The position numbers were made by a program, and so were the translations under genes. Below, one piece after another: positions 1 to 64,000 of a stretch of 64,000 bases of DNA. The DNA is taken from the NCBI GenBank assembly GCA_903863905.1, contig CAIPDT010000021.1, positions 1-64,000 of the forward strand, written 5' to 3'. The notes beneath the pieces were generated by a model, which was not told the origin of the DNA, searched no databases, and saw nothing but the letters and a program-made list of their open reading frames with translations. Origin of the DNA: an uncultured Methylococcaceae bacterium (GTDB taxonomy: Bacteria > Pseudomonadota > Gammaproteobacteria > Methylococcales > Methylomonadaceae). Every line of letters starts with the position of its first letter. Within the stretch, counting starts at the first letter, position 1.

Positions 1-205
1 GTCTGTTACTCACACGGCGCCCTGTTATTTTAGTCGGCGTGGTCTGTTGCTCACACGGCGCCCTGTTATTTTAGTTGGCGTGGTCTGTTACTCACACGGT
101 ACCCTGTTATTTTAGTCGGCGTGGTCTGTTACTCACACGGCGCCCTGTTATTTTAGTCGGCGTGGTTTGTTGCTCACACGGCGCCCTGTTATTTTAGTCG
201 GCGTG
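1..205. repeat. Tandem array of five 41-bp units plus the start of a sixth, truncated by the window edge
   Basis: Units GTCTGTTACTCACACGGCGCCCTGTTATTTTAGTCGGCGTG at 1-41, 42-82, 83-123, 124-164, 165-205; only a few substitutions between units. Confidence 0.95.
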
Positions 206-283
206 GTCTGTATCGCTTAAGGATGCTTATTTCTGTTAACAATCGGGCTATGATAGTTTCGGCTTCCCGGATAACATAGACAA

Positions 284-2974
284 TTATGTTGATGGTAGCA
301 ACGCTTTAATCTCTGGAATACAAGACCCACAATTAGTGCCTGCTTTTAAACAGTGCCCCACTTCCTGAGGTGTCTTTAACTGCTTATCTTTAATCGCCTG
401 TAGCAATGTTTTTTCACCGACATTAAAACAGGCACAGACGGTTTTTCCAGTGTCACACGCTCCTAAGGGCGCACGACCTGTCAGTAACGCCATACGTTCT
501 GACGGCTCTAAATGGCTTTTACTAAATAAGCTAATCAACCAATGACGTTCAGGTAAATGATGGTCAACGCCTATAAAAATAACAGTCGCTAACGCCCCCT
601 CCACAAACAACGCCGCACGGTAAACACCCTGACTCGCATCTTGATAGGTTTGCCAATGGTAGACCTCGGTTCGGTCATCGATCAAATCTTTTTTGAGCGC
701 CTCTAACCAACTACTGGCTAAACCTTGCCCCGCCAGTTCGTAACGAACATAAGTTCCGCCTTTACTTTTAACCCTATAAGCCAGGTCACTTAAGCTTAAG
801 TCTTCTCGCGATAAAATAAACCCGTGCCACACCGCTTGAAACGGTTTGATATGCACGGGCGTATGTTTGCTCTCTGGTTGCTTTGAGATCGGATCAACGG
901 CTGGATTTACCAAGGCGCCCATCCGTCCCTGATTAGCATATTGTTCAGTCCAATGCATGGGCACAAAGACATTGCCTGCTTGTTGAGACTCCGTCATCGT
1001 GACCCGTGCCAACATCGATCCCCACTGACTTTCAAGTACGGCCAAGGCGTTTGCTTTTAAGCCCGCAAGTACCGCATCGTTGGGATGTATTTCAACAAAA
1101 GGTTCTGGACTGTGTTGATTTAATTGCACCGCTAAGGCGGTGCGGGTCATGGTATGCCATTGATCTCGCAGCCGACCGGTATTTAATATCAACGGGTAAT
1201 CGTTATTCGGTAAATTAACTGCACTTCGGGGCGTTACGCTAATAAATTGTGCTTTTCCTGAGGGCGTAAAATACTGTCCATCTCCAAATAAACGCGCGGT
1301 ACCTTTAGGTTGGCTAGACGTTACCGGCCATTGAATCGGATCTAATGCTTCATAAGTGGCTTGATCTATCGTGGCCAAGCCTGAGATATTAAAATCACGC
1401 AGTCCCTGTTCAGCGTTATTTTCAAACCCAGATAAGGCCGCATGTTCTCTAAATATGTCAGCGGGCTGTTGATAGTTAAAAGCCGTTCCAAAACCCATAC
1501 GCTGTGCCACTTGACTGATAATCCACCAATCTGCTTTGGCATTGCCAGCGGGTTTAAATAACGCGCGTTGGCGAGAAATACGCCGTTCAGAATTAGTGAC
1601 AGTGCCGTCTTTTTCACTCCAACCCAGTGCCGGTAACAATACATCCGCATAGGCGCTGGTGTCGGTTTGCGCAATACAATCGGAGACGACGACAAAGTCG
1701 CAACGTGCTAAGGCGCGTTTAATATGATCGGCATTGGGTAAACTGACCACTGGATTGGTACCCATAATCCAAACCGCTTTGATACGACCCTCTGCCATGG
1801 CATTAAACAAATCAACCGCAGGCAATCCAGGTTTAGTGGCAATGTTATCGGTGTTCCAAAACCTTGCGACTCGCTCAATATCGGTTGGATTAGAAAAATC
1901 CATGTGTGCCGCTAATTGATGCGCCAACCCTCCAACCTCACGGCCGCCCATGGCATTAGGCTGTCCAGTCAGTGAAAAAGGTCCCATGCCCGGATGCCCA
2001 ATTCTTCCGGTGGCTAAATGACAATTAATAATCGCGTTAACTTTATCGGTTCCCGAAGAGGATTGATTGATGCCTTGACTGTAAAGGCTCATGACTTTTT
2101 CAGTGTGGCTAAACCAATTATAAAAACACTGTACATCGGCGGCTGTTAAATGGCATTGAGCGGCAACGTCGGCAATACTCGGGGCGCTGAGTTCCGCGCT
2201 GATCAGTGCCTGCTCAAAACCTTCGGTATGCTGCTTGATATAATCCTGATTTAGGTGTGAATGTTGGCTTAAATAGCTTAAGAGGCCATTGAATAAAAGA
2301 CCGTCACTGCCACTGGCGACCGCTAAATGTAAATCAGCCAGTTCACATGTAGCGGTGCGTCGTGGATCAATAACCACTATTTTTAAGTTAGGATTGGCCA
2401 GTTTGGCGGCCCGAATGCGTTGAAAGATCACCGGATGACACCAGGCCGCATTAGAGCCGATTAAGATCATTAAGTCAGCATGTTCAAAATCTTCATAACA
2501 ACCGGGCACGGTATCCGAACCAAAGGCACGTTTATGACCAGCCACAGACGAGGACATACACAAACGACTATTGGTATCCATGTTGGCACTACCGATAAAA
2601 CCTTTCATCAGTTTATTGGCCACATAATAGTCTTCGGTTAATAATTGTCCCGAGCCATAGATAGCGACCGCATCAGGGCCATAGCGTTCAAGGGTGTGTT
2701 TAAAGGTATGGGCAACGGTATCCAGTGCTTTTGTCCAAGAGACGGAATGACCCTGAATAGAGGGGTTTAATAAGCGACTGTTTAAGTCAAGGGTATCGCC
2801 CAACGCAGAGCCTTTAGAACATAAGCGTCCCGAATTGGCCGGATGTGTTTGATCGCCTGCAATTTTAACGGTGTGATGCGCTTTATTCATGGTGGCACTA
2901 ATGCCGCAGCCTACGCCGCAATAAGGGCAGGTGGTTTTAACAGGGGACGAAGTGTTAAACATGCGCTTTTCCAA
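284..2974 (-). CDS. nasA: Assimilatory nitrate reductase catalytic subunit (molybdopterin, N-terminal 4Fe-4S, C-terminal BFD-like 2Fe-2S domain)
   Basis: N-terminal TCPYCGVGCG; molybdopterin oxidoreductase motifs (GSNAAWCHPV, MGTNPVVSLPNAD); C-terminal CACFNVGE...GTNCGSCIPEIK; next to nirBD. Confidence 0.93.
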   Translation of the reverse strand: MEKRMFNTSSPVKTTCPYCGVGCGISATMNKAHHTVKIAGDQTHPANSGRLCSKGSALGDTLDLNSRLLNPSIQGHSVSWTKALDTVAHTFKHTLERYGPDAVAIYGSGQLLTEDYYVANKLMKGFIGSANMDTNSRLCMSSSVAGHKRAFGSDTVPGCYEDFEHADLMILIGSNAAWCHPVIFQRIRAAKLANPNLKIVVIDPRRTATCELADLHLAVASGSDGLLFNGLLSYLSQHSHLNQDYIKQHTEGFEQALISAELSAPSIADVAAQCHLTAADVQCFYNWFSHTEKVMSLYSQGINQSSSGTDKVNAIINCHLATGRIGHPGMGPFSLTGQPNAMGGREVGGLAHQLAAHMDFSNPTDIERVARFWNTDNIATKPGLPAVDLFNAMAEGRIKAVWIMGTNPVVSLPNADHIKRALARCDFVVVSDCIAQTDTSAYADVLLPALGWSEKDGTVTNSERRISRQRALFKPAGNAKADWWIISQVAQRMGFGTAFNYQQPADIFREHAALSGFENNAEQGLRDFNISGLATIDQATYEALDPIQWPVTSSQPKGTARLFGDGQYFTPSGKAQFISVTPRSAVNLPNNDYPLILNTGRLRDQWHTMTRTALAVQLNQHSPEPFVEIHPNDAVLAGLKANALAVLESQWGSMLARVTMTESQQAGNVFVPMHWTEQYANQGRMGALVNPAVDPISKQPESKHTPVHIKPFQAVWHGFILSREDLSLSDLAYRVKSKGGTYVRYELAGQGLASSWLEALKKDLIDDRTEVYHWQTYQDASQGVYRAALFVEGALATVIFIGVDHHLPERHWLISLFSKSHLEPSERMALLTGRAPLGACDTGKTVCACFNVGEKTLLQAIKDKQLKTPQEVGHCLKAGTNCGSCIPEIKALLPST

Positions 2975-4166
2975 AGATGAGTCCTGCTCGGATGTCCGCT
3001 ATCGATTGTTCTGATTCGAGTAACTCTTGGTACCAAAAACTATCACGGGTATCGCCATATAATACCGCACCGACCAGTTTATTGGCTTTAATGATCAGTT
3101 TTTTATAGATACTTAAGGCAGAGTCGGTAAACTGAATCGTTTCGGAGTTTTCATCGCCGATAAAGTCACCCATAGAGAATAGGTTAATGCCTGTCACTTT
3201 AAGTTTAGTGGCCGTGGGTAAGGTTAAGTATTGAGCCACGCCATGTTCGGTTAAATGATTGGCGCAGACTTTAGCTTGCTCATACAAGGGCGCAACGAGG
3301 CCAAAGGTTTCGCCTCGATGTTGAATACATTCACCTACGGCATAAATACGAGGATCATAACTTTGCAGAGTGTCATTGACCACAATGCCTTTTTCACAAT
3401 ACAGACCGGCGGCTTTGGCTAGGCTAATATTAGGTCGCACCCCAATTGCCATGATAAATAAATCACAGTCTAAGCGCACACCGTTAGCCAAATGCACGGC
3501 TTTAATATGCCCCGCTTTATCACCGACTAACTGTTTAACGTTGGCCGCCATCTTAAATTTCAAGCCTTTTTGTTCAAGCTCTTTTTGCAGTATTTTACTG
3601 GCGTGTTGATCCATTTGCCGATTTAATAACACGGCGTTGTTATGAATTACCGTTACGTCCATGCCTCTTAACGCTAAGCCATTGGCGGCCTCAAGGCCTA
3701 ATAAACCACCGCCTAAGATCACCGCTTTTTGGTGCGTCTGGCTGTAAGACAGCATGGATTGAACATCGGCAATGTCTCTAAAACTCAGCACACCGGTTAA
3801 AGATTTGCCGGGTATATCGGCCAATACGGCTTTTGAACCGGTGCTGATTAAGAGTCGATCATACTCGGCCACCGTGCCGTCTTGAGTCACTACTTGTCTT
3901 AATTGTCGATCAATAGACACCACGGTTTTATCTGCACCGGTATGAAGCGTAATGTTATGTTGCTGATACCACGCGCGATCATTGATAAAGATGTCTTCTA
4001 AGTTCTTTTCACCGCTCAGTACCGAAGACAACATAATGCGGTTGTAATTAGCATGTGGCTCAGCACCAAACACCGTAATGTCATATTGATGCGGGTCGGC
4101 TCTTAACACTTCTTCGACAGTCCGCATTCCTGCCATCCCGTTTCCAATAACGACTAGCTTAGTCAT
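2955..4166 (-). CDS. NAD(P)/FAD-dependent oxidoreductase, NirB N-terminal/NasB-like electron donor
   Basis: MTKLVVIGNGMAGMRTVEEVL and ILGGGLLGLEAANGLALRG dinucleotide-binding motifs; internal ATG at 4166 preferred over the ORF start at 4241, which overlaps nirD. Confidence 0.85.
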   Translation of the reverse strand: MTKLVVIGNGMAGMRTVEEVLRADPHQYDITVFGAEPHANYNRIMLSSVLSGEKNLEDIFINDRAWYQQHNITLHTGADKTVVSIDRQLRQVVTQDGTVAEYDRLLISTGSKAVLADIPGKSLTGVLSFRDIADVQSMLSYSQTHQKAVILGGGLLGLEAANGLALRGMDVTVIHNNAVLLNRQMDQHASKILQKELEQKGLKFKMAANVKQLVGDKAGHIKAVHLANGVRLDCDLFIMAIGVRPNISLAKAAGLYCEKGIVVNDTLQSYDPRIYAVGECIQHRGETFGLVAPLYEQAKVCANHLTEHGVAQYLTLPTATKLKVTGINLFSMGDFIGDENSETIQFTDSALSIYKKLIIKANKLVGAVLYGDTRDSFWYQELLESEQSIADIRAGLIFGKAHV

Positions 4167-4494
4167 AAGCAAGATTAATTTGCACGTGTGACTGGTCAAT
4201 GCGCACCGAATACGCGGGTATCTTAACGGTCTCGTCTTCAAGACAACAGCCGGTTTTTAAGTTGAAATGTTGTTTATAAACCGGGGAGGCTACAATAGGT
4301 TCGCCTTTAATGTCGCCAATAATGCCTCGGGATAATACATTCGCTTTAGCAAAGGGATCATAATTATGCAGTGCAAACACCGCTTGAGATTTAGGCATGT
4401 AAAAGACCGCCACTTGTTGCCCTTCGACTAAAGCGCAGACCCCTGAATTAGCTTGCAAAGCGTCTACTTCACAAATAGTTTGCCAGTGTGACAT
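4159..4494 (-). CDS. nirD: Nitrite reductase (NADH) small subunit
   Basis: 111 aa Rieske-like NirD without the Cys/His cluster, abutting nirB. Confidence 0.9.
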   Translation of the reverse strand: MSHWQTICEVDALQANSGVCALVEGQQVAVFYMPKSQAVFALHNYDPFAKANVLSRGIIGDIKGEPIVASPVYKQHFNLKTGCCLEDETVKIPAYSVRIDQSHVQINLAYD

Positions 4495-7034
4495 TACGCA
4501 ACCTCCACGATTTTAAAATGTTTTTGGGCTTTAGTTTCAGCCGGACGAAGCTGTCCACGTTCTTCAATAAAGACGATGTTGTCATCGGCTTGGTCACTAT
4601 TGATAAAATGTTTAAAGCGTTTTAACTTGGATTCATCTTCAATCGTGGTTTTCCATTCACACTGATAGGTATCAACGACGTGTTGCATTTGCGCTTCTAA
4701 TTGTTCACACAGCCCTAGGTTATCTTCGATAATCACGGACTTTAAATAATCAAGGCCGCCTTCCATGTTTTCCATCCATACCGAGGTGCGTTGTAAGCGG
4801 TCGGCGGTGCGAATATAAAAACTTAAAAAGCGGTCAATGTATTTGATTAACGTCTCTTTATCTAAATGGGTGGCAAATAAATCAGCGTGACGCGGTTTCA
4901 TGCCACCATTGCCACACACATATAAACTCCAACCGTGTTCGGTCGCAATAATCCCTACGTCTTTACCTTGGGCTTCTGCACATTCACGGGTACAGCCTGA
5001 GACGGCAAACTTAATTTTATGCGGGGAACGGAGGCCTTTGTAACGATTTTCAAGTTCGATGGCTAAGCCAACACTGTCATCAACGCCATAACGGCACCAA
5101 TTACTGCCGACACAGGATTTAACAGTACGTAAGGATTTTCCGTAGGCATGACCCGATTCAAAACCCGCATCAATCAAATCTTTCCAGATTAACGGGAGTT
5201 GTTCAACTCTCGCACCGAATAAATCCACCCGTTGTCCACCGGTTATCTTGGTGTAGAGTTGGTATTTTTTACCGACTTGACCTAAGGTAATCAACATATC
5301 AGGACTAATTTCCCCACCGGCAATGCGTGGTACCACTGAATAGGTACCATCTTTTTGAATATTGGCTAAAAAGGCATCATTACTGTCTTGCAAGGGGGCG
5401 AGATCTGGTTTTAAGACAAAGTCATTCCAGTTAGAGGCCAGAATAGAAGCAACGGTGGGTTTGCAAATGTCACACCCTAAACCGTGGCCATGTTTTTCAA
5501 TCAGGTCATCAAAGGTAGTGATCTTTTCGACTTTAATGAGAGTAAACAAATCTTGTCGGGTGTAGGCAAAGTGCTCACATAAATCGGTATTAACAGTGAC
5601 GCCTTGTTTAGTCAGTTCTGAGTTTAATACGGATTTAACTAAAGCCGCACAACCGCCACAACCCGAACCGGCTTTAGTGCAGGCTTTTAATGCACCGACC
5701 GTGCTACAACCGGCTTCAATGGCTTGGCAGATATCGCCTTTACTGACGTCATAACAAGAACATATTTGTGCGGACAGTGGTAACGCATCAGGACCGAGTC
5801 CGCCGGATTCATCAGAACGACTGGGTAAAATTAAGGTGTCAGGATGTTCGGGTAATTCAATGCCATTTAAACAGTATTGTAATAAGGTACTATAACCGGA
5901 CGCATCACCGACTAAGACCGCGCCTAACAAGTATTTTTTATCGGCACTGACCACAATGCGTTTATACACTTCAAGATCACCGTTTTGATACGTGTAGGTG
6001 AGGGCGCCTTGAGACTTCGCATGGGCATCACCGATACTGGCCACATCAACACCCATCAGTTTTAGTTTGGTACTCATATCGGCACCGGTAAAATGGGCGG
6101 ATTGGCTAGCAAGATCGGCTACCACCGTGCGAGCCATGGCATAGCCTGGCGCGACTAAGCCATAGATCATGCCATTCCAAAGCGCACATTCACCTATCGC
6201 ATAAATATTCGCATCGGAGGTTTTGCATTGATTGTCGATCACAATCCCGCCTCTGGGCCCCACTTCAAGTCCACAAGTTCGGGCAATATCATCACGGGGA
6301 CGAATGCCGGCAGAAAATAAAATGAGATCCGTTTCTAGTTCTTCACCATCGGCAAAACACATTTTATTAACGCAGTGTTCGCCGTCTGTAATTAACTGGG
6401 TGTTTTTTCCGGTGTGTACGGTAACACCTAAGTGTTCTATTTTATGTCTTAGCATAGCGCCACCCGCTTCATCTAATTGTACCGCCATGAGGCGGGGGGC
6501 AAATTCGACGACGTGAGTTTTTAGACCTAAATCATGTAAGGCTTTAGCGGCTTCTAAACCTAATAAACCACCGCCCACGACCACGCCGACTTTACTTTTT
6601 TGGGCAACCGTGGCGATGGCTTCAAGGTCTTCAATGGTTCGATACACTAAGCATTCGGGTCTATCATGGCCGGGCACGGGGGGTACAAATGGAAAAGAGC
6701 CAGTAGCTAACACCAAGGTATCATAATGAATGAGAACACCTTTTTCTGAGAGGACTGTTTGCTCTTCTCGGTTAATTTGGGCGGCTTTATCCCCGATATG
6801 CAGGGTGATACCGTGTTGTTCAAAGAAGCCCGGTTCGACTAAGGATAAATCGTCTGCGGTTTGTCCTGAGAAAAAAGCAGAGAGGTGAACACGATCATAA
6901 GCCGCTCTGGGTTCTTCGCAAAAAGTCACGATGTGATACGTTTCTTTGATAGGACTATTGACGAGACTTGTTAAAAAATGGTGTCCGACCATGCCATTAC
7001 CAATGACAACCAGGGTTTTTTTAGGAGTGTTCAT
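4494..7034 (-). CDS. nirB: Nitrite reductase (NADH) large subunit
   Basis: FAD/NAD domain, BFD-like Cys motifs (CSCYDVSKGDICQA, CTKAGSGCGGC), sirohaem/4Fe-4S region (CVGSNWCRYG, KFAVSGCTRECAEAQGKDVGI). Confidence 0.95.
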   Translation of the reverse strand: MNTPKKTLVVIGNGMVGHHFLTSLVNSPIKETYHIVTFCEEPRAAYDRVHLSAFFSGQTADDLSLVEPGFFEQHGITLHIGDKAAQINREEQTVLSEKGVLIHYDTLVLATGSFPFVPPVPGHDRPECLVYRTIEDLEAIATVAQKSKVGVVVGGGLLGLEAAKALHDLGLKTHVVEFAPRLMAVQLDEAGGAMLRHKIEHLGVTVHTGKNTQLITDGEHCVNKMCFADGEELETDLILFSAGIRPRDDIARTCGLEVGPRGGIVIDNQCKTSDANIYAIGECALWNGMIYGLVAPGYAMARTVVADLASQSAHFTGADMSTKLKLMGVDVASIGDAHAKSQGALTYTYQNGDLEVYKRIVVSADKKYLLGAVLVGDASGYSTLLQYCLNGIELPEHPDTLILPSRSDESGGLGPDALPLSAQICSCYDVSKGDICQAIEAGCSTVGALKACTKAGSGCGGCAALVKSVLNSELTKQGVTVNTDLCEHFAYTRQDLFTLIKVEKITTFDDLIEKHGHGLGCDICKPTVASILASNWNDFVLKPDLAPLQDSNDAFLANIQKDGTYSVVPRIAGGEISPDMLITLGQVGKKYQLYTKITGGQRVDLFGARVEQLPLIWKDLIDAGFESGHAYGKSLRTVKSCVGSNWCRYGVDDSVGLAIELENRYKGLRSPHKIKFAVSGCTRECAEAQGKDVGIIATEHGWSLYVCGNGGMKPRHADLFATHLDKETLIKYIDRFLSFYIRTADRLQRTSVWMENMEGGLDYLKSVIIEDNLGLCEQLEAQMQHVVDTYQCEWKTTIEDESKLKRFKHFINSDQADDNIVFIEERGQLRPAETKAQKHFKIVEVA

Positions 7035-7097
7035 GTTCAACCTCAATGCTGATAGAGCTGCAATGTTGATAAGCTAATAGAGATAAGCGATCAAGAC

Positions 7098-8390
7098 TTA
7101 GAAACTAATATTGCCTTGTAACCAGATTTTTTGAGTATCTGTATTCGCAAACGTATCCGCGACAGGCGTATAACTTCCTGCGCTGTAATAAGCATATTTG
7201 GCGAGTATTGAATAATGCTTACCAAATTTCTTAAGTGCTGATACATCCACTTCCTGACCGTATTGGAGTTGTCCCGTATCATCGGTAAAGTCATGGTAAA
7301 CACCGGTTAAGACAATATCACCTCGATCAAAGGTGGAGACGATGGTACCAAATACATCACGAATCCCGTTTTTAGGCGTGACTAAGAATAGATCCGCCCA
7401 ACCTTGAAAAGCATGATTGGTGCCTAAAGGCGTATCAAAGGTTTTGTTCGTGCCATTACCATTTAATTGTTCAACTGCCCCTTGAAAGGTCAAGTTATAA
7501 GCTGTAAAGCCCCCCATGAAGTTATAACGGTCTGCACTATAAGCAACGGTGCCATGTCCATAATCTTGTTGATAACTGTATTCAGCGGTATAAACCAGGC
7601 CATAGTTATCACTGAGTTTGAAGCTGTCTCCGGGTTTTTGATAATTGCTCATTCTCAAACCATACGATTGGTTTGATTTGTTGGCATTTTCTGTTTCGGT
7701 ATAATCCATCCAATAACCGTAGCCCACTAAATTGCCGTAATCACCGACTTTATAGTTCATGTTTAAAAAGGGGGCATTAATATTTTCTGTGGTCGAGGTA
7801 AAGGTATTAACGTTGCCGATGTAACCCGTATTAATCGTCAGGCCAAAAATTTGTTGGTTATTGTGGGTAATTAAGACCGAATCAAAGGTGGTCTCCATTT
7901 GGCGCCAGCCCACATTACCAATAAAACGATCATCATCTAATTTAATGCGTTGACGTCCGCCTTTAATCAAGGTGTCTGCAATGCCGTTATAGCTTAACCA
8001 CAATTGATTGAGTTCACTTTTTTGGGGATCAGGAATCTTAGAATAGGCGGTATTATTATTGCGGGTACTGTTGTAATCGTCATCCATCGCTAGATTGCCT
8101 TCATATTCTGCAAAGCCTTGTAGACCATGAAATACGGGTGACAGTAGGCCGATTCGTAAACGAGAGGTGACGGCATTGGCTGTTTTTGGATTAGGTTTTC
8201 CACCTTGAGCTTGATTGACATCTTCCCAGCGGGTGTTTAAATCAAACTTAATGGCGCCGTTTTTACCGTAATGATAAAAGTTAAGCGCGTCTTCAATATC
8301 TTGGGTGGTACCCGCTAACGCAGCGGGACTTAACACCGATGCCGATAAGATTGCGGCGGGTAATGCGAGGTTTTTATAAATTTTTGGCAT
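7098..8390 (-). CDS. Outer-membrane beta-barrel porin, alginate_export-like
   Basis: Signal peptide, alternating beta-strand pattern, GGRQRIKLDDDRFIGNVGWRQMETTFDS motif typical of the alginate-export porin family, C-terminal aromatic F. Confidence 0.75.
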   Translation of the reverse strand: MPKIYKNLALPAAILSASVLSPAALAGTTQDIEDALNFYHYGKNGAIKFDLNTRWEDVNQAQGGKPNPKTANAVTSRLRIGLLSPVFHGLQGFAEYEGNLAMDDDYNSTRNNNTAYSKIPDPQKSELNQLWLSYNGIADTLIKGGRQRIKLDDDRFIGNVGWRQMETTFDSVLITHNNQQIFGLTINTGYIGNVNTFTSTTENINAPFLNMNYKVGDYGNLVGYGYWMDYTETENANKSNQSYGLRMSNYQKPGDSFKLSDNYGLVYTAEYSYQQDYGHGTVAYSADRYNFMGGFTAYNLTFQGAVEQLNGNGTNKTFDTPLGTNHAFQGWADLFLVTPKNGIRDVFGTIVSTFDRGDIVLTGVYHDFTDDTGQLQYGQEVDVSALKKFGKHYSILAKYAYYSAGSYTPVADTFANTDTQKIWLQGNISF

Positions 8391-8487
8391 AAAGCATCCT
8401 AGTCTTCTTAAAAAAGACGATTAATTTTATGGGTTAAGAGGACGAGAGGGCTGGGCTCGTCCTTATGGGGTGCGTGGGTGTTTTTTG

Positions 8488-10254
8488 TTAATGCGTATGA
8501 TCACATTCCGCTAAAAAGGTCAGTAAACTCTCTCGGTATTTGTAATAATCAGGGTGAGCTAACAAGGCTTTACGAGTCCGAGGCCGAGGTAAATCAATAG
8601 TTTCTATCTTGCCAATTTTGGCATGAGGGCCATTGGTCATCATGACCACGCGGTCGGCTAATAAGATGGCTTCATCCACATCATGAGTCACTACAATCGC
8701 AGTCACTTGGGTGCGTTCCCACACTTCCATTAAGACTTCTTGTAATTCCCAACGGGTTAAGGAATCTAGCATACCGAAAGGTTCGTCCAATAAGAGCAGT
8801 TTAGGTGATAAAGCAAAGGCTCTGGCGATCCCAACCCGTTGTCGCATCCCATTAGATAGCTCTTGGGCTTTTTTGTGTAAGACATCTCCTAAGCCTACTC
8901 GGGTTAGATAATATTCAATAATATCTTTGCGTTCTGCAGCGGTGGCATGGGGGTACACTTTCTCAACCCCTAAGGCTACGTTCTCATACGCGGTTAACCA
9001 CGGAAATAAGCTAGGTGCCTGAAACACCACGCCTCGATCAGGGCCGGCGCCGTTAATTTCTTTATTGTCTAAAACAATGACGCCTTCAGAAATACTATTT
9101 AATCCGGCTGTCATGGATAACACGGTTGATTTACCGCAGCCAGAATGGCCAATAATAGAAATAAATTCACCTTTTTTAACTTTTAAATCGAAGCCATCCA
9201 CGACTTTAACGGTACTGTTACCATCGGGTGTTGGGTAGATTTTTGAAAGTTTAGAAAACTCCAAATAGCGGGGGCGATCGATTTCGGGTTTACCGGTCGC
9301 TAAACTACCGGGTTGCCAATGATGACTGGTATTGGGATGAACATCAGGTAAGGTGACTTTATCCGTGCCGACCGCTTGGTTTTTTTCAATACCAATGGCC
9401 ATGAGGTATTGGGTGATTTCCGCGCGTAACTTTTTAAACGTGTCGTTTTGATTTAACGCGGTTCGGTCACGGGGGCGTTCTATATCAATGACAAAGTCAG
9501 GTCCAAAAGTAGCATCGGGCCCTGGGTTTAAAGCAATGACTCGGTCAGCCATATAAATCGCTTCATCCACATCATTGGTAATTAAAATAACGGTTTTCTT
9601 TTCTTGCTCCCAGATTTGGAGAATCTCATCTTGCAAGTTTCCACGGGTTAACGCATCCAAGGCACTTAAGGGTTCATCCAATAACAAAATGTCAGGACTG
9701 GCGGCTAAGGCTCTGGCTACATTAACCCGTTGTCGCATACCTCCGGATAGTTCAGCCGGTTTTTTAGACATTGCTGCGCCTAAGTTAACCATCCGAATGT
9801 ATTTTTCGGTATGGGCTTTTCTGTGTTCGGCAGACCAGTCTTTAAAGATGGTATCCACGGCGAGGGCCACATTTTCGTAAACCGTTAACCAAGGCATTAA
9901 AGAATAGTTTTGAAACACGACCCCCCGATCCGGCCCGGGGCCAGTAATCGGTGCGCCTTGTTTTAAGACGTCACCACTATCGGCTTGGATTAAACCCGCA
10001 ATAGTTGAAATAAGGGTGGTTTTACCACTGCCAGAAAAGCCGACAATGGCAATAAACTCGCCTTCTTTGACAGTTAAATTAATGTTTTTTAGGATGGAGG
10101 TTTTAGTTTTGCCTTCACCGTAACTTTTACACACATTTTTTAATTCAACTAAAGGTAAGCACGGGTCATTTGAAGGTGTATTAATAAACAGAGTGCTTTC
10201 TTTTAGGTCAGTGTTTTCTTTAATGTTAACCACTTTACGTTTTAAGGCAGACAT
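8488..10254 (-). CDS. Nitrate ABC transporter ATP-binding protein with two fused ATPase domains (NrtC/NrtD-like)
   Basis: Two Walker A (GFSGSGKTT, GHSGCGKST), two signature motifs (LSGGMRQRV, LSNGMRQRV), two Walker B (ILLLDEPLSALD, LLLLDEPFGMLD). Confidence 0.92.
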   Translation of the reverse strand: MSALKRKVVNIKENTDLKESTLFINTPSNDPCLPLVELKNVCKSYGEGKTKTSILKNINLTVKEGEFIAIVGFSGSGKTTLISTIAGLIQADSGDVLKQGAPITGPGPDRGVVFQNYSLMPWLTVYENVALAVDTIFKDWSAEHRKAHTEKYIRMVNLGAAMSKKPAELSGGMRQRVNVARALAASPDILLLDEPLSALDALTRGNLQDEILQIWEQEKKTVILITNDVDEAIYMADRVIALNPGPDATFGPDFVIDIERPRDRTALNQNDTFKKLRAEITQYLMAIGIEKNQAVGTDKVTLPDVHPNTSHHWQPGSLATGKPEIDRPRYLEFSKLSKIYPTPDGNSTVKVVDGFDLKVKKGEFISIIGHSGCGKSTVLSMTAGLNSISEGVIVLDNKEINGAGPDRGVVFQAPSLFPWLTAYENVALGVEKVYPHATAAERKDIIEYYLTRVGLGDVLHKKAQELSNGMRQRVGIARAFALSPKLLLLDEPFGMLDSLTRWELQEVLMEVWERTQVTAIVVTHDVDEAILLADRVVMMTNGPHAKIGKIETIDLPRPRTRKALLAHPDYYKYRESLLTFLAECDHTH

Positions 10255-10267
10255 AACAGACTCCAGA

Positions 10268-11284
10268 TTAAAGGGCGTTACCGAAAGAGAACACTTTTTG
10301 AAAAGATTGCATAATGCGATCTAAAACAAAGCCAATGATACCGATAGTAAAGACCGCGACCATAATGCGTCCCAAGGAGTTTGAGCTGCCGTTTTGAAAT
10401 TCATCCCAAACAAATTTACCTAAGCCTGGGTTTTGAGCCAACATTTCAGCCGCAATCAATACCATCCAGCCCACGCCAAGCGATAAACGCATACCGGTAA
10501 AGATATAAGGTAAGGCCGACGGTAAAATGATCTTCTTGATTTGAGTAAACCAGTTGAGGCGTAACACTTTTCCGACATTCACTAAATCTTTATCGATGGA
10601 AGAAACCCCCACGGCGGTGTTAATTAAAGTGGGCCATAAGGAACATAAGGTCACCGTAATCGCTGAGGTTAAAAAGGACTTTTCAAACCAAGAGTCAGGG
10701 GTGGTGACATAAACCGCACTCACGACCAGTGTTACAATCGGCAACCAAGCTAAGGGTGACACAGGCTTAAAGATCTGAATCAGCGGATTAATAGCCGTAT
10801 TAATCACGGGGCTCATTCCACATAACAAGCCTAAAGGCACCGCGACAAAGGTCGCAATAATAAAGCCTGCAAACACCGTATAAAGACTGGTGTAAATCTT
10901 ATCTAAATACGTGGCTTGGCCATTATAGGGACGTGATTTAACCACCGCTTCGGGGTTTTCTGACAGTGCTTGAGCCTTACGTTCTTGCTGACGTTGGTAA
11001 TAAGCAATTTCTTTTTCTTTCTCTGTAAAATGCTCCTCTAATAAGCCACCGGCTTCATGCCAAACGGCCACTGGGCCGGGGATGGCGCCTAAACTAGTAT
11101 TTACTTTTGAAGCCGCGACACTCCAAAGCCCCAAGAACAACATAAAGGCGATGATGGGGACGCCCATGATTAAAAATAACTGGCGTAATTGTTGAGCTAG
11201 GTTCTCGCCAGCCGCTATTTTAACGAAGGGCACAAACCACGTTAAGCCGGTGATATTAAAAAATTTGATCAGTTGGTTGTTCAT
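10268..11284 (-). CDS. nrtB: Nitrate ABC transporter permease
   Basis: Multi-TM permease with NrtB-like EAA loop; between the substrate-binding and ATPase genes. Confidence 0.88.
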   Translation of the reverse strand: MNNQLIKFFNITGLTWFVPFVKIAAGENLAQQLRQLFLIMGVPIIAFMLFLGLWSVAASKVNTSLGAIPGPVAVWHEAGGLLEEHFTEKEKEIAYYQRQQERKAQALSENPEAVVKSRPYNGQATYLDKIYTSLYTVFAGFIIATFVAVPLGLLCGMSPVINTAINPLIQIFKPVSPLAWLPIVTLVVSAVYVTTPDSWFEKSFLTSAITVTLCSLWPTLINTAVGVSSIDKDLVNVGKVLRLNWFTQIKKIILPSALPYIFTGMRLSLGVGWMVLIAAEMLAQNPGLGKFVWDEFQNGSSNSLGRIMVAVFTIGIIGFVLDRIMQSFQKVFSFGNAL

Positions 11285-11334
11285 GAGCTTTTACCTTAAG
11301 CAGTGCGATAAGTTTCTTTAAGTGGGGGCGGAGA

Positions 11335-12735
11335 TTACTCAACCACCTTGCCACCGACTACTTTTTGTTTGCCTTTAAGACCGATGGCAAATTTAGTTAA
11401 GTAATCATTCGGTTTAGTCGCATCAAACACCACGCCGTCAATATAGTCTGCATTCGGGGCTTTAATACCTGTTTCTTGATCCGATGGGAAGTCACTGGCT
11501 TTAGCTTTACCTTCTTTAATTAAGGCATGGGCGGCTGTCATAAAGATATCAGGACGGTAGACTTTTTTAGCCGTTTCAAGATACCAAGCATCGGGTTTTT
11601 GTTCGTTAATTTGGCCCCAGCGACGCATTTGAGTTAAGCTCCAAATAGCATCACTGTAATAAGGGTAAGAACCGTTGTGACGCGCAAACACGTTAAAGTC
11701 GGCCAGGGGACGTTTATCACCTTTCTCATATTCAAAGGTGCCGTTCATGCTATTAGCCAGTACATCATAATCTGCACCCACATATTGTTTTTGAGACAGC
11801 ATCTCAATCCCTTCACTACGGTTTTTGTTATTTTCTGCATCTAACCAAAGCGACGCTCTAATTAAGGATTTAACGATGGCTAAGTGTGTGTTTGGATTTT
11901 TGTCTGCAAACTCTTTAGTCACGCCAAAGATTTTCTCGGGGCTGTTTTTCATTAATTCATAATCACTAATGACGGGCACCCCGATGCCTTTAAATACCGC
12001 TTGTTGATTCCAAGGTTCACCGACACAATAGCCGACAATCGTACCTGAATCCATGGTGGCAGGCATTTGTGGGGGCGGTGTCACTGATAAAATAGCTTCT
12101 GCATCAATTTGGCCTGAACTATCTTCTGGCGGTGCATAATAGCCCGGTTTAATACCGCCTGCCGCTAACCAATATCGTAACTTCATATTATGGGTACCGA
12201 CTGGAAAGGTCATGGCCATGTTAAAAGGCTTGCCTTCATTTTTATATTTCTCTAAAACCGGTTTTAAGGCATCGGCTTTAATGGGGTGAACAGGTTTGCC
12301 GTCTGCCATGGGGATTTGAGGTTTCATTTGTTTCCAAACGTCATTAGAAACCGTAATTGCATCGCCATTTAAGGTTAACGTAAACGCACTGACGATGTCC
12401 GCTTTAGTGCCATAACCAATTGCAGTGCCAAAGGGTAGGGTTGCTAACATGTGGGCGCCATCCAGTTCGCCATTAATCACTCTATCTAAGAGTACTTTCC
12501 AGTTAGCTTGGGCTTCAAGTTGTACAGAAAGACCTTCGTCTTCAAAGTAGCCTTTTTCAAAGGCAACCGCTAATGGCGCCATATCGGTTAATTTGATAAA
12601 ACCTAGTTTTACATTTTCTTTTTCAAGATTTTCAACCGCATTGACCTGAGGAGCAAAGCTTAAGGTCGTAATAACGGCAAGCGTCGAGAGTGTCTTAGCT
12701 ACATTTTTGATCGATACTGTTTCAGTTTTTTTCAT
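11335..12735 (-). CDS. nrtA: ABC transporter nitrate-binding protein (NrtA/CmpA family)
   Basis: NrtA-like sequence (LGFIKLTDMAPLAVAFEKGYFEDEGL, GTHNMKLRYWLAAGGI); ATG at 12735 with AGG ribosome-binding site preferred over the ORF start at 12804, which lies in the terminator. Confidence 0.9.
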   Translation of the reverse strand: MKKTETVSIKNVAKTLSTLAVITTLSFAPQVNAVENLEKENVKLGFIKLTDMAPLAVAFEKGYFEDEGLSVQLEAQANWKVLLDRVINGELDGAHMLATLPFGTAIGYGTKADIVSAFTLTLNGDAITVSNDVWKQMKPQIPMADGKPVHPIKADALKPVLEKYKNEGKPFNMAMTFPVGTHNMKLRYWLAAGGIKPGYYAPPEDSSGQIDAEAILSVTPPPQMPATMDSGTIVGYCVGEPWNQQAVFKGIGVPVISDYELMKNSPEKIFGVTKEFADKNPNTHLAIVKSLIRASLWLDAENNKNRSEGIEMLSQKQYVGADYDVLANSMNGTFEYEKGDKRPLADFNVFARHNGSYPYYSDAIWSLTQMRRWGQINEQKPDAWYLETAKKVYRPDIFMTAAHALIKEGKAKASDFPSDQETGIKAPNADYIDGVVFDATKPNDYLTKFAIGLKGKQKVVGGKVVE

Positions 12736-12766
12736 GATGGCGTGACCTCGTACAGAGATTTTTGGC

Positions 12767-12820
12767 AAAAAAAAACGTCGCTTAATCCTGTGTATAGATA
12801 TCACAGTGATTGAGTCGACG
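12767..12820 (-). terminator. Intrinsic terminator in the nrtA leader (candidate antitermination target)
   Basis: Minus strand CGTCG-actc-AATC-a-CTGTG-atatctata-CACAG-GATT-aag-CGACG followed by nine T; ends about 31 nt before the nrtA ATG. Confidence 0.88.
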
Positions 12821-12832
12821 CCTTTGTCTAGT

Positions 12833-12873
12833 GCTCAACTTTGAGCTATAAAATGGGTTCCACCGTTGGAACC
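12833..12873 (-). promoter_or_regulatory. Two-hairpin ANTAR-type antitermination RNA element
   Basis: Minus strand GGTTCC-AACGGT-GGAACC (12873-12856) and GCTC-AAAGTT-GAGC (12846-12833); both hexaloops have A1 and G4; a terminator lies downstream. Confidence 0.85.
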
Positions 12874-12887
12874 TTTTGTTATTATTA

Positions 12888-12905
12888 ATGCAGAAGCTGT
12901 GCCAA
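12888..12905 (-). promoter_or_regulatory. Sigma-54 (-24/-12) promoter for the nrt-nir-nas operon
   Basis: Minus strand TTGGCACAGCTTCTGCAT: GG-N10-GC spacing, TGGCAC and TGCA elements; places the transcript start a few nt before the first hairpin. Confidence 0.75.
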
Positions 12906-13023
12906 TTATTTAGGGTAGATGGATTATTTTTTATATATTATTAAATTACAATAGCTTATGGTTCGTTGTAATTGATGTGTTGGATTCTTTAGGGAATATA
13001 AAGTAATTTTAAGGGCGATATGG

Positions 13024-13040
13024 TGCGCTACTACTGTGCA
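13024..13040. promoter_or_regulatory. Possible NtrC-like 17-bp dyad
   Basis: TGCGC-TACTACT-GTGCA resembles TGCACC-N5-GGTGCA; about 150 bp upstream of the sigma-54 element. Confidence 0.4.
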
Positions 13041-13067
13041 AAATATTTGTTATTTGCACCAAGATGA

Positions 13068-13991
13068 TTAAAATAAAAAACTGACAATCGCTTTCAAGTG
13101 ACCTTGATCTATGACGGGAATTGCTAGCATTTTACTGAGATTATCTAATCCAGGATCATAGTTTTGGTCATGATTACCCGTAATGACTGGCACACCGGTG
13201 AGCCAGACTCGACCTAAGGCACCCACACCTTTATCAATGGGTAACGTTTCAAAGATTTTAGCTAAATCGTTATCTGTTTTACTGTACCCTTGTTGGCAGA
13301 TTAATTGGTTCCCTTCTGGATTAGGCGTCCAAATTTGAATACGTTTAGCAAGGGGGGTGGCTTTAGCAGAGAGAAACGCCATAATATAGGGCGCTTCAGC
13401 ATCATTGTAGATCGGTAAACTCAGTCCTACGGTAATGCCGGCTACTTGAGCGTCTTTGGCTCTGATAAAGTTATCAGCTGAACCAATATTCTCAATGAGG
13501 ACCGGAAGTTTTGAGTCCCACGCCAGACCTGCCAGTCCTTGACCTTTAGAGAGCTGCAGTTTTTTTGATATGTCGGCAAAGTGGTGCAGAGTACCGTAAT
13601 AACCCGCCATGACAGAAAGTGTGTTTTGTGAGTCTAAAGAGGGGCTCCATACTTCAATAGCGCCTGCGTGTTCTTCATCATCGCCACATAAAAAAACCAC
13701 CACTGCCATTAAAAAATCACCTGAAAAGATAGGTAACGCAATGCCACAGGTTAAGCCGGCCTCTTTAGCGGCAAGAATGCTTCTAAAGTAGGAGTGTTCA
13801 AATTGGGTGAGTACAATCGGGTGACCTTCGGCCCAGGCTTTTCCGGGTAAGCCTTCATTATAAGCAAATTTTTGTTGGATTCTATCGGCTTTAAAGTCAT
13901 TAAGGTCACCATACAAACCTGAGCCAAATTCAAGTTGGGTGCGGTCTTTATCTGGAATCCATATTTCAGTGACTTTGATAAATGTTTTCAT
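13068..13991 (-). CDS. GAF-domain protein, at least two GAF-like modules
   Basis: Repeated GAF-like blocks (GLPGKAWAEGHPIVL, GQGLAGLAWDSKLPVLIENI, GVGALGRVWLTGVPVI); ATG at 13991 avoids overlap with the upstream gene. Confidence 0.75.
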   Translation of the reverse strand: MKTFIKVTEIWIPDKDRTQLEFGSGLYGDLNDFKADRIQQKFAYNEGLPGKAWAEGHPIVLTQFEHSYFRSILAAKEAGLTCGIALPIFSGDFLMAVVVFLCGDDEEHAGAIEVWSPSLDSQNTLSVMAGYYGTLHHFADISKKLQLSKGQGLAGLAWDSKLPVLIENIGSADNFIRAKDAQVAGITVGLSLPIYNDAEAPYIMAFLSAKATPLAKRIQIWTPNPEGNQLICQQGYSKTDNDLAKIFETLPIDKGVGALGRVWLTGVPVITGNHDQNYDPGLDNLSKMLAIPVIDQGHLKAIVSFLF

Positions 13992-14016
13992 CGGCTTTAT
14001 AAATAGTAACGCGAGT

Positions 14017-14592
14017 TTATTTAAATAATTCTGACATGGCAATTACATTTTTTGCCATTTCGCCTAAGGTAATCTTTCTATCCATCGCCAGTTTTCTAAG
14101 CGTGTGATAGGCTTCATCTTCAGAAAAGTTTTGAGTTTTTATTAAGATGGCTTTGGCACGATCGGTCAGTTTTCTATCTTCAAGCTTTGCACAGGCTTCT
14201 TCTAAGGCGGTTTTAAGCGTTTGTTGTTGTTTAAAACGGGCGAGGGCAATATTAATCAGTGCTTGTAGACGGTTAGGTTCAAAGCCATTAATGATGAAGG
14301 CACTGACATCTGCTTGAATCACTTGATTAATAATCTCTTCGTTAGCGTCATTGCAAAACATGAGCACAGGAAAAGGACTGTGTTGATTCAACGTCAACAG
14401 CGTCTCTAAAAGTGATTTTGACGGAGTGTCCACATTAAGAATAATAAGATGTGGGCGTATTTCTTTGGTAAGCTTTAAAAAAGTAAGGTCGAAGGGTGTT
14501 TTAAAGTAATTGAAGTCCGCTTGTTTAAGGCTACTTTCAAGGGCCATTATAATAGGATTATCTTCAATTAATAATACCTTGAACCTATTCAT
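14017..14592 (-). CDS. nasT: NasT-like pseudo-receiver/ANTAR RNA-binding antiterminator
   Basis: Receiver-like N-terminus and C-terminal ANTAR helices (LEDRKLTDRAKAILIKTQNFSEDEAYHTLRKLAMDRKITLGEMAKNVI). Confidence 0.85.
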   Translation of the reverse strand: MNRFKVLLIEDNPIIMALESSLKQADFNYFKTPFDLTFLKLTKEIRPHLIILNVDTPSKSLLETLLTLNQHSPFPVLMFCNDANEEIINQVIQADVSAFIINGFEPNRLQALINIALARFKQQQTLKTALEEACAKLEDRKLTDRAKAILIKTQNFSEDEAYHTLRKLAMDRKITLGEMAKNVIAMSELFK

Positions 14593-14599
14593 TCGTGAG

Positions 14600-15559
14600 T
14601 TATCGCGTTAAAGTTTTAGGGAGTATTTTATAATTCACTGATAAAGTCACTGAGTTATTAGGCAAAACTTCAAGCGTATCAATGGCTACGTTACCGGCTT
14701 CTAAGCACAAAAAACGTTTGTAATCATGAGGTTCTAAATCAGCAATGTGCGCGGAAACATAGCGCCAAGGATTCCATACGACCGCTGTTTTATAATGATT
14801 TGACGTGACTAAAATATGTCGATTAAAGACCGGATCAGTAATCGTTAATTCATGCTTAACATCTTGATAAATCCGATCCACTTCAAAGGGGATAGTGACC
14901 GCATGAGATTGATATTTTTGTTGCCCATTATCTAATTTATCCAGATAATGGGTGTCTTCTAAACCTAATATAGCGACTTGATGTATGTCGCCGACATTAA
15001 AATAAGCGTGTAACGCTTGGGTAATATAAAACGCTTTGCGGCCAAGATTATAGGTGGATAAATGCAGGCTTAAGGATTTGCCAACGGAAATATCCAATTC
15101 TAATATATAGGTCTGTGGCCAATACTCAGTCCGATGAGGATTTTGTTTAAAGCGTAATTTAACGCGCGTTTCGGCTTCTGAAACAGCCGTTGTCTCGATG
15201 ACTTCCCATAAGCCATTTCTTGCAAAACCATGATCAGGCATATCTATGCCTGTTCGATTAGGACCAAACCACGGCCAGCAAATAGGTACCCCACCTCTCA
15301 TGGCGCGACCTTCTTCATAGAAGGTTTTCTGACTAAGAAAGAGTAGATCTTCTGTTTCAGTCGCCGGTTTAAAAGACAGTACTTGCGCCGCGTATAAGGA
15401 AATAATAGCGGAGGCACTTTTATTTTGAATGGAAATAAAGGGAAACGCCCCCTTACCTTGAACGAACTTTAACTGGTCTGTGAGTCCATATTCGCTATTT
15501 AGCCGGTTAATTTCCATGCTATTGACCCTATCAGCGGCGGCATGATAATCGAGAAACAT
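14600..15559 (-). CDS. D-hexose-6-phosphate mutarotase (aldose 1-epimerase family)
   Basis: RGGVPICWPWFGPN, HGFARNGLWEV, QALHAYFNVGD motifs. Confidence 0.9.
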   Translation of the reverse strand: MFLDYHAAADRVNSMEINRLNSEYGLTDQLKFVQGKGAFPFISIQNKSASAIISLYAAQVLSFKPATETEDLLFLSQKTFYEEGRAMRGGVPICWPWFGPNRTGIDMPDHGFARNGLWEVIETTAVSEAETRVKLRFKQNPHRTEYWPQTYILELDISVGKSLSLHLSTYNLGRKAFYITQALHAYFNVGDIHQVAILGLEDTHYLDKLDNGQQKYQSHAVTIPFEVDRIYQDVKHELTITDPVFNRHILVTSNHYKTAVVWNPWRYVSAHIADLEPHDYKRFLCLEAGNVAIDTLEVLPNNSVTLSVNYKILPKTLTR

Positions 15560-15570
15560 AAGGAATCAAG

Positions 15571-17658
15571 TTATACGGTTCTGCTTTCAAAAATAATCAC
15601 GGATTTTTGATGCGCTGTATAAGTCGCCTCGTTATAAGGTTGTTGATCTTTTGGTTCAATAATATCATTAGGTGAGAGTTGTGACGTATTCAGGGCAAGA
15701 CACCATTTTTTACCCGACATCATCGGGAGTTCTATGGTCATGATATCATCCGACATATTCATAATAATATGCAAATCTGCTTCTTCATGCTCAGTACCGG
15801 TTAAGGTAAAAGCTAAGAGTCGGGCATCGGGTTCAGTCCACAAGGGTTTATTAATTTCTACGCCATGCCAAGACACATCCGGCAATTTTTTTCCTGGACT
15901 GATTTCACCGGTTAAAAAACGTCGGCGCATAATCGAAGGATGTCTTTTACGTAAGGCAATCATCTGTTGTACAAATCTTAAGGTATCGGCATTCTTCTGG
16001 GCAAGGTCCCAGTTTATCCAGCTTAAGTCGTTGTCCTGACAATAACAATTATTATTACCACGTTGGGTGTGTAAAAGCTCATCCCCAGCAAGTAGCATAG
16101 GCACACCTTGGCTGAGTAATAAAATCGCGAACACATTTTTAGCTTGTTGTTTACGCAAATTTATAATAGCGACTTCTTGGGTGTCACCTTCAACGCCACA
16201 GTTATAACTTAAATTATTGCTACAGCCGTCTCGGTTATCTTCACCGTTGGCTTCATTATGCTTTTGGTTATAGCTAAATAAATCGTATAAGGTAAACCCA
16301 TCGTGACAGGTGACAAAGTTGACACTATTAATCGGTAAGCGGCCTTGAGGTTGATAAAGATCGCTACTGCCACTAATACGCGTAGCCAGTTCTGATAACA
16401 GCCCTTTGTCACCCCGTACAAATTGTCGAATAATATCTCGATAGCGACCATTCCATTCGGCCCATCGATAACCAGGAAAGCTACCTACTTGATATAGGCC
16501 GGCCGCATCCCACGCTTCAGCGATGAGTTTAGTTTTAATCAGTTGTTCTGAGAGTTCAATACCCCATAAAACCGGCGGGTCTTGTAAGACTTCACCGTTT
16601 TCGCCTCGGGCCATGGCACTGGCAAGATCAAAACGGAAACCATCTACGTGCATTTCACGTACCCAGTATTCAAGGCAACTGATAATAAAACGCGCGACTA
16701 AAGGGTGATTAGCATTTACAGTATTTCCACAGCCCGTGTAGTCACGTAAAATGCTTTTATCTTCTTTATCAACATGATAAAAAGATTTGCCACCAATGCC
16801 TCTAAAGTTAATCACGGGGCCATTAGCACCCGCTTCGGCGGTATGGTTAAACACCACATCCATAATGACCCCAATGCCAGCTTGATGGAGGGCTTTAACT
16901 AAATCTCTAAATTCTTGGACATGGGTACCTTGTTCGGGCGTGACGCAATAACCCGGATGTGGACTAAAAAAACTATGCGTACTATAGCCCCAGTAATTTT
17001 TTAAGCCCATTTCGGCGGTTTTATTGGGCACATCTTGTTCGTCAAAGGCCATAATGGGTAACAGTTCAATATGACTAATGCCCAATTCCTTTAGATAGGG
17101 TATCTTTTCAATAAGGCCTGAAAATGTACCGGGATGACTGACCTTAGAAGAACTGTGTCGGGTAAATCCACCGACATGAAGTTCATAGACAATGGCTTTT
17201 TCACTTCTGATGGCTAGCGGTGTATCACCTTCCCAATCGTAGTGGTCATCAGTCACCATAGCACGCATGGCGGTCATGCCATTATCACCTGGCTTGCAAG
17301 CCGCCTCACGATCCCAGTGTTTATCGCTAACCGCATGAGCCCAAGGGTCGAGTAAATGTTTGTCTTTTTCAAAGCGAAAGCCAGAATCACGGGCTTGGCC
17401 TGGGCCATCCATGAGCCATGTATACCAAGTGCCTACGGGTAATTTAGACACATAGACATGCCAAGAGAAAAAAGTTCTATTGATATCTTTATTAAGGGTA
17501 ATAACCTGAAAAGGGGTATCGCTTTCAGCGCTGCTAAAGAGTAATAATTCTACAACTTCAGCATGACGACTGAAGATGGAGAAGTTTACGCCCTTAGCGC
17601 CATATTTAGAGCCCGATGGATAGGGTTTACCATGCTTTAATAAATATTGTTGCTGCAT
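15571..17658 (-). CDS. glgX: Glycogen debranching enzyme
   Basis: GH13 isoamylase motifs (GIGVIMDVVFNHTAEA, DGFRFDLAS, FVTCHDGFTLYDL). Confidence 0.92.
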   Translation of the reverse strand: MQQQYLLKHGKPYPSGSKYGAKGVNFSIFSRHAEVVELLLFSSAESDTPFQVITLNKDINRTFFSWHVYVSKLPVGTWYTWLMDGPGQARDSGFRFEKDKHLLDPWAHAVSDKHWDREAACKPGDNGMTAMRAMVTDDHYDWEGDTPLAIRSEKAIVYELHVGGFTRHSSSKVSHPGTFSGLIEKIPYLKELGISHIELLPIMAFDEQDVPNKTAEMGLKNYWGYSTHSFFSPHPGYCVTPEQGTHVQEFRDLVKALHQAGIGVIMDVVFNHTAEAGANGPVINFRGIGGKSFYHVDKEDKSILRDYTGCGNTVNANHPLVARFIISCLEYWVREMHVDGFRFDLASAMARGENGEVLQDPPVLWGIELSEQLIKTKLIAEAWDAAGLYQVGSFPGYRWAEWNGRYRDIIRQFVRGDKGLLSELATRISGSSDLYQPQGRLPINSVNFVTCHDGFTLYDLFSYNQKHNEANGEDNRDGCSNNLSYNCGVEGDTQEVAIINLRKQQAKNVFAILLLSQGVPMLLAGDELLHTQRGNNNCYCQDNDLSWINWDLAQKNADTLRFVQQMIALRKRHPSIMRRRFLTGEISPGKKLPDVSWHGVEINKPLWTEPDARLLAFTLTGTEHEEADLHIIMNMSDDIMTIELPMMSGKKWCLALNTSQLSPNDIIEPKDQQPYNEATYTAHQKSVIIFESRTV

Positions 17659-17957
17659 ATTATCTTCTTTAGTGTGTAAACATGAGGAAATCCGCATGTT
17701 AAATCAATGCTAATGAGCCGTGTTATTTCGATATTTTATGGGCGATACGACTAAATCGAATCTAGCAAATCAAATAAAACGTGATTTAATCTTCATATTA
17801 CAAGGGTACAGTAAATATTATACGCAAAAAATAAGCCATATAGCGAAAGTCTTTGTTTGATAGGTCAGTGAACGCCATAAATGTTTAAAATCATGATGTC
17901 TTGCCTTAATATGGTGCAATAAGTGACTGATATTGGTGCGGATATAGATTGAGGAGG

Positions 17958-17988
17958 TCGCTAACTAAGTGAATTACTTAGTTAGCGA
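17958..17988. repeat. Perfect 13-bp inverted repeat (possible terminator without U-tract)
   Basis: TCGCTAACTAAGT-gaatt-ACTTAGTTAGCGA just downstream of the cytochrome gene ending at 18003. Confidence 0.85.
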
Positions 17989-18002
17989 CAGATATTAAGT
18001 AT

Positions 18003-18728
18003 TTATTTTTTGGTCCAATGTGGAAGCCACATTTGTGCAAAAGAGACACCAAACATCACTAAGGCAGCCAGACTGTAGCCTATGCCACCCAGCATGGTAA
18101 ACCACGCACATTCGGGCCAAAATTTAGTCAGCCACCAAGAGGCCACGTCAATCACTAAAAAGGCAAAGGGAGTGGTGATTAAAATAATTTTCCAAAACTG
18201 ATTAAATTCAGCCAAGGCAAAAATCAAACCCACAAATAAGAAAATGAAACTGATACCAAATAAATGAATATGTGAAATACGGGTGAGTGACCCGACACTT
18301 GCGCCATGATCAATTTCAGCTAGGCTTTTTGCTACATCAAGCTTAGTGACTTCAACGAGACCTGATTCTTCATCATGACATTTACCACAGTTTTTTTCAA
18401 ACATAGGGCCGACCGTGCTCCACTCATTAACAGGGGCATCATTACGCACCCATTTAATTAAGGTGAGTCGAGTTTCAGGAGAGACTTTATCCTTCATTTT
18501 GCCAGTTAGCGCTGTTTCTAATTTAGAACCTGAGCGATTACCATAATAACTATAAACGATGTCATCCATCGATAAGCCGGGTTTGCCATCTGCCTTACCA
18601 TGCGTGAGCATGATTTGAGCGCCAGCCATAAAGAGACCTAAGCCAACGACTAACAGAAAACTCGTGAACAAGAAGCGGTAGGTTAAAGGGAGTTTACCTA
18701 AAGTTATGTTGTTCATTATTTCAGCCAT
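18003..18728 (-). CDS. Membrane-anchored monoheme c-type cytochrome-like protein (paralog A)
   Basis: Several predicted TM segments plus one CGKCH haem motif; about 240 aa. Confidence 0.7.
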   Translation of the reverse strand: MAEIMNNITLGKLPLTYRFLFTSFLLVVGLGLFMAGAQIMLTHGKADGKPGLSMDDIVYSYYGNRSGSKLETALTGKMKDKVSPETRLTLIKWVRNDAPVNEWSTVGPMFEKNCGKCHDEESGLVEVTKLDVAKSLAEIDHGASVGSLTRISHIHLFGISFIFLFVGLIFALAEFNQFWKIILITTPFAFLVIDVASWWLTKFWPECAWFTMLGGIGYSLAALVMFGVSFAQMWLPHWTKK

Positions 18729-18961
18729 ATTTTTATTCCTAACAATGCAAGTTTATAAGACAGGACAACGACCTAAGAAGTTGGCACTAGAGTACAAAAA
18801 AACTCACCACAAGGGTGATGAGTGTCTATATTGTACGACTAATGTAAGTCATTAGTGTTTAAATTAACTTTTATTTTAAGGTATTTAAGCTAATGTTACT
18901 TAGAGCTGTTTATGAGTCTTGTATTGAAACGTTAAAAATTGATGAGTGGTTTTAGAATAGT

Positions 18962-19690
18962 TTAATAATATTTGGGTTCTCGCCAGCGGGGTAACCACAT
19001 TTGCGCCAAGGATACGGTCAGCATTATAAAGGCAGAGATACCATAACCTACACCGCTGATTAAAATCATCGTGGCAAATTCTGACCAGTATTTAGTTAAC
19101 CACCATGACAATACATCTAAAATTAAAAAACCGAAAGGAGAGCCGATTAAGAAGACTTTCCAGGCTGGATTAAATTCGGCCATGCTAAAAATCCAACCGA
19201 TGTATAGGAAAATAAAGCTAATGCCAAATAAGTGAATATGCGAGACGCGTGTTAAGGTGCTGATGCTGGCGCCTTCATCTACTTTTACCATGCTTTTGGC
19301 AACGTCTATTTGTTCTATCCGAGGTAGATCAGATTCATCATCAGCATGACATTTAGAGCAGTGTTTTTCAATTAAGGGCAATACGGTTGACCATTCGCTT
19401 TCTGGTGCGCCTTTATGCGCCCATTCAATAAGCACCGCATTAACTTCTGGGGGCGCTTTTAATTTCATCTTTCCTTTGAGTGCGGTTTCAAGCTTGGAAC
19501 CGTTACGGTTACCATAATAACTATACACCACATCTTTATGGGATAAGCCCATTTCGCCATCCGCCATACCGTGCGTCATTAATATTTGTAAGGCTGACAT
19601 GCAAAAACCAAGGCTAATGGTTAATAAAAACCCAGAATATAAGACACGGTTAATTAAAGACAGCTTGCCTAAAGTGATATCATTTTTCAT
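18962..19690 (-). CDS. Membrane-anchored monoheme c-type cytochrome-like protein (paralog B)
   Basis: Clearly homologous along its length to 18003-18728; one CSKCH motif; shared VVYSYYGNR.GSKLETAL and SHIHLFGISFIFL blocks. Confidence 0.7.
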   Translation of the reverse strand: MKNDITLGKLSLINRVLYSGFLLTISLGFCMSALQILMTHGMADGEMGLSHKDVVYSYYGNRNGSKLETALKGKMKLKAPPEVNAVLIEWAHKGAPESEWSTVLPLIEKHCSKCHADDESDLPRIEQIDVAKSMVKVDEGASISTLTRVSHIHLFGISFIFLYIGWIFSMAEFNPAWKVFLIGSPFGFLILDVLSWWLTKYWSEFATMILISGVGYGISAFIMLTVSLAQMWLPRWREPKYY

Positions 19691-20042
19691 ATTTGTTACA
19701 GAGTATCAGTTCACAGTTTTAATAAGTTTAAGTTCTATTTTGACTTGCGTATTTTGAATCTATTGCCTGCACTCAAGTAGTGCGGTTATGGCAAATATTA
19801 AAAAAGTTGTTTAACATAATTAGATGATATCATAGTTTTTATAAATAGCAATGGTTATTATTTAAAACCTGATGAATTACAATTGAGTTACAGTGAAGTT
19901 GATGTAGGATTGGGTTTGGTGTGATGCGATGATTGTTTCTTTCTTTCTTCTTTATTAATACTAATGAGGCATTATGCGGGATTGTTAAGCGTTGGTGCTT
20001 GAAACTATAGTTGATGTGTTGGTAATGGGGGGTGTCTGATGT

Positions 20043-20087
<45 letters not shown>

Positions 20088-20173
20088 CAACACCAATAAG
20101 TGAATTAATGTTAATGTTAATTAACTTACTGGTTTTGTGTTAAAAGCGTTTGTGTTACTGTGCGTTAATGTAT

Positions 20174-21439
20174 TTATTTTAAAGCTTTTTCCCATTTGCT
20201 GACTAAGGCTGAGGCCATGCTATTACCAAACACGTTAGTGGCACTGCGCCCCATGTCTAAAATTTGATCAATACCCAAGAGTAATAACAAGCCGGCTTCT
20301 GGAATGTTAAACATTGACAATGTAGCGGCAATGACGATTAAAGAGGCTCTGGGCACACCGGCAACACCTTTGCTGGTAAACAAGAGCACAAATAGCATGA
20401 TCAATTGATCGGCCAGTGGCATGTCGATTCCATAGGCTTGAGCAATAAAGACGACCGCAAAAGTCATATACATCATGCTGCCATCTAAGTTAAAAGAGTA
20501 TCCCAAAGGCAAGACCAAGCCGCAGACTTTTTCATCACAACCAAAGCGTTCAAGTTGTTGCAGTAATTTAGGATAGGCACTCTCACTGCTGGCGGTTCCA
20601 AAAGCCAGTAACATAGGCTCACGGATATGGCTTAATAAAGACAATACTCGACGCCCTAAAAATAAAAAGCTAACGCTACCCAGTAAGAGACACAGTAATA
20701 ACAGCCCTAAATAGAACTCGCTGATAAATTTTCCATACGATAATAAAACCCCAATGCCTTGAGTGGCCACCACGGAGGCAATCGCAGAAAACACTGCGAC
20801 CGGTGCATAATGCATCACATAACTGGTGATCTTAAGCATGATATGCGCCAAGGAATCTAATAGCTTAACCGTGGGCTTGGCTAAGTCACCAATGGCGGCA
20901 CAGGCAATACCAAAGAACATAGAAAATACCACAATTTGTAAGATTTCATTGGTGGCCATGGCTTCGGTAAAGCTTTTAGGAAAAATATGGCTGACAAAGT
21001 TGGCAAGGGTAGGCTTCACTTGTGGCAGTCCGGTTTCGGTGCCTAGGGGCGGTAAGGCGATGTGTAAAGAATGGCCGGGTTCAAATAAGTTAACCAATAA
21101 TAAGCCTAATAACAGACTGACCACCGAGGCAGAAAAAAACCAAGCCAGAGCCTTGGTGCCTATGCGCCCCACCGTTTGAATGTCGCCCATTTTAGCCATA
21201 CCGACCACCAAGGTTGAAAATACCAGTGGGGCAATGATCATTTTTACCAATCTTAGAAATATATCCGTTAAGACCGCCAAGACTTCGATAATCTGCTTGA
21301 GTAAGGATTGATCCCTAGCGACATCAGAGCTCCCGAGTGTCAGGTTGAGCAGTTCGCCTATCAGGATTCCAAGCACCAGCGCAATAGCAACATACAGGGT
21401 TTGACGATTAGGTGGGGCAGTGTGAATGTGGGTGGTCAT
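20174..21439 (-). CDS. Dicarboxylate/amino acid:cation symporter (Glt/DctA family)
   Basis: LVKMIIAPLVFSTLVVGMAKMGD, SSESAYPKLL, GYSFNLDGSMMYM motifs. Confidence 0.92.
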   Translation of the reverse strand: MTTHIHTAPPNRQTLYVAIALVLGILIGELLNLTLGSSDVARDQSLLKQIIEVLAVLTDIFLRLVKMIIAPLVFSTLVVGMAKMGDIQTVGRIGTKALAWFFSASVVSLLLGLLLVNLFEPGHSLHIALPPLGTETGLPQVKPTLANFVSHIFPKSFTEAMATNEILQIVVFSMFFGIACAAIGDLAKPTVKLLDSLAHIMLKITSYVMHYAPVAVFSAIASVVATQGIGVLLSYGKFISEFYLGLLLLCLLLGSVSFLFLGRRVLSLLSHIREPMLLAFGTASSESAYPKLLQQLERFGCDEKVCGLVLPLGYSFNLDGSMMYMTFAVVFIAQAYGIDMPLADQLIMLFVLLFTSKGVAGVPRASLIVIAATLSMFNIPEAGLLLLLGIDQILDMGRSATNVFGNSMASALVSKWEKALK

Positions 21440-21720
21440 AAAGGTGTCTCTTTTAGCCTATAAAAATAGAGGAATGTTTAATCTTAAAGGGCCTAGGGTA
21501 CCCTAGAATTGATTAAGTGATCCATTAATGTTGTGTTTATCGTTATTATGGGTGATTTAGTTAGAGAGCCAGTTGGTTTTGCTAAGAAAGTAGCAGAATG
21601 GTAGGAAGAGCACTTAAGTTGTCACAATTTAGCTTCAATGACCTAAAAAAATAGGGTATGACAGGAATAAAAATAATACGTGAGGAGGGGAAGGGATTTA
21701 GGCGGGCAATGAACAGGTAG

Positions 21721-21757
21721 AAAGACCATGCGAACCTTATGATTCGCACGGTCTTAA
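21721..21757 (-). terminator. Hairpin downstream of the mtrB-like gene
   Basis: Minus strand AAGACCGTGCGAA-tcataagg-TTCGCATGGTCTTT, G.U-containing stem. Confidence 0.55.
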
Positions 21758-21768
21758 GTAAAGCTGCT

Positions 21769-24150
21769 TTAAAAACTATGGTTATACGCTAAGCCTACCA
21801 CACTGACTGCATAATTTTGCATGAGTAAGTTGGTTGGCATTAAACCGTTTGCTGTATAGCCAGTTTGTTGATCATTGTAAAAATAGTCGTTGCTGTTTAA
21901 CTTTTGGAACATATACGTTAAAGACAGCTTGCCATTTTTGTAAATGTGGTAATTGCCAATTAGTTTTAGCGTCCACATTTCGTTTTTAATAGGCGATAAC
22001 GCACCGCAAGTGAGCTTAGTAGTGGCTCCACAGGCTGAATCATAAGGCACTTGAGTGGTATAACTGGTCGTGTCTATGGCATACGACAAATCGCCAATAA
22101 ATTCTAACTTATTGTTAAATAGTCCACCCTGACGACCCATAATGCCGACTGTTTGGCTATTGTCATCCAATTGGTTCGTCCAAATATCTCTGGGGAATAC
22201 CGTTTGAGTTCCTAGTGCTGGATTAAATGTATTACCACTAGTTTGGTTATTGCCACTGCGTAAGTTTCTTTGGCCGTTTTGCCAGTTCCAATACGCTGAT
22301 ACATTGCTCTTATCTGTGAAATTGTAGGTGGTATCGACATTAACCCCCGTCGATTTACCATTTTGCACGCCTAATGAAGCATCGTAATTATCGTAGGTAT
22401 AACGACCATTGACTCCCACATCCAGTCTTTGAGTGATTTGCCAATTAACGCCGGCTTTGCCGATGTTTTGATCACGGTTAGCGTAAGGATAAGCAATGTA
22501 GCCCAAGTAGTTGGCCGCATTAAGTGCTGAGTTTGACACGCCGGCGCCGGTAATTGAGTAACTGCCTGCATTCGCTAGGAAATTAGGATCATTATCTGCG
22601 CGACGGATTGCATAGGTGTAGCCGCTGTTAAAGTTAACATTTTCTAAGGCTTTTAAACGATAGGTTAAGTTCATTTTGTCTTCGTTACTGGCAGGACTAG
22701 AGACACATTGAGCGCCACCCTGTACACCATTACACCAACGTTTGATACTTTCGTGTTCATAGCCTAAAGCAATGTTTTGATCTTTAGTTAAGCGATAAGC
22801 GGCACCTGCATCATATTGCATTTTGCGATTGCTGTAAGGTGTGTTAACGCCTGTAAAATTAGCATTACCAATGTCATTGTAAAGGTATTTGTTTGACGAG
22901 GTATTGTTGTCACGCTCGTTAATTTTATAACCCGCTGTCAAAGTCAGGTCTTTAATACTTTGATTGGTTAGTTTAATGTCACCATGCTTGGTTTCTACCA
23001 CACCGTTTAAGGAGTTGGTCGGTAGGCCATTCGCTTGCATCATATTATAGGCAACACCACTTGCTTGAGGAATTAAAGTCGGTGCATAGCTGGAGTTTTG
23101 TTGGTTATAACCATAAGAAAAACCACCGGCGAGTTTAGTCGTCGAGGTAAAATTATAACCGCCTGTTAAATTCGCTTGATGTAAGCTATTGCTGGGCGCG
23201 GTACTCATGGTGTTATTGGAAAAACAATTAACACCGGTACAGGTTCCCACTGCATTAGTAGCCATTGCGCTTTGCCAGTTTAGGCTGTTGTAGTCGTCAT
23301 GAAAGATTGAGCCAAAGTAACCCCCTGTTAAATGACCCTTATCACCTTTCCAATTTAAGGCGGCGTTAACGTTATCTGTTTGATAACTGGTCGGGTTTAA
23401 CAGAATATTAATAGCTTCACCCTTGCTTGATAAAGTGCCAGTGCTTATGCCTGCTTGAGATCCTGTACCAATCAATTTAGCGCCCGATTGATCAATATGT
23501 TTATAGTCAACTTGAGCACTTAATTGCGGGCCAAAATTATAGGTGGTACTAAATGCCCCCGTCTTACGGTTAACTGACTCATTGACGCCTTGGAAGTCAT
23601 TTTTTTGAATAATGCCTTGTGGAGTAACGCCTAGGTTTCGAGTGCCAGGTTGTCCCGATGCCGTGTTAATGGAGCTAAAGTTTGAGGGCAAGGTAAAATT
23701 ATTTTGCCCAGCGTCACCTTGTAAAGGTGTCTGATACGAATCAGTAATATTATGTTGTAACTCATCATAGCCAAGATTAACTTTCCATTTACCTTGATCA
23801 CTGATCGAGCCATCCAATGCTCTGGAGGTGGTGCCTAAATTAGAGCCGCCTAATTTCCAGCGTAAACCGCTGTTGCTATCTTGATTGTAGCCGTTTCCAC
23901 CTCGGATATCTAAACCACCAATACCATAAGCACCTTCGCTATTGATGCCATTATATTGGCCAAAGCGGGCAGAGGACTCAGTCGAGTACATGGTGCCAAA
24001 ATTAAGGTAGTTGCTTGGTTTTGTTAAGGCATCTGTTTCGTCACTGGCTAAAACATTACCACTGAGTGGTAGTGTGATCGTGGTCATTAATGCACAGCGT
24101 ATTGCTAACGCCATGATATTGACTTTCATTTCTTCATTACGAATTTTCAT
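21769..24150 (-). CDS. MtrB/PioB family decaheme-associated outer-membrane beta-barrel protein
   Basis: Signal peptide, about 800 aa barrel, N-terminal GIGGLDIRGGNGY...RWKLGGSNLGTTSR; adjacent decaheme gene. Confidence 0.85.
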   Translation of the reverse strand: MKIRNEEMKVNIMALAIRCALMTTITLPLSGNVLASDETDALTKPSNYLNFGTMYSTESSARFGQYNGINSEGAYGIGGLDIRGGNGYNQDSNSGLRWKLGGSNLGTTSRALDGSISDQGKWKVNLGYDELQHNITDSYQTPLQGDAGQNNFTLPSNFSSINTASGQPGTRNLGVTPQGIIQKNDFQGVNESVNRKTGAFSTTYNFGPQLSAQVDYKHIDQSGAKLIGTGSQAGISTGTLSSKGEAINILLNPTSYQTDNVNAALNWKGDKGHLTGGYFGSIFHDDYNSLNWQSAMATNAVGTCTGVNCFSNNTMSTAPSNSLHQANLTGGYNFTSTTKLAGGFSYGYNQQNSSYAPTLIPQASGVAYNMMQANGLPTNSLNGVVETKHGDIKLTNQSIKDLTLTAGYKINERDNNTSSNKYLYNDIGNANFTGVNTPYSNRKMQYDAGAAYRLTKDQNIALGYEHESIKRWCNGVQGGAQCVSSPASNEDKMNLTYRLKALENVNFNSGYTYAIRRADNDPNFLANAGSYSITGAGVSNSALNAANYLGYIAYPYANRDQNIGKAGVNWQITQRLDVGVNGRYTYDNYDASLGVQNGKSTGVNVDTTYNFTDKSNVSAYWNWQNGQRNLRSGNNQTSGNTFNPALGTQTVFPRDIWTNQLDDNSQTVGIMGRQGGLFNNKLEFIGDLSYAIDTTSYTTQVPYDSACGATTKLTCGALSPIKNEMWTLKLIGNYHIYKNGKLSLTYMFQKLNSNDYFYNDQQTGYTANGLMPTNLLMQNYAVSVVGLAYNHSF

Positions 24151-24169
24151 GATTGTCTCCTTTATTGAG

Positions 24170-25141
24170 TTAGCGTTGTAATAATGCACCGGCAGGGTCG
24201 TTAGAACCATGCACCATGCTGTGGCAATTTAGACAAGCACGACCGGTGTAACTGGTGCTTGGATTCGCAGGTGTTCCAGTAAGTCCACCTTGTATACCTG
24301 CTGCATTACCTGCGGCTGGGTTTTTACTGTTGTGTGGGCCATCATGACATTCATCACACATAAACGGAGGCCGTGATTTTAATAAAGGTGTTACGTTTGA
24401 GCCATGAGGTGTATGGCAGTTTGTACAATCTTCTGTAACGGGTTGATGTTCCCATAAGAACGGACCACGTTTTTCTGCATGGCAGGTATAACAAGTTTCT
24501 GTGACGGTATTTTTTAACAGTAATTTAGGACCCGCAGAGCCATGTGGGTTATGGCAATCAGAACAGGCTATTTTGCCTTCTGGAATCGGGTGATGTGAAA
24601 ATTTGTTCACTTGTGATTTTTGATCAGTATGGCAAGTAAAGCACACGTCTTTTTGAGTGACTTTATCGCGTACTTTGTCATGGGCATTATGCACCACGTG
24701 ACAAGAAGTACAGGCTAGGTCGGCCGCTTGGTGAGCGCCGCCTTGCCAATGAGTTCGGGTGGGATCTTTTTCATGGCATGATAAACAGGCCGTGTTTTGA
24801 TCTTTAGAGGCATTTGGTGCAAAGGCACCGGTGGTTTTAGCGCCAAAAATAACATCGGGAGCTGATTTTTTGCTGCTTAAATGTTTTTCGCTTTGTCCAT
24901 GACAAGATTGGCATGAAGGCGTACGAGAATCGGCTTTATTGCCGTGAGCAGTTTGGTAAATAGATAAGATGGGTTTGGTTTCATTCTCATCATGGCAGGT
25001 GGTACAGGTAGAATCTCTGTCCATTGCTTGAGCGGATATTTGTTTGGGGGCGGGTGTTGCAGAGTCGGTCGGTGTATTTTCAGCGTATGCAGTTCCGACC
25101 AGAAGTCCGCATAGCATGATAATTTTTAATAATGTGTTCAT
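24170..25141 (-). CDS. MtrA/DmsE-like periplasmic decaheme c-type cytochrome
   Basis: Signal peptide and ten CxxCH motifs (CTTCH, CQSCH, CLSCH, CTSCH, CFTCH, CSDCH, CYTCH, CTNCH, CDECH, CLNCH) in 323 aa. Confidence 0.93.
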   Translation of the reverse strand: MNTLLKIIMLCGLLVGTAYAENTPTDSATPAPKQISAQAMDRDSTCTTCHDENETKPILSIYQTAHGNKADSRTPSCQSCHGQSEKHLSSKKSAPDVIFGAKTTGAFAPNASKDQNTACLSCHEKDPTRTHWQGGAHQAADLACTSCHVVHNAHDKVRDKVTQKDVCFTCHTDQKSQVNKFSHHPIPEGKIACSDCHNPHGSAGPKLLLKNTVTETCYTCHAEKRGPFLWEHQPVTEDCTNCHTPHGSNVTPLLKSRPPFMCDECHDGPHNSKNPAAGNAAGIQGGLTGTPANPSTSYTGRACLNCHSMVHGSNDPAGALLQR

Positions 25142-25244
25142 GTTTATATAGTTCCAGCAGTTAATAAGAGTTACATCGCTATCACGCAGCCAGTTGGGTC
25201 TTAGTGGTCTTAGTATAGGGATTTTATATGACAGATATTTGAAA

Positions 25245-25282
25245 TGACTGATCTCGGTAATTTTTAATGACGAGATCAGTCA
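25245..25282. repeat. Perfect 12-bp inverted repeat (possible terminator)
   Basis: TGACTGATCTCG-N14-CGAGATCAGTCA at the 3' end of the cytochrome c gene. Confidence 0.85.
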
Positions 25283-25291
25283 GTTTAATAT

Positions 25292-25642
25292 TTATTTTAA
25301 AGATAAGATGAAATCAACTAAGTTTTGGCCGTCTTTAGGATCTTCGGTTTTTAAAATCTTATGGGCTTCTTCATGTCCATCTTCAAATTTAACATTTTTG
25401 CCCGAAGCAAGGTGTTCTAATAGTTTTGCTTGTGCTTTAGCATCGCCGGCATATTTAGCCGCTATTTTGTTCCAAGCCGGGCCGTCTTTATCTTTATCGG
25501 TGCCGTGGCATCTAAAACAACCGTTTTCTTTCGCTAACGCTTTTGCGGCATCTACATCAACTTCAGCGTGTGCAGTAAAACAAAAAAAAGTCGTTGTGAT
25601 AGCCAGTAAAAAAGTATTTAATTTGAGATTGTTATGTTTCAT
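25292..25642 (-). CDS. Class I-like monoheme cytochrome c
   Basis: Signal peptide, CFRCHGTDKDKDGPAWNKIAAKY. Confidence 0.88.
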   Translation of the reverse strand: MKHNNLKLNTFLLAITTTFFCFTAHAEVDVDAAKALAKENGCFRCHGTDKDKDGPAWNKIAAKYAGDAKAQAKLLEHLASGKNVKFEDGHEEAHKILKTEDPKDGQNLVDFILSLK

Positions 25643-25947
25643 AGTGGTTATTTAGGGTGTTTAATGTTAAAAAATTAATTTAACTTCCTTATTAAAAGGG
25701 TAAGTTATTTTATACTAATGGTATGTAACCTAATAAAACTTGTCAATATAATTTATTGGGTTATGTTATTTAGTTAATCATTTACCTGACCTATGACCAG
25801 ATTGTTAGCGGCTTAAGTCAACTATATTAAGTCCGTGGTGGTTGATATTATTGGGCACACCTAGGTTATATCTCATACAATATTGTCGATCGAGTGGTTT
25901 ATACCTATTTTATGTCTGTTAATCTAGTCTATTTTTGTGAGTCATGA

Positions 25948-27438
25948 ATGAACTTCAGTCTTTTTAGCGTTGTGTTTTTTTTAGTTTTCTCATTGCTTTC
26001 TATACCTTGTTTAGCTGAAGGTGTTGAGGCTGCAATTCCATTTAAGCCGCTTGATTTAACGCAGCATTGGGCAGGTTATTTCGCCTTGATTGTTTTCGCT
26101 TTGGCTTACATATTAGCAATGACAGAAGAAGTGACAGAATTAAAGAAGTCTAAGCCGATGGTATTTGCGGCCAGTTTGATTTGGATTTTTATAGCCAGTG
26201 TTTACGTAAATGGCGGGATGAGCGAGCAGGCAGGCTTGGCTTTTCGGGCTTCATTAGAAGGTTACGCTGAGTTATTTTTATTTATCATGGTGTCAATGAC
26301 CTATTTAAACGCGATGGAAGATAGGGGCGTTTTTAATAGTTTACGCGTGTGGCTGTTAAGTAAGAATTTTAGTTATCGACAGTTGTTTTGGATTACGGGC
26401 TTTCAATCCTTCTTTATTTCATCCGGTTGTAATAATTTAACGACGGCTTTATTAATGGGCTCCGTTATTTTGGCGATGGGTAAAGATTGTCCTCGTTTTG
26501 TGACGCTGTCTTGTATTAATGTTGTGGTGGCCTCTAATGCGGGTGGATCGTTTAGTCCTTTTGGCGATATTACTACTTTGTTAGTTTGGCAAAAAGGCGT
26601 GGTGCCTTTTGCAGATTTCTTTTCTTTACTGGTACCGGCTATTGTTAATTTTGTAATACCCGCTGCAATCATGCACTTTTTTATTCCTAAAGAAAGACCT
26701 GATGCTCTGATTGAAACACAAGTCATGCAGCGCGGTGGTTGGGTGATTATCTTTTTATTTGTATTAACTATTATTACCTCGGCTTGTTTTGAGAACTTTT
26801 TAAAATTACCCCCAGCGGCCGGCATGATGCTAGGTTTAACGTATCTGAAGTTTTTTAGTTACTATTTACAAAAAACCAGATCTTCTCAACAGTTCTCGGT
26901 GCGCACTGATTTAGTTGATTCCATCATTGATTATTCTGATCCCATGGCACATAGCGAACATGCTCATGAGGGTTATAACGCTAATGCGAAAGAAAGGCCG
27001 TTTGACATTTTTCAAAAAGTGGCTAATTTGGAATGGGATACTTTATTGTTTTTTTATGGAGTGATGGTGGCTGTGGGCGGTTTAAGTTTTATGGGATATT
27101 TAACTGTAGCCTCTCAGCATCTGTATGGCAGTATTGATCCAACTATTGCTAATATTTTGGTGGGTGTGGCTTCTGCTTTTGTTGATAATGGCACGATTAT
27201 GCTGTCTGTATTGACGATGGCGCCTAATATTTCTCAGGGCCAATGGTTGTTGGTCACGTTAACTGCAGGTGTGGGCGGAAGTATGTTAGCGGTCGGATCG
27301 GCGGCGGGCGTGGGTTTAATGGGACAAGCGAAAGGAATCTATACGTTTACCAGTCATTTAAAATGGACGCCAGCGATTGCTTTAGGTTATGCCGGTAGTA
27401 TTGCGGCCCATTTTTTAATTAATGGTCGTTACTTCTAA
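25948..27438 (+). CDS. nhaD: NhaD-type sodium:proton antiporter
   Basis: NhaD-like sequence (SSGCNNLTTALLMGSV, NAGGSFSPFGDITTLLVW, AFVDNGTIMLS). Confidence 0.9.
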   Translation: MNFSLFSVVFFLVFSLLSIPCLAEGVEAAIPFKPLDLTQHWAGYFALIVFALAYILAMTEEVTELKKSKPMVFAASLIWIFIASVYVNGGMSEQAGLAFRASLEGYAELFLFIMVSMTYLNAMEDRGVFNSLRVWLLSKNFSYRQLFWITGFQSFFISSGCNNLTTALLMGSVILAMGKDCPRFVTLSCINVVVASNAGGSFSPFGDITTLLVWQKGVVPFADFFSLLVPAIVNFVIPAAIMHFFIPKERPDALIETQVMQRGGWVIIFLFVLTIITSACFENFLKLPPAAGMMLGLTYLKFFSYYLQKTRSSQQFSVRTDLVDSIIDYSDPMAHSEHAHEGYNANAKERPFDIFQKVANLEWDTLLFFYGVMVAVGGLSFMGYLTVASQHLYGSIDPTIANILVGVASAFVDNGTIMLSVLTMAPNISQGQWLLVTLTAGVGGSMLAVGSAAGVGLMGQAKGIYTFTSHLKWTPAIALGYAGSIAAHFLINGRYF

Positions 27439-29293
27439 GTCATGCGGGGTTGTTGATCTTTTGGAAAATGGTTTTGATAGTGCGGGTTTTTTAAAGAACC
27501 TGACCACACGCCCCGGCATTTATAAAATGCTGAATGATCGGGGCGAGATCATTTATATTGGTAAGGCTAAGAATTTAAAAAACCGCGTTTCTAGTTATTT
27601 TAAGACGCAAACTACGTCTGTTAAACAACAAGTCATGGTCGCTAAAGTGGCGGCTATTGAAGTGACGGTGACACACACAGAAGGCGAGGCCTTACTGCTT
27701 GAGTGTCAACAAATTAAGCGCCATAAACCTCGCTACAATATCTGTTTAAGAGATGATCGGTCGTTTCCTTATATCTATTTGTCCAGCGAGCATGATTTTC
27801 CTCAAATTGCTTATCATCGTGGGTCAAAGCATAAAAAAGGTCGGTATTTTGGGCCTTATCCCAGTGCTGGTGCGGTTAAAGAAAGTTTAAAGTTGCTGCA
27901 GCGTTTATTTCCCATTCGTCAATGTGATGAGGGTACTTATAACAACCGCACCCGCCCTTGTTTACAATATCAAATCGGACGGTGCAGTGGTCCTTGTGTG
28001 GGTTTGGTTGAAAAAGCCCAGTATGATTTAGATGTACAAAGTACGGTGATGTTTTTGGAAGGGAAGGGGCATCTGTTGATTGATGAGTTGATCGTCAAAA
28101 TGGAAAAGGCTTCTATCTTATTGGAGTTTGAGCAAGCTGCGGGGTTTAGGGATCAAATCATTAAACTGCGTTCTGTCTTAGAAAAGCAGTTTGTTTCCGG
28201 TGAAAAAGGCGATGTCGATCTGATTGCCTGTGCCAGTAAAGGCAATGTGGCTTGTGTGCAAGTGTTTTTTATTAGAAATGGCCAGCACTTAGGTCATAAA
28301 GTATTTTTTCCTGAAATGAACAGTGAGCAAGAGGTCTCGTCAATTATTGAGGCGTTTATTCCGCAGTATTATATTGATAAGCTGATTCCTTCTGAGCTTA
28401 TAATAAGCCATGAGTTAACTGAAAAGCCGTTATTAATCGAGTTTTTATCAAAACAAGCGAAGCACGCTGTTAATATTTCTGCCAATGTCCGCAGTGAACG
28501 TTTAAAATGGCTACAAATGGCGATGACCAATGCTGAAAATTCTTTGCTGAGTAAATTAGCCGATAAGCAAGGTATGTATGCGAGGTTTTTGAGTTTACAA
28601 GAAGAGTTGGGCTGCAAAGAGTTACCTAAACGCTTGGAGTGTTTTGATATTAGTCACACTCAAGGGGCACAAACAGTGGCTTCTTGTGTGGTGTTTGATC
28701 GAGAGGGGCCGGTAAAATCAGCTTATCGGCGCTTTAATATTGAAGGTATTACGGGTGGTGATGATTATGCGGCAATTCATCAGGCTGTTTTTCGGCGCTT
28801 TAAGCGGTTAAAACAAGGCGAGCACCAGGCTCCAGACATCTTATTTATTGATGGTGGCAGGGGACAAGTGAATGAAGCGCAAAAGGCATTAGCAGAATTA
28901 GACATAAACAATGTTATGATAGTCGGAGTTTCAAAAGGACCTGATAGAAAACCGGGCATGGAAAAGATGATTTTAGTTGATCACGAACAGCCCTTAGATA
29001 TTGTACCCAGTGCGAGTGGATTGCTGTTAATTCAGCATATTCGTGACGAAGCGCATCGGTTTGCAATAACAGGACATAGAGCACGTCGCGGTAAAGCTTC
29101 AAATCAATCCGTATTGGAAAGTATTCCAGGATTGGGTGCTAAGAGACGGCAACTCTTGTTAAAACAGTTTGGGGGGCTGCAGGGCATTACATGCGCAGGC
29201 GTAGATGCACTTTGCAGCGTTGACGGCATTAGCCGACAGTTGGCAGAGCGGATTTACGAACTATTTCATCATCAAGATGGCGATTCAATTTAA
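27422..29293 (+). CDS. uvrC: Excinuclease ABC subunit C
   Basis: GIY-YIG domain (RPGIYKMLNDRGEIIYIGKAKNLKNRVSSYF), CLQYQIGRCSGPCVG, C-terminal HhH. Confidence 0.96.
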   Translation: MVVTSKSCGVVDLLENGFDSAGFLKNLTTRPGIYKMLNDRGEIIYIGKAKNLKNRVSSYFKTQTTSVKQQVMVAKVAAIEVTVTHTEGEALLLECQQIKRHKPRYNICLRDDRSFPYIYLSSEHDFPQIAYHRGSKHKKGRYFGPYPSAGAVKESLKLLQRLFPIRQCDEGTYNNRTRPCLQYQIGRCSGPCVGLVEKAQYDLDVQSTVMFLEGKGHLLIDELIVKMEKASILLEFEQAAGFRDQIIKLRSVLEKQFVSGEKGDVDLIACASKGNVACVQVFFIRNGQHLGHKVFFPEMNSEQEVSSIIEAFIPQYYIDKLIPSELIISHELTEKPLLIEFLSKQAKHAVNISANVRSERLKWLQMAMTNAENSLLSKLADKQGMYARFLSLQEELGCKELPKRLECFDISHTQGAQTVASCVVFDREGPVKSAYRRFNIEGITGGDDYAAIHQAVFRRFKRLKQGEHQAPDILFIDGGRGQVNEAQKALAELDINNVMIVGVSKGPDRKPGMEKMILVDHEQPLDIVPSASGLLLIQHIRDEAHRFAITGHRARRGKASNQSVLESIPGLGAKRRQLLLKQFGGLQGITCAGVDALCSVDGISRQLAERIYELFHHQDGDSI

Positions 29294-29840
29294 TATACCT
29301 ACAAACCTAACCTTACTGAGGATTGCCTTAATACCTCTGTTGGCGGTAGTTTTTTATTTACCATGGCAAAATGCCAATGTGGCCTGTACGCTGATATTTT
29401 TTCTAGCGGGTGTGACGGATTGGCTGGATGGTTATCTGGCTAGAAAGTTAAAGTTAGAAACGCCTTTTGGGGCCTTTTTAGATCCGGTAGCGGATAAATT
29501 AATGGTGGCTATCGTATTGGTTTTGCTTGTTCAGCAGCAGGGTTCTATGTATTTGGCGATACCTGCGGCTATTATTATCGGGCGCGAGATTACAATCGCT
29601 TCTTTGAGAGAATGGATGGCAGAAATTGGTAAACGTGCCAGTGTTAAAGTTTCTCAACTGGGTAAATGGAAAACCACCTCACAAATGTTGTCTATTGGTT
29701 TTTTGTTATACCGTGAAGATGTGTTTGGCTTGCCCACTAACTTAATTGGTTATAGCTTGCTCTATGTGGCGGCTGTGCTGACTTTGTGGTCTATGATGAG
29801 TTACCTTAGTGCCGCTTTGACGGTTATTAATGAACAGTAA
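29277..29840 (+). CDS. pgsA: CDP-diacylglycerol-glycerol-3-phosphate 3-phosphatidyltransferase
   Basis: DWLDGYLARKLKLETPFGAFLDPVADK CDP-alcohol phosphotransferase motif; follows uvrC. Confidence 0.94.
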   Translation: MAIQFNIPTNLTLLRIALIPLLAVVFYLPWQNANVACTLIFFLAGVTDWLDGYLARKLKLETPFGAFLDPVADKLMVAIVLVLLVQQQGSMYLAIPAAIIIGREITIASLREWMAEIGKRASVKVSQLGKWKTTSQMLSIGFLLYREDVFGLPTNLIGYSLLYVAAVLTLWSMMSYLSAALTVINEQ

Positions 29841-29893
29841 ATTTTTTTAACAATTACAAATACAGTGTATTGAAACGCTGCGACATAATAATA

Positions 29894-30493
29894 ATGGATC
29901 AGGAAAAAGAAATTATACAAGTTAATGTGGTAACTAAAGACGAGATATTGGTCGCGGCTTTAAAGTTATTTGCCAGTAAGGGTTATTTTAAAACATCGTT
30001 AGTTGATATCGCTGAATTATTGAATTTAAATAATACGCATCTTATCTATCATCATTTTAAAGACAAGCAGTCTATGGCTAATGAGTTATATGCTAATATT
30101 TTTGATAGCTTAAGTGTTTCAATTGATGAAATTAGACGAAAAAATCAAAAGTCTTCTGAGCAATTGAGAGGTATTGTTGATTTGCTTTTTAGATTGACCG
30201 ATGATGCGCCGGATATTATTCGGTTTTTGTTCGTTTTAAAATTTAATGAATTCTTACCTGAAGAAAAACCGTTGCTAGAAACAGCGGCCTACGTAAAGAT
30301 ATTTAAAATAATGCAGTCAGGTATTCGAGCGGGAGAAATAAGAGATATTGATCCTCAGTTAATCAACACTTATTTCTTTGGTGTTGTTGCTCATACCTTG
30401 CGTTCTGTTTTAGAGGGTGCTTTAGAAAAGAAGGCCGATGCTTATTTAAATCAAACGTGGTTGGTTGCTTGGAATGCAATCGCTAAGAAATAA
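29894..30493 (+). CDS. TetR/AcrR family transcriptional regulator
   Basis: N-terminal TetR HTH (ILVAALKLFASKGYFKTSLVDIAELLNLNNTHLIYHHFKDK). Confidence 0.85.
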   Translation: MDQEKEIIQVNVVTKDEILVAALKLFASKGYFKTSLVDIAELLNLNNTHLIYHHFKDKQSMANELYANIFDSLSVSIDEIRRKNQKSSEQLRGIVDLLFRLTDDAPDIIRFLFVLKFNEFLPEEKPLLETAAYVKIFKIMQSGIRAGEIRDIDPQLINTYFFGVVAHTLRSVLEGALEKKADAYLNQTWLVAWNAIAKK

Positions 30494-30540
30494 GCTGAGT
30501 TTGGTGATATAGCTGTTTTTATAGTTTCAATGGATAGACT

Positions 30541-30726
30541 ATGGGCGAGGTAATTCCATTTAAGCGGCCTACTGTGGCAGAAAAGCATAAAGGTAAGACG
30601 CTTTGTCAGAGTGGTTTTCATAAATGGAAAATTCTTAAGGAAAAGCAGTTTGATGTTAAACAGGGAAAGTTGATTACGGTTTATCAATGTATTCGTTGTG
30701 CAAAAATAAAGACAGCCGCGCTATAG
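30541..30726 (+). CDS. Small protein with putative Cys/His metal site
   Basis: 61 aa, GEVIPFKRP N-terminus, C-x4-H and C-x2-C arrangement (LCQSGFHKW...YQCIRCAK). Confidence 0.55.
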   Translation: MGEVIPFKRPTVAEKHKGKTLCQSGFHKWKILKEKQFDVKQGKLITVYQCIRCAKIKTAAL

Positions 30727-31034
30727 AAAAAGAAATTTCACATTCTTATAGGCTTGGAAGTGTGTTGTTTTATAGGGATTTATTATTATCTTATAGTGGG
30801 TATAAAAGAGTTACTCTTGGAAAAGTAGGGTTTTGAAAAAATAAAAAGTTAAGTTATTAATATTTGGCATTGCATTAAGATATGAGAGTGTTAAAATACT
30901 TTAATGTATCAATGGTTGTTGAGTTTATCGTTCGATGACATGATAAATTATAAAATCATTAGGAACCTTGAATAGCTTTTCAATCGCGTTATTTAAGCTT
31001 ATTTGTTTAAATAAATTTATAGAGATAAATATCT

Positions 31035-32132
31035 ATGCTTCATATTAAAAAGATTACTGAGGAAGAGAAGTTAACACTTGAAAATATGAGGAAGAATCAT
31101 CCTGGGTATATGCCAAGAATGAGAGCTCATGCAGTTTTGTTGAGTCAAGATGGTTATCAAGTTAATGATTTGTCAGATTTGTTTGGCGTTTGTAAAAAAA
31201 CGATTGTGGCTTGGCTTCGTGGATGGGCCAATGCAGGTATTTTTGGTTTAATTGATAAGCCCCGTAAAAATTTTTATGGGAAGAGTCAAGATGTCTTAAC
31301 GATCTCTCGTAAGCAAGAAATTAAAAAAATTCAAACTGGCTTAATGAATGGTGAGTTTGAGTTATATTATCAGCCTAAAGTTAATATGCGCACGGGTACC
31401 GTGTCGGGTTTTGAAGCATTAATTCGTTGGAATGATCCCCTGCGTGGTTTATTGCAGCCGAGTGACTTTTTACCTATTATTAATAATCATTCGGTCCATT
31501 CTGAAGTCAGTTCTTATGTAATGGATAGAGCTTTATCTGATCTTAATGAATGGCAAGGTCAGGGCTTGGATACCGTTGTATCGGTTAATGTTGATGAATT
31601 GCAACTCAATGAACACGATTTCTTAGATAAATTAAAGGCCTCTATTGCCAATTATCCTAGTTTTAAAGCGGGCAGTTTAGAGCTTGAGATTTTAGAGATG
31701 AATGCGTTGCTAGATAGAGAGCAAGTACGAACAATCGTCGATAACTGTCAAGTCTTAGGGGTTGATTTTGCCTTAGATGATTTTGGTACGGGTAATTCTT
31801 CTTTAACTTATCTTAAACAAATACCTGTTAAAACGCTTAATATCGATAGAAGTTTTATTAGTGATATTGATAAAGAATCGGTAGATTTGGCGATTCTTGA
31901 AGGGATGGTTTCGTTGGCGTCTATTTTAAAGCGTAGCGTTATTGCCAAAGGCGTTGAAACTGTAGAACAAGGCGATGTGCTTTTAAAAATTGGTTGTGAG
32001 TTAGCGCAAGGTTATGCTATCGCTAAACCCATGCCGATTACCCATATTTTTAATTTTATTAATGATTGGAAACCGTTTGAGTCTTGGCTTAATGCTCCGA
32101 GTATGCAGTTGACTCATAGTTTTAGCGCTTAA
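31035..32132 (+). CDS. IS630-type HTH domain fused to EAL (c-di-GMP phosphodiesterase) domain
   Basis: Residues about 1-85 RMRAHAVLLSQDGYQVNDLSDLFGVCKKTIVAWLRGWANAGIFGLIDKPR; then GFEALIRW, DDFGTGNSSLTYLK, KGVET EAL motifs. Confidence 0.85.
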   Translation: MLHIKKITEEEKLTLENMRKNHPGYMPRMRAHAVLLSQDGYQVNDLSDLFGVCKKTIVAWLRGWANAGIFGLIDKPRKNFYGKSQDVLTISRKQEIKKIQTGLMNGEFELYYQPKVNMRTGTVSGFEALIRWNDPLRGLLQPSDFLPIINNHSVHSEVSSYVMDRALSDLNEWQGQGLDTVVSVNVDELQLNEHDFLDKLKASIANYPSFKAGSLELEILEMNALLDREQVRTIVDNCQVLGVDFALDDFGTGNSSLTYLKQIPVKTLNIDRSFISDIDKESVDLAILEGMVSLASILKRSVIAKGVETVEQGDVLLKIGCELAQGYAIAKPMPITHIFNFINDWKPFESWLNAPSMQLTHSFSA

Positions 32133-32171
32133 TCGGTTAAAGCTTTTATTGGTTTTTAGTTATCCTACTTT

Positions 32172-32199
32172 AATCTCTTTTTATTAAGAGATTTTTTTT
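32172..32199 (+). terminator. Intrinsic terminator downstream of the HTH-EAL gene
   Basis: AATCTCTT-tttatt-AAGAGATT followed by TTTTTT. Confidence 0.8.
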
Positions 32200-32233
32200 A
32201 TCCTAAGATAGGTGATTAACCTATCTTAGGATA
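32199..32233. repeat. Perfect 15-bp inverted repeat between convergent genes
   Basis: TATCCTAAGATAGGT-gatta-ACCTATCTTAGGATA. Confidence 0.9.
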
Positions 32234-32240
32234 GATCAAC

Positions 32241-32924
32241 TTACTTACCGTTTTCTAGTAGACTGTTAAGTTCATTGTTTATCATCGTATCATAATGACG
32301 TTTTAAAATAGAGTCTGTTGGAATATCACGGATCTCAGTGGCGCTAACCGTTTCCGTTGCTGCTGGTGTGGATGTTTCCAATGCAGGACTTGCAGTCGCA
32401 GTTGGGTTATTTTTTAATGACTCATATTGACCAGTTAGCAGATCAAGAAACTCTTTATTCGTTAAGGACTCCACTATAACGCTATTGATATGGTTGGTGT
32501 GGTGACGACTTAAAATAGAGTCTGAGGGTGCTTCACCATAAAGGGTTTCAATACGGTTTTGTAATTCAGCAATCGCGTGACGTCTTTGAATTGAATCTTC
32601 TGGTAGATTATCTGTGGCAGTCTTCGTTGTAGCGGTCTTAGCAGGTGCAGGAGTAACAGTCGCGGGAGGAATAACTTCAACGGCAGGGACAATTACTGCT
32701 TCTGTGGTTGCAGAGGTTTCTGGAGCAACGATAGGTTTTACCGTTTCTTCGACTTTAATCGGTGTTGGTGCTGCTACTTTTACTTGAGGAGCTACAGTGG
32801 GTTTGGGTGTGCTGGTTGGGGGGGTATTTGTTTTTGCTGTAGGTGCGGCTGGTTGGGTGAATTGGCCCAGTATTTTTTTGATAGTAGTAATGATGGTTTG
32901 CAACAAATCGTTCATAGTATTCAC
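32241..32924 (-). CDS. Hypothetical protein, Pro/Ala/Thr-rich with three xDSIxxRH motifs
   Basis: 227 aa; LPEDSIQRRH, APSDSILSRH, IPTDSILKRH. Confidence 0.75.
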   Translation of the reverse strand: MNTMNDLLQTIITTIKKILGQFTQPAAPTAKTNTPPTSTPKPTVAPQVKVAAPTPIKVEETVKPIVAPETSATTEAVIVPAVEVIPPATVTPAPAKTATTKTATDNLPEDSIQRRHAIAELQNRIETLYGEAPSDSILSRHHTNHINSVIVESLTNKEFLDLLTGQYESLKNNPTATASPALETSTPAATETVSATEIRDIPTDSILKRHYDTMINNELNSLLENGK

Positions 32925-33105
32925 TCTGTTCTGGCTATTATTAATAGGCTACGCGTTAAGATATTCTTTCTGGTTGAGAAAGACCAAGTTGTTTATTGCC
33001 AAACTATAACACTTGTGGCTTAAGTTGGCGATATTTAGCTTAATAAAATAATTAGAATTATTTTATTTGATTAAAAATAAACTAATGAATTAAATGATTT
33101 GTTCA

Positions 33106-34422
33106 TTACTCTTTAGTTGAAATGCGTTGCTGCCACGTTTTAATTTTTTCTTTTAACGCCTCTTGGTCAAAGGTTGTTAATTGACGCTGTTTTAACAGAC
33201 GTTTACCGGATACCCATACATCCGTTACTTGTTGCCGATTAGCGGCATATACCAAATGTGATACAGGGCAATAGAGCGGCTGCATTTCTAATGAGCTTAA
33301 ATCAATGGCAATAACATCCGCTTCTTTGCCAATAGTGAGTGAGCCACAAGTGTCTTCTATTCCTAAGGCTTTGGCGCCGTTAATAGTCGCCATGCGTAAA
33401 GCGGTCATAGCGGGAATCGCACTGGCATCATTAGCGACTGCTTTGCCTAATAAGGCGGCGGTTTTCATTTCACCAAACATATCTAAATCATTATTACTGG
33501 CGGCGCCGTCGGTTCCTAAGGCGACATTGATGCCGGCCTCTAAACATTTAGCAATAGGGCTAAAGCCGCTGGCCAGTTTTAAATTAGATTCTGGACAATG
33601 CACGATATTGGCGCCTTGACTAGCTAACAAATTAATTTCGGCTTCTGTTAATTGGGTCATGTGTACTGCAATTAAAGCCGGATTGACTAAGCCTAAGTCA
33701 TTGAGTCTTTCAAGAGGACGCTTTCCTGATTGTGAAAGGGCTTGCTCAACTTCATGAGCCGTTTCATGGACATGGATATGCACAGGGATATTGAGCGAGT
33801 CGGCTAAGGTTTTAATTTTTTGTAAAGGTTCATCAGAGACGGTATAAGGTGCATGGGGCGCAAAAGCCGTAGAGCATAAAGCCGAGTCACTTAATTGTTC
33901 CTGTAAGGCTAGACCTTTAGCGATATAATCATCACTGTTTTGGGCCCACGCGGTCGGGAAGTCGATGACAATTAACCCAACCTTAGCTCTAATACCCCGT
34001 TCTATGGCTTGTGCGGCGGTTACTTCGGGGAAGAAATACATGTCATTAAAGCAGGTGGTGCCGCCTAAAATCATTTCGGCAATCGCAAGGTCAGTGCCGT
34101 CTTTGACAAACTCAGCGTTAACCCATTGCTGCTCTAAAGGCCAGATATGATTTTGAAGCCAATCCATCAGAGGCAAATCATCGGCGACACCTCTTAAGAG
34201 GGTCATGGCGGCATGAGTATGACAATTAATCAGTCCAGGAAGTAGGGCATGGTTTTCAAGATTTTCAGTCTGGGTACTTTGATATTTTTGATTGGCTAGT
34301 TCAGTGGGTAATAAATCAATAATTTTACCCTCATGAATCACCAAGCTATGGTGTTCATAGGTTACGGATTCTGGTTCAACAGGTATAATCCAACGCGCAT
34401 GAATAAGGGTATCAACTAACAT
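33106..34422 (-). CDS. mtaD: 5-methylthioadenosine/S-adenosylhomocysteine deaminase (TRZ/ATZ amidohydrolase family)
   Basis: LLPGLINCHTHAAMTLLRG, HIHVHETAHEV, LGTDGAASNNDLDMFGEM; divergent from mtnA. Confidence 0.88.
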   Translation of the reverse strand: MLVDTLIHARWIIPVEPESVTYEHHSLVIHEGKIIDLLPTELANQKYQSTQTENLENHALLPGLINCHTHAAMTLLRGVADDLPLMDWLQNHIWPLEQQWVNAEFVKDGTDLAIAEMILGGTTCFNDMYFFPEVTAAQAIERGIRAKVGLIVIDFPTAWAQNSDDYIAKGLALQEQLSDSALCSTAFAPHAPYTVSDEPLQKIKTLADSLNIPVHIHVHETAHEVEQALSQSGKRPLERLNDLGLVNPALIAVHMTQLTEAEINLLASQGANIVHCPESNLKLASGFSPIAKCLEAGINVALGTDGAASNNDLDMFGEMKTAALLGKAVANDASAIPAMTALRMATINGAKALGIEDTCGSLTIGKEADVIAIDLSSLEMQPLYCPVSHLVYAANRQQVTDVWVSGKRLLKQRQLTTFDQEALKEKIKTWQQRISTKE

Positions 34423-34552
34423 AAAGGCTTCCAAAAAATTAAGGGAGTAAACGGTTGAGTGATCAGAATTATGATGGCTTGCTTCACCATAAAACAGAAC
34501 ACTTTTTTGAGTGACAGAATTATAACTTTTTACCATTAGGTTTTATTAAATA

Positions 34553-35596
34553 ATGACGCAACAAAATAATCAAACAGTACAAGCGCTACAGTGGACCGGT
34601 TCTTCTTTAAAGGTATTAGATCAACGAAAACTCCCTGACACGTTGATTTATGATGAATATAATGATGCCAAGGGTGTGACTGAAGCCATTGCCACCATGA
34701 GAGTCAGAGGCGCACCGGCTATTGGTATTGCTGCCGCGTATGGGGTTGCGCTGTCTGTGCGTCAGCATTATTCAGTAACGTCAGAGTGGCAAGCAAAAGT
34801 GGCTGAGGATATTGCACTGTTAGCACAGTCCAGACCGACGGCGGTTAATTTATTTTGGGCCTTGGCGCAAACAGAAGCCTTATTAGCTCAAACGTTAATA
34901 GATCCGGTGGCTGAATTAAGTGCATTGGCCGAGAAAATTCATGCCGAAGATATCGCGGCGAATATCACCATGGGTGAGTTGGGTGCGGATTTATTGGTGG
35001 GGGCAACCGGAGTCATGACGCATTGTAATACGGGCGCTTTGGCCACAGGTGGTTATGGGACCGCTTTAGGTGTGATTCGAAGTGCAACTAAAAGACAGTC
35101 ATTGGCTGTGTTTGCGGGTGAAACTAGACCGTGGTTGCAAGGAGCTCGTTTAACGGTGTGGGAACTTGCTCAAGATAATATTCCAGTGACTTTACTCGCT
35201 GATTCTGCCGCCGCTTGGTTAATGAAGTCAGGCAAAATTGATTGGATTATTGTAGGGGCTGATCGTATTGCTGCGAATGGTGATACCGCGAATAAGATAG
35301 GAACTTATTCTTTAGCGGTGTTGGCTAAACAACATGGTGTTAAGTTTATGGTGGTTGCACCCACCACCACGATTGATTGGACCATTGAAAATGGGCAACA
35401 CATAGAAATTGAACAACGTGATCAAAATGAGTTACTCCCCGCGTGTTATAACCATACGGATTCTTTGGTGAGTGCGTGGAATCCAGTTTTCGACGTGACA
35501 CCCTCTGAATTAATTGCGGCTATTGTGACAGAGCGAGGCGTGGTTTTAAATCCAACTGAACTGACTATGCGGGCGATAAAAGATGGAATTAAATAA
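34553..35596 (+). CDS. mtnA: S-methyl-5-thioribose-1-phosphate isomerase
   Basis: MRVRGAPAIGIAAAYG, THCNTGALATGGYGTALGVIR, GADRIAANGDTANKIGTY. Confidence 0.95.
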   Translation: MTQQNNQTVQALQWTGSSLKVLDQRKLPDTLIYDEYNDAKGVTEAIATMRVRGAPAIGIAAAYGVALSVRQHYSVTSEWQAKVAEDIALLAQSRPTAVNLFWALAQTEALLAQTLIDPVAELSALAEKIHAEDIAANITMGELGADLLVGATGVMTHCNTGALATGGYGTALGVIRSATKRQSLAVFAGETRPWLQGARLTVWELAQDNIPVTLLADSAAAWLMKSGKIDWIIVGADRIAANGDTANKIGTYSLAVLAKQHGVKFMVVAPTTTIDWTIENGQHIEIEQRDQNELLPACYNHTDSLVSAWNPVFDVTPSELIAAIVTERGVVLNPTELTMRAIKDGIK

Positions 35597-36305
35597 GAAA
35601 GGTAATAATCCAATTGTAGCGATTGGGTATTTGATTAAGGGTTTGCAACTGTTGACCTCAACCTCGTTGCGTAAATTTATATGGATTCCTATTTTAATTA
35701 ATGTAGTGTTATATAGTGCGGCCTTAGTATTGGGTTATTACTATTTGAACGATCTCATTGCGCAATTTATTCCTAGTTGGTTACATTGGTTAAATTGGAT
35801 CTTGTGGCCGTTATTTTTAATTAGTTTTTTTATTGCCGGATTTTTTACCTTTACCGTCTTAGCTAATTTATTAGCATCGCCTTTTTATGGGAGACTGTCT
35901 ACTGAGACGCGGCTTTTAATAGGAGAACAATTGGAGGCTGTAAAAGAGCCGCCTTTTACACAGGTCATTAAGGCAGAGTGTAAAAGAGCCGGTTACTTAT
36001 TAAGTCGGGCCATTCCCTTGGTCATTATTTCAATGATTCCGGGTGTCAATGTGATAGCGCCTTTTTTGTGGGCGTTATTTGGTGCTTGGGGTATGGCTTT
36101 AGAATATTTAGCCTATCCTTTAGAAGCAGAAGGATTATTGTTTGAAGAGCAACAACAGACGCTTAAGAGTATCCGTTTAGGCGCTTTAAGTTTTGGTGGT
36201 GTTGCTGCGATGGGTTTAACGATTCCTTTCGTCAATATTATTGTAGCGCCTGCCGCGGTGATTGGCGCAACCTTATATCTGAATGATATGAAAAAATTGG
36301 CTTAG
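35583..36305 (+). CDS. cysZ: CysZ/EI24-like membrane protein
   Basis: Multi-TM protein with CysZ-like N-terminus and LASPFYGRLSTETRLL block. Confidence 0.65.
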   Translation: MELNKKGNNPIVAIGYLIKGLQLLTSTSLRKFIWIPILINVVLYSAALVLGYYYLNDLIAQFIPSWLHWLNWILWPLFLISFFIAGFFTFTVLANLLASPFYGRLSTETRLLIGEQLEAVKEPPFTQVIKAECKRAGYLLSRAIPLVIISMIPGVNVIAPFLWALFGAWGMALEYLAYPLEAEGLLFEEQQQTLKSIRLGALSFGGVAAMGLTIPFVNIIVAPAAVIGATLYLNDMKKLA

Positions 36306-36505
36306 AGAAGGGTCTGATTTAACACTGAAAGTATAAAAGTGGTTTTAGTTAATCGAGTCGATTATGTTAAAGCCGCTTTGACAGATTTGAAAAGGTAAAA
36401 ACTTGAAGTTACTCGCCCCTTATCTAAAAACATCTAAAAATGTCTTTGAGAGAGTAGGGGAGAGCAACCTAGATAGGACTATTAACCTTGCTTAATGCTG
36501 CTAGG

Positions 36506-37921
36506 TTATTTTTTAATATACAGATCAGTAATGGTGCCGGTGATCATTTCAGCGGCAAAGCCAAACGTTTCTGCTAGGGTAGGATGTGGATGAATCGTTA
36601 AGCTAATATCTTCAGCATCGGCGCCCATTTCTAAGGCTAATACTGCTTCTGAAATCAATTCGCCGGCATTGGTGCCGACCATGCCTGCACCTAAAAGTCG
36701 ACCGGTTTCTTTTTCGCAGATAATTTTAGTTAAACCTTCTTTACGACCTACGCATAACGACCGTCCACTCGCCGCCCAAGGGAATACCGCTTTATCGTAC
36801 TCAATGCCTTGTTGTTTTGCTTGGTTTTCAGTGAGGCCCATCCAACTAATTTCAGGATCTGTATAAGCCACAGAAGGAATGGTTAACGCATCAAAATGAG
36901 CTTTATGGCCTGCAATGACTTCTGCGGCTACTTTGCCTTCATGAACGGCTTTATGAGCCAACATGGGGTTACCTACAACGTCACCAATAGCAAAGATGTG
37001 GTTAACGTTGGTGCGTTGTTGTTTATCAACGTTAATAAAGCCTTGTTCAGTCACATTAATACCCGCTAAGTCAGCACCGATTAATAAACCATTTGGTCTA
37101 CGGCCGACAGCGACTAATACCGCATCAAAAATTTCTGATTCAGGGGCACTTTTACCTTCAAAAGAGACTTTAAGACCTTCAGGCAGAGCTTCAATCGCAG
37201 TGACTTTGGTTTCTAACCAAATGTTTTTATATTGCTTTTTGATGCGTCTTGCTAAAGGCGTGACTAAATCTTTGTCGCAACCTGGAATAATCTGATCCAT
37301 TAATTCAACAACACTGATTTCTGAACCCATGGCATGATAAACCGTTGCCATTTCTAAACCAATAATGCCACCACCGACAATCAAGAGTTTTTTAGGAATC
37401 TCTTTAAGTTGTAAGGCATCCGTTGAATCCCATAGACGAGGATCATCATGAGGAAAAACGGGGATTTGAGTGGGTCTAGAACCTGCCGCGATAATGGCTT
37501 GATCAAAACGAATGGTTTGAGTACCTTCAGGGGTTTCAACGGTTAAGGTATTCGGAGAGGTAAACTTGCCGTTGCCTTTAACATAAGTCACTTTACGTTG
37601 CTTAACCAGTCCAGCAAGACCATCATTCAACGTTTTAGTGATGCTTTCTTTCCAACTTCTGATTTTATCAATATCAATGCTGGGTTTGCCGTAACTTACC
37701 CCATGCTCTTCAAACTCATCCACTTCATGAATGATTTGTGCGGCGTGAAGTAAAGCTTTTGAAGGTATGCAGCCCACATTAAGGCAAACACCGCCTAGGA
37801 CAGGGAAGCGTTCTACGATAACGACTTGTTTACCTAAATCGGCGGCACGAAAAGCGGCACTATAACCGCCAGGGCCTCCACCCAACACTAAAACTTCTGC
37901 GTTTAAAACTGTCTCAGTCAT
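36506..37921 (-). CDS. lpdA: Dihydrolipoyl dehydrogenase
   Basis: GGVCLNVGCIPSKALLHAA redox motif, FAD/NAD motifs; adjacent to aceEF. Confidence 0.96.
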   Translation of the reverse strand: MTETVLNAEVLVLGGGPGGYSAAFRAADLGKQVVIVERFPVLGGVCLNVGCIPSKALLHAAQIIHEVDEFEEHGVSYGKPSIDIDKIRSWKESITKTLNDGLAGLVKQRKVTYVKGNGKFTSPNTLTVETPEGTQTIRFDQAIIAAGSRPTQIPVFPHDDPRLWDSTDALQLKEIPKKLLIVGGGIIGLEMATVYHAMGSEISVVELMDQIIPGCDKDLVTPLARRIKKQYKNIWLETKVTAIEALPEGLKVSFEGKSAPESEIFDAVLVAVGRRPNGLLIGADLAGINVTEQGFINVDKQQRTNVNHIFAIGDVVGNPMLAHKAVHEGKVAAEVIAGHKAHFDALTIPSVAYTDPEISWMGLTENQAKQQGIEYDKAVFPWAASGRSLCVGRKEGLTKIICEKETGRLLGAGMVGTNAGELISEAVLALEMGADAEDISLTIHPHPTLAETFGFAAEMITGTITDLYIKK

Positions 37922-37938
37922 TAGTTTTCTATCCCGTA

Positions 37939-39246
37939 TTAAAGTAATAAACGGCGAATATCACCTAGATATTGCTTTATGGCCGCCATAAATCTTGCGC
38001 CTTCAGCCCCGTCTATCACACGGTGATCGTAGGTTAAATCTAATGGCATCATTAAACGTGGTACAAATTCTTTACCATTCCAAACAGGTTGCATTTTGGC
38101 ACGAGTCACGCCAAGAATGGCCACTTCGGGTGCATTAACGATCGGCGTAAACGCAGTGCCTCCAATGCCTCCCAGACTTGAAATGGTAAGGCATCCGCCT
38201 TGCATGTCACCAGGCATTAATTTACCTTGGCGGGCTTTTTCAGATTTCTCGGCTAGTTCTTGGGCGAGTTCAGTAATGCTTTTATTATTCACATTACGTA
38301 ACACAGGTACCACTAAACCATTCGGTGTATCAACAGCGATGCCGATATTGAAGTATTTTTTAAGAATTAAGCTTTCGCCATCCGGTGATAATGACGAATT
38401 AAAGCTTGGAAATTGCTGCATGGCAGCCACTAAGGCTTTAATAATGAACATTAAGCCAGTAATTTTAACTTCACCTTTGATTTTTTCAGCATTTAAGGTA
38501 TTGCGGAACGCTTCTAAATCGGTGATGTCGGCTTCTTCATGGTAAGTAACCATTGGAAGGTTTAGCCAGACACGGCTTAGGTTTTGACCCGTAAGGCGTT
38601 TAATCTTGCTGAGTTTTAAAACTTCAGTGTCGCCAAAGGGGGTAAAGTCAACAGCGGGTATACTTGGAATACCTGCACCCGTTGCAACGGAACCTTCATT
38701 TAGTGCTTTTTTGACATAGTTTTTAACATCTTGTTTTAAGATGCGCCCCTTACGACCACTACCCGTACTAATCTTGGCAACATCAACCCCGAGTTCCCGT
38801 GCAAAAAGACGGACTGACGGTGAGGCATGGGCTCTATGCGCCGAAGAATTACTATCCAATGCAGGAATAGATACTTTTGTTTCAGCCATGACGGCAGGAA
38901 CTGGGGCAGGTGCAGCGATCGGTTCTGGTGCTTTTTCAACGACTGGAGCAACAGGAACAGCAACTTCAGTAGGCGCAGCGGTTTCAGCCGCACTACTTGA
39001 ACCGGCACTGGCTAAAACAGTCGCTATCAGAGTCCCTTCAGAAACTTTATCACCCGGTTTTATGTAAACCTCTTGAATAGTACCGGTCGCACTAGAAGGT
39101 AACTCCATACTGGCTTTGTCAGTTTCAAGCGTAGCTACGGTTTGTTCCAACTCGACCACATCACCGGCTTTAATTAAGACTTCAACTACGTCAATTTCGG
39201 CAACATTGCCGACATCGGGAACTCTAATTTCAAACAATTGAGTCAT
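37939..39246 (-). CDS. aceF: Pyruvate dehydrogenase E2, dihydrolipoyllysine acetyltransferase, one lipoyl domain
   Basis: Single lipoyl motif ETDKASMELPSS, E3/E1-binding domain, catalytic YDHRVIDGAEGARF. Confidence 0.95.
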   Translation of the reverse strand: MTQLFEIRVPDVGNVAEIDVVEVLIKAGDVVELEQTVATLETDKASMELPSSATGTIQEVYIKPGDKVSEGTLIATVLASAGSSSAAETAAPTEVAVPVAPVVEKAPEPIAAPAPVPAVMAETKVSIPALDSNSSAHRAHASPSVRLFARELGVDVAKISTGSGRKGRILKQDVKNYVKKALNEGSVATGAGIPSIPAVDFTPFGDTEVLKLSKIKRLTGQNLSRVWLNLPMVTYHEEADITDLEAFRNTLNAEKIKGEVKITGLMFIIKALVAAMQQFPSFNSSLSPDGESLILKKYFNIGIAVDTPNGLVVPVLRNVNNKSITELAQELAEKSEKARQGKLMPGDMQGGCLTISSLGGIGGTAFTPIVNAPEVAILGVTRAKMQPVWNGKEFVPRLMMPLDLTYDHRVIDGAEGARFMAAIKQYLGDIRRLLL

Positions 39247-39261
39247 TTCACTATCCTTACG

Positions 39262-41940
39262 TTAAATTAGCCAAGGTGCTTTAATTTCTGTCGCAATGCC
39301 ATATTTAGCAATAGCGACCTCGACTTTATTGGCCTCAAATTGACCTAAATCAGCCAAACTCTTCAGAGCCGCAATGGTGACATGGTAACGGTCAACCTCA
39401 AAGAAACGTCTTAAGTTTTCACGGGTATCTGAACGACCAAATCCATCGGTACCTAAAACAGTATAAGGTGCCTTTATGTAAGCACGAATTTGTTCAGCAA
39501 AAGCACGTGTATAGTCAGTTGAGGCAATCACAGGGCCTATGGCATTGTCTAAACAGCTGGCTACGTGTGATTGTTTAGCGGGCTCGGTCGGATGTAATCG
39601 GTTCCAACGTTCACAGGCTTGACCATCACGAGCCAATTCTGTAAAGCTTGGGCAGCTCCATAAATCTGCTTCAACACCCCAGTCATTTTTAAGTAATTCA
39701 GCCGCAAATTCAACTTCACGGAAGATAGTGCCTGAGCCTAGTAATTGTACGCGTGGCGCTTTACTTTCTTCACCCTGGCGGTATTTATACATGCCTTTTA
39801 AGATGTCGAGCTCAATGCCTTTGGGCATGGCTGGATGGCTGTAGTTTTCATTCATGACTGTAATGTAATAGAACACATCTTCTTGTTCTACATACATACG
39901 ACGTAAACCATCTTGAATAATAACAGCTAGTTCATAAGCATAAGTGGGATCATAAGAGATACAGTTAGGCACGGTGGCTGACATTAAATGGCTATGACCA
40001 TCTTCATGTTGTAAGCCTTCACCGTTTAAGGTAGTTCTACCGGCAGTACCGCCCATTAAGAAGCCGCGTGTTCTTTGATCCGCCGCTGCCCAAATTAAAT
40101 CACCTACGCGTTGGAAACCAAACATAGAGTAATAAATAAAGAACGGAATCATAGGCACGTTGTGGGTTGAATAGGCGGTACCTGCCGCAATCCAATCGCA
40201 AAGACCACCGGCTTCATTAATACCTTCTTGTAAAACCTGCCCATGTTTGTCTTCTTTATAAAACATGAGTTGGTCAGCATCTTGTGGGGTATACAATTGT
40301 CCGACTTGTGACCAAATACCCAGTTGTCTAAACATGCCTTCCATACCAAACGTTCTTGATTCATCAGGAACAATAGGCACGATACGTTTACCAATGTTTT
40401 TATCTTTAACTAAGATGTTGAGTAAGCGCACAAAAGCCATCGTAGTTGAAATTTCACGGCCTTCACCGCTGGCTTCCAATAAGACTTTAAAGTCGCTTAA
40501 AACAGGGACATCTAGGGCATAAGACTTAGCGCGTCTGGACGGTAAGTGTCCACCGAGATCAGCGCGTTTTTGTTGCATATAAGCCAGTTCTTTTGAACCT
40601 TCAGGGAAGGTTAAGTAAGGCAGTTTTTGCATTTCTTCATCAGTCACCGGTAATTCATAACGATCACGGAAGTGAGTGAGTGAAATTTCACTCATTTTCT
40701 TTTGTTGATGAGAAATGTTTTGCGCTTCACCGGAAGAACCCATGCCATAACCTTTAATGGTTTTAGCTAAGATAACGGTTGGTTGACCTTTATGATTAAC
40801 GGCGGCATGGAAAGCGGCATACGTTTTTGCGGGATCATGCCCGCCACGGTTAAGTTCCCAGATATCACGATCAGACCAGTCGGCGACCATGGCTTTTAAT
40901 TCAGGGGTATTAAAGAAATGCTCACGAACATAAGCACCGTCTTTCGCTTTAAAGGTTTGGAAGTCACCATCGACACAGGCCATCATTCTGGCTGCCAAAA
41001 GGCCTTTTGTATCACGGGCTAATAAAGCATCCCAACGTTGTCCCCAAACCAGTTTGATAACATTCCAACCGGCACCACGGAATTCACTTTCAAGTTCTTG
41101 GATAATTTTAGCATTACCACGAACGGGGCCATCTAAACGTTGTAAGTTACAGTTGATAACAAAAATAAGGTTGTCTAGTTTCTCACGACCGGCCATACCA
41201 ATCGCACCTAATGATTCAGGCTCATCCGTTTCACCGTCACCTAAGAAACTCCATACTTTACGGTTTGAAGTATCTGCAAAGCCACGATCTTGCAAGTAAC
41301 GCATAAAACGGGCTTGGTATATCGCCATGATAGGGCCAAGTCCCATAGAAACAGTAGGGAATTGCCAAAAATCTTGCATTAACCAAGGATGTGGATAAGA
41401 CGGTAAGCCATTGCCATCCACTTCTTGTCGGAAGCTATCTAATTGTTCTTGAGTTAATCTACCTAATAAGAAAGCACGTGCATAATCACCCGGTGTTAAA
41501 TGGCCTTGGGTAAAGATTAAATCACCGTCATGATGTTCTGATGCCGCGTGCCAAAAATGGTTATAACCGACATCATAAAGCGTTGCAGCTGAAGCAAAAC
41601 TGGCAATGTGTCCACCGACATTCGTATGTTTATTGGCTCTTAATACCATCATCATGGCATTCCAACGTACATAAGAACGAATACGTTGCTCTAAGGTTGC
41701 ATCACCCGGAAATTGGGCTTGTCGAGAAACGGGGATAGTATTTAGATACGCGGTGTTGGCACTGAAAGGGATATCAAAACCTGATTGCCGTGTTGCAGCA
41801 ACGAGCTGTTCTATAAGAAAGTGCGCGCGTTCACTACCATCTTGGTCTAATACCGATTGTAGTGCTTCAATCCACTCTTTAGTTTCTGTAGGATCAATAT
41901 CATTTTGTCCGGTAATCTCTGAAATTAGGCTATTATTCAT
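39262..41940 (-). CDS. aceE: Pyruvate dehydrogenase E1 component (homodimeric type)
   Basis: 892 aa, GDGETDEPESLGAIGMAGREKLDNLIFVINCNLQRLDGPVRGN. Confidence 0.97.
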   Translation of the reverse strand: MNNSLISEITGQNDIDPTETKEWIEALQSVLDQDGSERAHFLIEQLVAATRQSGFDIPFSANTAYLNTIPVSRQAQFPGDATLEQRIRSYVRWNAMMMVLRANKHTNVGGHIASFASAATLYDVGYNHFWHAASEHHDGDLIFTQGHLTPGDYARAFLLGRLTQEQLDSFRQEVDGNGLPSYPHPWLMQDFWQFPTVSMGLGPIMAIYQARFMRYLQDRGFADTSNRKVWSFLGDGETDEPESLGAIGMAGREKLDNLIFVINCNLQRLDGPVRGNAKIIQELESEFRGAGWNVIKLVWGQRWDALLARDTKGLLAARMMACVDGDFQTFKAKDGAYVREHFFNTPELKAMVADWSDRDIWELNRGGHDPAKTYAAFHAAVNHKGQPTVILAKTIKGYGMGSSGEAQNISHQQKKMSEISLTHFRDRYELPVTDEEMQKLPYLTFPEGSKELAYMQQKRADLGGHLPSRRAKSYALDVPVLSDFKVLLEASGEGREISTTMAFVRLLNILVKDKNIGKRIVPIVPDESRTFGMEGMFRQLGIWSQVGQLYTPQDADQLMFYKEDKHGQVLQEGINEAGGLCDWIAAGTAYSTHNVPMIPFFIYYSMFGFQRVGDLIWAAADQRTRGFLMGGTAGRTTLNGEGLQHEDGHSHLMSATVPNCISYDPTYAYELAVIIQDGLRRMYVEQEDVFYYITVMNENYSHPAMPKGIELDILKGMYKYRQGEESKAPRVQLLGSGTIFREVEFAAELLKNDWGVEADLWSCPSFTELARDGQACERWNRLHPTEPAKQSHVASCLDNAIGPVIASTDYTRAFAEQIRAYIKAPYTVLGTDGFGRSDTRENLRRFFEVDRYHVTIAALKSLADLGQFEANKVEVAIAKYGIATEIKAPWLI

Positions 41941-42487
41941 CTGTGATCCTGTTAAAACGGGTTATGCATGGCTTAAAAATATTTTACTATTGAATCAATG
42001 CAGTCAGTTCGGCGGCTTTTCGACTGATATTATAAGGTCACTTAAACTTGTGAGGTTCAAGTCGGCCTTTGTGCCTTGGTAATGGCACATAGTATATACA
42101 AATGAAGCCCTGCAATACACCCGTTTTAGCAAGTGAGGTAAGGAATGACCCGCATAACACCCTAAAAATTGTCAAATAAGCGTGTTGGAAGCGTTTGAAA
42201 TTGCTTTATTTAACGGATATTTAGTCCGATTTAGTTAATTTTTACTAAAAAGTATCTAATTTATTCAAATTAGCCTGATTATGCGGTCATGATTGTGACG
42301 ATTTTATGAATAGATTATTTACGTAAAGCAGTTAAAAAAATCCGCAAATAATTGAGTCATTGGGGTGGTTATTATTCATGCTTGCCGATTATTTAATCGT
42401 TTAATCGCTTAATTGAGCGTGAACATTGGGGAACGGATTAAAAACCTGTAAAATAGGCTTTTTATTTTTCTAAACTTTTTATTCATC

Positions 42488-44197
42488 ATGCGTACTACAC
42501 AATTTCCTCTTAATACTGTAAAAGAAACCCCCGCAGACGCCGAAATAGCCAGTCATCAGTTAATGATACGGGCAGGTCTTATTCGCAAATTAGCGTCAGG
42601 TTTATATAGTTGGTTGCCTTTAGGTTTGCGAGTTTTACGTAAAGTCGAAAAAATTACTCGCGAAGAAATGCAAAAAGCGGGCGCTTTAGAAGTATTGATG
42701 CCTGCGTTGCAACCTGCCGAACTATGGCAAGAAACCGGACGCTGGGAACAATATGGTCCAGAATTAGCGCGTTTAAAAGATCGTCATGATCGTGATTTTT
42801 GCTTAGGGCCCACACATGAAGAAATTATTACTGATTTAGCGCGTAATGAACTTAAAAGTTATAAACAGTTACCGATTACCTATTATCAAGTTCAAACTAA
42901 ATTTCGTGATGAGATTCGCCCTCGTTTTGGTGTCATGCGGTCACGCGAATTTATTATGAAAGATGCGTATTCGTTTCACTTGGATCAAGAGTCTTTACAA
43001 GAAACTTATGATGTTATGTACCAGGCGTACAGTAATATCTTTAATCATTTAGGTTTAAATTTTCGAGCGGTTATTGCTGACTCTGGCTCTATAGGCGGTG
43101 CAGTTTCCCATGAATTTCATGTATTGGCTGATTCGGGTGAGGACGCGATTGCCTTTTCAACGGGCAGTGAGTATGCAGCAAATGTTGAAAAAGCCGAAGC
43201 AGTAGAGCCCACCGGTGAAAGAAGTGCACCTACGCTTGAAAAGCAAATAATAGATACCCCTGAGCAACACAGTATTGAAGAAGTCAGTCAATTCTTATCA
43301 GTACCTTCAACACAATGCCTAAAAACCTTAATCGTTAAAGGCGAAGATGAGGGTGTAGTGGCATTATTGTTACGTGGGGATCATGAATTAAATAAAATTA
43401 AAGTCGAAAAATTAGCGGGTGTTTTGTCGCCTTTAGAATTTGCGACCGAAGCAGAAATTCAAGCCGTTTGCCAATGTAAGCCAGGTTCTATTGGTCCAAT
43501 TGGTTTAAGTATTCCTGTGATTGCTGATCGCAGTGTCTTACTCATGTCTGATTTTGTCTGTGGCGCTAATCAAGACGGTAAACATTTTGTAGGTGTTAAT
43601 TGGCTACGTGATTTAGAAATACCCGCACATATTGCGGATATTCGTACCGTTGTTGAAGGCGACCCAAGTCCTGATGGACAGGGTGAAATTACTTTGGCTC
43701 GTGGTATTGAAGTAGGGCATATCTTTCAATTAGGGACTAAATACAGTGCTTCTATGAAAGCCGGCGTTATTAATGAAGGCGGAAAAAATCAAATTATGTT
43801 GATGGGCTGTTACGGAATCGGCATTTCTCGCGTAGTGGCTGCTGCAATTGAACAAAATCATGATGATAAAGGTATTATCTGGTCAGCTAATTTAGCACCG
43901 TTCCAAGTGGCTTTATGTCCAATGAATATGCATAAATCTGAGCGCTTAAGAGATGCCTCTGAAAAGTTATATCAAGATTTGTTGGCGGCGGGGATTGATG
44001 TTTTATTTGATGATAGAAAAGTGCGTGCTGGCTTTATGTTCTCAGATATGGAATTAATTGGTATTCCACATACAATTATTGTTGGTGATAGAGGCTTGGA
44101 TTCCAATACGGTCGAATATAAAGGTAGAACGGCGGAAGCGAATGAAGAGATTCCTTTCGATGATATTATTACTTTCTTAAAAGCGAAATTAGCTTAA
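42488..44197 (+). CDS. proS: Prolyl-tRNA synthetase
   Basis: Class II aaRS motifs; [46 protein letters not shown]. Confidence 0.97.
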
Positions 44198-44425
44198 AAC
44201 AGACTCGGTTTTGGGGTGAAATTAAAAAACGATAAACAGATTTGTTAAGTCGGTTTAAGCGTTTAAATTTATTTGGGATCGTATTAGTTGCAGAGATTTG
44301 CAAAAAAGAGTGTCTAATACGATCTCGATAAGCTATTAAATTATAAGGTTTTTTAAAATCAGACTTGACAAAAAAATCACATCGGAGACACTAGACGAGT
44401 TTTCACAACTTAGAGTAACTTTTCT

Positions 44426-45676
44426 TTGAACGATATTCCCTTAAGTATGCTGTTGAGCTTACTTGCAATTATGCTGGTTCTGTCGGCCTTTTTTACAGGC
44501 TCAGAAACGTCTTTAATGTCAATAAATCGCTATCGATTAAGGCATTTAGTTAAATTAAAACATTCTGGTGCCATCAAAGTTCATAATCTTTTGCAAAAGC
44601 AGGAGCGGTTATTAAGTTTTATTTTATTAGGCAATAGCTTTCTTAAAAACTTAACGTCCTCCCTCGCAACTCTCATCGCGATTAAATTTTATACGGCAGA
44701 TGAAGTGCTTATTGCTGCCACGATTGGCGCATTGACACTGATCATGTTGATTTGTACTGATATGACGCCTAAAACATTGGCCACTATTAAGCCCGAGTTC
44801 TTTGCCTTTTCTGCGGCTTGGATATATACCCCGCTATTAAAAATATTTTCTCCCTTAATTTGTGTCGTTAACTTTTTAGTCAATTTATTACTCAGACTGA
44901 TGGGTATTGATGTTAAAAAAACTCGATATAACGCCTTAGATTCACAAGAGCTTAAAACTATTATCGCTGAAGCAGAAAGCGTTATGCCAACACGTTACCA
45001 AAAGATGTTGTTAGGTATTTTAGATTTTGAGTCAGCCACGGTTGAAGATATTATGACCCCGCGCAATGAAATTATCGGTCTGGATATCGAAACGTCCATT
45101 GAAGAGATTGTTCAGCAAATTAGAACCAGTCCGCATACTCAATTAGTGGTTTATAAGAAAAATATCGACCGAGTGGTCGGTTTCTTGCATTTAAGAAAAA
45201 TCTTGTTATTAGTCGGCCAAGATGATTTTGATAAACAATCGATAATCAATCTACTCATAAAGCCCGCCTATATCCCAGAAAATACCCCTGTTCATGCGCA
45301 GTTGTTGCGCTTTAAAAGTGAAAAAATCGGTATTGGTTTAGTCGTTGATGAATATGGTGATGTGCAAGGCTTGGTCACCTTAGATGATTTAATTCATGAA
45401 ATAGTCGGTGAATTAGTCACAGACGAAGGTTTGGCCAGAAAACAAAGTGATGGTAGTTACTTAATTGATGCCGGTGTCACGCTTAGAGAATTGAACAGGG
45501 TCATGCATTGGAATTTACCTATAGAAGGGCCAAAGACTTTAAATGGCTTGATTGTAGAGTTTATGGAAACCATTCCTAAAGTAGGTACCAGTGTTAAATT
45601 ATTGGGACATCCTTTGGAGATTATAAAAAGTGATGATCATGCGGTGAAACTCGTAAAGTTTTTACCACAAAAATAA
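44426..45676 (+). CDS. CorB/HlyC-like DUF21-CBS-CorC_HlyC membrane protein
   Basis: DUF21 membrane domain, IMTPRNEI CBS region, C-terminal transporter-associated domain; start TTG at 44426. Confidence 0.88.
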   Translation: MNDIPLSMLLSLLAIMLVLSAFFTGSETSLMSINRYRLRHLVKLKHSGAIKVHNLLQKQERLLSFILLGNSFLKNLTSSLATLIAIKFYTADEVLIAATIGALTLIMLICTDMTPKTLATIKPEFFAFSAAWIYTPLLKIFSPLICVVNFLVNLLLRLMGIDVKKTRYNALDSQELKTIIAEAESVMPTRYQKMLLGILDFESATVEDIMTPRNEIIGLDIETSIEEIVQQIRTSPHTQLVVYKKNIDRVVGFLHLRKILLLVGQDDFDKQSIINLLIKPAYIPENTPVHAQLLRFKSEKIGIGLVVDEYGDVQGLVTLDDLIHEIVGELVTDEGLARKQSDGSYLIDAGVTLRELNRVMHWNLPIEGPKTLNGLIVEFMETIPKVGTSVKLLGHPLEIIKSDDHAVKLVKFLPQK

Positions 45677-45851
45677 ATGGAGCAAAATAAGCACCGTGTT
45701 GGTAGAATCTGCTTTTAAAATGCTCCGAGTAAAATAAACAAACTAGGCTGTTTTATCAGCTTAGAACGGCCTTACAAAAGCCGTTAAGTTTAAATAACAA
45801 TTTTTCATAAACTTACCTTTTTCGCTTTAGGCGATATTTTTCAATATACTG

Positions 45852-48458
45852 ATGAAAAGAAAGCTAGCCATTCTATTTGTTGTCGCATTACTGGTTGTTG
45901 TTAACTTTAGTATTTGGAGTTACATCAACAATCCTTTGCAATTGCAACCATGGACTAAAACAACCATGGGAGTGACGTATGATCCGATGCGAAAGCAGGA
46001 TACTCAAACGGGTGACTCCTATCCAAGTGAAGCGGATATGGATAGTGACCTTGCGCTATTAGCGAACAAGGTTCATGCCGTTCGTACCTATAGTATGCTT
46101 AAGGGACAACATAAAATTCCTGAACTTGCCGCCAAATATAATCTCAATACCACCTTAGGGGCTTGGATTGATGGTAATTTAGAAAAGAATCGTCAAGAAA
46201 TTGAAGCATTGATTGAAGCTGGCAAGCAAAATAATCCAAGAATTATTCGCTTAATGGTTGGTAATGAGGTGTTGTTGCGAGATGAGATTCCTAAGTCTGC
46301 GTTGATTGATTATATCCGTGAAGTTAAGAAAAACAGTTGGCGTCCAGTCAGTACCTCTGAAACATGGGATGTGTGGTTAAAAAACCCTGATCTAGTAAAT
46401 GAAGTTGATTTTATCGCGGTGCATCTTTTACCGTATTGGGAAGGCGTCTCTGCTGAGGATGCAGTGGATCATGTGTTTGATCGTTTCCACGAAGTGGCGG
46501 CTGCCTATCCTAACAAACCTATTATTATTACCGAAGTGGGTTGGCCTTCAGATGGTCAGCCGTTTAAACATGCGGAAGCCTCTATTGCAAATCAAGCGCG
46601 TTTCTTAAGAGAGTTCTTAAATAGAGCGGATGCAGAAAAAATCACTTATTATATTGTTGAAGCATTTGATCAACCTTGGAAGAAATCGATTGAAGGGTCT
46701 TCGGGTGCTTATTGGGGTATCTTTAACGCAGATCGCCAGCCTAAATATCCTATGGATGGTGATGTTATCACGATGCCAACTTGGAAAAACTGGGCTGCTG
46801 GTGCGGCAGGTATTAGTATCGTTTTAATGGGCTTATTTTTATTCACCCGTAGCACTTTAAAATTACCCGGTGTATTGTTTTTAGGTTTGATTGCAAACTT
46901 AGCCGTTTCGGTTATCTTTTGGTCGGCCTCGATTGGTGCCCAGCAGTATCAAACTAAATTAGGGATAGTGTTTTGGGGCCTGATGTTATTAATGCAGATT
47001 ATGGCGGTCGTCATTCTGCTGATTGAAAGTCTTGAAATTGCCGAGGTGGTTTGGCATAGAAGTACGGCCAGAACCTTCCAACCCTTGCAACCGAGCGCAA
47101 CCTTTAAATATCCTAAGGTTTCTCTGCATTTACCCATTCATAATGAACCACCGATGATGGTGCGTAAAACTCTTGAAGCTTTGGCAAAAGTGGATTACCC
47201 CAACATCGAAGTGTTGGTCATGGATAATAACACTAAAGATCCAGCGGTCTGGGAACCTGTTCGTGACGATTGCGAACGTTTGGGGCCTATGTTCCGGTTC
47301 TTTCATTTAGAAAATTGGCCCGGCTTTAAAGCGGGTGCGATTAACCATGCTTTAGAACAAACTGCCAGTGATGCAGAAATTATTGCCGTTATCGACAGTG
47401 ATTATGTGTTGTCACCCGATTGGTTGAATTGTATGGTGCCTTATTTTGATAATGAAAATGTGGGCTTTATTCAGTCTCCACAAGATTATCGAGATAAAGA
47501 TCAAAGTTTATTCAAGTCGTTTTGTTATTGGGAATATGCCGGTTTCTTTAATATCGGTATGGTGCAACGGAACGAATATAACGCCATTATTCAACATGGC
47601 ACCATGACCATGATACGAAAATCAGCTTTACTTGAAGTAGGTAATTGGGCGGAATGGTGTATTTGTGAGGACAGTGAGTTAGGCTTACGTTTATTTGAAG
47701 CGGGCTATGATTCTGTATACGTTAAAGATTCGTTTGGTCGCGGTTTAATGCCCGACACCATGTCAGGTTATATGACGCAACGTTTCCGTTGGGTTTATGG
47801 CGCGATGCAAATTATTAAAGGCCACTGGCGTAGCTTTTTACCCACTAAGTCATCTCCTTTAACCGCCGCGCAACGTTACTATTTTATTGCCGGTTGGTTG
47901 CCTTGGTTTTCTGATGCCTTAGCGTTGTTATTTACCACAGCCAGTTTGATTTTAACCGCGATTATCTTAACGGATCCGATTCATAGTGAATTGCCTGCTA
48001 ACGTATTTTTATTACCCACCGTTGGCTTGTTTACTTTTAAAATTTTACGCGGCCTCTGGTTATACCAAGCGCGGGTACCGTGTTCAGTTTGGCAATCATT
48101 GGGTGCAGCCTTAACTGGTTTATCCTTAACGCATACCGTGGCAAGAGGCACCGTGCAAGGTTTGTTTACCTCAGGTAAACCCTTTATGCGTACCCCAAAA
48201 TACGAAAAACAAGGTCCGTTGTTTACGGGCTTAATCACTATTCGACAAGAGTTGTTCTTATTGATATTACTCAGTTCGGGCATTGCTGCGATTAGCTCTA
48301 TTGATCATTTTGATAATTTAAGTGGTCGCTTATGGATAGCGGTATTGTCTGTTCAAGCCGTGCCTTACGTGGCGGCCTTATTAACTTTATTAATCAGTAT
48401 TGCGCCTAATTATGGTAAAAAAGGCAAAATGGATGCTGAAGAGTTAGACGAAGAATAA
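45852..48458 (+). CDS. GH17-like glycosidase fused to membrane GT2 glycosyltransferase (NdvB-like beta-glucan synthase)
   Basis: N-terminal GH17-like ITEVGWPSDGQP; C-terminal GT2 motifs (VIDSDYVLSPDWL, CEDSELGLRLFEAG, QRFRWVYGAMQI); 868 aa. Confidence 0.85.
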   Translation: MKRKLAILFVVALLVVVNFSIWSYINNPLQLQPWTKTTMGVTYDPMRKQDTQTGDSYPSEADMDSDLALLANKVHAVRTYSMLKGQHKIPELAAKYNLNTTLGAWIDGNLEKNRQEIEALIEAGKQNNPRIIRLMVGNEVLLRDEIPKSALIDYIREVKKNSWRPVSTSETWDVWLKNPDLVNEVDFIAVHLLPYWEGVSAEDAVDHVFDRFHEVAAAYPNKPIIITEVGWPSDGQPFKHAEASIANQARFLREFLNRADAEKITYYIVEAFDQPWKKSIEGSSGAYWGIFNADRQPKYPMDGDVITMPTWKNWAAGAAGISIVLMGLFLFTRSTLKLPGVLFLGLIANLAVSVIFWSASIGAQQYQTKLGIVFWGLMLLMQIMAVVILLIESLEIAEVVWHRSTARTFQPLQPSATFKYPKVSLHLPIHNEPPMMVRKTLEALAKVDYPNIEVLVMDNNTKDPAVWEPVRDDCERLGPMFRFFHLENWPGFKAGAINHALEQTASDAEIIAVIDSDYVLSPDWLNCMVPYFDNENVGFIQSPQDYRDKDQSLFKSFCYWEYAGFFNIGMVQRNEYNAIIQHGTMTMIRKSALLEVGNWAEWCICEDSELGLRLFEAGYDSVYVKDSFGRGLMPDTMSGYMTQRFRWVYGAMQIIKGHWRSFLPTKSSPLTAAQRYYFIAGWLPWFSDALALLFTTASLILTAIILTDPIHSELPANVFLLPTVGLFTFKILRGLWLYQARVPCSVWQSLGAALTGLSLTHTVARGTVQGLFTSGKPFMRTPKYEKQGPLFTGLITIRQELFLLILLSSGIAAISSIDHFDNLSGRLWIAVLSVQAVPYVAALLTLLISIAPNYGKKGKMDAEELDEE

Positions 48459-48472
48459 GCACAGGAACATTG

Positions 48473-49996
48473 ATGACCTTGATACGCCAAGATGATTTTA
48501 TTCAGAGTATTGCGGATTCTTTGCAATACATTTCGTATTATCATCCGTTAGATTTTATTCAAGCCTTAAATGCGGCGTATCAAAAAGAACAAAGTCCGGC
48601 CGCCAAAGATGCCATGGCGCAAATTCTTATTAATTCAAGAATGTGCGCCGAAGGTCATCGACCGATTTGTCAAGATACCGGTATTGTTACGGTGTTTTTA
48701 AAGATTGGCATGTCCGTGCAATGGGATACTCAACTCAGTGTGATTGACATGGTGAATGAAGGGGTAAGACAAGCTTACCGTCACCCTGATAATGTGTTAC
48801 GTGCCTCGGTGTTAAAAGATCCGGCTGGCAAACGCATCAATACTCAAGATAACACGCCTGCTGTTGTGCACATGGAAGTCGTCTTAGGTGATACGGTCGA
48901 AGTTGAAATTGCGGCTAAAGGCGGTGGCTCAGAAGCTAAATCAAAATTTGTCATGCTGAATCCTTCTGACAGTATTGTAGATTGGGTGTTAAAAACCGTG
49001 CCTACCATGGGAGCGGGTTGGTGTCCGCCGGGTATTTTAGGGATTGGGATTGGCGGTACCGCAGAAAAAGCCATGTTACTGGCTAAACAAGCCTGCATGG
49101 AATCCATTGATATCCAAGAACTCCTTGCCCGTGGCCCTGATAATGCCCTGGAAGAGTTAAGACTAGAGCTTTACGATAAAGTAAATGCTTTAGGCATTGG
49201 TGCCCAAGGCTTAGGGGGCTTAACCACTGTGTTGGATATTAAAATTAAAGACTATCCGACCCATGCCGCGAATAAACCCGTGGCTATTATTCCTAATTGC
49301 GCCGCCACCCGTCATACGCATTTTATCCTGGATGGTTCTGGTCCTGCTGAATTTATTCCCCCTCGCTTAGAAGAATGGCCGCAAGTTACTTGGGAAGCCG
49401 GTGCTTCTGCACGCCGAGTGAATTTAGATACCGTCACGCGTGAAGAAGTGGCCAGTTGGAAATTAGGGGAAACCTTATTATTAAATGGTACCTTATTGAC
49501 CGGTCGAGATGCGGCACATAAACGGCTAGTCGATATGATAGAGCGAGGGGAGCCGTTACCTGACAAGGTTGATTTTACCGATAAGTTTATTTATTACGTC
49601 GGGCCTGTTGATCCAGTGCGTGATGAAGTCGTAGGCCCCGCTGGTCCGACCACAGCAACACGCATGGATAAGTTTACTGAAACCATGCTGGCTAAAACGG
49701 GTTTGTTAGGCATGATTGGTAAATCTGAGCGAGGACAGGGCGCGATAGATTCCATAAAAAAACATCAAGCCGTGTATTTAATGGCAGTGGGTGGTGCGGC
49801 TTATTTAGTTTCAAAGGCGATTCGTCAATCAAGGGTGGTGGCCTTTCCAGATTTAGGCATGGAAGCGATTCATGAGTTTGTGGTTGAGGATATGCCGGTC
49901 ACGGTTGCTGTGGATACCCAAGGTGTTTCTATTCATCAGATAGCGCCTAGGATTTGGCAGGGTAAGATTGGTAAGATTCCGGTGGTTGAGGGATAG
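48473..49996 (+). CDS. Class I fumarate hydratase
   Basis: RPICQDTGIVTVFLKIG, GAGWCPPGILGIGIGGTAEKA, IIPNCAATRHTHF; two-domain FumA/B type. Confidence 0.93.
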   Translation: MTLIRQDDFIQSIADSLQYISYYHPLDFIQALNAAYQKEQSPAAKDAMAQILINSRMCAEGHRPICQDTGIVTVFLKIGMSVQWDTQLSVIDMVNEGVRQAYRHPDNVLRASVLKDPAGKRINTQDNTPAVVHMEVVLGDTVEVEIAAKGGGSEAKSKFVMLNPSDSIVDWVLKTVPTMGAGWCPPGILGIGIGGTAEKAMLLAKQACMESIDIQELLARGPDNALEELRLELYDKVNALGIGAQGLGGLTTVLDIKIKDYPTHAANKPVAIIPNCAATRHTHFILDGSGPAEFIPPRLEEWPQVTWEAGASARRVNLDTVTREEVASWKLGETLLLNGTLLTGRDAAHKRLVDMIERGEPLPDKVDFTDKFIYYVGPVDPVRDEVVGPAGPTTATRMDKFTETMLAKTGLLGMIGKSERGQGAIDSIKKHQAVYLMAVGGAAYLVSKAIRQSRVVAFPDLGMEAIHEFVVEDMPVTVAVDTQGVSIHQIAPRIWQGKIGKIPVVEG

Positions 49997-50011
49997 TATT
50001 GATCTAAAAGA

Positions 50012-50302
50012 GCATTCCCATTCTCCTCGGCGCGCACAGGGAGCGTCTACCATTCGAACTTTTCCATCAGTCGTGGTTATGCGAGGCACCGCACAATGGG
50101 GGTAACAGGTATGGTCAAAAAAGCTTAAATGTTGCCACTGCCGTTCTACGGTATCATGAACCGGACAAGCCACATTCGCCTCATCTGGGAAGCGTGAGCC
50201 TGGTATAAAGTCGATATGCAGATGAAACTCACTACGGGCTGATTCATCTGTAGAAAAGGTCACGTCTTTGACCTGCCAAGGGGATTGTAGGCCTAAAGCC
50301 AA
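50012..50302 (-). pseudogene. Truncated transposase N-terminus, ISL3-like
   Basis: FQMALGLQSPWQVKDVTF...HLHIDFIPGSRFPDEANVACPVHDTVERQWQHLSFFDHTCYPHCAVPRI reads as the N-terminal zinc region of ISL3 transposases; continuation lost. Confidence 0.7.
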
Positions 50303-50331
50303 GCTAAATAAGTGATTTTTCTCTGGAAAAG

Positions 50332-50620
50332 TGGCTCAATATTAATGGCCGAAAATGGCTCAGTTCTATTGGCCATTGACATGCTTAATCCGGCACTATA
50401 ACTGAGCCGGAGTACGTCTATTAACTTTCGCATGCCTGACATTATCTTTTCCATAAAAAGTGGAAAGGATAGTCTGATTGATAAACAATGCGTTAGGGGG
50501 GATTCTGGCAACATGAACACCCATTCTGGAAAATCCAGAAAAGTGTTCAGCTTGCTTCAGAATAGGTGTTCAGATTGGATCAGAATGACTGTTCAGATTG
50601 AACCAGAATATGTATTTTAA
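50332..50620 (-). mobile_element. IS21-like remnant: terminal direct repeats and first codons of an IstA-like ORF
   Basis: TGGCTCA-N7-TGGCC at 50332-50350 and 50356-50374; IstA-like MRKLIDVLRLSYSAGLS; three related units with core TGTTCAG...CAGAAT at about 50540-50613. Confidence 0.6.
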
Positions 50621-50736
50621 TGGGCTGACTTAAGTGTTTAAACAGAACCCGCCTGATTTAAAGTACATAGACTTGAAAAAAAATCTTACGTCCCCACATT
50701 GTTTGCAATCGTTTTTAACCCTTTTAGGAATAGTAT

Positions 50737-52699
50737 TGTGACTGTTGAAACAAAAAAAGAAACCCTTGGCTTTCAAACTGAAGTAAAACACCTGCTCCAT
50801 TTAATGATTCACTCCTTGTACAGCAACAAGGAAATCTTTCTCCGCGAATTAATCTCTAATGCCTCTGATGCGGCGGATAAATTGCGCTTTGAAGCATTAT
50901 CAAATGATGCTTTATATGAAGGCGACAGTGAACTTAAAATCCGTATAGAATTCGATAAAGAAAAAAACACCATCACTATCATTGATAACGGCATTGGTAT
51001 GACCCGTGCCGAAGTTCAAGAACATATCGGTACCATTGCAAAATCAGGCACCAAGCAATTCTTTGAAGCCCTAACGGGTGAACAAGCGAAAGACAGTGAG
51101 TTAATCGGTCAATTTGGTGTAGGCTTTTATTCTGCGTTTATTGTGGCTGATAAAGTCACCTTAACGACTCGTAAAGCCGGTGCTGATAAAGATCAAGGCA
51201 CGCGTTGGGAATCAGCCGGTGAAGGCGACTACACGATTGAAGCAGTAGAAAAAGCCACTCGTGGTACTGAAATCGTTTTACATCTAAAAGAAGCAGAAGC
51301 AGAATTCTTAGACGGTTACCGTATTCGTTCTATCGTTAGAAAATTCTCTGATCATATCTCTTTACCTATCGTGATGGATAAAGAAGCACTGCCTTCTTAT
51401 GAAGATGAAGACGAAGAGGGCGAAGAGGGCGCAGCAGAAAAAGCTGAAAAAATCGTAGCGCCAATTGAAGAGGAAACGATTAACAGTGCATCTGCGTTAT
51501 GGACTAAAGCGCGTCAAGAAATTTCAGATGACGATTACAATCAATTTTACAAGCATGTCGGTCATGATTTCCAAGATCCTTTGACGCATGTCCACAGTAA
51601 AGTAGAGGGCACGAACGAATATACCTTATTGTTATATACGCCAGCGCGTGCGCCGTTTGATTTATGGGATAGAGATGCGAAACATGGGGTAAAACTTTAT
51701 ATTCGTAAAGTCTTTATTACTGATGATGCTGAGCAATTAATGCCACGTTATTTGCGTTTTATCAGAGGGATTATCGACGCAAACTCTTTACCGTTAAATG
51801 TATCGAGAGAAATTCTGCAACAAAGTAAGCAAATCAGTGCCATTAAGACGGGTGCGGTTAAAAAAGTCTTAGGCATGTTAGAAGGTTTGGCTAAAAACGA
51901 ACCTGAAAAGTATGAAACGTTCTGGGCACAATTTGGTAACGTAATTAAAGAAGGCCCAATTGAAGATCATCCGAATAAAGAGCGCGTGGCTAAATTATTA
52001 CGTTTTGCCTCTACGCATACTGACACGGATAAACAAGAAGTCTCTTTAGAAGATTACGTAAGCCGAATGAAAGAAGGCCAAGAGCATATTTATTATGTGA
52101 CGGCGGATAGTTTTGCAGCGGCAAAAAATAGTCCTCATTTAGAAATCTTCCGTAAGAAAGGTATCGAGGTTTTATTATTGTCTGATCGTATTGATGAATG
52201 GTTAGTGTCTAACTTGGATGAATTTGACGGTAAGCATTTACAGTCGGTCGCTAAAGGGGATTTAAACTTAGGCAGTTTGGATGATACTAAAGAAGAAGAT
52301 AAAGCCGCTCAAGAAGAAGTGACTAAAGACTTTGAAAGCGTGTTAACTCAAATAAAAGAAGTGTTGGCTGATAAAGTTAGTGAAGTTCGATTGAGTCATC
52401 GTTTAACGGCATCACCTGCGTGTTTGGTGGCAGACGTTTACGGCATGAGTCTTAACATGGAAAGAATCATGAAAGAGGCCGGTCAATCAATGGGCTTTGG
52501 TGGTAAAAAACCTATCTTTGAAATCAATCCGACTCATGCTTTAGTGGTGCGTTTAAAAGCGGAACAAGATGACGCGCGTTTTGCTGATTTAGCGAATATC
52601 TTGTTTGACCAAGCGATCTTAAGCGAAGGTGGTCATTTAGATGATCCTTCTGCGTTTGTACATAAGTTAAATGGCTTGTTACAAAGTTTGTTAAGTTAA
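50737..52699 (+). CDS. htpG: Chaperone Hsp90 family, HtpG
   Basis: [42 protein letters not shown] start at 50737 preferred. Confidence 0.97.
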
Positions 52700-52744
52700 G
52701 CTAACTTAAGTTTCAGTTAATTTAAGCTCAACTGAGTAGCAATT

Positions 52745-52776
52745 AAAAAAGGCTGGCGCAATCCAGCCTTTTTTTT
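52745..52776 (+). terminator. Intrinsic terminator after htpG
   Basis: AAAAAAGGCTGG-cgcaat-CCAGCCTTTTTTTT. Confidence 0.95.
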
Positions 52777-52833
52777 GTGCGTAAAGATATTACAATGGTG
52801 CCCGGTGGTACTCATTAATTAATAGGATAGAAA

Positions 52834-53139
52834 ATGACAGAAAACGTTTCAAGCAATAAAGTAGCTTACTGGCATCCAAAGGCAGGTAACTCGATTGCGG
52901 GCATTATTAAAGGCGGTGGTGCAGATGAAGAGGCGCTGTATGATGAACTTAAAATGTTATTGTTGCAGGAAGATAACGGTGCCGTGGTGGCTGTGGAGTT
53001 AAATCGGTATTTAATCCACAGTTTGAAACTCAATAATGTCGTTATCGGGGATGCTATCAAAGTAACCTTTCACGGTAAAGAGCAGAAAAATAGTGGTCGG
53101 TCTTTTAATCGTTACACCTTAGTATTAGATAAGGGGTAA
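52834..53139 (+). CDS. Hypothetical protein, 101 aa
   Basis: Complete ORF with upstream spacing; GDAIKVTFHGKEQKNSGRSFNRYTL block suggests a small beta-rich fold. Confidence 0.6.
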   Translation: MTENVSSNKVAYWHPKAGNSIAGIIKGGGADEEALYDELKMLLLQEDNGAVVAVELNRYLIHSLKLNNVVIGDAIKVTFHGKEQKNSGRSFNRYTLVLDKG

Positions 53140-53179
53140 CGATTTTCACAAGGAGAATTGGTTTTTTTGACAAACCTGT

Positions 53180-56100
53180 TTAGACTACAATCCATCGTTC
53201 CAACGTGGTTAACAATTCTTTTGTATTAATGGGTTTGCCGGCAAAATCATTCATACCAGCGTCTATGCAGCGTTTTCTATCTTCGTCTGTTACGCTAGCG
53301 CTAAAAGCAATCACTGGCAATTGTACATGGCGTGGGTTTTTACGGAGTTCAATAGTCGCTTCATAACCATTCATGTCAGGCATGTGCAAATCCATTAATA
53401 CGATATCAAAAGAGGTTTCCGCTAATGCTTCTAATGCCTCTAAACCATTATCGGCTAGCACTACGCTAACACCATAACGTGTCAGTATCTCTTTAATAAT
53501 CTTTTGGTTGAAAGTGTTATCTTCTACCACTAGAATTTTTATGTCGTTAAGCCCCGATCCGAGGGTTTCTATAGTTAATTGAGGTGTATCAACCCTAGAT
53601 GAAGGCTCTAATAGTAATGTCAATTCAAAGTTAAAACGGCTACCTAATTCAAGAGTGCTGATTAAGGTAATATGACTGCCCATTAAATGCAATAGTTCTT
53701 GGCTAATGACTAATCCCAGTCCAGTACCTTCAGCATGCCTGGAAAAACCATCGTCTACTTGGCTGAATGGTTGAAATAGTTGATCTTGTTGCTCTGCACT
53801 AATGCCGATACCCGTGTCGATGATAGAAAATAATAACCGTGCCTTAGTCTCATCAAGTTTTTTCAGGGTGACGCTTAATCTAACCACACCCTGTTTAGTA
53901 AATTTGATGGCATTACCGAGTAGATTAACCAGTACTTGTCTCAAGCGGATACTATCACCAACCAAATTATTAGGTATATTATCTGCTATGTTTAACGTTA
54001 ACACGAGACCTTTTGTCTGTGCAATTCTAAGAAATAGGTTGTAGATAGACGTGAGCAAATCATTTAGATGAAAAGGTGTGGAAATAATACTCATGCGTCC
54101 CGCTTCTAGTTTGGATAAGTCTAGAATGTCGTTAAGGATGTCCATTAGATTATTGGAAGCTGTATTGATGTCCTGTAAATAAGCCCGAGTCTCTGTCGGT
54201 ATCTCATCAAATAAAGCCAGATCAGAAAAACCGATGATAGCATTCATTGGAGTGCGTATTTCATGAGACATATTGGCTAGAAACTGCGATTTTGTTTTGG
54301 CAAGTTTTTCAGCTTTTTCTTTTGCTGCCCATAATAACGCTTCGTTTTGTTTGCGTTCAGTAATGTCCATAAAACTAACGACGCAGCCGATAATTTCTTC
54401 GTCTTTTTTAATAGGATGGGATTGGTATTGAACAGAAAAGCTCGTGCCATCTTTGCGCCAGAATACTTCGTTATCTATAGTGGCAATAGTTTCGCCATGC
54501 AAGGCTCTGTAAATAGGGCATTTCTCGATATCATAGGGTGAACCATCCTCATGAGAATAATGAATTAATTGATGGCTGTTTTTACCCAGAACCTCTTGTA
54601 AGGTAAAACCTAGAATGGTTAAGGCTGAGATATTTATAAATGTACAGTTTCCGTCGATACCGATACCGTAAATACCTTCACCGGTAGCATTGAGTATTAA
54701 GTTTAAACGCTCATGAAATTGTTCTTTCTCTTTTAGGGCTGCATAAGTAAGGTTATGTTGTTGTTCAAGTTCTTGAGTACGTTGGCTGACTAATTGTTGT
54801 AACCGCTGTGAACGCCCTGACAGCAATACTGTAATCATAGTGATAAGGTTGGTGAGTACTAGGCCGGCAACCAAAATTAGAGAGGTGAAGTTGGATTGGT
54901 GATTGATGAAATAGTTCTGATTAGGCACGGCTTCAAATTGCCAGACTCGATTGCCGAAGGGTAAGTTAAGGCGACTGCTTAAGGTTTTTTCAGTGCTAAA
55001 CCAAGTTTCTTTCTGTATAACTAAAGGTGAGGGAAATGACTCATCATTAGAAAATAATAGTTGCATGGCCGGCGGGGCGGAACTGTCGATTAATCGATAA
55101 GAAATGCCTTGGGTGTTTTTGTTTTTAAGCGCTGAGGTAACCATGTTCTCTGTTCTGATTATGCCAACGACGTAACCTAAAATAGTGCTGCGTTTTTCTT
55201 CTAGGGTTAGATGAGGGCGATCTTTAGCATAGAGAGGCGTTACTGCAAGTACGCTATATTGACTTTTATCTTGAACTAGTTTGATGCGTGGGGTTATGGT
55301 AAGTTCACCTGTATCTGTGGCGATCTTGAGCGCTTCTAATCGCATGGGTTCTGATGAAATATCAAAGCCTAACGCTTTTTCGTTGCCTTGATAAGGCTCT
55401 GTATAGGTTATTGGTACATAGCTAGTTCGATCCTTGGCACGTAATGGTTGTCGGTTAGCGTCTAATTCGTAGATTTGGAAGTTAGGAAAGCCTTGTTTTT
55501 GGATTGATTTTTCAAATGATTCACGGGCAGAGTCTTGAATTAGAGGGTCCCAACTCATACTTTGTATGTCTTGATAGTCTTTTAATAAATTTTTGGTATA
55601 AAGAGTAAACTCTTCGCTGCTGATGACTGATGCGTGTAAAAAGAAACTTTTGAGTGCACCTAAAATATGAATATCATTATCAAGTCCGGTTTGCAGTGAA
55701 TGGTTGATGTCTTTAGTCTGTTGATCAAATTCTAATTCGATTCGTGCATCGCTAGATCGCGATTCATAAATAATAGCCGTTGTCGTTATTATAAGCATCG
55801 CCAGTATTGGTAGCGATATTGCTAGTCTTCGGTTATGCCAATCATCGGTGTTCTGTTGTAGCCAAGCTAACGCTATTGGTGTAAAAATGATGGCCCCTGA
55901 GACATCTCCAGACCACCATGTTAACCAGTTGTTTAAGGCGTTTTCTATGGGGAGTTGGCCAGTAGCCACTAGCATGGATATGGATAAGGTCGAATTAAGA
56001 AGTGTGCTTAACACGCCTCCATAAAAAAGGAACCATAATATCTCTTTTTCGCGCGTAAGTGCGTTTGGAAAGCCAGCATAGCGTTTAACACAATAAGCGC

Positions 56101-56437
56101 CTGTTAACGCTTGTAAGGTTGCACAACTACTGATGAATAATATTGAGAGTAATGAATTGAGGTTTCCTGATGCGAAAGTGGGGGCTATGGGGTTAAGGCC
56201 ATTAATCAGGAAAGCGCCTAGTAGAATGCCAGGCCAAACGCGGGTGCCGTAGATTAAAATACCGGCTAAGGCAATGCCGGCAGGCGGCCAGACTGGTGAG
56301 GCATAATAACCTAAAAATATAGTCAGTAAATAACCCAACTTTCCAGCAATAAAGTAGGCTACAGTCATGGCAACAATGGGTGTTAGCCGCGTAATGAGTT
56401 CTCCTTGTTTGTTAACATATTTGATGGTCATATTCAT
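53180..56437 (-). CDS. Hybrid sensor histidine kinase: MASE1-CHASE-PAS-HisKA-HATPase-REC
   Basis: N-terminal TM MASE1-like (PVWPPAGIALAGILIYGTRVWPGILLGAF), CHASE, PAS, H box FLANMSHEIRTPMNAIIGFSDLA, REC DIVLMDLHMPDMNGYEA. Confidence 0.92.
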   Translation of the reverse strand: MNMTIKYVNKQGELITRLTPIVAMTVAYFIAGKLGYLLTIFLGYYASPVWPPAGIALAGILIYGTRVWPGILLGAFLINGLNPIAPTFASGNLNSLLSILFISSCATLQALTGAYCVKRYAGFPNALTREKEILWFLFYGGVLSTLLNSTLSISMLVATGQLPIENALNNWLTWWSGDVSGAIIFTPIALAWLQQNTDDWHNRRLAISLPILAMLIITTTAIIYESRSSDARIELEFDQQTKDINHSLQTGLDNDIHILGALKSFFLHASVISSEEFTLYTKNLLKDYQDIQSMSWDPLIQDSARESFEKSIQKQGFPNFQIYELDANRQPLRAKDRTSYVPITYTEPYQGNEKALGFDISSEPMRLEALKIATDTGELTITPRIKLVQDKSQYSVLAVTPLYAKDRPHLTLEEKRSTILGYVVGIIRTENMVTSALKNKNTQGISYRLIDSSAPPAMQLLFSNDESFPSPLVIQKETWFSTEKTLSSRLNLPFGNRVWQFEAVPNQNYFINHQSNFTSLILVAGLVLTNLITMITVLLSGRSQRLQQLVSQRTQELEQQHNLTYAALKEKEQFHERLNLILNATGEGIYGIGIDGNCTFINISALTILGFTLQEVLGKNSHQLIHYSHEDGSPYDIEKCPIYRALHGETIATIDNEVFWRKDGTSFSVQYQSHPIKKDEEIIGCVVSFMDITERKQNEALLWAAKEKAEKLAKTKSQFLANMSHEIRTPMNAIIGFSDLALFDEIPTETRAYLQDINTASNNLMDILNDILDLSKLEAGRMSIISTPFHLNDLLTSIYNLFLRIAQTKGLVLTLNIADNIPNNLVGDSIRLRQVLVNLLGNAIKFTKQGVVRLSVTLKKLDETKARLLFSIIDTGIGISAEQQDQLFQPFSQVDDGFSRHAEGTGLGLVISQELLHLMGSHITLISTLELGSRFNFELTLLLEPSSRVDTPQLTIETLGSGLNDIKILVVEDNTFNQKIIKEILTRYGVSVVLADNGLEALEALAETSFDIVLMDLHMPDMNGYEATIELRKNPRHVQLPVIAFSASVTDEDRKRCIDAGMNDFAGKPINTKELLTTLERWIVV

Positions 56438-56549
56438 CCTTATCGAATATAAAGCAAAACGCGATGCTCAACTTTAAATAAATTGAAGACAAGGCCTCAA
56501 CTCCGGTAAAGTTGTTCTACCAAAAGCAACTTTCTGAGGGAGAAGCGCC

Positions 56550-56663
56550 ATGCCAGTAGACGATTTTATCATTTATGTGTATTGCTGTGTAGACGACATC
56601 TGCCGGACAATTTTCGCTAAAGCCACTCCTACAATTCGACAAATTATTAACTGTGAACAGTGA
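56550..56663 (+). pseudogene. 37-codon remnant resembling a transposase N-terminus (IS982-like)
   Basis: ATGCCAGTAGACGATTTT... encodes MPVDDFIIYVYCCVDDICRTIFAKATPTIRQIINCEQ*. Confidence 0.4.
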
Positions 56664-56809
56664 TATTTGGAACCATGCCATTCCCTCTTATTTCATGCAA
56701 TGACTTATGCAATGATTAATATTAGATAAAGACTAACGAGTCGTATAAAGCTGTATAACAAAGTCCATGAGTAAAACTTTGGATTAAAACTTTACGGGGG
56801 CGGGGCTTA

Positions 56810-58570
56810 TCAATGAGCATCCGCTAAAGCAAGCAAGCGCTCCAAGCCGATGGGTTCTTCTTGTAAAAGAGGGATAACTGCAAAACGGGTGGCGTGTTTA
56901 GCGACGGCATTGATTTCGGGCAATTCATTAGCCGCACGTTGTTTTAACAACGATGACTGTACCGGAGTGACGGCAATACAGTTATTAATAACCCAAGCCC
57001 ACGGTTCAATTCCCGCACGTCTAAGGTCCGCTTGTAGATTAGCGGCTTCTAAAACCGGTGTTGTTTCTGCCAGAGTGACTAGCAATACCTTGGTTTGCTT
57101 AGGATCTTGCAGTTGCATCATTGGAGTTAAGTAATGTTCCGCCGTGCCGGCTTGTCGGCTCACTTCACGGTGATAAGCGCCTGTGGCATCCAGCAATAAT
57201 AAAGTATGGCCGGTGGGTGCGGTATCCATGATGACAAATTTCTGCCCCGCTTCAAGAATAATACGCGAAAAAGCTTGGAACACGGCGATTTCTTCGGTAC
57301 ACGGTGAGCGCAAATCTTCTTCTAATAACGCACGGCCTTGGGTATCTAAGAGTACGCCTTTGCTTTCTAAAACTTGCTGGCGATAGCGTTCGGTTTCGGC
57401 CTGTGGGTTGATACGACTGACACTCAGATTATCTAATTGACCGCTTAATGTTTCGGTTAAATTAGCCGCAGGGTCCGAGGTGGTCAGGTGGACGGGTAAC
57501 CCGCGTTTTGCTAAGGCCACGGCAATGGCCGCGGCTAAGGTGGTTTTACCAACACCGCCTTTACCCATTAACATCACTAAGCCATGTCCTTCGGTAGCAA
57601 TCTCATCAATCAGGATGGTTAAGTTGGGCAACTTGAGGTCATCGATCTGAACGGTACTGACTGGGTAACTGTTTGTGGTTTTGCTTAGTAATTGCCTCAA
57701 AGCACTTAGGCCTACCAAGTTAAAAGCTTTAAGTTCGATTTGATCAAGAGGGAGTTTTTTAAGAACTTCCGGTATTTCCGCCAAGGCTTGTTGTTCACGC
57801 TGATTGATGGCGGCGGCTAATGGATCTTGTGCCGCTTCTGTGGCTGGCAAAATGCCATTAACAATTAAATATTGTTCTGATAAACCAATAGAATTTAGTT
57901 CCTGATGGGTGCGAGCCACTTCTCGTAATGTCGCGGCCTGGGGCCTTGCTACTAATATTAAACGGCTTCTTTTAGGATCGGCTAAGGCGGCAACGGCCTC
58001 TTTATATTGACTGCGTTGTTTTTCTAAACCCGCTAAAGGTCCCAAACAAGAAGCATCTCCTTTACCGGCTTCTAAAAAGCCAGTCCAAGCGCCGGGTAAT
58101 TGAAGTAAACGAATCGTATGGCCGGTGGGGGCGGTATCAAAAACGATGTGATCGTAAGCGGCGGTTAAAGTGGAATCCGTTAAGAGTTCGGTAAATTCGT
58201 CGAAGGCCGCGATTTCGGTCGTGCAGGCACCAGAGAGTTGTTCTTCGATACTGTTAACCACGGCTTCTGGTAATAAGCCACGCACTGGCCCCACAATCCG
58301 GTCTCGATAAGTTTGAGCGGCGACTTGTGGATCAATCTCTAAAGCTGATAAGCCCAGCACGGCCGAGATAGGGGTGATTTGGTTACCGATGCTGACCCCG
58401 AAAACTTGTCCTACATTAGAGGCGGGATCGGTACTGACTAATAAAACCTTTTTGCCCTCGTCCGTTAATTGAATAGCGGTGGCACAGGAGATTGAGGTTT
58501 TACCTACACCTCCTTTTCCAGTAAAAAACAGAAAACGCGGTGGTTGCTTTAAAAACAGTCGATCAGTCAT
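56810..58570 (-). CDS. arsA: Arsenical pump-driving ATPase
   Basis: Two P-loops (FTGKGGVGKTSISCA, MGKGGVGKTTLAAA), two DTAPTGHT motifs. Confidence 0.95.
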   Translation of the reverse strand: MTDRLFLKQPPRFLFFTGKGGVGKTSISCATAIQLTDEGKKVLLVSTDPASNVGQVFGVSIGNQITPISAVLGLSALEIDPQVAAQTYRDRIVGPVRGLLPEAVVNSIEEQLSGACTTEIAAFDEFTELLTDSTLTAAYDHIVFDTAPTGHTIRLLQLPGAWTGFLEAGKGDASCLGPLAGLEKQRSQYKEAVAALADPKRSRLILVARPQAATLREVARTHQELNSIGLSEQYLIVNGILPATEAAQDPLAAAINQREQQALAEIPEVLKKLPLDQIELKAFNLVGLSALRQLLSKTTNSYPVSTVQIDDLKLPNLTILIDEIATEGHGLVMLMGKGGVGKTTLAAAIAVALAKRGLPVHLTTSDPAANLTETLSGQLDNLSVSRINPQAETERYRQQVLESKGVLLDTQGRALLEEDLRSPCTEEIAVFQAFSRIILEAGQKFVIMDTAPTGHTLLLLDATGAYHREVSRQAGTAEHYLTPMMQLQDPKQTKVLLVTLAETTPVLEAANLQADLRRAGIEPWAWVINNCIAVTPVQSSLLKQRAANELPEINAVAKHATRFAVIPLLQEEPIGLERLLALADAH

Positions 58571-58593
58571 CTTGATAACGCCTACTTAATAAA

Positions 58594-58950
58594 TTAACAG
58601 CAACTGCTACCGCTGCAGCATTTTGATTCTGCCTTTTCTGCAGTGTCAGTGATATCTGCCCAACGGGCCAGTTCAACTCTTGTTGGATAGCGTCCGGCTA
58701 AAGCGATGTCGCCATCGACTAAAATCAACGGTAACGCTTCGGCGCCAGAACGTTCTAAATAGCTTTTTACTAACGGGTTTTCTGCGAAAGCCATCGGTTG
58801 TTGCGCTAAATTAAAGCGTTCAAGAGTCACGCCATTTTGTTTAACCCAATCAGCGTCCGCTGAAAATTCAACTAAATGTTGGTCTACTTCAACACCACAT
58901 ACACCGGTGCTGCAGCATAAGGCGGGGTCAAAAACTTGAATCGATGTCAT
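58594..58950 (-). CDS. arsD: Arsenite metallochaperone
   Basis: N-terminal CCSTGVCG and C-terminal KCCSGSSCC cysteine clusters. Confidence 0.94.
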   Translation of the reverse strand: MTSIQVFDPALCCSTGVCGVEVDQHLVEFSADADWVKQNGVTLERFNLAQQPMAFAENPLVKSYLERSGAEALPLILVDGDIALAGRYPTRVELARWADITDTAEKAESKCCSGSSCC

Positions 58951-58968
58951 GAGAAAATTCCTTAAGGT

Positions 58969-59448
58969 TTAGGGTAATAAAGTGCCGATACGATCCAGTT
59001 CAACTTTTAAACGGGCGGGGTCTAGCTTTAATTCTTCTAGCGGTAAGGCCAAAAATTGTTCAATGCGATACCGTAAGATACCAAAAGCGGTTTCAAAAGC
59101 GGCTTTTATTTCTGCTTCGGTTCCTTCTGCATGGGCGGGATCTTCTACGCCCCAGTGGCTACGTAAAGCGTTGCCTAAATACACGGGACAGGTTTCGTTA
59201 GCCGCATTTCCGCATACACTCAATACGATATCGGGGACCAAGGGGAGATCATTCCATGATTTGCTGTAATAACCTTCGATAGAGATTTCTTTCTCTTTAA
59301 GTAAGGCGACGGCGCCGTTGTTTAAGCGTCCTAAAGGTTTACTGCCTGCACTAAGTCCATGCCAACCGGCCGGTGCAAGATGATTAAATAGCGCTTCACC
59401 CATCAGTGAGCGACAAGAATTGCCAGTACAAAGGAATAGGACGTTCAT
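58969..59448 (-). CDS. arsC: Arsenate reductase, low-MW phosphatase type
   Basis: VLFLCTGNSCRSLMGEAL P-loop; VLSVCGNAANETCPV. Confidence 0.92.
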   Translation of the reverse strand: MNVLFLCTGNSCRSLMGEALFNHLAPAGWHGLSAGSKPLGRLNNGAVALLKEKEISIEGYYSKSWNDLPLVPDIVLSVCGNAANETCPVYLGNALRSHWGVEDPAHAEGTEAEIKAAFETAFGILRYRIEQFLALPLEELKLDPARLKVELDRIGTLLP

Positions 59449-59524
59449 GGTTGAGGTCTCAATAAGTCATAGTAGGGTTTAGATTAAATTTGAGTCAGAT
59501 AGAGGGGCGTTTAGTCATCATCGC

Positions 59525-59851
59525 TTAGGCCTTCTCATCACAACAATGGCTTTCTATCCCACAGGGCACACCGGCACAACAGTTCTCGGTGAGAAAGCCT
59601 AACAGTTCATTCATCACTTTAAAGTTGGCCGAATAATAGATATAGCGACTTTCTTGGCGAGAGTTAACCAAGTTAGCGTAGGTCATTTCTTTAAGATGAA
59701 AGGACAAAGACGAGGGCGGAATGCCCGTCGTTTCGCTAATCTTACCCGCCGCCATCCCATCCGGGCCCACTTGGACTAAAGTGCGAAAAATGCTCAGCCT
59801 CGATTCTTGGGCTAAAGCAGAAAGAGTGATAACAGCTGTTTTATTTTCCAT
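59525..59851 (-). CDS. arsR: ArsR-type metalloregulator
   Basis: ArsR HTH (ISETTGIPPSSLSFHLKEMTYANLV) and C-terminal NCCAGVPC. Confidence 0.93.
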   Translation of the reverse strand: MENKTAVITLSALAQESRLSIFRTLVQVGPDGMAAGKISETTGIPPSSLSFHLKEMTYANLVNSRQESRYIYYSANFKVMNELLGFLTENCCAGVPCGIESHCCDEKA

Positions 59852-59871
59852 ATTTCAAGAATAATTGAAAT
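59852..59871. promoter_or_regulatory. Candidate ArsR operator
   Basis: ATTTCAA-N6-TTGAAAT perfect dyad directly upstream of the arsR ATG. Confidence 0.6.
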
Positions 59872-59917
59872 GAAGAGGTAAGTCAACTTTTAGTAGGGTA
59901 GTGCGTATCGGCATAGT

Positions 59918-60160
59918 GTGTGGGGTGCTTTAACTGATATTCCCCTCGGTGAAACGCTGACTTATTCGGCGTTGGCTAAAATCATTCATTCGTCTGCCCG
60001 TACGGTGGATAATGCCTGTAGAGATAATCCTTATCCGGTTGTTATTCCGTGTCATCGAGTGGTGTCGGTGTCTGGAATAGGCGGTTAGTGTGGTCAAACA
60101 GAGGGGGATTTAATGGTGATTAAGTACACATTACTGGTCAGAGAGCGCGTTATCAATTAA
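59918..60160 (+). pseudogene. 6-O-methylguanine-DNA methyltransferase C-terminal remnant
   Basis: Reads VWGALTDIPLGETLTYSALAKIIHSSARTVDNACRDNPYPVVIPCHRVVSVSGIGG-TAG-CGQTEGDLMVIKYTLLVRERVIN*; PCHRV active site present, N-terminus missing, in-frame TAG. Confidence 0.8.
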
Positions 60161-60181
60161 TCTGATAACGCGCTCTCTGAC
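60137..60181. repeat. Perfect 19-bp inverted repeat at the 3' end of pgm
   Basis: GTCAGAGAGCGCGTTATCA-attaatc-TGATAACGCGCTCTCTGAC. Confidence 0.95.
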
Positions 60182-60189
60182 TTAAGTGC

Positions 60190-61833
<1,644 letters not shown>

Positions 61834-61897
61834 TTAATGCGATAATTAATGTGGTTAATAAAGTACACCAAAATTCTTCTCTAGTGTAAATTTTAAT

Positions 61898-62440
61898 ATG
61901 TTGCGAATATTTTTAATATTGTGTTTAAGTGTGTCATCCAATGCTGTTTTTGCCGAAGAGGATGTTTGGCTGTTAATTGATACCAAGGCGCGTAAAATTG
62001 AGGTCAAAAAAGGTGATCAGACGATTGAAACCTTAAGCGCAATTGCGATTGGCCGGGGTGGAGCAGGATTAAAAAATCATCGGGGTGACAATATCACACC
62101 GTTTGGAAGTTATAAAATAGGTTGGGTGGGTGAAAAAAGTAGCTTTCGGCGCTTTTTTGGGTTAACTTACCCATCTGTTGAAGACGCAGAAAAAGCCTGG
62201 CATAAGGGAGTCATTGATAAACCGACTTATGATAGAATTTTGACTGCGCATCAATACAATCAAATACCACCTCAAAATACACCTTTAGGTGGTCAAATTG
62301 GTATTCATGGGCTTGGAAGTGCGAATCCTAAGATACACGAAGTATTCGATTGGACTCATGGATGTATCGCTTTAACGAATCCTCAAATTGATCATTTAAG
62401 TCAATTAGTTGAGACGGGGACTGTCGTTAAAATAAAATAA
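61898..62440 (+). CDS. L,D-transpeptidase (YkuD domain), periplasmic
   Basis: Signal peptide; IGIHGLGSANPKIHEVFDWTHGCIALTNPQID catalytic motif HGC. Confidence 0.9.
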   Translation: MLRIFLILCLSVSSNAVFAEEDVWLLIDTKARKIEVKKGDQTIETLSAIAIGRGGAGLKNHRGDNITPFGSYKIGWVGEKSSFRRFFGLTYPSVEDAEKAWHKGVIDKPTYDRILTAHQYNQIPPQNTPLGGQIGIHGLGSANPKIHEVFDWTHGCIALTNPQIDHLSQLVETGTVVKIK

Positions 62441-62525
62441 AGCTGGAAAAATTGAACATAGGCTGATAAAATCACCGCCAGCTATAATGTTTTTTGTAGT
62501 AATAACTCTGACTAAGGAAAATAAT

Positions 62526-62804
62526 ATGAAAAAAGTAATTAAATTATCTATGATCGCTATGGTTGCTAGTTTAGTTGTAGGTTGTGCAACTAACTCTGAC
62601 ATAGAAGGTCTTCAAACTCAAATTGACGGTTTGAAAACTTCTGTTGCTCAAGCTTCTTCTGACGCTGCAAGTGCACAATCTGCTGCTGCTGACGCTGCTG
62701 CTAAAGCGGCTGCTGCTGAATCAGCTGCTAACCGTGCTGCTCAATATGCTCAAGACACTAACAGCAAATTGGACAACTTGTTCAAAAAATCAATGATGAA
62801 ATAA
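62526..62804 (+). CDS. Lpp/OprI-like Ala-rich coiled-coil outer-membrane lipoprotein
   Basis: Lipobox VVGC, Ala-zipper heptads, C-terminal Lys. Confidence 0.88.
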   Translation: MKKVIKLSMIAMVASLVVGCATNSDIEGLQTQIDGLKTSVAQASSDAASAQSAAADAAAKAAAAESAANRAAQYAQDTNSKLDNLFKKSMMK

Positions 62805-62827
62805 TTCATCATTGCTTTCGAGCAAAT

Positions 62828-62864
62828 AAAAAGCCCGGTAGGTTTTACCTACCGGGCTTTTTTT
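62828..62864. terminator. Bidirectional intrinsic terminator between lipoprotein and rdgC
   Basis: AAAAAGCCCGGTAGG-tttt-ACCTACCGGGCTTTTTTT (A-tract and T-tract flank the stem). Confidence 0.95.
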
Positions 62865-63771
62865 ATGCCTTATTTTCTCCGCCAAAGAGATCTAAAAGAC
62901 GGGGTAGAAAGTTGGCCAGTTCTGCTGACATAATCGAAAAATCTACATCAAATTGCCCGGCGTCATCCTCGGTTTCAATTTCAGTGGCTTGATCTTGAAT
63001 GAGTTCTAGAAAACGTAACCGTTTAACGGCTAAATTCTCATCAAGAATAAAAGAAATCCTATCTTCCCAGTTTAAAGCTAACTTAATGACTTCTTTGCCA
63101 GTGTCTAAATGATTTTTAATTTCAGGCAGTGCTAAATCATGGCGTTTACAACGAATAATTCCACCGGCCTCTTCAGGAGAACGGAGTTCACATTCATCTT
63201 CAATGGTGATGTCGTTAGGAGCTTGATTAGTGAGTAACCATTGGGTCATCGTGGTGCTGGGTTTTTCAATCGTATTAAGCGGAGCCGCAGGTAATGAAGA
63301 CAGTGATTTACGCAGCATACTCAGCAAATCCTCAGCACTTTTTGCTGAAGCCGCATCAACGATTAACCAACCGCCTTTAGGGTCGATATACGCGTAGATT
63401 TTGCGAGAAAAGGTAAATGCCTTAGGCAGTAGATCAAAGATAATTTCATCTTTGATTTCGGTGCGTTCTTTTTTAGATAGCTTGCGAGCTTGCTGAGCTT
63501 CTTTTTCAGAGATTTTTTCTTGGACTAATTCATTAATAACAGCAGTAGGAAGTACTCTCTCTTCTTTTTTGCCACAGAGCATTAAATATCCATTGGTCGC
63601 ATGAACAAGTTGTGGAGACGCTTTGCCCAGAGGCGATGTCCAGCCTAAGGTAAATTCTTCATGAGGGCCACAGGGGCGAAATGAAAGGGCTTCAAGTTTT
63701 TGCTCTAGTTCTGAGGGCGTTAAAGTGAATGCTTCGGTAAGACGAAAAACACTAAGATTTTTAAACCACAT
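62863..63771 (-). CDS. rdgC: Recombination-associated protein RdgC
   Basis: MWFKNLSVFRLTEAF, LVHATNGYLMLCGKKEERVLPTAVINELV. Confidence 0.93.
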   Translation of the reverse strand: MWFKNLSVFRLTEAFTLTPSELEQKLEALSFRPCGPHEEFTLGWTSPLGKASPQLVHATNGYLMLCGKKEERVLPTAVINELVQEKISEKEAQQARKLSKKERTEIKDEIIFDLLPKAFTFSRKIYAYIDPKGGWLIVDAASAKSAEDLLSMLRKSLSSLPAAPLNTIEKPSTTMTQWLLTNQAPNDITIEDECELRSPEEAGGIIRCKRHDLALPEIKNHLDTGKEVIKLALNWEDRISFILDENLAVKRLRFLELIQDQATEIETEDDAGQFDVDFSIMSAELANFLPRLLDLFGGENKA

Positions 63772-64000
63772 GAGTAACAAATATCCTAAATAAATGATGA
63801 TCGGCTATTATCGCAAATTTAAAGTACTGGCTCAGGAATAATTGAATGACAGTTCTGTTAAATAATTGAACGATGCTTTAAAAGTGCTTAAACAGTCTGT
63901 GGTAGAATACCCCTATAATTCTATTAAGTGTTTGTTAAATAGTATTTTTAAGTTTAGCGCTTTGTTAAGCGTTATGAGGGTCTTGAGGTGTTTTTGGGTG

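Follow-up and report, generated by a model that had tools for sequence, protein, structure and literature searches.

An HTH-EAL fusion gene with an IS630-type HTH domain and a probably inactive EAL domain in an uncultured Methylococcaceae bacterium

The fusion gene and its genomic site

The stretch of DNA analyzed here, referred to as the window, comprises 64,000 nucleotides and contains a gene that joins an N-terminal HTH domain of the IS630 type directly to an EAL domain (Table 1). The gene starts with ATG and encodes 365 amino acids with no internal stops and no frameshifts, as expected from the preliminary description, which had treated it as a single intact gene. In Pfam searches, HTH_23 (residues 28-69, E 1.5e-6) and HTH_28 (residues 29-78, E 2e-6) scored above their cut-offs and HTH_29 slightly under (E 1.9e-5), while the NCBIfam IS630 transposase model matched residues 30-78 (E 6.8e-6), below the cut-off of this whole-protein model. 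The matches from Pfam and NCBIfam agree in placing a transposase-type HTH and an EAL domain in one protein, as previously proposed. The HTH had been assigned to residues 1-85; its IS630 character was confirmed, but the homology stops at residues 77-78. GerE, which would indicate an HTH of the LuxR/GerE type, gave no match in Pfam or NCBIfam, and no DDE domain was found with Pfam. None of the inverted repeats found form terminal repeats flanking the locus.

AlphaFold predicted an EAL barrel with pLDDT values > 90 over most of the domain. A fold search with this model returned the EAL structures of MucR, BifA, and MorA, with TM scores of ~0.9 on the target for MucR and BifA. The HTH model, computed from an HTH-only alignment, shows four helices at residues 9-21, 25-39, 43-50, and 54-72 (pLDDT ~90 over residues 11-60), and the linker of residues 79-93 is poorly ordered. 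No significant match resulted from the fold search with the HTH, in which HTHs of the paired-domain, SETMAR, TnsB, and KorA types appeared at E ≥ 0.2.

Table 1. Features of the fusion gene and its surroundings (positions refer to the window).
Feature	Position	Strand	Basis
61-aa ORF, left edge of inserted segment	30541..30726	+	next to TetR in almost every relative examined
Upstream intergenic region, AT-rich, presumed promoter location	30727..31034	+	sequence scan
HTH-EAL fusion gene	31035..32132	+	single open frame; Pfam HTH_23/HTH_28 + EAL
IS630-type HTH domain, residues 1-77	31035..31265	+	identity to solo HTHs and IS630 transposases; AlphaFold
Recognition helix region (KKTIVAWLRGW..), residues 54-72	31194..31250	+	alignment and conservation count
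Fusion junction	31254..31285	+	DNA comparison with solo HTH of genome G025 and GGDEF-EAL gene of contig 148
EAL domain, residues 98-332	31326..32030	+	Pfam PF00563, E 5.8e-63, 213 bits; model matches MucR/BifA
ExLxR metal/substrate motif E127-A-L-I-R131, intact	31413..31427	+	98-domain alignment
D248-D249-F-G-T-G-N254, metal-binding Asps kept, Tyr to Asn	31776..31796	+	98-domain alignment
N269 at the position of the catalytic Lys (RocR K316)	31839..31841	+	K in 97/98 related EALs
K305 at the position of the catalytic Glu (RocR E352, the first Glu in ExxE)	31947..31949	+	E in 97/98 related EALs
Inverted repeat between two convergent genes, probable terminator	32185..32247		inverted-repeat search
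227-aa gene, right edge of inserted segment, no Pfam match	32241..32924	-	synteny in relatives

The gene lies between neighbors that are conserved in related genomes. The 61-aa ORF on its left shows 65-87% identity across relatives and has no Pfam match. In four relatives (G017, G015, G032, and G027) the genes for TetR and the 61-aa protein are directly followed by those for the 227-aa and an mtaD-like protein, and the distance from the 61-aa ORF to the next gene is ~120 bp in G017 compared to ~1.5 kb in the window. In three others (G025, G029, and G006) the site is taken up by signalling genes (a two-component cluster in the case of G025), and a solo HTH gene lies beyond them. Since the site is either empty or occupied by signalling genes in relatives, the window carries a species-specific segment with the fusion as its only gene. 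No strong promoter match was found in the intergenic region upstream of the gene. The same HTH-EAL fusion was found in none of 237 genomes of the family and none of 369 genomes of the class, which bears out the earlier claim of an unusual architecture; among its relatives, the fusion is apparently restricted to one species. The HTH had no match in plasmids or phages, and viral contigs contained no relative of the complete protein. Literature searches on an IS630 HTH combined with EAL yielded nothing relevant.

Elsewhere in the window, genes on the minus strand at positions 21769-25642 encode an outer-membrane porin of the MtrB/PioB type, a multihaem cytochrome whose CXXCH motifs are paired, and a small cytochrome c, which possibly form a porin-cytochrome module for extracellular electron transfer. 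A mechanically called ORF at 19839-20096 (minus strand) opens with a long valine run (LVLVVVVVVVVVVVVVVV), which is a simple-repeat tract. The AMO/pMMO subunit model PF02461 had no match in the host genome, and the control was likewise without a match.

Origin of the HTH and EAL parts

The HTH of the fusion shares 44-69% identity with stand-alone HTH proteins and ~39-49% with aligned full-length IS630 transposases containing DDE_3. Two solo genes for the same HTH are present in the host genome itself (contigs 32 and 112). Within the genus, HTH matches occur in 13 genomes, nine of which have solo forms, with up to six solo genes per genome. Most of these proteins have ~84-96 aa and end directly after '...DKPRSGRPRK', and a DDE domain is absent from those read. 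Solo genes adjoin the pyrG operon in G029, G006, G008, and G022, a second conserved block in G022, G029, and G006, and cysJ-like genes in G000 and G029. In G025, G029, and G006 they are located downstream of uvrC-pgsA-TetR, near genes for FixJ-like response regulators and histidine kinases. Syntenic solo pairs showed dN values of 0.03-0.10 and dN/dS ratios of ~0.03-0.10, indicating strong purifying selection.

A phylogeny of the HTH had been suggested in the preliminary description. In our tree, full-length IS630 transposases surround a clade of the solo HTHs (93/93). The fusion HTH lies inside this clade and pairs with the solo HTH on contig 44 of G025 (91/80, moderate support from an alignment of 77 columns), which is 69% identical to it and has the uvrC-pgsA-TetR neighborhood. 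The branch of the fusion HTH is long (0.46, versus a median end branch of 0.15). Based on the missing DDE domain, the conserved positions, the purifying selection, and the position of the clade among IS630 transposases, the solo HTHs are most aptly regarded as HTH genes domesticated from transposases and inherited largely vertically, one of which was used in the fusion. The notion that the HTH had been taken from a transposase therefore applies to its ancestry, whereas tree and synteny identify the domesticated solo family as the immediate source.

The genes of this solo family, at the loci L149-L167 (e.g., L151:5989-6252, L161:6041-6301, and L164:6013-6303), occupy conserved positions in several species of the genus. 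In seven of these loci (L151, L154, L156, L158, L161, L163, and L165) the start codon is preceded by the hexamer TTAACA at a distance of ~50 bp, ~27 bp, or both. It occurs in 10 of 22 solo upstream regions compared to 2.9 expected by shuffling, these copies being related to each other, and might be an autoregulatory site of the solo HTH genes. TTAACA is absent upstream of the fusion gene.

The EAL domain is closest, at 64% identity, to that of a 721-aa PAS-PAS-GGDEF-EAL protein from the host's own genome (contig 148). Homology to this protein starts at the junction (DKPR followed by KNFYGKSQDVLTISRKQEI in the fusion, GKNQYHIFDRTQDLLIITRNEAV on contig 148), where '...DKPR' of the HTH meets 'KNFYGKSQD', the equivalent of the end of the GGDEF domain and the linker ('GKNQYHIFDRTQD'), with the GGDEF-end motif 'GKNxY'. 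At the DNA level, the sequence is solo-like up to GATAAGCCCCG and donor-like from GTAAAAAT. For the EAL domain and its contig-148 paralogue, dN/dS was ~0.15 at a dS of 1.8, which is near saturation, and for the fusion HTH and the solo HTH it was ~0.16. The mean identity to EAL relatives was 0.500 for the fusion and 0.517 for the contig-148 copy, the former being slightly more diverged. No remnant of the donor was found in the gap upstream of the fusion gene.

Residues of the active site and the recognition helix

The EAL domain was compared with a set of 98 related EAL domains, and RocR numbers were assigned by motif, aided by alignments to solved EAL structures. Every metal- and ligand-contacting position examined is kept in the fusion, which retains the equivalents of Q161, E175, R179, N233, E265, E268, D295, D296, D318, E355, and Q372. 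Three other positions are changed. N254 (DDFGTGNSS) replaces the invariant tyrosine following DDFGTG, and asparagine and lysine occupy the positions of the catalytic residues K316 and E352, both of which are present in the contig-148 relative. K316 is reportedly important in EAL enzymes, a finding ascribed to Rao et al. 2008. The equivalents of both residues being substituted (K316N and E352K), the phosphodiesterase activity of the fusion EAL has probably been lost. E352 of RocR participates in metal coordination (PMC7911125), and exchange of the equivalent glutamate for alanine in TBD1265 abolished phosphodiesterase activity (PMC12943098).

The preliminary description had listed the EAL motifs as retained, which is correct for ExLxR and the two aspartates of DDFGTG but overlooked the exchanges at positions 269 and 254. 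It regarded EALIRW and the change of AEG to AKG as small variations. Isoleucine is in fact normal in this subfamily and the E127-A-L-x-R131 motif is intact, and the AKG change is not minor because K305 takes the place of an essential catalytic glutamate. A role in c-di-GMP turnover, as considered earlier, is therefore unlikely, with two catalytic positions gone and the alanine mutant of one of them inactive in a homologue.

AKGVET was found in eight further EAL domains of the family genomes, only one of which, a partial sequence (L265 in G210), also has the lysine-to-asparagine exchange. A Colwellia PAS-GGDEF-EAL protein (L041) has both exchanges at the K316 and E352 positions. We tested and rejected AKGVET as the mark of a separate EAL class; the two exchanges together are recurrent, though infrequent. 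The pair of exchanges in L041 and L265 suggests a rare, recurrent degenerate EAL type.

In the recognition helix of the fusion, K55 replaces Q55, which is near-invariant in the family, and R54 is also changed to lysine. Altogether, 7 of 35 conserved HTH positions are altered, compared to 0-5 in 23 of 24 solo HTHs. The basic GRPR(K) tail of the solo proteins is missing, the EAL linker being in its place. DNA binding by the fusion HTH is plausible.

Possible function and comparison with known systems

A draft genome of 179 contigs and a single occurrence might raise the suspicion of an assembly chimera or a frameshift artefact, which the preliminary description had named as a refuting condition. 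However, the frame is intact, and the contig continues past the fusion into conserved genes in both directions. As the junction sequence occurs nowhere else in the genome and the two halves differ by 31-36% at the protein level from their nearest relatives, too far to be merged in assembly, such an artefact is highly improbable. We also consider it improbable that the protein is an active trigger phosphodiesterase like PdeL, combining DNA binding with c-di-GMP degradation. The order of HTH and EAL and the retention of most EAL residues would fit, but the equivalents of E352 and K316 are both substituted, and the same glutamate is indispensable in TBD1265. As is thought for YdiV and certain other inactive EAL proteins, the barrel might bind no nucleotide and serve only in protein interaction, dimerizing the HTH and standing in for the absent transposase C-terminus. 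EAL domains dimerize via the region around helix 5 (PMC5301497), but the ligand and metal residues (ExLxR, Asn, Asp-Asp, and Gln) would be needless for such a role and yet are retained, so that there is little probability of dimerization alone.

The main rival, given the altered recognition helix and the lost GRPR tail, is a non-adaptive fusion in decay, i.e., a chance join of duplicated fragments that is still open while both halves are under relaxed constraint. The occurrence in a single species, the combined alteration of recognition helix, active site, and DDFGTGY-loop tyrosine, the long HTH branch, and the lack of a clear promoter all fit this explanation. On the other hand, 365 codons without a stop in AT-rich DNA are not expected of a decaying gene; in a rough simulation, only ~2% of copies remained open at ~0.1 neutral changes per site. 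Moreover, the overall dN/dS of each half versus its relative is well under 1, and all metal- and ligand-binding residues are intact. We therefore regard decay as rather unlikely, but as an explanation of real weight.

Our preferred reading, held with somewhat less than even confidence, is that of a species-specific fusion encoding a one-component DNA-binding protein whose catalytically dead EAL domain binds c-di-GMP and/or dimerizes. The starting part would have been a solo domesticated IS630-type HTH gene like those found downstream of uvrC-pgsA-TetR in relatives. Just ahead of the GRPR tail, this gene would have been joined in frame to the 3′ part, encoding EAL, of a duplicated PAS-PAS-GGDEF-EAL gene. 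In the resulting protein, the HTH would contact DNA, and the EAL domain, devoid of catalysis but with its metal and substrate residues kept, might bind c-di-GMP and/or dimerize, so that its ligand or dimer state would alter DNA binding. We infer activity loss, DNA binding, c-di-GMP binding, and the coupling of the latter two from residues and precedents. FimX and LapD, whose EAL domains are degenerate, bind c-di-GMP via ExLxR (PMC12564702), and PdeL is an HTH-EAL protein that binds its own promoter under c-di-GMP control (PMC5052742). With these receptors and this precedent, DNA binding controlled by ligand or dimer state appears the most likely mechanism, and c-di-GMP sensing by the fusion is possible from its sequence. 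The HTH residue changes, the loss of the GRPR tail, N254, and the slightly greater divergence of the EAL domain argue against this one-component regulator. No orthologue of the fusion is known, and either half may have diverged before the two were joined.

A wider proposal, which we put forward as doubtful though well conceivable, combines two elements: a DNA-binding c-di-GMP sensor, assembled recently in one lineage from a domesticated transposase HTH and a catalytically dead EAL domain, and a genus-level family of solo IS630 HTH regulators, passed on vertically, that supplies DNA-binding parts for fusions of this type. If the protein works, the locus offers a one-step genomic view of the making of a one-component second-messenger regulator, in which a domesticated transposase-derived HTH gene captured the ligand domain of a duplicated enzyme and the active site was lost thereafter. 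Because the empty site and relatives of both donor genes can still be recognized, the steps of this origin are directly testable.

The HTH-EAL plan as such is already known; the combination of a domesticated IS630-type HTH with an inactive-looking EAL domain is new. PdeL (YahA) of E. coli likewise has an N-terminal HTH followed directly by EAL and sets the precedent for c-di-GMP-controlled DNA binding (PMC5052742). Its HTH, however, is of the LuxR/GerE type, and it is an active phosphodiesterase, whereas the fusion EAL lacks the full catalytic set, with two catalytic residues replaced. FimX and LapD share with the fusion the EAL fold, the kept ExLxR motif, and the loss of catalysis, which in the fusion is predicted, but they are not HTH proteins and the residues lost may differ. 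In the manner of a degenerate-EAL receptor, the fusion keeps E127 and R131 and has lost the E352 and K316 equivalents. IS630 transposases (HTH_29/HTH_32 plus DDE_3) have a related HTH, but the fusion locus has neither their DDE domain nor their terminal inverted repeats. The contig-148 protein matches the fusion in its EAL domain and in the linker up to the junction, but possesses intact catalytic residues as well as PAS and GGDEF domains. The solo HTHs of the genus have the same HTH as the fusion, that of G025 also in the same neighborhood, and differ from it in ending with the GRPR tail and in carrying no partner domain.
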